Virus record (IMG/VR): IMGVR_UViG_3300027782_000341
Span: 1 to 25,112 of that record
DNA: 25,112 bases
Source of the DNA: a virus
Strand: one strand, 5' to 3'
Shown: piece by piece, positions 1-25,112 of the stretch
How the letters are laid out: the number at the start of each line of letters is the position of its first letter
Position numbering within the stretch: position 1 is the first letter of the stretch
Translations under genes and position numbers: made by a program
The notes under the pieces: generated by a model
What the model was told of the DNA's origin: nothing
The model's database searches: none
The model's input: only the letters and a program-made list of their open reading frames with translations

Positions 1-630
1 TTTCGCCATTACTGCCAGGACATCTATATCCCGCAATTGCTTGCAGTAGTAGAAGATTTAACGACTATCGAGATTCTCCCTCTACGGGAGAGGGCAAATT
101 CCGCAACAAACGCCTGGCTTGGCGTGGATGGCTGGTTTTACCGACACCCCAAACAGCGCCATTGGGTTGATCTGCACCTAGACTGGTTTGATACCCTTTC
201 TAAACAGCTAGGCGTGGAGAACCCAATACGGACTAAGTACGACCTACTCTTTGAGTACCCCGCCTTGAGGAAGAAGGTCTATCAGCCCTTTGATGTCCTA
301 ATCATCAATTGCCCACCAGGGAGCAACCAGTTACCCACCTTTTCCCCAGGCAAGTTTGAGAGCCTAACCAAGCTGCTGTGCAAGGACATGGATGTGATGA
401 CGGTCTATCCCACCAAACTATGCCCAAGCACGCTAGAAATGCACATGACCGTAACCGAGATCGGTAACCTAGCGCAATACTGCCAATACATTGTGGCGGT
501 GGACACAGGACCTCTGTGGACCACTTACAACCAATGGAACATTGACAAGATAAGGGGTAGAACCATCTACACGACAACCTTCGATTCCATAGACCTTACG
601 CCTAATACCGACATCCTTCAAAAAATCTGA
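1..630 (+). CDS. GT9-like glycosyltransferase, C-terminal part (5' end outside window)
   Basis: The frame is open from the first base, so the gene starts upstream of the window. The TTG at 37 is unlikely to be the real start because 12 sense codons precede it in frame. Two segments resemble the C-terminal half of GT-B fold, GT9 (heptosyltransferase-like) enzymes: VLIINCPPGS followed by a helix (ESLTKLLCK), and near the end YCQYIVAVDTGPLW, which matches the typical 'ADLVISVDTGPMH' nucleotide-sugar binding loop. The activity would be sugar transfer to a glycan in the cytoplasm; donor and acceptor are unknown. It is the last gene before the first non-coding region and has no visible terminator behind it. 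The family call is by motif only; a more distant GT-B enzyme is possible. Confidence 0.5.
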   Translation, partial: FRHYCQDIYIPQLLAVVEDLTTIEILPLRERANSATNAWLGVDGWFYRHPKQRHWVDLHLDWFDTLSKQLGVENPIRTKYDLLFEYPALRKKVYQPFDVLIINCPPGSNQLPTFSPGKFESLTKLLCKDMDVMTVYPTKLCPSTLEMHMTVTEIGNLAQYCQYIVAVDTGPLWTTYNQWNIDKIRGRTIYTTTFDSIDLTPNTDILQKI

Positions 631-857
631 TTTTTCTTTGGGGTGGGGTGCGAATGGGGTGCGCAGCTTTGCTGTTTCATGCCCAATCTAAACACCAAAA
701 ACAAAACAGAATTTTGCAAATTGCTTGCAAAGCCCAAAGCCCAAAAGCCAAAATCAAATTACGCTAGCGCTTTTCATGCCCTTACCCAAGATCAAATTAC
801 CCGATTGACTAAAGCGCAATCCCGAGCGCCTGGCTGCCAGGGAAAAGCCACACTCTG

Positions 858-873
858 AAAGCGCCTGATTGTT
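858..873 (+). repeat. 16-bp repeat, copy 1 (pair at 2868-2883)
   Basis: AAAGCGCCTGATTGTT here and AAAGCACCTGATTGTT at 2868-2883 differ at one base. The word TTTATCG follows 37 bp after the repeat start here and 35 bp after it in the second copy. The two copies bracket the ArdC operon in direct orientation. Confidence 0.7.
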
Positions 874-904
874 GGCATCTTTCCCGCTTTCCCATTTATC
901 GCTT

Positions 905-1036
905 ACCCCTTATATACGATTACTTACTACATTACTACGCTACTATATACACTATATATATATAGACTATAGACGATATACGATAGTCAATAGAAATTAT
1001 ATATCTATATACGATAGTTGATAGAAATATATCATA
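905..1036. repeat. AT-rich tract with two phased 22-bp repeats
   Basis: The tract is almost entirely TATA/ATAG/CTAT words. Two 22-bp direct repeats at 976-997 and 1007-1028 share ATATACGATAGT and ATAGAAAT and differ at two bases. They start 31 bp apart, close to three helical turns. This suggests iterons, a DNA-unwinding element or a bent upstream promoter element; the sequence alone cannot decide. Confidence 0.6.
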
Positions 1037-1043
1037 GCGTAAA

Positions 1044-1072
1044 TGGTTGCATAACCTAGATTTAGGTATAAT
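1044..1072 (+). promoter_or_regulatory. Promoter of the ArdC operon
   Basis: A perfect TATAAT -10 box lies at 1067-1072. A weak -35 (TGGTTG, 1044-1049) sits 17 bp upstream; the alternative TTGCAT (1047-1052) would leave only 14 bp. Transcription would start near 1079, giving a leader of about 43 nt before the ATG at 1122. The second early promoter at 3241 shares the T(G/A)GTTGCAT, AGATTT and GGTnTAATC words. Confidence 0.6.
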
Positions 1073-1096
1073 CAATCTATGCAAACTAATTGCATA
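1047..1096. promoter_or_regulatory. Candidate operator: three TTGCATA half-sites
   Basis: TTGCATA occurs at 1047-1053, its reverse complement TATGCAA at 1078-1084, and TTGCATA again at 1090-1096. The last two form a perfect 7-bp inverted repeat, TATGCAAACTAATTGCATA, right at the predicted transcription start. The first overlaps the -35 area. TTGCATAACCTA is an exact 12-bp repeat (1047-1058 and 1090-1101). A nested ACCTA-GATT-TAGGT dyad (1054-1067) abuts the -10. The layout suits a repressor, or an mRNA hairpin just before the ribosome site. Confidence 0.5.
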
Positions 1097-1121
1097 ACCT
1101 AACCTAAAGGGGATATACATC

Positions 1122-1973
1122 ATGCAACAATCAATTTATGACAATGTTACGAATAGAATTATTGAAGAGCTAGAGCGTGGCGCTGCACCCTGGATCAAAC
1201 CCTGGAATGCTGGCGTTAGTGAAGATCAAAATATTGTGAGCCATAAGCCATACCAGGGAATAAACCGTTTAATTCTAGGTATGAGCGGTTATACATCGCC
1301 GCTATGGGGTAGCTTTAAACAATGGCAAGCGCTTGGCGGTATGGTTAAAAAAGGCGAAAAGGGTACGCAAATAGTTTTTTACTCACCCATTAAAAAAGAG
1401 GGTATTAACGAAAATGGGCAAGTAGAAAACAAGAGCTACCATTGTTTGAAAAGCTATTTTGTGTTTAATGCAAGCCAGGTTGAGGGAATAGACTTTGTGC
1501 AGCCTAAGCCTACAATCGAAGTGTTTAACCCTGTACCCGCTTTAGATGATCGTATTCTAAAAACAGGCGCAACAATCAAGCATGGATTAAGCCAGGCATT
1601 TTATCGCCCTGGTGATGATTTTATTGGTATGCCTGATAAAAACATTTTCAAGAGTGAGAGCGATTATTACGCTACCGTATTGCATGAACTCACCCATTGG
1701 AGCGGCGCTAAGCATAGGCTAGATCGTACTAAGGGCGCTCGCTTTGCGGATGCTGCTTATGCTTTTGAAGAGCTGGTGGCGGAGATGGGCGCTGCATTTT
1801 TATGCCAGGATTATGGGATTAGTGGCGATTTACGCCATGCTGATTATATTGGTAGCTGGCTTAAATGCTTGCGTGCTGATAATAAAGCAATATTTAACGC
1901 TGCAGCATTAGCACAAAAAGCAGCAAACTACATAAACGAGCTAGATTGTTTAACTAACCAGGCAGCAGCCTAG
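1122..1973 (+). CDS. ardC: ArdC-like antirestriction protein (zincin-type)
   Basis: The protein has 283 residues and two ArdC parts. The N-terminal half (about 1-130) begins with the typical IYDNVTNRIIEELERG...PW.KPWN pattern and includes the W-x-x-F-KQWQALGG-x-VKKGEKG block of the ArdC ssDNA-binding domain. The C-terminal half is a metallopeptidase-like domain with HELTH at 188-192 and a downstream EELVAEMG helix (216-223) supplying the likely third zinc ligand. ArdC proteins of plasmids bind ssDNA and protect incoming DNA against type I/II restriction; that role here is inference from the family. The start is supported by AAAGGGGAT upstream. It is the first gene of a short operon with its own promoter and a terminator at 2719. 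Proteolytic activity is not established. Confidence 0.88.
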   Translation: MQQSIYDNVTNRIIEELERGAAPWIKPWNAGVSEDQNIVSHKPYQGINRLILGMSGYTSPLWGSFKQWQALGGMVKKGEKGTQIVFYSPIKKEGINENGQVENKSYHCLKSYFVFNASQVEGIDFVQPKPTIEVFNPVPALDDRILKTGATIKHGLSQAFYRPGDDFIGMPDKNIFKSESDYYATVLHELTHWSGAKHRLDRTKGARFADAAYAFEELVAEMGAAFLCQDYGISGDLRHADYIGSWLKCLRADNKAIFNAAALAQKAANYINELDCLTNQAAA

Positions 1974-1986
1974 AAAGGGGTTAATC

Positions 1987-2187
1987 ATGCAATTTTTATA
2001 TAAATCATCGAATGGCGCTGGCAAATACCTGGAATGGGATCATTTTCAAAATGTAGATGATTCGTTTTTTAGTGTAGAAAATTGTTTTACACCTAATGAA
2101 ATCGATCATATTAAGCAATTGCAGCCAGGGGAAATCCTAGATTTATCGGATGGAATCGATTTTTACGAGGTAGAGCGTTTAGCATAG
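1987..2187 (+). CDS. Hypothetical small acidic protein in the ArdC operon
   Basis: The protein has 66 residues and is acidic, with no recognisable domain, signal peptide or membrane segment. It starts 13 bases after the ardC stop behind a good ribosome site (AAAGGGG, 1973-1979), so it is surely co-transcribed with ardC. The aromatic, acidic composition (for example WDHF, DDSFF, DFYEVERLA) would fit a small binding partner or DNA-mimic-like factor, but nothing in the sequence proves this. Confidence 0.7.
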   Translation: MQFLYKSSNGAGKYLEWDHFQNVDDSFFSVENCFTPNEIDHIKQLQPGEILDLSDGIDFYEVERLA

Positions 2188-2197
2188 TGCTACCTGG

Positions 2198-2221
2198 TAA
2201 GCGCTTAGAAATAGGCGCTTA
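2198..2221 (+). other. Intercistronic hairpin
   Basis: TAAGCGC (2198-2204) pairs perfectly with GCGCTTA (2215-2221) across a 10-nt loop. No T-run follows, so it is not a standard terminator. It may stabilise or process the mRNA between the 66- and 76-residue genes. Confidence 0.45.
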
Positions 2222-2224
2222 TCG

Positions 2225-2242
2225 GATTATCACTAGATAATC
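2225..2242. promoter_or_regulatory. 18-bp perfect dyad GATTATC-ACTA-GATAATC
   Basis: The two 7-bp arms are perfect inverted repeats around a 4-nt centre. The dyad follows the previous hairpin directly and ends one base before the ATAACCTAAC leader of the next gene. It resembles a helix-turn-helix operator in size and could equally form an RNA hairpin. Confidence 0.45.
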
Positions 2243-2270
2243 ATAACCTAACTAACCTAACGGGGATTTT

Positions 2271-2501
2271 ATGGATCATACAAAAATACTTAATGCTTAC
2301 TTATCCCGCTTAACTACAGCGGATTTAGAAAATATCTTAAAGCATGATAAGCAATGCCTGGCTGCAATGCTTAACGGTAATAACAGGGCGCAATTGGATG
2401 CACAAGCGGGTTTTTATGCTGCTGTAGCTAATGCTGTAAACAATATGGCAGCTTATGACATTGCGCTAATTGAGCGTGCCATTGAGGGCGTAACAGCATG
2501 A
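2271..2501 (+). CDS. Hypothetical 76-residue protein in the ArdC operon
   Basis: The protein is predicted to be mostly helical, rich in Ala, Asn and Leu, with no membrane segment and no known motif. The ATG follows a CGGGGAT ribosome site and the ATAACCTAAC leader (2243-2252), placed exactly 18 nt before the start as in ardC. Its stop overlaps the next start (ATGA at 2498-2501). Function unknown; co-transcription with ardC suggests an early host-takeover role. Confidence 0.7.
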   Translation: MDHTKILNAYLSRLTTADLENILKHDKQCLAAMLNGNNRAQLDAQAGFYAAVANAVNNMAAYDIALIERAIEGVTA

Positions 2502-2611
2502 GCGCCAGGGCAAAATATAGCGCTTACTGTTATTGGGCAGCTAAACAAGGCATCCAGGCGCTTAGTTTTAACGCCTGGTTATCAACCAATAAACCAGGGA
2601 GATTAGATTAA
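2498..2611 (+). CDS. Hypothetical 37-residue peptide
   Basis: The start ATG overlaps the preceding stop in an ATGA arrangement and GAGGG lies about 10 bases upstream, so translation would be coupled. The product is small and basic with several aromatic residues (MSARAKYSAYCYWAAKQG at the N-terminus) and a polar C-terminal tail. It has no known domain. Spacing and coupling are the only support. Confidence 0.5.
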   Translation: MSARAKYSAYCYWAAKQGIQALSFNAWLSTNKPGRLD

Positions 2612-2698
2612 ATGATTACTTACAATGACAGTTTTCTAGATAAGGTGATAGCAATACTATCCTGGATAGCTCTATTATCGTTTTTAATGCTGTTTTAA
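2612..2698 (+). CDS. Putative 28-residue membrane peptide
   Basis: The ATG immediately follows the preceding TAA, with AGGGAG upstream (2595-2600). After a polar N-terminus (MITYNDSFLDK) the rest is one hydrophobic stretch (VIAILSWIALLSFLMLF), which could be a single transmembrane helix. It is the last frame before the terminator. Very short, so it could be chance. Confidence 0.4.
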   Translation: MITYNDSFLDKVIAILSWIALLSFLMLF

Positions 2699-2718
2699 GC
2701 GCTTTTCTCACTCATTTA

Positions 2719-2747
2719 AGGGGTTAGTATATCTAACCCTTTTTTTT
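2719..2747 (+). terminator. Intrinsic terminator of the ArdC operon
   Basis: GGGTTAG (2721-2727) pairs with CTAACCC (2733-2739) around a TATAT loop, and the stem can extend by A-T and G-T pairs. Eight T residues follow (2740-2747). This is a textbook factor-independent terminator, about 20 bases after the last small frame. Confidence 0.9.
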
Positions 2748-2867
2748 GCCTTAAAACCTGTTTAAATCGTTTTTAAAAAAATGCTTGTCATCAAACCATT
2801 TCCCATTTTCAATCGAGCTGCTGGACTTTGACTACGACTAGCGGTAGCCGTGGTTTTGAACTTCTCA

Positions 2868-2883
2868 AAAGCACCTGATTGTT
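2868..2883 (+). repeat. 16-bp repeat, copy 2 (pair at 858-873)
   Basis: AAAGCACCTGATTGTT differs from the copy at 858 by one base and is likewise followed by TTTATCG (2903-2909) and then an AT-rich tract. Confidence 0.7.
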
Positions 2884-3015
2884 CCCTCGGGCGTGTGTGC
2901 GCTTTATCGACCTGATTGGCTCTCTTTTTTCGCTACCTCATGCGCCCAGGTCATTCTGGACCTCATCCGTCAAGCCCTGGAGATCGTGAACCCCAACGAT
3001 ACCCCAAAAACCCCA

Positions 3016-3215
3016 TACATAGATGTTACTAGACGATGTATAACTCCGATGTATATACTACCTCTATGTCTATTAGAACTACTATGTCTATTCTACGAAG
3101 TTATATGATAGAGATAGTATAGGCGTATAACTCGTATAACTACGAAATATATTTTACGAAGAATAGTCTATTCGTATATATATCTATAGAAGTATATAAA
3201 TATCTATGTATGCTT
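3016..3215. repeat. AT-rich tract with several families of short direct repeats
   Basis: Seen directly: CGATGTATA at 3034 and 3047; CTATGTCTATT at 3064 and 3082; CGTATAACT in perfect tandem at 3124 and 3133; TACGAA at 3094, 3141 and 3155. A perfect 13-nt palindrome GAATAGTCTATTC lies at 3161-3173. The repeats differ from those at 905-1036, but both tracts sit in the same place relative to a 16-bp repeat and a promoter. Origin or multi-site regulatory region. Confidence 0.6.
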
Positions 3216-3240
3216 TATACAACACCAATGATTAAAATAA

Positions 3241-3270
3241 TAGTTGCATTAGATTTGTTCATGGTGTAAT
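3241..3270 (+). promoter_or_regulatory. Probable promoter of the recombination operon
   Basis: TGTAAT (3265-3270) can serve as -10, with TAGTTG (3241-3246) as a weak -35 at 18 bp. The segment shares T(G/A)GTTGCAT, AGATTT and GGTnTAATC with the ArdC promoter, which is the stronger argument. The ATAACCTAAC leader follows at 3294. Confidence 0.45.
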
Positions 3271-3318
3271 CTACGCTTGTAGCACCTAATCAGATAACCT
3301 AACTAGAGGACAATTCGT

Positions 3319-3528
3319 ATGAAACTATGCACTAGCTGTATGCACCTACGCTCGGGTGATGAGTGTTCTGTATTACCCCAAGTCAATCCTGTTAACGGCA
3401 AACCAATCTATTCGTTTGCATATACCTATCGCATGAATGAAGAACGATGCGGTATGGATGCCAAGTGGTTTGAAGAAGTTGACCACGAAGCGCTTGATGA
3501 ACTATCCACAATTCCATTCGGGAGATAA
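3319..3528 (+). CDS. Small zinc-ribbon-like protein
   Basis: The 69-residue product starts MKLCTSCMHL and has further cysteines in DECSV and in ERCGMDAKWFEE. C4, C7, C16 and C44 could bind one zinc ion. The CG-x(3)-KWFE ending is common in small phage proteins of unknown role. GAGGA (3306-3310) is the ribosome site. First gene of the long early operon, so possibly a regulator, but no DNA-binding fold can be named. Confidence 0.65.
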   Translation: MKLCTSCMHLRSGDECSVLPQVNPVNGKPIYSFAYTYRMNEERCGMDAKWFEEVDHEALDELSTIPFGR

Positions 3529-3531
3529 ACC

Positions 3532-3735
3532 ATGGCAAGAACCAAAGGTAGCACCAATACAACCACAACCCTACAAAGGCGGATTACAGCGCTAGAAGGA
3601 TTAATTGAACGCCAGGATGAAGCTGTTGAACAAGGGTTAGATGAGATAGCAGAGCTACGCAAGCAAGTGGACTTCTATCGCAAGCAAGTTAATCATCTAA
3701 TTGCACTACTCAACATCATCACAAGAGGTGCATGA
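3532..3735 (+). CDS. Small coiled-coil protein
   Basis: The 67-residue product has a basic, Thr-rich N-terminus (MARTKGSTNTTTT) followed by a continuous heptad-like helix (about residues 15-60, LQRRITALEGLIERQDEAVE onward) expected to form a coiled coil. It begins 3 bases after the previous gene behind GGGAGA, and its stop overlaps the exonuclease start (ATGA, 3732-3735). Tight coupling to yqaJ/recT suggests an accessory of recombination; function unknown. Confidence 0.65.
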   Translation: MARTKGSTNTTTTLQRRITALEGLIERQDEAVEQGLDEIAELRKQVDFYRKQVNHLIALLNIITRGA

Positions 3736-4637
3736 TGGCTAATGCTCAAACAGACTTTGCGCCCGAGGTACGCAATAGCGCCTGGTGGAGTGGTGATTCC
3801 CGCATGGCTGCTAATGGTCGTGCGGTGGATGTCATACTCACCAAGCAAGGTAAACGAGAAGCGCCAGACCTATCCGATGTCGAAGCGGTGCAGATGGGTC
3901 ATATCATGCAGCCTGTGATTGGGCGCTTGTTTCAAGACAAACACAAGATAGAGTTAAAGGAAGCGGACTATGCTCTCACTCACCCCAAACACGATTGGAT
4001 GCGTTCTCATTTTGATTTCATTAGCGCAGATGGTACTGTGCTTGTTGAAGCTAAAAACTATAACGCTGGAGTTCGTAATAAGTTTGATGCCGATGCTAAT
4101 CGGATTCCTGATGCTGATCTTGCCCAGCTCATACACGAATGTGCTTGTCATTCTATCGATCGTATATTTCTGGCTGTTCTATTTGGTGGAAGCGAATTCG
4201 TAACCATTGAGTTTGAGATCACCGAGGGTATGAAAGATGACCTAGTACAGCGCATGGCTAAGTTATGGGCGTATTGCAAGACCGATACCCTACCACCCGC
4301 AGAAACCATCGAGCAAACCAAGCTGGTATATCCAACCAGCACCGATGAAACGATTGTTGCAACGCAAAATGTAGAGGTAGCAGTCGCCCAGCTCAAGCAA
4401 TATAAAGCCAACATCAAGGCGCTAGAGGATCAGAGCGAAGCCCTAGAGGTAGCAATCCGCAACACCATGGGAGATAAGGGTGAGATTGTATCCATCTCAG
4501 GAGATACCTTAGTAACCTGGCGCAGTAGTAAGAGCAGTAAGCGCTTCTCAAGTGATCTCTTTAAACAAGCAATGCCTGACATTTACGAGCAGTTTGTGAT
4601 TGAGCAGCCTGGCAGTCGTAGATTTTTAGTGAAGTAA
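3732..4637 (+). CDS. YqaJ/lambda-exonuclease-type recombination nuclease
   Basis: The 301-residue protein has the YqaJ viral recombinase layout: an N-terminal DNA-end motif (RNSAWWSGDSRMAANG, 14-29), a helix QMGHIMQPVIGRLF (54-67), and the PD-(D/E)XK core with RSHFDFI (Asp95) and LVEAKNY (Glu106, Lys108). A QLIHECA helix around 132 follows. Such enzymes digest one strand of duplex ends 5'->3' for the partner annealase, which is the next gene. The C-terminal third (about 205-301) is a coiled-coil plus small domain common in phage homologues. Odd: the helix residue that is Glu in most relatives (E85 in lambda Exo) appears to be Gln60. The start may be ATG 3732 or 3735; the former overlaps the previous stop. 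Confidence 0.85.
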   Translation: MMANAQTDFAPEVRNSAWWSGDSRMAANGRAVDVILTKQGKREAPDLSDVEAVQMGHIMQPVIGRLFQDKHKIELKEADYALTHPKHDWMRSHFDFISADGTVLVEAKNYNAGVRNKFDADANRIPDADLAQLIHECACHSIDRIFLAVLFGGSEFVTIEFEITEGMKDDLVQRMAKLWAYCKTDTLPPAETIEQTKLVYPTSTDETIVATQNVEVAVAQLKQYKANIKALEDQSEALEVAIRNTMGDKGEIVSISGDTLVTWRSSKSSKRFSSDLFKQAMPDIYEQFVIEQPGSRRFLVK

Positions 4638-4661
4638 AGACACCTAATGAAAGGGGATAAG

Positions 4662-5501
4662 ATGAGCAATATTGTGAGTTTTACCGATATGTCGCAGATG
4701 GCAGAAGCAATCGCCAAAAGCGGTTTATTCGGGATGAAGGACACCAATAGCGTACTAGCGCTAATGGCAGTAGCACAAGCAGAAGGTATGCACCCCGCCA
4801 CAGCAGCACGGGATTTTCATATCATTCAAGGCAGACCAGCATTAAAAGCCGATGCGATGCTAGCAAGGTTTCAAAATGCGGGCGGTAAAGTTCAATGGAA
4901 GGATTACACAGATGAACAAGTTACAGGCGTATTTAGTCACCCCAACGGTGGAGAGCTTGCCGTTACCTGGACAATCGAACAAGCAAGCAAGATCGGACTG
5001 GTCAAACCAGGCTCAGGCTGGCAAAAGTTCCCAAGGGCAATGCTACGATCCAGGTGCATTTCAGAAGGTATACGAAGCGTCTTTCCTGGATCAGTTACAG
5101 GGTTCTACAGCCCTGAAGAAGTGGCTGATTTCGAACCCAAAGACATGGGAAAGGCTGTCAACCTCTCAGAGATTAAAAGCGATGAGCTTACCATTGACGA
5201 AGATAGCGGGGAAGTAGCACCACCCATGGTCAAGGGTAACTTTGCTGCCCATGTCCATAAACTCCATCTGTATGTGCCAGGTCAAGAAGAACCCTATGCA
5301 ACCTACTTATCCCTAGAGGATTGGATTGAGGGGTTTTTAGACATCTTTGCTCGTATTCAGAACTCAAGCAAATATGACGATAAAGAGAAAACCAAGAAGT
5401 ACAACCAATTGCGTGCTGCCAATGATGCCTTTACAAAGACATTTAGCGGTACGCAAACATCCAAGTTTTTAACCAAAATAGCTGAAATAAGGAGAGATTG
5501 A
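4662..5501 (+). CDS. recT: RecT-family single-strand annealing protein
   Basis: The 279-residue protein matches the RecT core: ALMAVAQAEGMHPATAARDF, followed by HIIQGRPALKADAMLARF, GELAVTWTIEQASKIGLVK, and WQKFPRAMLRSRCISEGIR with FPGSVTGFYSPEEV. This family coats ssDNA and anneals complementary strands, paired with the exonuclease encoded just upstream. The C-terminal part (about 190-279) is variable and helical. The start at 4662 is preferred over an in-frame ATG at 4647 because AAAGGGG (4650-4656) is correctly placed before it. The stop overlaps the next start (TGATG). Confidence 0.88.
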   Translation: MSNIVSFTDMSQMAEAIAKSGLFGMKDTNSVLALMAVAQAEGMHPATAARDFHIIQGRPALKADAMLARFQNAGGKVQWKDYTDEQVTGVFSHPNGGELAVTWTIEQASKIGLVKPGSGWQKFPRAMLRSRCISEGIRSVFPGSVTGFYSPEEVADFEPKDMGKAVNLSEIKSDELTIDEDSGEVAPPMVKGNFAAHVHKLHLYVPGQEEPYATYLSLEDWIEGFLDIFARIQNSSKYDDKEKTKKYNQLRAANDAFTKTFSGTQTSKFLTKIAEIRRD

Positions 5502-5764
5502 TGAGTAATGGACATATCGCCCAGATGGGCAAAGGCGTATTGTTTGGTAACGCTGATAAGAAGCATGAGAAAGCACCCGATTGGAAGGGTACACTCTTGC
5601 TTTCTGAGGACTACAAAGCGGGTCAAACGCTCAAGATTGCTGGCTGGACTAAGAACACCCCCAAAGGGCAGTTAATTAGCTTGTCTGAGGATACTTGGAA
5701 GCCACAAAACCCCCAGCAGTACCCCAGAGAAACCAATGCCAATGACGGTGAAGTACCATTCTGA
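5501..5764 (+). CDS. Small SSB-like protein with acidic C-terminal tip
   Basis: The 87-residue protein begins around GKGVLFGNADKKHEKAPDW and continues with short beta-like segments KGTLLLSE, TLKIAGWTKN and QLISLSEDTWKP, a pattern like small OB-fold/DUF736-like proteins. It ends NDGEVPF, close to the DDDIPF tip by which bacterial SSB recruits partners. The tail before it is disordered and Pro/Asn-rich. Its place between recT and rusA strongly supports an ssDNA role. No full SSB domain is recognisable, so direct DNA binding is inference. AAGGAGAG ribosome site at 5489-5496; the stop overlaps the next gene. Confidence 0.6.
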   Translation: MSNGHIAQMGKGVLFGNADKKHEKAPDWKGTLLLSEDYKAGQTLKIAGWTKNTPKGQLISLSEDTWKPQNPQQYPRETNANDGEVPF

Positions 5765-6138
5765 TTAAGCTGGACTTGCCCTACCCGCCATCCATTAATA
5801 ATTATTGGATAGCGAGTGGGCATCGTAGGTTTATTAGTAAGCGTGGGCAGTTATTCCGCCAAGAAGTAATGGTAGCGTGTTTACAAGGGAGAGTACCAAA
5901 ATTGGGTTCACAGTCGCTCATGGTTCACATTATTTTGCAACCACGCAATAAGAAGTTGATGGATATTGATAACTGCGCCAAAGCAATTTTAGATAGCTTA
6001 GAGAGTGCGGGCGTTTTCAGTTCGGATGTCCAGGTGCAAAAGCTCTTAATTGAGCGTGGTAAGCCAATTAAAGGCGGTGGCTGTCAAGTAATGATTGAGG
6101 TAATCCCCTCTAGCTCAGAGGAGAATCCGCAAGGATAG
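5761..6138 (+). CDS. rusA: RusA-type Holliday junction resolvase, probable CTG start
   Basis: The protein shows the RusA pattern LPYPPSINNYW at the N-terminus and MDIDNCAKAILDSLESAGVF then SSDVQVQKL, giving catalytic-type Asp68, Asp70 and Asp89 and Lys74. RusA dimers cut four-way junctions, the last step of the Exo/RecT pathway upstream. No ATG or GTG exists near the 5' end. The first conventional codon is TTG 5776, which would remove the first beta strand. CTG at 5761 overlaps the previous stop as CTGA, like the ATGA overlaps elsewhere in this operon, and yields the family-typical (M)IKLDLPYPPS. I therefore prefer CTG; ATT 5764 is a further option. Confidence 0.85.
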   Translation: MIKLDLPYPPSINNYWIASGHRRFISKRGQLFRQEVMVACLQGRVPKLGSQSLMVHIILQPRNKKLMDIDNCAKAILDSLESAGVFSSDVQVQKLLIERGKPIKGGGCQVMIEVIPSSSEENPQG

Positions 6139-6151
6139 TTAGGTAAGGTGC

Positions 6152-6178
6152 GCCAGCCATCTCTTTGAGCAAGCTGGC
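6152..6178 (+). other. Small hairpin between rusA and the next gene
   Basis: GCCAGC (6152-6157) pairs with GCTGGC (6173-6178) across a 15-nt loop, and no T-run follows. It lies in the only gap above 50 bases in this operon; weak evidence for a regulatory role. Confidence 0.25.
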
Positions 6179-6195
6179 ACTAATAAGGAGATACC

Positions 6196-6402
6196 ATGAA
6201 ACCAGTTCCATACAACACAGGCAAGGTCAAGATTGGCAGCAAGTATGTGCCACCAAAAGTTAACTACATGAGCGAGGACTGCGAGTTTATCCAAAGTGTT
6301 TTGTTGGGATTGTGGATAAGCGAACGCAGAGCGCAAGTGAAGTGGATTGCGTACTTATTAGTTTTGTTGCTCTGCATCATTTCTTTAATGGCATTGAGGT
6401 AG
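6196..6402 (+). CDS. Small single-TM protein
   Basis: The 68-residue product has a conserved-looking soluble part (MKPVPYNTGKVKIGSKYVPP, then NYMSEDCEFIQSVLLG) and one transmembrane helix at about 50-67 (WIAYLLVLLLCIISLMAL). The VKIG-x(2)-YVPP pattern recalls a family of small phage proteins of unknown role. An AAGGAGATA ribosome site precedes the ATG. Function unknown. Confidence 0.6.
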   Translation: MKPVPYNTGKVKIGSKYVPPKVNYMSEDCEFIQSVLLGLWISERRAQVKWIAYLLVLLLCIISLMALR

Positions 6403-6404
6403 CC

Positions 6405-6518
6405 ATGGACTTTGATGAAAAAGAGGATAGCTTGATGGATATTGTTTGCAAGCTACTTATATTTTTTATGGTGATCCTGTTTGCTATTCTGATTAACTGG
6501 ATTATTGAAAAGACATGA
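6405..6518 (+). CDS. Small membrane protein, 37 residues
   Basis: The start at ATG 6405 is preferred over an upstream in-frame ATG at 6312, which would overlap the previous gene by 91 bases. GAGG (6395-6398) lies at a normal distance. The product has an acidic N-terminus (MDFDEKEDSL) and one hydrophobic helix (CKLLIFFMVILFAILINWII, about 15-34). The stop overlaps the next ATG (ATGA). Function unknown; it may pair in the membrane with the 68-residue protein before it. Confidence 0.5.
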   Translation: MDFDEKEDSLMDIVCKLLIFFMVILFAILINWIIEKT

Positions 6519-7015
6519 TCTATTTCTTATCCAGTTTAGATACCTATGAGATTGCTTGGGCAGCCGCAGATCGGTGCAAGTACAAGCAAGATCAGGGCAT
6601 AGTCAACTATAAGCGGGTTGATAAGAAGCGGGATAACTACGGCACAGCCAGGGAAGGATTGACTGGCGAGTGGGCAGTCAGCAAATACCTAGACATTCCC
6701 GTAAATACCGAAAATTATTTGGGGGGTGATCCAGGTTGGGATTTTGAATATCAGGGCTTGAAGGTCGATGTCAAGACTACTAGGGCTAAATATCTACTGT
6801 TCCAATCCCATGCTCACTTCAAAGCGGATGCAGCCATCTTAGTGCGCTATCACCAAGACTTCTTAGTAGAAATCCTCGGTGCAATAACACGGGATGAATT
6901 TTTTAAGGTAGCTCAGATTAAAAACCTAGGCTATCAAGATAACTATGTAGTAACTCAAGATCAATTAACACCTATTGAGGAATTTAAAAATGCAAGAGAA
7001 CGACAAGAAGCCTAA
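6515..7015 (+). CDS. PD-(D/E)XK superfamily nuclease
   Basis: The 166-residue protein carries the restriction-like nuclease signature: REGLTGEWAVSKYL (Glu52), GGDPGWDFEYQG (Asp76) and KVDVKTTR (Asp85, Lys87), the order helix Glu, Asp, D-x-K. The family resembles small stand-alone phage nucleases near recombination genes. The substrate is unknown; host DNA degradation, junction trimming or restriction-like action are all possible. It overlaps the genes on both sides (ATGA at 6515; 26 bases with the glycosyltransferase). Confidence 0.75.
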   Translation: MIYFLSSLDTYEIAWAAADRCKYKQDQGIVNYKRVDKKRDNYGTAREGLTGEWAVSKYLDIPVNTENYLGGDPGWDFEYQGLKVDVKTTRAKYLLFQSHAHFKADAAILVRYHQDFLVEILGAITRDEFFKVAQIKNLGYQDNYVVTQDQLTPIEEFKNARERQEA

Positions 7016-7748
7016 GATTTTTATAGCTACACCCATGTATGGTGGAATGTGCGCTGGTTTTTATACCCAGTCGATCATTCAATTACTCACCACTTGCCAG
7101 GCTAATGGAGTGGATGCAGATTTTAGCTTTATGTTTAATGAAAGCCTAATCACTAGGGCTAGGAACTCATTAACCCATAACTTTTTAAAGACGGATTGTA
7201 GTCATTTGATGTTCATTGATGCGGACATTAATTTTAGAGCTACCGATGTAATCCACATGATCCGAGCTGATAAGGACATACTCTGCGGTATCTACCCAAA
7301 GAAAGAGATTAACTGGCACTCGGTTAAGGCAGCCATGGATCGGGGTGTGCCATTCGATCAGCTTAAAAGCCATACGGGTAGCTTTGTTGTAAACCTAGTG
7401 AACTATGTTGGCGAGGTAACCGTACCCGTTGGAGAGCCAGTCGAGATATTCAATGGCGGTACAGGCTTCATGCTGATTAAGCGTTCCGTCTTTGATAAGC
7501 TAGGAGAATCAGTACCGAGCTACTCCAATGATGTGGTTGATCTGGGTGGCAAGATGCAACATTCTGAACCGATCAAAGAGTTCTTTACCACTTCCATTGA
7601 GCCAGGCACTAATCGTCTGCTCTCCGAGGATTACCACTTCTGCCGTATTTGGCGGGAATCAGGTGGTCAGGTCTTTGCAGCGCCATGGTGTCAGCTAGCA
7701 CACATCGGCACTTATGCCTTTGAAGGTCAACTTACCCCATCGGAATAA
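6990..7748 (+). CDS. GT-A fold glycosyltransferase with DxD motif
   Basis: The 252-residue protein starts with KIFIATPMYGGM, then NESLITRARN and SHLMFIDADINF, where D77-A-D79 is the metal/sugar-nucleotide binding DxD motif of GT-A enzymes. Later EIFNGGTGFMLIKRSVF (GG-x-G-F) and LLSEDYHFCRIWRE (acidic catalytic-type ED) match GT2/Anp1-like phage glycosyltransferases. It would transfer a sugar from an NDP donor; the acceptor is not visible. ATG 6990 follows GAGG (6977-6980); an in-frame TTG at 6975 has no such site. The FkbM methyltransferase follows after 2 bases. Confidence 0.8.
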   Translation: MQENDKKPKIFIATPMYGGMCAGFYTQSIIQLLTTCQANGVDADFSFMFNESLITRARNSLTHNFLKTDCSHLMFIDADINFRATDVIHMIRADKDILCGIYPKKEINWHSVKAAMDRGVPFDQLKSHTGSFVVNLVNYVGEVTVPVGEPVEIFNGGTGFMLIKRSVFDKLGESVPSYSNDVVDLGGKMQHSEPIKEFFTTSIEPGTNRLLSEDYHFCRIWRESGGQVFAAPWCQLAHIGTYAFEGQLTPSE

Positions 7749-7750
7749 CC

Positions 7751-8464
7751 ATGAAAATACATACAGTAGAAGGCAAGCAATTAGAGTTTAATGATGAGAA
7801 CTTAGTGGCGGTGTACCAGGAGAAGTACCGTTTGTATGACCGTTTCTTACCACACTTAGCCAGTTACCTAGAGGGTACGGTGGTGGATGTCGGTGCGAAC
7901 TGTGGTGCATTAACGGTAGCCATGGGAGTTAAGAACCCATCCTTAGAGTTTGTTTGCATTGAGCCAGAGGATAAGCACCTACAGCACTTGCATAAGAATG
8001 TGTTGCAAATCAGCAACAGAGTTCAGGTAGATCGGGCTAAGATTGGTACGCAATATAAATTACTAGACAAGGTAATTGAACAGTTTGAGGTGAAGGATAT
8101 TGGCTTACTCAAGATTGATGTGGATGGTTACGATTGGGATGTGATTGACAGCTACTCGTTTAGCCAAAAGCCACCCATCTACATTGAAGAAGATTTTAAG
8201 TTGCCCGATCAATACGCTAAATACCATGCAATGAATCAAAATCTGTCAGAACTTGGGTATAACAATATCTGGATGTTTGACAATTTTGGTTGCCTGATTG
8301 GATTTACAAAAGATTGGGATATGGTCAACACCTTAAACTCGTATGTTGATCGAATGAAACACGGCAAATCCCAAGCAACTATGTATTACCTTGACTTACT
8401 TATTTGCCAAGACCAGGATGTAGATAATCTAGGTCAAGGCGTAATAAGCTATATCAGCGCTTAG
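7751..8464 (+). CDS. FkbM-family SAM-dependent methyltransferase
   Basis: The 237-residue protein has SAM motif I TVVDVGANCGALTVAMG (43-59), the acidic motif II end FVCIEPE (68-73) and the FkbM-typical LLKIDVDGYDWDVI (119-132). FkbM enzymes O-methylate sugars or small molecules in glycan and polyketide pathways. Its position directly after a glycosyltransferase suggests methylation of a transferred sugar. The last 60 residues are less typical. The gene ends the + strand operon, and its last 11 bases overlap the end of the convergent 48-residue gene; no terminator is visible. Confidence 0.82.
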   Translation: MKIHTVEGKQLEFNDENLVAVYQEKYRLYDRFLPHLASYLEGTVVDVGANCGALTVAMGVKNPSLEFVCIEPEDKHLQHLHKNVLQISNRVQVDRAKIGTQYKLLDKVIEQFEVKDIGLLKIDVDGYDWDVIDSYSFSQKPPIYIEEDFKLPDQYAKYHAMNQNLSELGYNNIWMFDNFGCLIGFTKDWDMVNTLNSYVDRMKHGKSQATMYYLDLLICQDQDVDNLGQGVISYISA

Positions 8465-8600
8465 TATTGCGCTTGGCAGTCTTAGCTGAACGGACAAAGG
8501 CTTCCTTGGTTGGATAGCCTTTCTGTCCTGGCTCTTTAGGCGGTAAGCCCTTCTCTCTGCGCTTATTGATGTTGTAGTACAAACCTTTTTTTATCGGCAT
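8454..8600 (-). CDS. Small basic protein (48 residues)
   Basis: The product begins MPIKKGLYYNINKRREKGLP and ends in Lys/Arg-rich AKTAKRNTKR, a pattern seen in many small lysine-rich phage proteins (MPxKKGLYxNI). It overlaps the upstream 87-residue gene by 10 bases and the convergent FkbM gene by 11. Highly basic and probably disordered, so a DNA- or RNA-binding or virion-packaged role is possible. Last gene of the late arm. Confidence 0.65.
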   Translation of the reverse strand: MPIKKGLYYNINKRREKGLPPKEPGQKGYPTKEAFVRSAKTAKRNTKR

Positions 8601-8854
8601 TTCCATCTCCTTAATGATGCTTTAGCCCTAGTCGCTGGACCTTTAGCCTTACGCACAACTCCAGCCATACGAGCGCAGAATGATGCCTTACGCCCTTTTT
8701 CAGACTTGGTACGGGGGTTAGGTGCTGGTGCTTGGAGATTGCTGCCTGTAGCTCGGTTTAGCTTGGCTCGACCTTTTGCAGTCAAGCCAGCGCCAGCCTT
8801 TACAGATAGCTTCTCTCCACGCCCAACAGACAAACTAGGATTTTTCTTAGCCAT
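8591..8854 (-). CDS. Small basic protein with ARM/RRWKC motifs
   Basis: The 87-residue, very basic protein (MAKKNPSLSVGRGEKLSVKA at the start) carries KGRKASFCARMAGV (about 52-65) and ends ASLRRWKCR. The FCARM-x-GV ... LRRWxC combination is typical of a family of short phage proteins of unknown function (likely DUF6321-like; by memory). The start overlaps the previous stop as TAATG. The two conserved cysteines might bind metal. Confidence 0.7.
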   Translation of the reverse strand: MAKKNPSLSVGRGEKLSVKAGAGLTAKGRAKLNRATGSNLQAPAPNPRTKSEKGRKASFCARMAGVVRKAKGPATRAKASLRRWKCR

Positions 8855-9021
8855 TAACGCTTCATCTTACGACCAGCAGCCTTTTTCATACCATCACGCT
8901 TCATAGTTGCATCGGAATACTCACGACCACCAGCAGCTTCACGCTGTTCATGTTCCATGTCCATTTGTCGGGCAGACTTGTTGCGATTTGCAATCGGTTG
9001 CATTACTTTTTTGTTTTCCAT
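8854..9021 (-). CDS. Small charged protein (55 residues)
   Basis: The frame runs from ATG (complement of 9019-9021) to TAA. The product begins [20 protein letters not shown], has an acidic middle (DMEHEQREA) and a basic tail (MKKAAGRKMKR). Both ends overlap neighbours by one base (TAATG), which is the main support. Probably disordered; function unknown. Confidence 0.6.
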   Translation of the reverse strand: MENKKVMQPIANRNKSARQMDMEHEQREAAGGREYSDATMKRDGMKKAAGRKMKR

Positions 9022-9173
9022 TATCGAGTTCCTTTTCTCATTTGACGGGGTTTTGGTTTTCCAGCAGTACGCAACGCAATCGCAATTGCTTGCGGTTGTG
9101 GGCGACCTTCTTTGACCATTTTGCTAATGTTAGCGGATACGGTCTTATCACTACTACCTTTTTTAAGTGGCAT
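9021..9173 (-). CDS. Small basic protein (50 residues)
   Basis: The product begins [20 protein letters not shown] and contains [12 protein letters not shown], matching the widespread phage family with MPLKKGxSxKTIxxNI...QAVAIAL (DUF6496-like, by memory). Function unknown. Coupled on both sides by TAATG overlaps. One of four consecutive basic miniproteins at the end of the late transcript. Confidence 0.7.
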
Positions 9174-9790
9174 TATTTCACTCCTAAATATTGTTTAACC
9201 ATGTTTAACAACTCGATCTGCTCAGGACTATATGAGCGTTGAATATCCTCTGGCGACCATTGTTGGAATGGGTACGCTCTAAAGTAACCAGGCAACCCAC
9301 TCATCTCATACCATTGTTGGTACGGTCTTTTCTCTCCATACTGCTCTTTCTCAAACTCATACTTGTTTTGCATGAACTGTTGCTGCTCTGGAGATAATGA
9401 CTTTTCAAAACGACCATAATAATCAATCATTTGCGGATCGTTATAAATCATATAGTGCGATGCAATATCGCCTAAGACATCAATTGGTCTAGTCTTTGAA
9501 TCAAATATTTCAATGCCAGGCTTGCCCATTGGTAAGTCTTTTGGTCTTGGATACTCAGGTGAGCCAACCTCATCTGGTGGGTAATATTCTAAAAATCCTT
9601 TACCAGCACCAGGAGAATACTTATAACCAATATCCAAATCTTTTAAAATTGGATATTCTTTTCTAGCTTGCTCTAAAAGCATTGGATCATTCTGTTTAGC
9701 AACCATGTCCATAACACCATAGTCCATTGCGGGTGGCGCTAGATCACGGTCTTGCGCAACCATGGTCATCATTTCAGAATCATTAGGCAT
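9173..9790 (-). CDS. Hypothetical protein after the lysis cassette
   Basis: The 205-residue product is acidic, Tyr/Pro/Met-rich, without membrane segments. Features seen: a Met-rich N-terminus ([10 protein letters not shown]), a [18 protein letters not shown] stretch, [19 protein letters not shown] and a C-terminal [19 protein letters not shown] do not recognise a domain. ATG 9790 is preferred; an in-frame TTG at 9814 lies inside the M15 gene, and ATG 9790 already overlaps that gene by 8 bases. Place suggests a late virion or lysis accessory. Confidence 0.6.
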
Positions 9791-10217
9791 ATTGTCTAGT
9801 ACCAGTCCGATCAATAATTAAAGCCTGTTGGCGTGGCTTGTCCTCTGGGTTGTTAGGGATCGAGATATGTGTCCAACGGTCAAACTCCCGAATGATTTGA
9901 TCGTATCCTAAGCCAGCAGCCATCACAGTCTTAACCACCTCATCGGGTGTCATGCCAGGCACACGAATATCGGCTGCACAGCCAATGCGGTGCTGACTAG
10001 TATCCTTGCTGCCAACGGCATCATTGACTTGTTTTGAGCGAAATGCTGAATTAATCATTACAGGCTTGCCACCAAGCACATCTTTGACTTGCTCTAAAAA
10101 CTTAGCAAGGCGGTTAAGGTTGGCTAGCTCGTCTGCGTTTGGGGTGTTGTCAAACTGCCGATGCTCGGTATGCGTTAACTCCTCAAGAGTAAAGTGCAGA
10201 CTAAGCGGGGTTATCAT
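9783..10217 (-). CDS. M15-family peptidase endolysin
   Basis: The 144-residue protein matches peptidase M15_3: LHFTLEELT at the N-terminus, VMINSAFRS (Arg60), SQHRIGCAADIRV (zinc ligands His76 and Asp83) and DRWTHISI (His117). These D,D-carboxypeptidase/L,D-endopeptidase-like enzymes cut peptide cross-links of peptidoglycan, so this is the likely lysis enzyme. There is no signal peptide; export would depend on the holin gene directly upstream, whose end it overlaps by 17 bases. Confidence 0.87.
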   Translation of the reverse strand: MITPLSLHFTLEELTHTEHRQFDNTPNADELANLNRLAKFLEQVKDVLGGKPVMINSAFRSKQVNDAVGSKDTSQHRIGCAADIRVPGMTPDEVVKTVMAAGLGYDQIIREFDRWTHISIPNNPEDKPRQQALIIDRTGTRQYA

Positions 10218-10614
10218 TTTTCTTAGCTTTCATGTCCATAATCTTTTCTAGGGTGCGACCACCAAAGTAAAAGCTCATAATGAGCATACCCCATTGTCCT
10301 AGCAATTCAACATAGTTGTTATTGACTTCGATGTCGGCAGCAGATAATCCAGCAAAACTGGTATAAACCAGCAAAATAAAGATTAAGGTCATTGGTCTTA
10401 TGTTCTTGGATAGCCAAGAATCGCTACCCATATCCGCTTGCTGGCGCTTAGTTAGTTCTTGGGCTTCAATATTGTCAGCATTAAGTTCGGCTAGCTTGCC
10501 ATCTTGTTGCATCTGTAAGAGTTCTTTTTGAGCCTTTGCCTTAGCTTCAGGGTCAGGAATAAATTTATCTAAAACTTTCATCCCAACATCAAATAAAGCC
10601 ATTAATGGAATCAT
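10201..10614 (-). CDS. Holin (3TM-type family)
   Basis: The 137-residue protein has an amphipathic N-terminus (DVGMKVLDKFIPDPEAKAKA), a helix rich in Gln/Glu, then KNIRPMTLIFILLVYTSFAG and ELLGQWGMLIMSFYFGGRTL, two membrane helices with the NxRPxT and FGGRTxEK signatures of the phage 'holin of 3 TMs' family. It would make the inner-membrane lesion that releases the M15 enzyme. Overlaps its upstream neighbour by ATGA. A second in-frame ATG at codon 5 might give a dual-start product, but this is unsupported otherwise. Confidence 0.82.
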   Translation of the reverse strand: MIPLMALFDVGMKVLDKFIPDPEAKAKAQKELLQMQQDGKLAELNADNIEAQELTKRQQADMGSDSWLSKNIRPMTLIFILLVYTSFAGLSAADIEVNNNYVELLGQWGMLIMSFYFGGRTLEKIMDMKAKKNDNPA

Positions 10615-10871
10615 TTTTTAGACCTTTCTTCAAGAAGTTTGACACGCACATGAAGGTCATGCAATTCTTTATATAGTTCCTCACGCATTTTTGCTCTGCG
10701 CTCTGCGGATATTGGGCTGTCTGTTGGGATGCCTTCGCTAGTAATTAGGGCTGGCATCTTGCCTTCAATTTGGGTAAGACGGGTTTGGAATGAAGATACT
10801 TGACCGAGTAGCCACGCTATACAGGCTACCAAGATCGGTATTACCGCCTTTAGTACATCTTGCATATTCAT
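10611..10871 (-). CDS. TM plus coiled-coil lysis-associated protein
   Basis: The 86-residue protein has one N-terminal membrane helix (about 6-24, VLKAVIPILVACIAWLLGQV), a linker, and a charged helix to the C-terminus (REELYKELHDLHVRVKLLEE) likely to form a coiled coil. This is the topology of an i-spanin-like protein or holin partner; homologues often lie beside holins. No lipobox o-spanin partner is visible nearby. ATGA overlaps join it to both neighbours. Confidence 0.65.
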   Translation of the reverse strand: MNMQDVLKAVIPILVACIAWLLGQVSSFQTRLTQIEGKMPALITSEGIPTDSPISAERRAKMREELYKELHDLHVRVKLLEERSKK

Positions 10872-11320
10872 TTTTTACCACCCCATACAATGAAATAAGC
10901 TATATATCCCGCAACCAAAAAACACCAGAACTGCACCCACCTTACTTTTGACAGCTCGGCATCAAAGTAATCTTTGTCTGCCTTTTCTAACTTCTCAATC
11001 TCAGCCTTAATTTGGATTAATTTATCCCACTCTTTAGTACCGTACTTCTTGACAAAATCTACCCTTAATTTGTACTCCTCATCCGATATTTGCTTACGGT
11101 GTTTGTACTCCTCAAGGGCTTTGAATATAGCCCGTTCCTTCTTTAACTCTGCTTCTCTGCGCTCACGAATCTTTGCTTGCGCTCTTTGTCTTGCTACATC
11201 AACTGCTTCTTTCTGTACTTCTTCGATGTTCTTGCCAATCTCCCGACCAGCTTCACGACCTGTTTTAATCCCTTCGCTGATGCCTTTAGCGCCAGCAGAT
11301 AACCCCAGTTCGTCTGACAT
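10868..11320 (-). CDS. Charged helical protein with C-terminal TM
   Basis: The 150-residue protein opens with MSDELGLSAGAKGISEGIKT, continues as a long Lys/Glu/Arg-rich helix (about 20-125), and ends in a membrane helix (WVQFWCFLVAGYIAYFIVW, about 128-146). It is a tail-anchored coiled-coil protein next to the holin and a TM/coiled-coil partner, so a role in lysis or membrane anchoring is likely; precise function unknown. Confidence 0.65.
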   Translation of the reverse strand: MSDELGLSAGAKGISEGIKTGREAGREIGKNIEEVQKEAVDVARQRAQAKIRERREAELKKERAIFKALEEYKHRKQISDEEYKLRVDFVKKYGTKEWDKLIQIKAEIEKLEKADKDYFDAELSKVRWVQFWCFLVAGYIAYFIVWGGKK

Positions 11321-11323
11321 ACA

Positions 11324-11674
11324 TCATTGCAAGCCTTCACCTGGCGTTACATATACGGTTGCAGTTCCAGTCGCTACGATTGCCGATACATAGAATACAT
11401 ATCCACCTTCAGTAGTTGGTATGCGTGGTGCAGTAAAAGTAGCTGTTTGATTATTATGTAGGATTGTTCCGTAATTGGGCGTTCCAGCAACAGGAATAGC
11501 AACATTGGATGTGGATGTTGTACCACAACGAATAAACACCTCGGCAGCCGTACCATTGTGGATGCGGAGTTGATTGCATGGGGAATCGGCTGTTATAGCT
11601 ACGGTGTTAGCGGATGTAGCTACATTTATTCGTACCGTTTTGCCCATCTCTTGAAATGGGATATTGTTCGCCAT
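11324..11674 (-). CDS. Small beta-rich virion-type protein, paralogue A
   Basis: The 116-residue product is rich in Thr, Ala and Val with alternating beta-like segments (QLRIHNGTAAEVFIRCG, TATFTAPRIP, TATVYVTPGEG). It resembles the 108-residue protein at 19787-20113 in length, segment order and a near-identical ending (YVTPGEG versus YITPGDG). A beta-sandwich decoration or tail-associated protein is likely. TAATG overlap upstream. Confidence 0.65.
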   Translation of the reverse strand: MANNIPFQEMGKTVRINVATSANTVAITADSPCNQLRIHNGTAAEVFIRCGTTSTSNVAIPVAGTPNYGTILHNNQTATFTAPRIPTTEGGYVFYVSAIVATGTATVYVTPGEGLQ

Positions 11675-11889
11675 TAGATAATATCCTTCCCACCAGCGTT
11701 GCCAGGCTTGGAAGTCGGTGATTTTTTAGGGTCTGTACCACCAAAGTTAAACATGGAGCGATAGCCACCATTAGGCAATTGTCCTGGACTCCAAGCTACT
11801 CCACCACCCGTTGTATCCGATGGTGCTTGTGGTCGGCAAGCGTAAGTGTAGTCATAGCCTTTATTCGGTTTTGTTAACGGAGCTTTCAT
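11674..11889 (-). CDS. Hypothetical Gly/Pro-rich protein
   Basis: The 71-residue product is low-complexity and probably unstructured (YTYACRPQAPSDTTGGG, then SPGQLPNGGYRSMFNFGG). It overlaps the upstream membrane-protein gene by 29 bases and the downstream one by one base. GAGAGA precedes the ATG. A small virion component is a guess from context. Confidence 0.55.
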   Translation of the reverse strand: MKAPLTKPNKGYDYTYACRPQAPSDTTGGGVAWSPGQLPNGGYRSMFNFGGTDPKKSPTSKPGNAGGKDII

Positions 11890-12082
11890 TTGGTTCTCTC
11901 TTTCGTGTGTTGAGTAAAAGATAACTGAAAAGGCAGAAAAACGCCATAGTTCCTAGTCTTTCCAGAGTTGGTTCGTACATTGTCCAGCACGCTAGGCCGA
12001 AGGTTAAAGCTAAAGCCAAAATCACCATCAAGCGGTCTGAGATGACCTTTAATGCTAGGCGTATTAATGCGACTGCTTCCAT
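11861..12082 (-). CDS. Small two-TM membrane protein
   Basis: The 73-residue product has two hydrophobic helices, about 19-35 (MVILALALTFGLACWTM) and 43-58 (LGTMAFFCLFSYLLLN), and a charged C-terminal tail. AGGGGAT lies close before the ATG. The alternative frame at 11886-12113 is polar and lacks these features. It might be a pinholin-like or membrane-docking protein, but no family signature is visible. Confidence 0.6.
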   Translation of the reverse strand: MEAVALIRLALKVISDRLMVILALALTFGLACWTMYEPTLERLGTMAFFCLFSYLLLNTRKREPNESSVNKTE

Positions 12083-12116
12083 AATTATCCCCTGAATGAT
12101 TAAACGAGTTCATAGT

Positions 12117-12323
12117 TTAACCTTCCTCATCATCTGTTGCAATAAACCCACTACCCCATTCATCGTCAGAAATCTTTTGTTTGAGCTTTTCCACATTAAT
12201 GGCACGATCTAACACCTTGCACTTGTCCGTTAGGGATGCTTCTGGATCATTCATCACATCCGCTAACAAAACCTCAATAGCGCTTTCAAGTTCTGGGTTC
12301 AAACCCTTAGATTTCTTGACCAT
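12117..12323 (-). CDS. Hypothetical acidic helical protein
   Basis: The 68-residue product (MVKKSKGLNPELESAIEVLL at the start) is helical and ends acidic (DDEWGSGFIATDDEEG). Small proteins with the KGLxPELE...DDEWGxGF pattern occur in aquatic phages near virion genes; function unknown. It starts directly after the stop of the 815-residue gene. Confidence 0.6.
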   Translation of the reverse strand: MVKKSKGLNPELESAIEVLLADVMNDPEASLTDKCKVLDRAINVEKLKQKISDDEWGSGFIATDDEEG

Positions 12324-14771
12324 TTAATCTCCAGCTATTGCGCCAGCAGCGGTAGTCAAGCTAGTCTTAATAATCCAGCGTGCGGTTTGGGCAGCAGAAC
12401 TTGGCTCAAGTGTCATTTCGACTATACGAATACGGTCTGATATTTGCTTAGATTTAGCGGGTGTAATTAACTGGTTGTTTTCTAAGGCTGGTTTAATTAA
12501 ACGATTCCAGTTATCACCGACTGTGCCTGGAGCTGCTCTGGATAGGGTTATATTAATGGCTTCGTTAAACGCAGCTAATACATCTTTATCTTGACGAATT
12601 AAGGGTGCTAATTGATTTAATCGTTCAGTTTGTCCACCAAGGATAATCTTTTCAATTTCCTTAACTGGATCGCCAGTCATGCCTAATTGTCTTAATTTGC
12701 CAGCAGCGCCCATTAACTCTTTTGCCTTTTGCTCACCTTCTTTGGTAATCTGTTTGGCGCTTTTTTGACCTTCGACTAGGGCGGCATTAGCGGCTTTTTC
12801 TGCGTCTGATTTAGCTTTGTCTGCTGCGGTTTGTGCAGCGCCAGGCAATGCCTTCATCTCGGTTTTTAAGCCTTGTGCCAAGGCGGTTGTCTTTGGAACA
12901 ACGGATTCAGCACGGGTAATAGCTGCCAAATGGTTATTAACACGCCCTGATAGGTTGGGGAATAAGTCTAACCACTCTTTATTATCAAAAGCAAACTTCT
13001 CTACTTGTTTAGCATTGCTATCCCGCAAGGTTCTAGCAACATAATCGGATGCTGATTTTTCTACTAAATTTTGATCTCTAGTCAGATTTAACAAATCTTG
13101 AACCTTTTTACGGCTAGAGAAGAATTCCCCTGGCAAGCCAGAAGGATCGTAAGTTAAGTATTCTGGGTTAATTTGATCGGTTTTAATGAGCTTCTTGCCA
13201 GCGGGTATTTTGAGGGCATTTAAGAGTTCGCTGCTTTCTGCATAATTTTTCAATAAAGAATCAAACTCTCCATCCTTGCCACCCGCATATTGAACTTGAG
13301 CTTCTCGGATTTTTTTGTACAGATCAGCAGCCTGTTGCTTTTGTAAACCCTTAAAGCCAGCTACTTCCTTTCCATTAAAGACTTCGCCCAAGCGCCTACG
13401 GATGTGATCCATTGCTTCAAACGCAGTCGGCACTTTGCGAGAAATAGCTTGTCCAGTTTGAGCATCAATTCCTTCAAAAATAACTTGATCGTCAATAGAT
13501 TTAAGGATATTTTCATAAGTGCCTTTTAATTGCGTTTCTGTAACGGGTGCAAACTGAACACCCTTGCCAGGCTTACCACGCACCAACTGTTTGTTTAAAA
13601 AGTCCTTTAATTCGGTAAATGCTGGCGTGGTTTGAATACCAATTCCTTGCGCTTCTTTACCACGAACTAGCTTATCCACACTTGTTTTAGCTGTTTGATA
13701 GGCTTCGTTGATGGCTTTTTGCTCATCGCTAACTACCTGAACAACACGATTTTGCAAGGCTGATCCAATGTTTGACAACGGCACATTAAGATCGCCAATC
13801 TGGGATAAGGAATCTCTTACTCTGCCTGTGGCTTGTTCACCAGCAGCCTTGGCTCTACCTGAAATACCCAGCTTTTGTTGAGCCTGTATAACAGAAGCAT
13901 CAATAATGGATTTAGCTCTAGCATCCCCCTCATCCCGTATGCGTTTTGCTTCATCACGGCTTACAAGCAATGCTTTTTCTGCACGGGTTCGGTATTCAGA
14001 AAGCACTTGATTAGCTTGGGATTGGGCTTTAGTGATGTTTTCTGACACTTCTGACTGTATCTTTTGATCGGCATTTTTTAATGTATCAAATACTTGACGG
14101 TACGCATCGGTATCTGTTTTAGATACCCGCAGCCTGTCGGATTGTAAAAACTGATTCAGGGGTACTCTGTTTCTAAAGTTTTCCAATTCCCGTGTAGCAG
14201 CTTCTACAAACTCACTTTCACCACCAATTAGCTTTTTAGCGCCAGCTAGCATTGTTTTAATGCCAGTAGGAGCTTGCATTAGGGTAGTTGCAGTTGTAAA
14301 TGCTCCTGGTCCTAAAAAACCACCAACCGTTTCAGCTACATTCTTACGGGTTATCTGTGCGCCAGGAATATCGGCAACAACCTTTTCGCCACCAGGAACT
14401 ATCTTTCCAGCGACTTCTGCGCCACCACCAGACACTATGCCAGCAGCAGTACCACGCAATCTTGCACCTCTAGCTAGTTGACCGCCAGCAAGCAAAAATG
14501 GAGCAACGGCAGCACCACCAGGAACGGCTGGAGCTACCATTCCAGCACCAGTAAGGATTTCTGGCATGGCATAACCAACGACACCACCAGCACCCATAGC
14601 GCCCAGAACATCTTTGCCTTTATCAAGCAATGTTTTTCTTGGTTTTGGCTGCTCAACCTTTACTTCCTCAACGACTGGCACTTCAGATTCCTGAAAACCT
14701 TTTCCTTTTGGAGTAGGCAAATCAGAAATATCTGTTTTTACTGGTTTTGGCAGATCGCTAATATCAACCAT
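12324..14771 (-). CDS. Large internal/ejection virion protein (815 residues)
   Basis: The N-terminus repeats DISDLP (3-8 and 14-19). A Gly/Ala-rich hydrophobic block follows (about 56-120, with GAMGAGGVVGYAMPEILTGA), then long Ala/Lys/Glu/Gln helices (about 230-310 and 640-690) expected to form coiled coils, and a hydrophobic C-terminus (WIIKTSLTTAAGAIAG). This combination, in a block with the next three genes, fits a podovirus DNA-ejection protein of the T7 gp14-16 or P22 gp7/16/20 type in role, not by clear homology. No lytic transglycosylase motif is seen. Tape-measure is a less likely alternative. Confidence 0.6.
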   Translation of the reverse strand: MVDISDLPKPVKTDISDLPTPKGKGFQESEVPVVEEVKVEQPKPRKTLLDKGKDVLGAMGAGGVVGYAMPEILTGAGMVAPAVPGGAAVAPFLLAGGQLARGARLRGTAAGIVSGGGAEVAGKIVPGGEKVVADIPGAQITRKNVAETVGGFLGPGAFTTATTLMQAPTGIKTMLAGAKKLIGGESEFVEAATRELENFRNRVPLNQFLQSDRLRVSKTDTDAYRQVFDTLKNADQKIQSEVSENITKAQSQANQVLSEYRTRAEKALLVSRDEAKRIRDEGDARAKSIIDASVIQAQQKLGISGRAKAAGEQATGRVRDSLSQIGDLNVPLSNIGSALQNRVVQVVSDEQKAINEAYQTAKTSVDKLVRGKEAQGIGIQTTPAFTELKDFLNKQLVRGKPGKGVQFAPVTETQLKGTYENILKSIDDQVIFEGIDAQTGQAISRKVPTAFEAMDHIRRRLGEVFNGKEVAGFKGLQKQQAADLYKKIREAQVQYAGGKDGEFDSLLKNYAESSELLNALKIPAGKKLIKTDQINPEYLTYDPSGLPGEFFSSRKKVQDLLNLTRDQNLVEKSASDYVARTLRDSNAKQVEKFAFDNKEWLDLFPNLSGRVNNHLAAITRAESVVPKTTALAQGLKTEMKALPGAAQTAADKAKSDAEKAANAALVEGQKSAKQITKEGEQKAKELMGAAGKLRQLGMTGDPVKEIEKIILGGQTERLNQLAPLIRQDKDVLAAFNEAINITLSRAAPGTVGDNWNRLIKPALENNQLITPAKSKQISDRIRIVEMTLEPSSAAQTARWIIKTSLTTAAGAIAGD

Positions 14772-16090
14772 TATCTGTACCCTTGGCTAGCTAAATAATC
14801 CTTTGCATCTTGTTCGTTACCATCAAAGTTTTCATCGGCATAGGCTTTTAATTTTGGACCAGTAGGCATTGGCTTTACCTGTGCCTGTGGCGATTGTGGC
14901 AAATTATCTTCTTGCGGTCTTAAATTAGGATATTGACGCTCTAAACGCAATTGCTCTTTTTGCATTTCAATCAAACTTTGCTTCATTGCATTGTCAATTG
15001 CTTCGTATGGTCTAAATCCAGACTGGTATAGAGGAGCAAGAATCTTGTTCTCTACCTTGGTCAAAGCCTTACCAGCAGTTTCAAATTCAGAACTTCTAAA
15101 TAAAGCTAGAGTTCTAATTAGCTTAATAGCTTCTAGATCATCTCTAAAGTTATATTCTGCAAGACGATTATCAACACCAATTAAACCAGAAAGCTCATCC
15201 CACTTGCCTTCTCGTTGCAATCTTTCCAATACTGGCAATGCTTCTTGGAGCTGAGGAACTATTTTTTCTCTAAGACTATGCGCCTGGATCATCTCTTTAG
15301 GAATCTTTCCACCACCAGCTCCAGCACTTCTCATCTCAGCAATCTTTAACGCATTGGCTCTGCCTAATTCTTTATCAAGAACATCAATGGATTGTTTTAA
15401 AATGGTGTTAGCACGCACAATTCCCTGTTTAGAATCAACAGCTCTAATAATGTCGCTTCCTAGTTCAGCAATAGCCGTACTTCTAATTTTTTGAGCTTCA
15501 GCCATGTTGTACGGCATCATCGCAATAGAACGGTCAAACTCCTTGCTAGCACGATCTAGCTTGCTTTGTAAGATTTTGTATTGTTTGTCAAACTCAATTT
15601 GATCCCGCTTAAACTCATCAGCACGACCTCGTTGGTATCCAGACATCATGCCAGTCATTGACTTAATAGCACCTAAACCAGCTTGTTTACCACCCGTATT
15701 ACCCGCAATTTGCCCTACAACCCCAATAATGCTGGCAAGTGTAGCCATACCACCAAGGGTTTCTTTGCTGACGGTAAACTGGCTCATGGCTCGTTCTGCT
15801 TCATCCATAATGCTTTGCTCACGAGAACGGGCTTCTTTGACAAACTTGCCTTCTTCAGCACGGTAAGCAGCTTCAATCTCAGGCAATGCCTTTTCTTTAG
15901 CAATTTTGGCTTCAGTTTCTCTTTCCTGTAAGCGTCTTTCTTCTCCAGCCAATTCAACGGCTACACCAATACCTTCTTTTGGGCTTTTAATGCTTGATGC
16001 CTTTTGAAGCAAAGGATCAATTCCACCCATTTGAGTATTTAAGTCTGGATTAAACTTTCCAGGACCAAAACCGATGTCCATTTCTGCCAT
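14771..16090 (-). CDS. Internal virion protein, coiled-coil type (439 residues)
   Basis: A charged helical region (about 45-105, rich in Glu, Lys and Arg) is followed by a hydrophobic Gly-rich segment (112-149, including ATLASIIGVVGQIAGN) and further coiled-coil (150-260). The C-terminus is Pro/Gln-rich, ending DAKDYLASQGYR. Membrane-active segment plus coiled coils suggest a DNA-ejection protein. Both junctions are TAATG overlaps with genes of similar character. Confidence 0.6.
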   Translation of the reverse strand: MAEMDIGFGPGKFNPDLNTQMGGIDPLLQKASSIKSPKEGIGVAVELAGEERRLQERETEAKIAKEKALPEIEAAYRAEEGKFVKEARSREQSIMDEAERAMSQFTVSKETLGGMATLASIIGVVGQIAGNTGGKQAGLGAIKSMTGMMSGYQRGRADEFKRDQIEFDKQYKILQSKLDRASKEFDRSIAMMPYNMAEAQKIRSTAIAELGSDIIRAVDSKQGIVRANTILKQSIDVLDKELGRANALKIAEMRSAGAGGGKIPKEMIQAHSLREKIVPQLQEALPVLERLQREGKWDELSGLIGVDNRLAEYNFRDDLEAIKLIRTLALFRSSEFETAGKALTKVENKILAPLYQSGFRPYEAIDNAMKQSLIEMQKEQLRLERQYPNLRPQEDNLPQSPQAQVKPMPTGPKLKAYADENFDGNEQDAKDYLASQGYR

Positions 16091-17169
16091 TACGCTCTCC
16101 CAACTGGAGTGGTTACTTGGTAAACGGGTGCTTGACCAAGAATAAACGGAGCAGCCATCTGTGCCAATTGGCTATAGAACTGTTGATTTGCAGTATTAAT
16201 GGCTTGATCTGCCTGTAAACCAGTACGAATAGCACCTTGGATATATTGATCGCCAATATTGCTAATCCGTAATCCAAGGTCAAATTGGTTTTGAATTAAA
16301 CGCTGAGTTAAATCGGCTATTTGGTTTTGAGCTTGAGCTGTGCCAACACCACCACGGGTTGCAACACCTTGTTGAAGTTGCGCTCTAGCAGCATTTAATA
16401 TCTGACGATTGACTGGGGTTAGCTCACCCCGTTCAGCAGCACCCCGTAATTGAGCGCCAGTTTCTTGATATGGTCTGCCAAGACGAGCTAATTCTTCTCT
16501 GGATGCTTCTGCCTGTTGTTGGGCTTGTCTAGTTCTGGATAGGTTTTGAGCCGTTAAACCACCAGTTAATAATGTTCCTAGACCAAGGCGGGCAGCATCT
16601 TTTTCTGTGATGCCTAAACGATCCAAAACGCTCTTGGAGGGTGTTTCAGGTGGTAATGTTGGAACTTGTGAATACGCTTGTAAATTTTCAAGGGGTGCAT
16701 AAGCCGCATCTCCTCTTGTTGTGTAAACAGTTCCATAACCATCTGGCGGCAATCTACCACCAGGATATAGGTCGGGGTATTGTTCTGCGGTTTCTAATGC
16801 TAACGATTCAGGTGTGCTTCTTCCAACTTGTACCCTTGAAGATATTTCTCCCGTTGGAGATGATGGATAAAAATCTGGAAAAACATCTTGCGCTGATTGA
16901 TCCATAATTGGAACATCAAATTCGACTGGATTATAGTTAAATTGTGAAACATCTTCAGGATTATAAAAATTACTTCCATAATCTTCTTGATACTCAGGTA
17001 ATCCCGTTGACGGATTCATTGATCCTGAACCACCACGCTTCTTTAAAAGGGCTGCTTCTTGAGGGGTAATGTGGGCTAAAACCGTATCCCTTCCACGACC
17101 TTGAGAGCGGATTAACTCTGCTAATGCTGGTAAATCAGCACTCAGAGATTTCATTAAAAGTTTAGCCAT
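16090..17169 (-). CDS. Internal virion protein, Gln/Ala-rich (359 residues)
   Basis: The N-terminal block has RGRDTVLAHITPQEAALLKK and RGGSGSMNPSTGLPEYQ (about 25-61), a pattern I associate with aquatic podovirus virion proteins of unknown function. A Pro/Tyr-rich disordered stretch (60-180) and a helical Gln/Ala/Arg-rich C-terminal half follow (about 190-345). It begins 2 bases after the preceding stop, with GGGAG upstream. Probably a head- or core-located ejection protein. Confidence 0.58.
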   Translation of the reverse strand: MAKLLMKSLSADLPALAELIRSQGRGRDTVLAHITPQEAALLKKRGGSGSMNPSTGLPEYQEDYGSNFYNPEDVSQFNYNPVEFDVPIMDQSAQDVFPDFYPSSPTGEISSRVQVGRSTPESLALETAEQYPDLYPGGRLPPDGYGTVYTTRGDAAYAPLENLQAYSQVPTLPPETPSKSVLDRLGITEKDAARLGLGTLLTGGLTAQNLSRTRQAQQQAEASREELARLGRPYQETGAQLRGAAERGELTPVNRQILNAARAQLQQGVATRGGVGTAQAQNQIADLTQRLIQNQFDLGLRISNIGDQYIQGAIRTGLQADQAINTANQQFYSQLAQMAAPFILGQAPVYQVTTPVGRA

Positions 17170-17171
17170 GA

Positions 17172-17975
17172 TTAACTCCCTGTTTCGTCTTTAACACGCA
17201 ATGAAGCAATATTCCAAACTGGTCGTGCGGATGTTTCGCCATCACCACCACCGATCACGGGAGAACCAGCTCTTAGCGCTTGGGCTAATGCTGATGATCC
17301 TGGTGCGGGTTGCCCTGTTGTAGTCACATCACCGCTTGGAGGTGGGGTTGACACTTGACCTGATGGTGGTTGAGCTTGTCTGCCTGTTGGGGATGGTGCT
17401 AAGTTTTGGGCTGTTAATTGCGCTGCTTGACGACCAGCACCGCTACCAATAAAACGAGCTAATTCTGGGCTTAGTCCTGTACTTGTACCAGCAACGCCTT
17501 CTTGCCCGTAAAAACCACCTTCTTGGGCTTCGACATCGCCAATGCTGGTATCGGTAAGACCACTTGTTACACCTCCAGCTACACCTCCAGAAACACCGCC
17601 AACTAATGCGCCACGCCCAACATCTTGACCACGCAACGCTGATCCCGCTGCACCTGAAGTAGCACCTTGTACAGCACCTCTAGCAACAGCACTTGTGCCA
17701 GGTGGTAGTTGTGCGCCAGCAACACTTCCAGCAGCGCTTGTAGCAGCGCCAATTGCACCCGCTTTTAAGACATCTTCTACATTGCCGCCCGCTATGGCAG
17801 TATTAACAGCGCTAGTAGCACCGCCAATCGCAGCAGCACCAACGGCAGCCGTGGTCGCTGCGCTAGCTCCAACAACGCCCATGCTGTTCATAATCGCAGC
17901 GCCTACCTGTGGTCCAGCATAAACTGTAGCAACTACAGCTACTACTGTAATAATGACGGGTGTAGCTTGACCCAT
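17172..17975 (-). CDS. Gly/Ala-rich hydrophobic virion protein (267 residues)
   Basis: The first 150 residues are almost all Gly, Ala, Val, Ser and Thr (VIITVVAVVATVYAGPQVGA and repeated GAA/GxxxG spacing), giving one or more helices suited to membrane insertion through glycine-zipper packing. The C-terminal 100 residues are Pro/Ser/Gly-rich and disordered. Such proteins are found next to ejection proteins and may form the trans-envelope channel; this is inference. Confidence 0.55.
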   Translation of the reverse strand: MGQATPVIITVVAVVATVYAGPQVGAAIMNSMGVVGASAATTAAVGAAAIGGATSAVNTAIAGGNVEDVLKAGAIGAATSAAGSVAGAQLPPGTSAVARGAVQGATSGAAGSALRGQDVGRGALVGGVSGGVAGGVTSGLTDTSIGDVEAQEGGFYGQEGVAGTSTGLSPELARFIGSGAGRQAAQLTAQNLAPSPTGRQAQPPSGQVSTPPPSGDVTTTGQPAPGSSALAQALRAGSPVIGGGDGETSARPVWNIASLRVKDETGS

Positions 17976-18355
17976 TAGAGCGCTCCTTCATCTAATAACT
18001 CTTGTGTTAACTTACCAGCCGTAATACCAGCAGCTAATAGGTTGTAATTAATCCCACCTGGTTGTATGTCACTCTCTGATATAAGATTTTCTCTAATTGC
18101 GACCTCAATAGCAATAGGGTACATGGCTGGATTGGTTAGGGCTTCTTCAGCATATTTACCCGCCATAATGATGCGCATTGGATCAATATCTACTTCTTTA
18201 ATAATTCTGCGTAAGTCGTTCTTTGCTTTTAAGACCTCAGGAGATTGATCTGGAGATTCTTTGCGCTTGATTAAATCCATGACATCCGTGTCAACTTGTT
18301 GCGGTGCGTCATTTTCCATTTTTTCTGGGGAGGGGGAGAGTGGTTTCGTAGCCAT
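17975..18355 (-). CDS. Hypothetical protein near ejection genes (126 residues)
   Basis: A disordered N-terminus (about 1-40) is followed by helices LKAKNDLRRIIKEVDIDPMR, IIMAGKYAEEALTNPAMYPI and a GITAGKLTQELLDEGAL end. No known domain. TAATG overlap with the next gene and 3-base spacing after the previous one show co-translation with virion genes. Confidence 0.55.
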   Translation of the reverse strand: MATKPLSPSPEKMENDAPQQVDTDVMDLIKRKESPDQSPEVLKAKNDLRRIIKEVDIDPMRIIMAGKYAEEALTNPAMYPIAIEVAIRENLISESDIQPGGINYNLLAAGITAGKLTQELLDEGAL

Positions 18356-18358
18356 AGT

Positions 18359-18697
18359 TTATAGTCCAAGTCCAGCAGCAATTTGTTGATGAATATAGAG
18401 GTGTGAAGCGATCCAATCGTAGAAATCTTCCTCGTTATTGAAGTCCACATCGAGCATATTAAAGGGGTTATTAAGCCCTAAAAGGGTTGAAAATGCTTGA
18501 TGTTCGACCTGGTGAGCCAATAACCAGTCATCTAGGTTGTCCACGCTAGCATCGGTGATTGGATAAATGGGTACAGAGATACCTAAGTCCATAAATGTTT
18601 CTTGAAACAGCTTATGTTGCGTACCGTTCTCGAAAAGGAACTCTCCTAGGGAATCAACATCCCCAAATTTGACGGTAGAGAGCGTTTCAAAGTTCAT
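18359..18697 (-). CDS. Hypothetical acidic protein (112 residues)
   Basis: The protein is acidic and helical with two similar halves: DSLGEFLFENGTQHKLFQET and, later, EDFYDWIASHLYIHQQIAAG, plus DNLDDWLLAHQVEHQAFSTL. The pattern D-x(3-4)-W/F-L-x(2)-H/N-x(2)-H/Q-x-x-F appears three times. It may be a small adaptor. The stop of the upstream TM gene overlaps its start (TAATG). Confidence 0.6.
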   Translation of the reverse strand: MNFETLSTVKFGDVDSLGEFLFENGTQHKLFQETFMDLGISVPIYPITDASVDNLDDWLLAHQVEHQAFSTLLGLNNPFNMLDVDFNNEEDFYDWIASHLYIHQQIAAGLGL

Positions 18698-18876
18698 TAG
18701 TTCATCTTTAAGGCAATAGCAGCCAAAGAAGCCACAATAAAAGCTGCCGAACCAATCAAAATCTGTTCAATACGCTTTAATCTAGCGCAAATGCTGTCAT
18801 AACGAATCTCACAGACCGCTTCATGGGTATTTAATTTTGCCTGTGTTTGGTCAATTAAAAATTGTGTGGTTTCCAT
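18697..18876 (-). CDS. Small coiled-coil/TM protein (XhlA-like topology)
   Basis: The 59-residue product begins METTQFLIDQTQAKLNTHEA, continues ICARLKRIEQIL and ends in one hydrophobic helix (IGSAAFIVASLAAIALKMN, about 41-59). Charged amphipathic helix plus C-terminal membrane helix resembles haemolysin XhlA-like phage proteins, but similarity is by topology only. TAATG overlaps on both sides support it. Confidence 0.6.
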   Translation of the reverse strand: METTQFLIDQTQAKLNTHEAVCEIRYDSICARLKRIEQILIGSAAFIVASLAAIALKMN

Positions 18877-19784
18877 TAGAAGCTACCCGAAGTTCCGTTT
18901 CTGCCTGGCACAAATGAGATAATGACCCAATTAGCTCCATCCGATTGCACTTGCACCGCATCAAATTGCCTAGCCAAATTTTCAGTTGTAAACCCATCAA
19001 TTGTTTGGGATGAAGTAGTAGCTATGATTACTACATTAGCAGAGCTATCAATTTTCTTGATAGCATAAGTTCTTCCAGTTGCGCCAACCGATGTTGGCAA
19101 TGTAATGGTAATGTTTCCAGTTGAAGCGTTACCTAAAATAGTGCCGTCAATTAAAGTACCTGTGTAATTGGCTGATTTTGTTGTTAAAGAGGTATTTAGA
19201 CCATTAATAGTGACATTATTAAGCGTTAAATTTCCTACTGATGTTGTTGTGCTGCCAAGCGTTATAGCTGTATTACCTAGCGTTGCTGTACTATTTGCTA
19301 ACCCAGCATTAGGAATCGTTGTCGCTGCTGTGACATTACCCGTATTGGCGTTACCGTATAGATAGCCTGTTAATGCTTGAGTTCTTAATGTGGAAGAAAT
19401 ATTGGCATAACCAATGTTATCCGTTGTAACGGTGCTGTTTCCAGAGTTGATTGTGACATTATTTAGCGTTAAATTGCCTACCGTTGTAGCAGTATTTCCA
19501 AGACCAATCGTGGTGTTACCAAGCGTAATATTTCCATTAGTAATAGCAGTATTGGCGATAGCGATGGCTACATTAGCTGCACTTGTAATTTGTCCTTGAG
19601 CATTGATGGTTACTTGAGAAACAGTTGTTGCATTGCCGTATATTCCAGCCGTTACTGTGGTATTTGCAAGTGAAACAGTACCCGTAGTGGTTATTGGACC
19701 ACCAGTTAATCCAGTACCAGTAGCTACAGAAGTTACTGTACCGCTACCACCTCCAGAACTTCCTGATACCACCTTTAGAACCAT
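18876..19784 (-). CDS. Tail fibre protein with repeated beta modules
   Basis: The 302-residue protein starts with a Gly-rich linker and GTVTSVATGTGLTGGPITTT, typical of phage tail fibre repeats. It contains two copies of a VGNLTLNNVTI module (about residues 100-115 and 183-198), each preceded by LGNT(A/T)I. The C-terminal domain (about 235-302: YAIKKIDSSANVVIIATTSS, QTIDGF, WVIISF) is a beta structure common at fibre ends. The same module occurs in the 214-residue protein at 22945-23589. Likely trimeric receptor-binding or spacer fibre. Confidence 0.7.
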   Translation of the reverse strand: MVLKVVSGSSGGGSGTVTSVATGTGLTGGPITTTGTVSLANTTVTAGIYGNATTVSQVTINAQGQITSAANVAIAIANTAITNGNITLGNTTIGLGNTATTVGNLTLNNVTINSGNSTVTTDNIGYANISSTLRTQALTGYLYGNANTGNVTAATTIPNAGLANSTATLGNTAITLGSTTTSVGNLTLNNVTINGLNTSLTTKSANYTGTLIDGTILGNASTGNITITLPTSVGATGRTYAIKKIDSSANVVIIATTSSQTIDGFTTENLARQFDAVQVQSDGANWVIISFVPGRNGTSGSF

Positions 19785-19786
19785 GA

Positions 19787-20113
19787 TTACACTCCGTCAC
19801 CTGGGGTAATATAAATTGTTGCGTTTGCCGTACTTGTACCCGTAAAGTAAGCATTTGGTACAAAAGTTAAAATTTCATCCGTTCCAGCCAGTAGCGGAAA
19901 GGCAGAACCACTTGTCGTTACATTAGCTGAAGCTGTAGTTGCTTCGGCAGCCGTTGTGCCATAACCCAAAAATACAACGCTTGTTCCAGCATTAATAATT
20001 CGATATTGGTTTCCACCAATAGTGCTATTGGTTACTTGAACTGGAGTAGGCGCAGAAACCGCAGCCGTAAAAACGACAGTATTGCCAGTCTTGGTAAACG
20101 CATTAATTCCCAT
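19787..20113 (-). CDS. Small beta-rich virion-type protein, paralogue B
   Basis: The 108-residue product has alternating hydrophobic/polar segments (TVVFTAAVSAPTPVQVTN, YRIINAGTSVVFLGYG) and ends ATIYITPGDGV, close to the ending of the 116-residue protein at 11324-11674. Its position inside the fibre cluster supports a tail-associated beta-sandwich role. GAGGTG ribosome site lies within the end of the preceding gene, which it overlaps by 11 bases. Confidence 0.65.
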   Translation of the reverse strand: MGINAFTKTGNTVVFTAAVSAPTPVQVTNSTIGGNQYRIINAGTSVVFLGYGTTAAEATTASANVTTSGSAFPLLAGTDEILTFVPNAYFTGTSTANATIYITPGDGV

Positions 20114-20468
20114 CTGTCACCTCTACCCAAGAGGTTGTAGCTTCATCCCATGAATATCTCTTAGGATTATCTTCTGTTCCTACATCGGTAGGATAAGGTA
20201 CTGGAGAGTTCCATAAGCAAGTTTCTTCATCTAATAACCAACTTAAAAATGGTTGTGGAGGAATAAAAGCATCTCTCTGCTCATCATAAGTGTAGCCAAT
20301 ACCAGCGTAGTTTTTACGCAATGGTCTGCCTTCAGGATGTTGTCCACCATGCGTATTGTAGGATGTTTGCACCCATCCATGACCAAAGATTCCAGAATCA
20401 ATGACATCTTGTTCAGCCACAATGACTTGGACTACTATTCCGTTTTCTACTTTTGCAAAATGCGACAT
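20103..20468 (-). CDS. Conserved phage protein of the MSHFAKVENGIV family
   Basis: The 121-residue protein begins MSHFAKVENGIVVQVIVAEQ and has WVQTSYNTHGGQHPEG, LRKNYAGIGYTYD and RDAFIPPQPF...W. This pattern is well known from cyanophage and other aquatic phage genomes, where it lies near tail or structural genes; function unknown. A strong AAAGGAG ribosome site precedes the start, so it may be translated well independently of the long gene upstream. Confidence 0.75.
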   Translation of the reverse strand: MSHFAKVENGIVVQVIVAEQDVIDSGIFGHGWVQTSYNTHGGQHPEGRPLRKNYAGIGYTYDEQRDAFIPPQPFLSWLLDEETCLWNSPVPYPTDVGTEDNPKRYSWDEATTSWVEVTDGN

Positions 20469-20479
20469 GATTGCTCCTT

Positions 20480-22936
20480 TTAAGCTGTATAAGTTCCTGA
20501 TGAGTTGTAAGTAAGAATGGTGTTTGTTCCAGATGTGGTTACTGATGGGCTACCTGTAGTTGTGCCTGAGTATCTAGCAGTTGGAATAGATAGTATGACA
20601 ATACCAGAACCGCCAGCGCCAGAAGTTTTGCTACCAGTATCACTAACATCTCGAACGCCACCACCACCACCACCTCGATTAACAGTTCCACTAGTTGCTG
20701 GAGAAGCTGAACCACCAGCACCAGCACCACCTCCGCCAGAGCCACCAGCACCGCCTGTGCTATTTCCTGAACCGCCACCGCCACCAGCGTATGTTGTCGA
20801 TGAGCCACTAATGCTTGTTGCAACACCAGCACCACCTACTCCACCAGTTCCAGCACCACCATTAACACCACCAACTGCACCAGCTCCACCACCTCCACCA
20901 CCATCTAGTGTAGAAGCATTTGTTCCACCAGCAAATCCTTGATTTGCAGTTCCAGTTCCACCAACGCCATCAAGGAAAGAACCGCCACCGCCAGAACCAC
21001 CATTTTTAGCAGCAAAACCATCATAAGCACCTCCACCACCACCGCCTGTGGATGTAATAGTGCTAAATACTGAGTTACTTCCACTATTTCCAGCAACACC
21101 GCTTGCAACTCCAGTAGTAACAGCAGTTCCACCAGCGCCAACAGTAATTGTGTAAGAAGTTCCAGGAAACAATCTTAATGGTGATTCTAAAGAGCCGCCA
21201 CCGCCTGTAGCTGTAATTGTGCTTCTTAAGCCACCAGCACCTCCGCCACCGCCAATTCTTGCTCCGCCACTACCACCACCAGCGACTACCAAATAATTAA
21301 CAAGATAGCCACCAATTAGCGAACCACTACTTGTAAATGTATGGATAGTATTACCGCCAGAAGTTGTTACTGTTCCACCAGTAAATGCTTGTGAGCCAGC
21401 GTAAGAGATAATGACTACACCGCTACCGCCTGAACCTCCAGCGTTTGATGACCATGCGCCACCCCCACCACCACCTGTGTTTGCTGATCCAGCTACAGGA
21501 GCATTTGTTGATACTCCACCAGCACCACCGCCACCTGCGCCACCAGTTCCAGCAGTTCCTGTGTTTTGTGCGCCACCGCCACCACCACCAGCATAAGTGA
21601 CAGAAGTTCCAGAAATAGATGATGCTGTTCCAGCGCCACCGCTACCACCAGTATTTCCTGATGAGTTTCCTCCTACAGCACTAGCACCGCCACCACCACC
21701 AGATGAAGTTGACGATGCAGTTCCTCCGTTATTTCCTTGTCCTGATGTGCCTGTGCCACCAGCTGCATTATTTGCACCACCTCCACCTCCAGAACCACCA
21801 GAGCTACCAGTAATTCCTCCACTAGCGCCATCCCAACAACCGCCACCGCCACCGCCAACAGCAGAAGTTGAAACTATGCTAAATGATGAGTTTCCACCAT
21901 CAGTTCCACGACCTGCTGTTCCAGATGTGGCATTTCCACCAGAACCACCAGAACCAACTGTGATTGCATAAATTGAATTGGTGTCAATTGTTAAGCTAGA
22001 GCCTGATAATAATCCACCAGCTCCACCACCAGCACCGTTATTATTTCCACCACCGCCACCGCCAGCAGCTACAATTAAATAGCTTGCTGTCACCGAAGAC
22101 AATGGGCTTAATGCACCAGAAGAAGTAAAGGTATGGATAAAGTTACCGCCTGATTGAGTAACAGTTCCACCACCGAATAATTGAGTTGCAGATGTGTAGG
22201 AGATAATGACGATGCCTGAACCACCTGCACCGCCAGAGCCAGTTCCAACAGAACCGCCACCACCGCCGCCTGTATTAGCAGTTCCAGCATTAGCTGCTGT
22301 TCCGCCACCACCTGTTGTAGTTCCGTTTGCAGTATTTCCAGCACCGCCACCACCGCCAGCGTAAGTAACACTAGAGCCTGAAATAGAAGAAGCTGTACCA
22401 GCACCACCATTACCGCCTGTGCCTGATGAGTTGTTACCACCAACTCCACCTGAACCACCGCCGCCACCGCCAGCTCTAAAACTTACTCCGTTTGTTCCAC
22501 CATTACCGCCAGCATTACCTTGACCTGATGTACCAGCACCACCTGTTCCTGTGCTTGAACCTCCAGTAAAGTTTGAACCACCACCTCCGCCCGAACCGCC
22601 AGAATTACCATCAAAATTAGCAGAGTCACCAGCAGCTCCACCTCCACCACCTACTGAAGCGGTTAGTATCCCAAATTGAGAATTAGAACCATTAGTTCCT
22701 TTATTTCCTGTTGTTCCTCCAGAACCACCAGCGCCTACAGTAACTGTATAAGATTGGGTTGGGTTAATAGACACAGTGCCTGATAACAGACCCCCTGCTC
22801 CACCACCACCAGACCACGCTGCGCCACCACCGCCAGCACCGCCAGCTACTTGAAGGTAACTTGCAGTAACAGTTTGACCGCCTGTCCATCCGAAGGCTGC
22901 TAGGGCTGCTGCACCAATTTTAGATAAGCGTGGCAT
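20480..22936 (-). CDS. Three-module glycine-rich tail adhesin (818 residues)
   Basis: After MPRLSKIGAAALAAFGWTGG the protein consists of three tandem modules, at about 25-282, 283-540 and 541-818. Each opens with a YL(Q/I/V)VA-G-rich strand, then GGGAGGL(L/R)S and YT(V/I)TVGAGG, passes through long Gly/Ser/Thr/Asn stretches with YAGGGGG, and closes with GSG(I/V)VI(I/L)S and a TVT-SGGN-IHTFTSSG-like strand. This resembles the glycine-rich, polyglycine-II-type distal adhesins of phages (as in T4-like gp38) and likely binds the host receptor. The opposite strand shows long proline-rich frames that are only shadows. Internal similarity favours recombination between modules. Confidence 0.75.
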   Translation of the reverse strand: MPRLSKIGAAALAAFGWTGGQTVTASYLQVAGGAGGGGAAWSGGGGAGGLLSGTVSINPTQSYTVTVGAGGSGGTTGNKGTNGSNSQFGILTASVGGGGGAAGDSANFDGNSGGSGGGGGSNFTGGSSTGTGGAGTSGQGNAGGNGGTNGVSFRAGGGGGGSGGVGGNNSSGTGGNGGAGTASSISGSSVTYAGGGGGAGNTANGTTTGGGGTAANAGTANTGGGGGGSVGTGSGGAGGSGIVIISYTSATQLFGGGTVTQSGGNFIHTFTSSGALSPLSSVTASYLIVAAGGGGGGNNNGAGGGAGGLLSGSSLTIDTNSIYAITVGSGGSGGNATSGTAGRGTDGGNSSFSIVSTSAVGGGGGGCWDGASGGITGSSGGSGGGGGANNAAGGTGTSGQGNNGGTASSTSSGGGGGASAVGGNSSGNTGGSGGAGTASSISGTSVTYAGGGGGGAQNTGTAGTGGAGGGGAGGVSTNAPVAGSANTGGGGGGAWSSNAGGSGGSGVVIISYAGSQAFTGGTVTTSGGNTIHTFTSSGSLIGGYLVNYLVVAGGGSGGARIGGGGGAGGLRSTITATGGGGSLESPLRLFPGTSYTITVGAGGTAVTTGVASGVAGNSGSNSVFSTITSTGGGGGGAYDGFAAKNGGSGGGGSFLDGVGGTGTANQGFAGGTNASTLDGGGGGGAGAVGGVNGGAGTGGVGGAGVATSISGSSTTYAGGGGGSGNSTGGAGGSGGGGAGAGGSASPATSGTVNRGGGGGGVRDVSDTGSKTSGAGGSGIVILSIPTARYSGTTTGSPSVTTSGTNTILTYNSSGTYTA

Positions 22937-22944
22937 CTATTGAC

Positions 22945-23589
22945 CTATGCAAATTTTGTTTGAGCTGCTAATACTGTAAATGCTGCACTTCCCGTTTTGA
23001 TAATGACATAGGTATAACTATCAATTGAGCTTGCATTACCGCTAGTAGGAGCAGTTCCACCTTGCCATTTAGGAGTAACAGAACTTCCATCTACTTGAAC
23101 AACTGAGTTATAGTACGCAGTATTTCCTTGTGTAGCTAAAACAGTACAGGCAACGGATGTATTGTTAGACATTACATTATTTAATGATGTTGCTGAAGTA
23201 CCCCTAAAATTAACCGTAAAGTTTCCAGTAGCATTAGAAGTGAGATAAAGAACAGCGTTATTAAGCAAATCCATGTTAATGGTTGCGTTAGCAGCAGTAG
23301 CCGTAACATTGGCTGGCTCTTGAATAGTCGTAATGGTGACATTAGTTAGTGCTAAATTACCAACAGAGGTCGTAGCAGAACCGATGGTCACAGCCGTATT
23401 TCCAAGTGTCATATTGGAAGTACCGCTAGATAAGGTTACATTGGTTAAGGTTAAGTTACCGACTGTAGTTGTGGTATTACCTAGACCAACTGATGCGTTA
23501 CCGAGTGTCGCTACGGTATTAAAGTTAACATCTAGTTGGGATAATGGAATTGATGTTGTCGCATTTCCAAATATATTTGGTACTGGCAT
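22945..23589 (-). CDS. Tail fibre-type protein with shared repeat module
   Basis: The 214-residue protein starts MPVPNIFGNATTSIPLSQLD, which looks like an attachment segment, followed by two copies of the LGNT-x(3-5)-VGNL(T/A)LTNVTI module (about residues 36-56 and 62-87). A C-terminal beta domain follows (about 95-214, with AVLYLTSNATGNFTVNFRG and SYTYVIIKTGSAAFTVL). The repeat is shared with the fibre at 18876-19784. Probably a fibre or its connector, placed between the tail protein and the adhesin. Confidence 0.65.
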   Translation of the reverse strand: MPVPNIFGNATTSIPLSQLDVNFNTVATLGNASVGLGNTTTTVGNLTLTNVTLSSGTSNMTLGNTAVTIGSATTSVGNLALTNVTITTIQEPANVTATAANATINMDLLNNAVLYLTSNATGNFTVNFRGTSATSLNNVMSNNTSVACTVLATQGNTAYYNSVVQVDGSSVTPKWQGGTAPTSGNASSIDSYTYVIIKTGSAAFTVLAAQTKFA

Positions 23590-23590
23590 A

Positions 23591-25112
23591 TTAAAACCTC
23601 ACTCTTAATTCATGTTCAAGTTCAAATGTGTTGACCACAAACCCAGCCGAGTTGGATGTCATGGTTAACCCTAAATACTTTCCCCATTGTTGTGCATCTG
23701 ACTTATAAAGCTGATAGCCAGTTCCATATCCACCTATCCAAGATATTACAGTAGAACTGTTGTTTATCCAAGGGATTGTAATGTTACTATTGTTATACCA
23801 AGTAATAAAATTACCCAAAATATACACAGAACTTGATCCAGTTTCAGAATCAACCGTAACATCTAGGGCTGCGCCTTGGGTAAGCGTTGCTTCAATACCA
23901 AATTTTAAGGCTTGTTTGGTACGGATTGGATCAGTTAATGGCAATAATGCCGTTCTTATACGGCTTGTAATACCGCCTGTAGAATTTGCATATAACCGAT
24001 ATAAGCTATTACCAGAAGTACCATACAAAACAATCTGACCTTCTTCTGGAACGGAAGTAATGTACTTAATATCATTGCCCTGGCTAGAAATAAACCATTT
24101 CTTTTCAAAGAAAATTGCCTGAATGTACCGATAACTATTGGTAAAAGTTGTATCGTTATAACGGAAGTTAAAGGCAGCGCACAAAATGTTATTTAGTAAT
24201 ACCTGACCAGCGTAAACAGGGTTTGCAAAGTCAATATTAGGGAAAACACCATCTAGGGGATCAGATAATTTAGAGGTTGTAGAACCGACTAGAGCATATA
24301 CCCCATAGTTATTCATAAATAAGACTGATCTAAAGTACGGGAATATAGCGTTTTTAAGCTCTGAACCCACCGATGCGCTGACATTAGTATTGGTAAATAA
24401 AGTAAGCCCAGATGAGGTAACCCGTACATCCGAAAACACATTAATGGAGTTATCGCCAAAAATGTACAAAAAGTTGTTAGCGCTTAATAACTGAATAATG
24501 TTGCCATGCAGCGTAGAATCAGTTAAGGTTACCGATCCCGCAGAAACGCTCGTAAAGTCGCTATACGACCCCGCAGAGCTGTAATAGACTGATCGACCAG
24601 CCGCAATCCAAACACGCCCTGAGAAGCTCGCTATGCCCACATTAGGCTCAGAATTGACAATGGCTTGCAAGACAGCGCCATTACCCCCACCGCCAGACAC
24701 AGTAGCCGTAACATTGGCAGCATTGGTGTAACCCGATCCTTGGTTGGTCATAATGACCTGGGTAACAACATTTCCTAAAACAATGGGTACAGCCGTAGCT
24801 CCCGCACCCCCACCGCCTGAAATGGTAACAATGGTATTGGCTGCGTTGGTGTAGCCTGATCCTTCATTAGTAACGACTAAAGACAGAGTTCCAGTTTTAA
24901 AGCTAAATAATTGGGCTACCGCATTAGCGCCCGTACCACCACCGCCACCGCTAAAGGTAACGGTTAAATTAGCAGCGTTGGTATAGCCAGTACCAGCATT
25001 AGAAACCGATACAGAGGTAACTACATTGCCTGTAGAGATGGTGGATGTAGCATTAGCCCGTTCCCCGCCCGTTTGGTTTGGAGCGCTAATGGTAACCGTT
25101 GGCGCTTCGGTA
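23591..25112 (-). CDS. Tail/stabilisation protein, P22 gp10-like (5' end outside window)
   Basis: The frame stays open to the right edge, so at least 506 residues are encoded and the ATG at 24751 is internal. The visible N-terminal part holds three tandem copies of (V/M)(S/T)N-x-G-x-GYTNAAN then (V/I)T-x-SGGGG, about 50 residues apart. The main body (about 130 onward) has ASFSGRVWIAAGRSVYYSSA, NNFLYIFGDNSINVFSDV and similar blades, resembling the beta-propeller of P22 gp10 and related packaged-DNA stabilisation proteins. The last part (ITWYNNSNITIPWIN onward) is beta-rich. It would sit at the tail base below the portal. Family call by pattern only. Confidence 0.55.
   Translation of the reverse strand, partial: TEAPTVTISAPNQTGGERANATSTISTGNVVTSVSVSNAGTGYTNAANLTVTFSGGGGGTGANAVAQLFSFKTGTLSLVVTNEGSGYTNAANTIVTISGGGGAGATAVPIVLGNVVTQVIMTNQGSGYTNAANVTATVSGGGGNGAVLQAIVNSEPNVGIASFSGRVWIAAGRSVYYSSAGSYSDFTSVSAGSVTLTDSTLHGNIIQLLSANNFLYIFGDNSINVFSDVRVTSSGLTLFTNTNVSASVGSELKNAIFPYFRSVLFMNNYGVYALVGSTTSKLSDPLDGVFPNIDFANPVYAGQVLLNNILCAAFNFRYNDTTFTNSYRYIQAIFFEKKWFISSQGNDIKYITSVPEEGQIVLYGTSGNSLYRLYANSTGGITSRIRTALLPLTDPIRTKQALKFGIEATLTQGAALDVTVDSETGSSSVYILGNFITWYNNSNITIPWINNSSTVISWIGGYGTGYQLYKSDAQQWGKYLGLTMTSNSAGFVVNTFELEHELRVRF

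Follow-up and report, generated by a model that had tools for sequence, protein, structure and literature searches.

The stretch analysed here probably represents, in a lineage of freshwater phages, the first early operon, organised as a fixed slot, lying between an upstream gene ('up') and a RecE/RecT operon, whose contents are exchanged both as a block and gene by gene; the two 16-bp repeats within it are conserved spacer boxes and not recombination ends. The locus is a swappable early slot, not a repeat-bounded moron. Exchange at the two scales, of the whole block and of single genes, is shown by the comparison of related sequences. Slots of this kind are already known, as phage early accessory regions with SAS/ESAS-like leaders, and some of the details are new. 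The features of the window, that is the complete virus record of 25,112 bases, are collected in Table 1.

Viral contigs were gathered with three queries, the RecE-like exonuclease, ArdC and 'up', the last of which is matched in 31 viral contigs, for the most part at 84–100% identity. A DNA search of annotated phage records gave one match (74%, exonuclease region only), and bacterial genomes yielded only one relative of the exonuclease (45%). In the named relative MW202753 ardC lies ~3 kb before the exonuclease gene, and the double hairpin described below is not clear there.

Table 1. Features of the early slot and its flanks (positions in the window).
Feature	Position	Strand	Basis or remark
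'up' gene, 5'-truncated in the record	1..630	+	ORF of no known family; anchors the slot on the left
Left 16-bp copy AAAGCGCCTGATTGTT	858..873	+	a single CCTGATTG box of spacer allele A; other spacer alleles without it
TA-step-rich tract upstream of ardC promoter	905..1040	+	27% TA steps vs window median 7%
-10 box TATAAT, conserved	1067..1072	+	near relatives; -35 weak
Stem-loop TATGCAA/TTGCATA, ACCTAAC leader and Shine-Dalgarno before ardC	1078..1116	+	leader and stem analysis
ArdC (ArdcN and zincin-like metallopeptidase, HELTH)	1122..1973	+	domain and structure-database matches
Small ORF B66, 3' of ardC and 5' of double hairpin; variable cassette gene	1987..2187	+	comparison of relatives
Double-hairpin RNA element	2194..2242	+	z -4.45; starts 6 nt past preceding stop codon
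Start-associated leader AACCTAACTAACCTAACGGGGAT before ORF C76	2245..2267	+	leader analysis
Small ORF C76, variable cassette gene	2271..2501	+	no Pfam or PHROG match
Small ORF D37	2498..2611	+	kept in most ardC-type slots
Small ORF E28, hydrophobic	2612..2698	+	kept in near relatives
Intrinsic terminator	2718..2750	+	stem 2718-2742 plus T-run; other stems replace it in relatives
Right 16-bp copy AAAGCACCTGATTGTT	2868..2883	+	first box of two-box element
Second box ACCTGATTGGCT	2910..2921	+	35-37 bp downstream of first box
Second TA-step-rich tract, upstream of recombination operon	3014..3240	+	TA-step content
Leader with ACCTAAC before orf69	3271..3315	+	upstream hairpin weak (z +0.79)
orf69	3319..3528	+	homology to L161 resumes in its last 36 bp (right edge of the block)
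RecE-like exonuclease, right anchor	3732..4637	+	phrog_434, E 1.8e-43
RecT-like annealing protein	4647..5501	+	PF03837, E 1.5e-09

ArdC and its transcription signals

The identification of the main gene as ardC, made in an initial annotation of this DNA, is borne out by its product, which contains both domains of the family, ArdcN (E 1.4e-33) and MPTase-PolyVal (E 2.5e-47), each above the curated cut-off, as well as the HExxH zinc motif, and which matches ArdC in the PDB (6i89, E 5.9e-53; 6i89/6sna, ~6e-53). HExxH is present in 106 of 110 matches, the four exceptions being short pieces. Judging from these families, ArdC would shield entering or replicating DNA from restriction.

The same annotation had assigned the operon a promoter of its own at 1044–1072, and this stands in part: most near relatives conserve TATAATCA, but the -35 is a poor match to TTGACA and a consensus scan misses the site. 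The strong terminator was found, and relatives keep one that is built from other stems. With a terminator and a promoter having a conserved -10 and a weak -35, the operon does in this respect resemble a moron. The genes inside, claimed to be unlike those outside, do differ in function, but the GC content of ardC (0.43) falls within that of the flanking genes (0.43–0.49), the small genes being at 0.385.

Exchange of the whole block

To describe what occupies the slot we have used a set of 39 relatives anchored on the exonuclease and having at least 3.3 kb of upstream sequence, ardC not being a selection criterion. ardC is present in 29 of the 39, an amidoligase module in 6 and neither of the two in 4; in most relatives ardC is in place between 'up' and orf69/exo. 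The amidoligase label was given to loci with an Amidoligase_2 gene, a class-II glutamine-amidotransferase-like gene or both. The former is supported by PF12224 (E 1.8e-08, above the cut-off); for the latter the match to PF13230 is below the cut-off (E 0.0011), and there is a Cys at position 2. On the exonuclease tree the label requires at least five changes, on strongly supported branches and including the sister pair L016/L030, a count that recombination within exo itself could affect. The expectation that the locus is exchanged among relatives and can hold different genes is in this way confirmed, the amidoligase module standing in place of the ardC operon. Its position hints that the amidoligase/GATase pair, a module with no known role, may act in early infection.

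The gene pair itself occupies L161:949-3258 and L030:1849-4159. At L161:3652-3787 there are three direct CCAGNNNGATGGGT repeats, with a TA-rich tract on one side and a promoter on the other.

Alignment of the window with the ardC-less L161 evidences homology up to ~661 (weaker to 699), just past the 'up' stop codon, which is resumed at 3493. The block replaced in L161/L030 is therefore 661/699–3492, between flanks that are 98/89% ('up') and 97/94% (exo) identical, and the two repeats, two AT-rich tracts and two promoters all fall within it. In fact, the exchanged block reaches ~160–200 bp to the left and 610 bp to the right of the 16-bp repeats.

The 16-bp repeats as spacer boxes

In the initial annotation the operon was taken for a moron that recombination at the two 16-bp repeats (858 and 2868) had either brought in or duplicated. 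The near-identical copies are there, with one mismatch, and are the only two at ≤2 mismatches in the 25.1-kb record. The pair is unusual in the first 5 kb, in which two pairs of 16-mers with ≤1 mismatch are seen against 0.20 expected (858/2868 and a leader pair at 1099/2252), and the right box is also present in the four of four left-allele-A loci that have a readable right spacer. Nevertheless, the comparison of relatives contradicts recombination at the repeats, which we now consider very improbable. Under this explanation relatives devoid of ardC should keep one repeat copy and one AT-rich tract; L161 and L030 have no copy, two TA-rich tracts and no scar. The exchanged unit does not end at the repeats, as both lie inside the replaced block, which extends beyond them on each side. 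Moreover, ardC is in place in relatives many of which have one or no repeat copy. An empty site, with the flanking genes adjacent, was found in none of the relatives, the ardC-less close relatives holding another module, and insertion of a moron into an ancestor is thus unsupported.

Across the whole window there are 85 families of near-identical 16-mer pairs (≤1 mismatch) against 3.5 expected, so that such pairs are not rare in this record; perhaps these are repeats in late genes. The leader pair CTAACCTAAMGGGGAT (1099, 2252) is more informative than the 858/2868 pair. A third 16-mer-like site, at 5570, is coding (KAPDW) in the gene after recT and was discarded as a coincidence.

The likeliest reading of the copies is perhaps that of putative regulator sites, operators or a silencer site placed before two early promoter regions, to which we assign slightly less than an even chance and which is compatible with the swappable slot. 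It is favoured by a two-box element, TCAAAAGCACCTGATTGTTCCC followed by ACCTGATTGGCT at 35–37 bp, that is kept across otherwise unalignable spacer sub-alleles and that occurs in 15 viral contigs, always at this locus, the pattern search having returned no other context; the three direct repeats of the amidoligase allele, flanked by its TA-rich tract and its promoter, point in the same direction. Since the loci were selected by the first box its conservation is partly due to this selection, and the flanking bases and the second box constitute the stronger evidence. On the other hand, the boxes lie ~200–400 bp away from the promoters, no regulator was identified, and the boxes are absent in other alleles, the spacers of ardC carriers coming in forms with and without them. 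A TTTATCG, pointed out earlier for its similar spacing, lies 3' of each copy in the window; sub-alleles L158/L085/L086/L108 lack the right TTTATCG and keep ACCTGATTGG.

Turnover of single genes beside leaders and a double hairpin

A finer scale of exchange resulted from the analysis of the small genes, as no two of the 22 near loci (ardC carriers) share the same small-gene content, with 26 small-gene families represented in all. Forty representatives of the small-gene families gave no informative Pfam or PHROG match; from their company and variability only, we infer that the small proteins are candidate counter-defence factors.

The motif ACCTAAC is found within 50 nt upstream in 61 of 134 distinct upstream regions of slot small genes, compared with 6 of 476 control genes and 0.3% of shuffles (nominal Fisher p ~5e-39, which overstates the enrichment because related loci are not independent). 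It starts 16–30 nt before the start codon and is never reversed, and its exact + strand copies in the window are confined to the early slot. Directly upstream of the leader a stem of at least 6 bp is present in 29% of cases, against 2.6% in shuffles. Automatic matching gave a clean junction for one present/absent pair only, the pre-ardC insert of L003 compared with the window, where the left and right identities overlap by exactly ACCTAAC; for the other 12 pre-ardC inserts no perfect partner was found in the sample, and several diverge immediately past ACCTAAC.

The element following ardC folds (2195–2242) into two adjacent hairpins. Among 27 distinct relatives 99.6% of the pair cells are standard pairs and six pairs have changed on both sides, giving a covariation score that was reached by no shuffle and approached by no slid control. 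Helix 1 is subject to a bias, the loci having been picked up with a sequence pattern located in it; helix 2 is outside the pattern and holds three of the six pairs with changes on both sides. In near relatives the element begins 6 nt past a stop codon, that of ardC or of one inserted small gene, a few distant cases being different, and the gap from ardC is 6 nt without a gene and 173–237 nt with one. It is tightly linked to ardC (seen in L003, L009, L013, L024 and others) and gave no match in the ardC-less loci searched. No Rfam family reaches the gathering score anywhere in the window, the double hairpin included. An intrinsic terminator was considered and rejected, as there is no U-run. Our guess is a putative mRNA processing or stability element.

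The small ORFs are gained and lost around ardC beside the repeated leaders, often made up of stem-loop, ACCTAAC and Shine-Dalgarno, and beside the covarying double hairpin; the leaders may supply short homology for exchange, perhaps via the RecE/RecT-like annealing system of the phage itself. We advance only tentatively, as a view that we find somewhat doubtful, that double hairpin and leaders form an RNA/DNA element of freshwater phages that has not been described before and that would both set the expression of successive small genes and provide a repeated joint for gain or loss of single counter-defence genes. Of comparable, modest plausibility is a role of leaders and hairpins confined to expression (start of translation, processing or stability of mRNA), with exchange running on homology in genes. 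This would agree with the orientation and fixed distance of the leaders to the start codon, with the compensatory stems of the double hairpin and with its placement exactly 6 nt past the stop in near relatives; against it are the L003/window junction, whose overlap is the leader motif itself, and the fact that gene content changes at leaders and hairpin. Homologous recombination in the flanking genes alone could explain much of the shuffling, leader conservation then being due to translation needs. The slot offers a testable model, in which genes are exchanged one at a time at a leader sequence.

Probable counter-restriction role and adjoining sub-slot

Relatives have a sub-slot past the ardC terminator and ahead of the recombination operon; it contains a Mom DNA-modification gene in L003, L031, L085 and L100 (PF25680, E 4.2e-38) and DNA methyltransferases in L023, L060, L068, L069, L092, L099 and L126, and in L045, L064 and L118. 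That DNA-protection genes unrelated to each other recur here speaks for a role of the slot in counter-restriction, and thereby for the counter-defence role initially proposed. The slot indicates where the fast-changing anti-restriction genes of this phage lineage (ArdC, Mom, DNA methyltransferases) are kept, and its contents, including the 26 unknown small-protein families from the 22 near loci, are a concrete list for counter-defence screens. Within the sub-slot, the Mom-like gene lies at L003:6695-7306 and methyltransferases at L023:2562-3146 and L045:2376-3446.

Comparison with known systems

ArdC-N is common in conjugative elements and rare in phage-type polyvalent proteins (PMC5512222). 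The protein has in common with ArdC of plasmid pSa the ArdC-N and zincin-like MPTase domains, HExxH and the length; there it belongs to a conjugative element, whereas here it is in a phage early operon and its activity is predicted only. Homologues exist in named phages, e.g. Caulobacter phages (41%). Plasmid leading-region anti-defence islands (PMC11541004) likewise combine anti-restriction and methyltransferase genes with unknown neighbours, placed for early expression, but here the locus is that of a phage and only anti-restriction-type functions are seen.

Regarding the leaders, the SAS/ESAS of cluster K mycobacteriophages are short asymmetric repeats before the starts of different gene families, mostly in one orientation, with an inverted repeat upstream in about half, and a recombination role was suggested by the authors (PMC3203893). 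The window leaders are similar in being oriented repeats just before the starts of unrelated genes, with an upstream inverted repeat in a subset; they differ in sequence, ACCTAAC as opposed to GGGATAGGAGCCC in cluster K, so that by sequence they are not SAS/ESAS, and in the additional covarying double hairpin after ardC. Promoter early stem loops (PeSL) of T4-like phages are described as stem-loops between early genes tied to gene shuffling (PMC4503421); the likeness is by that description, and a promoter at each element is not among the features shown here. In LUZ24-like phages (PMC3890496) a PF12224 amidoligase is also near a class-II amidotransferase in the early region, but here the pair sits in the slot of the ardC operon of close relatives.

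Flanking tracts and an additional reading frame

The TA-rich tract upstream of the ardC promoter is present in all alleles tested, including the amidoligase ones. The two tracts could serve as origins, as promoter elements or as DNA to which proteins bind. They have ~25% TA steps and lie 5' of both early promoters, their composition being kept across alleles. In some relatives an extra ORF of 53–58 aa (MQSTVVLNWRMPESK...) is observed between the leader and orf69 (L013:3900-4076, L014:2711-2872, L019:3379-3540).

Follow-up and report, generated by a model that had tools for sequence, protein, structure and literature searches.

Dimeric operators may lie across +1, as lac O1 does. The element described here, a palindrome at the predicted start of a phage operon that includes an ArdC-like anti-restriction gene, resembles such operators in its perfect symmetry, its length of about 19 bp and a centre near +10, and it differs from them in that its spacer is variable, it occurs once per record and no regulator was found. 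A likeness of another kind is offered by the 5′ stem-loop stabilisers of E. coli ompA and papA, which in the accounts of PMC3997798 and PMC7509114 have a short stem on the first transcribed base or beside it, an open leader and a Shine-Dalgarno sequence, with the position of the stem outweighing its sequence. The same accounts state that 5′ stem-loops protect mRNA in other bacteria and that RppH of Bacillus requires two or more unpaired bases at the 5′ end (PMC3997798, PMC7509114). Unlike in ompA and papA, the stem considered here belongs to a phage early operon ("early" being the word of an earlier note on this DNA), is AU-rich and weak, stands at a predicted start and is missing from some relatives.

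The nearest published parallel is the ardC promoter of the conjugative plasmid p576, EGeRS2, which shares with the present locus an early ardC, a strong promoter and inverted repeats in the leader, as far as PMC8708921 describes it. According to the legend of its Fig. 1, the ardC leader of p576 has two short inverted repeats that are held to lengthen the RNA half-life (PMC8708921). The plasmid differs in its direct dual heptamers TTATCCCnnTTATCCC, to which the RHH repressor Reg is reported to bind at four promoters (PMC8708921); no repeated operator and no Reg was found here.

The palindrome, its promoter and the leader

The DNA analysed, called the window below, was a viral record of 25,112 bp. 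A perfect inverted repeat, TATGCAA-ACTAA-TTGCATA (TATGCAAACTAATTGCATA), was found on the plus strand at 1078-1096, with 7-bp arms, a 5-nt spacer and no mismatch (7-5-7 geometry). It is preceded by a perfect -10 element, TATAAT (1067-1072, plus strand). Judged from the position of this element, transcription would start at A1079 (plus strand), the seventh base past the -10, so that the predicted start coincides with the beginning of the dyad. The motif TTGCATA is present near the promoter at 1047-1053 (plus strand), at 1078-1084 (minus strand, reading TATGCAA on the plus strand) and at 1090-1096 (plus strand), and the 12-mer TTGCATAACCTA is repeated exactly at 1047-1058 and 1090-1101 with an offset of 43 bp; the earlier note had given the repeat, the third TTGCATA and the 12-mer with the right letters and coordinates. 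The most upstream copy, GTTGCAT (1046-1052, plus strand), was read as a -35 element lying 14-15 bp before the -10. The spacing from TTGCAT (1047-1052) to TATAAT is 14 bp, tighter than for a standard -35, and the 1047/1067 promoter was absent from the list of a promoter scanner that allowed spacers of 16-18 bp only.

From 5′ to 3′ the order is TATAAT, dyad, AACCTAACCTAA, the Shine-Dalgarno-like AAGGGGA and the ArdC-like gene from 1122. The leader wording AACCTAAC, followed by AAGGGGA, occupies 1096-1113 on the plus strand and recurs in relatives. The ArdC-like gene (1122-1973, plus strand) encodes 283 aa, stands first in the operon here and matched ArdcN (E 1.4e-33) and MPTase-PolyVal (E 2.5e-47). 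One exact copy of the dyad was present in the window and likewise one in each of the four records with the dyad when 14 records were searched.

What exceeds chance, and well beyond it, is the position of the dyad right after the -10 and not the frequency of TTGCATA, which alone was not enriched (10 copies in the window versus 7.2 +/- 2.9 expected). The window does contain further perfect inverted repeats with arms of 7 bp or more and loops of 2-8 nt, as 13 listings that overlap one another and leave out some TA-rich repeats; a 7-bp repeat inside the 35 nt after this -10 was obtained in none of 300 dinucleotide shuffles.

Farther upstream, a conserved element GATAGTTGATAGAAATATATCAT lies at 1013-1035 (plus strand), 54 bp before the -10. 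This distance is 43 bp in L082, L095 and L104, i.e., shorter by 11 bp or one helical turn, and the whole-turn shift suggests that whatever may bind the element does so on a fixed face. The direct repeats ATATACGATAGTYRATAGAAAT (976-997 and 1007-1028, plus strand) are 91% alike and 31 bp apart, the second one overlapping the upstream element. They form part of an AT-rich array at 940-1035, with GATAG and GACTATAG words and the two 22-bp direct repeats, which is conserved before the promoter and could possibly represent activator sites, an UP element or an origin. Searching the genome_contigs set with the upstream element gave two loci, both without the promoter and taken as chance matches, and no host was found in this way.

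Conservation and variation among relatives

The search with ArdC yielded 80 viral loci, four of which (L003, L016, L033 and L073) had no upstream DNA, so 76 of the 80 were compared upstream. Many of the 80 have no similar promoter directly before ArdC; the leader AACCTAAC with its Shine-Dalgarno sequence nonetheless recurs. The wider comparison of ArdC promoters did not include L001, L118 and L119. Two scans were then combined in which the dyad was not used. The P scan employed the stretch from -35 to -10, requiring GTTGCATAA and TATAATCA, and gave 21 loci; the B scan employed the upstream element GATAGNNGATAGAAATATATCAT, blind to the dyad and to the -10 alike, and gave 20. Together they comprise 24 dyad-blind loci, among which L083 and L117 are not counted.

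In 19 of these 24 loci a perfect inverted repeat with arms of 7 bp or more begins 3-5 nt past TATAAT; one of the 19, L084, has the same promoter sequence as the window and is not informative. The promoter was kept and the repeat absent in the other five (L098, L099, L101, L103 and L104), whose leader reads CAAACTGTANTNCTAATGTTTATAACC. In the set used for shuffling and folding, which, like the comparison of a palindrome at 713-731 described below, omitted the near-identical L087, L097 and L100 (they appear the same as L086 and L096 and are counted in the 24-locus tally), 14 of 17 distinct segments carried the repeat, each with p<0.05 against shuffles. In 20/20 loci of the B scan, TATAAT follows the upstream element at a distance of 43 or 54 bp, counted from where that element starts. 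A gapped pattern running from the -10 to the leader returned 24 loci, 13 of them new; 12 were chance-like, and L117 is a member of the family with a dyad-less leader. The interpretation in the earlier note is supported in that the predicted start of an operon including ArdC does bear a conserved palindromic element. The note had also held that its reading would fail if relatives kept the promoter and not the dyad, and such a loss is what the five loci display.

Among 24 records examined for gene order, some have ArdC directly behind the promoter, as in the window; elsewhere the leading position is taken by a small ORF of 35-86 aa, mostly with ArdC no more than about 500 bp farther on. In L086 and L089 the DNA downstream of the promoter yielded no ArdC. 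The first start codon lies 39-46 nt past the predicted start region, whichever gene leads. The element is thus no "ArdC operator" as such, for the same promoter leads into different small ORFs in relatives. These ORFs (35-86 aa) vary between promoter and ArdC in L014, L015, L082, L086, L088-L092, L096, L102 and L104, and they are candidates for early anti-defence genes.

Besides TATGCAA/TTGCATA, the arms were found as TATGCTA/TAGCATA (L093), as TATATGCT/AGCATATA (L095) and as TATGAGA/TCTCATA, the latter in L083, which came from a scan that used the dyad, and in L059, which was reached through ArdC. The spacer has 5 nt, but only 2 nt in L096, L097, L100 and L102, where the stem and the arms are kept. 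In an alignment of 13 distinct segments, L083 and dyad-less rows included, 89.5% of the cells were paired versus 16-58% in slid registers, and three pairs were altered on both sides in a compensatory way. No G-U pair occurred in any dyad-bearing stem, each kept change being Watson-Crick on both sides. At other ArdC-phage promoters, unrelated stems were seen 4-6 nt past the -10, namely CATAGTC-TATAT-GACTATG in L017, ATATAGTC in L029, the arms ATATAGCTAT/ATAGCTATAT in L044 and the above TATGAGA/TCTCATA in L059; ATAGTC-TATAT-GACTAT was invariant in 10/10 promoter copies printed, 8 of which had been found using its left half as the query, and a scripted search of L049 gave no good stem at the start. 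Relative to the start that the -10 predicts, the first base of the inverted repeats falls between -3 and +1 (offsets 3-6). Pairing was conserved over sequence in the both-side changes, in the unrelated sister stems and through the change of spacer, with 5/24 loci having no stem. It is palindromy at one place, rather than one sequence, that is under selection.

Hairpin, operator or leader peptide

In the earlier note, three TTGCATA sites, one over the -35 and two in the dyad, 43 bp apart, were proposed to serve in looping or cooperative repression. The presence of three copies in a stretch of 50 bp and an offset close to four helical turns are in keeping with that model, from which co-evolution of the sites would be expected. 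However, among the 24 loci and the window all four combinations occur (upstream TTGCATA and dyad both present in 18, dyad only in 2, upstream copy only in 4, neither in 1); in L093 the arms have changed and the upstream copy has not; and the exact 12-mer repeat at 43 bp was seen in 6/25. Moreover, a second promoter of the window, with GTTGCAT at 3243-3249 and TGTAAT at 3265-3270 before an ORF at 3319, has no such dyad. The looping or three-site model is therefore not supported and we regard it as very improbable. Since the upstream TTGCATA is independent of the dyad and recurs dyad-less at the second promoter, it would best be read as a -35 element and not as a second operator. Its conservation is to be taken from the B scan (17/20), because the P scan itself demands GTTGCATAA and TATAATCA.

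A further candidate for such a site was rejected. TTTGCAA-N5-TTGCAAA (713-731), considered as a distant looping partner, is present in the dyad-less L098 and absent from the aligned region of distant relatives; near-copies such as TATGCAACAGTATTGCATG resemble a coding stretch of ArdC (1668-1686 in the window). The sequence at 713-731, TTTGCAAATTGCTTGCAAA, is another palindrome of 7-5-7 geometry and lies about 353 bp upstream of the -10, a distance that is almost unchanged in L088, L098, L099 and L102.

The reading that we favour, by a modest degree of confidence and from sequence comparison, is that the dyad forms the 5′-terminal stem-loop of the presumed early mRNA. Initiation at A1079 would give an RNA beginning AUGCAA-ACUAA-UUGCAU, with 0-1 unpaired 5′ base, and the stem would be followed by the open AACCUAAC leader, the Shine-Dalgarno sequence and, about 40-46 nt downstream, the first gene. 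A 5′-end paired in this manner would block pyrophosphate removal by RppH as well as 5′-end entry of RNase E, and the blocked decay may result in a longer-lasting transcript of the anti-restriction operon. An mRNA hairpin had been named in the earlier note as the alternative to be examined by RNA folding. RNA from +1 folded at -3.8 to -5.0 kcal/mol in the folded dyad alleles with the rest of the leader nearly open. Against the hairpin, the stem is weak and rich in A and U (about -4.4 kcal/mol), and its z-score is only -0.82 in 83 nt of context. The dyad-less leaders of 5/24 loci were unstructured (0.0 to -0.3 kcal/mol), and as these loci keep the promoter, the stem must be dispensable. Masking of the Shine-Dalgarno sequence was considered and rejected, as the stem does not reach it in the fold.

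The serious rival is a single 19-bp DNA operator across +1, through which a dimeric regulator of the phage or its host would repress the operon, the differing arm alleles standing for different specificities and the upstream TTGCATA being excluded from the site. Perfect Watson-Crick palindromes, mostly 7-5-7, do stand at the start in several unrelated sequences, and the complete lack of G-U pairs, with Watson-Crick changes on both sides, is as a DNA palindrome would require and counts against RNA; so does the constancy of ATAGTC-TATAT-GACTAT, which is like that of a sequence-specific site. Dyad and non-dyad alleles were also found behind near-identical promoters (L094 versus L098, L085 versus L101), like immunity-type swaps, and ardC of p576 is described as repressed by Reg (PMC8708921). 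On the other hand, the half-site spacing expected of a repressor operator is not constant: the spacer shrinks from 5 to 2 nt with the same arms in L096, L097, L100 and L102, which favours a hairpin and should not be tolerated by a protein dimer of fixed spacing. Operators of Reg lie at four promoters including that of reg itself, as PMC8708921 relates, whereas the dyad recurs neither at further promoters nor beside a regulator gene, with one exact copy in each record (records that may be incomplete), and the second early promoter of the window has none. No repressor was recognised by Pfam among the 37 ORFs of the window, neither HTH nor another repressor family, in agreement with the earlier note; a repressor could still be encoded by one of the small unmatched ORFs, and the record is possibly incomplete. 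A stem at the predicted first bases of unrelated promoters, its single copy per record and the open leader were counted for RNA. Taken together, the evidence leans to a 5′ hairpin in RNA, and a single operator is possible at a distinctly lower probability.

It was further considered that ATG CAA ACT AAT TGC ATA ACC TAA (1079-1102) is a leaderless micro-ORF encoding a leader peptide, with the palindrome secondary. The ATG would lie at the predicted +1 in TATG-type alleles and the 3-nt deletion in the spacer preserves the frame, but the codons vary while the pairing is kept, no such ATG opens the sister stems CATAGTC and ATATAGCTAT, and a near stop is to be expected because TAA is frequent in the leader. 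There is little to recommend this explanation, which we consider hardly probable at all.

The surrounding operon and its wider meaning

The word AACCTAA(C) lies just before the Shine-Dalgarno sequence of three genes (1096-1107, 2245-2261 and 3296-3303), accounting for all five AACCTAA copies of the window, and it precedes many genes in relatives too. A terminator-like hairpin, AAGGGGTTAGTATATCTAACCCTTT, followed by a T-run at 2718-2742, probably closes the ArdC operon. The region of the second promoter (3014-3319) has AT-rich upstream DNA, GTTGCAT, TGTAAT and the leader TTGTAGCACCTAATCAGATAACCTAAC, and an open leader word, TGTAGTA, recurs at predicted starts in relatives. Beyond it, at 3732-6138, lies a recombination module consisting of a YqaJ-like exonuclease, RecT, an ssDNA-binding-like protein and a RusA resolvase.

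Against phages, no match was obtained by megablast of the first 6 kb or by tblastn of the 818-aa protein, and the tRNA search found none. ArdC matched in 57 phage records, all below 60% identity, and the host is not fixed thereby. Rfam gave no match, and the listings of our literature search showed nothing on a 5′ hairpin at phage ArdC promoters; PMC8835761 has no bearing on the matter. The conserved element is real and belongs to a known kind, and no annotated close relative was found for the group of uncultured phages that carries it. As a more speculative thought, which we hold to be rather unlikely, the phages may swap leader alleles, with differing hairpins or open GUAGUA-type leaders, behind the same promoter; how long the mRNA of the anti-restriction operon lasts, or how it responds to a regulator, would then be a switchable module differing between phages whose promoters are near-identical.

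If the hairpin reading is true, this phage family keeps a paired 5′-end on a presumed early anti-restriction mRNA, with the sequence changing and the stem kept. The dosage of counter-defence would then be tied to mRNA decay and not to a repressor, and caution would be due before every palindrome at a phage transcription start is called an operator.
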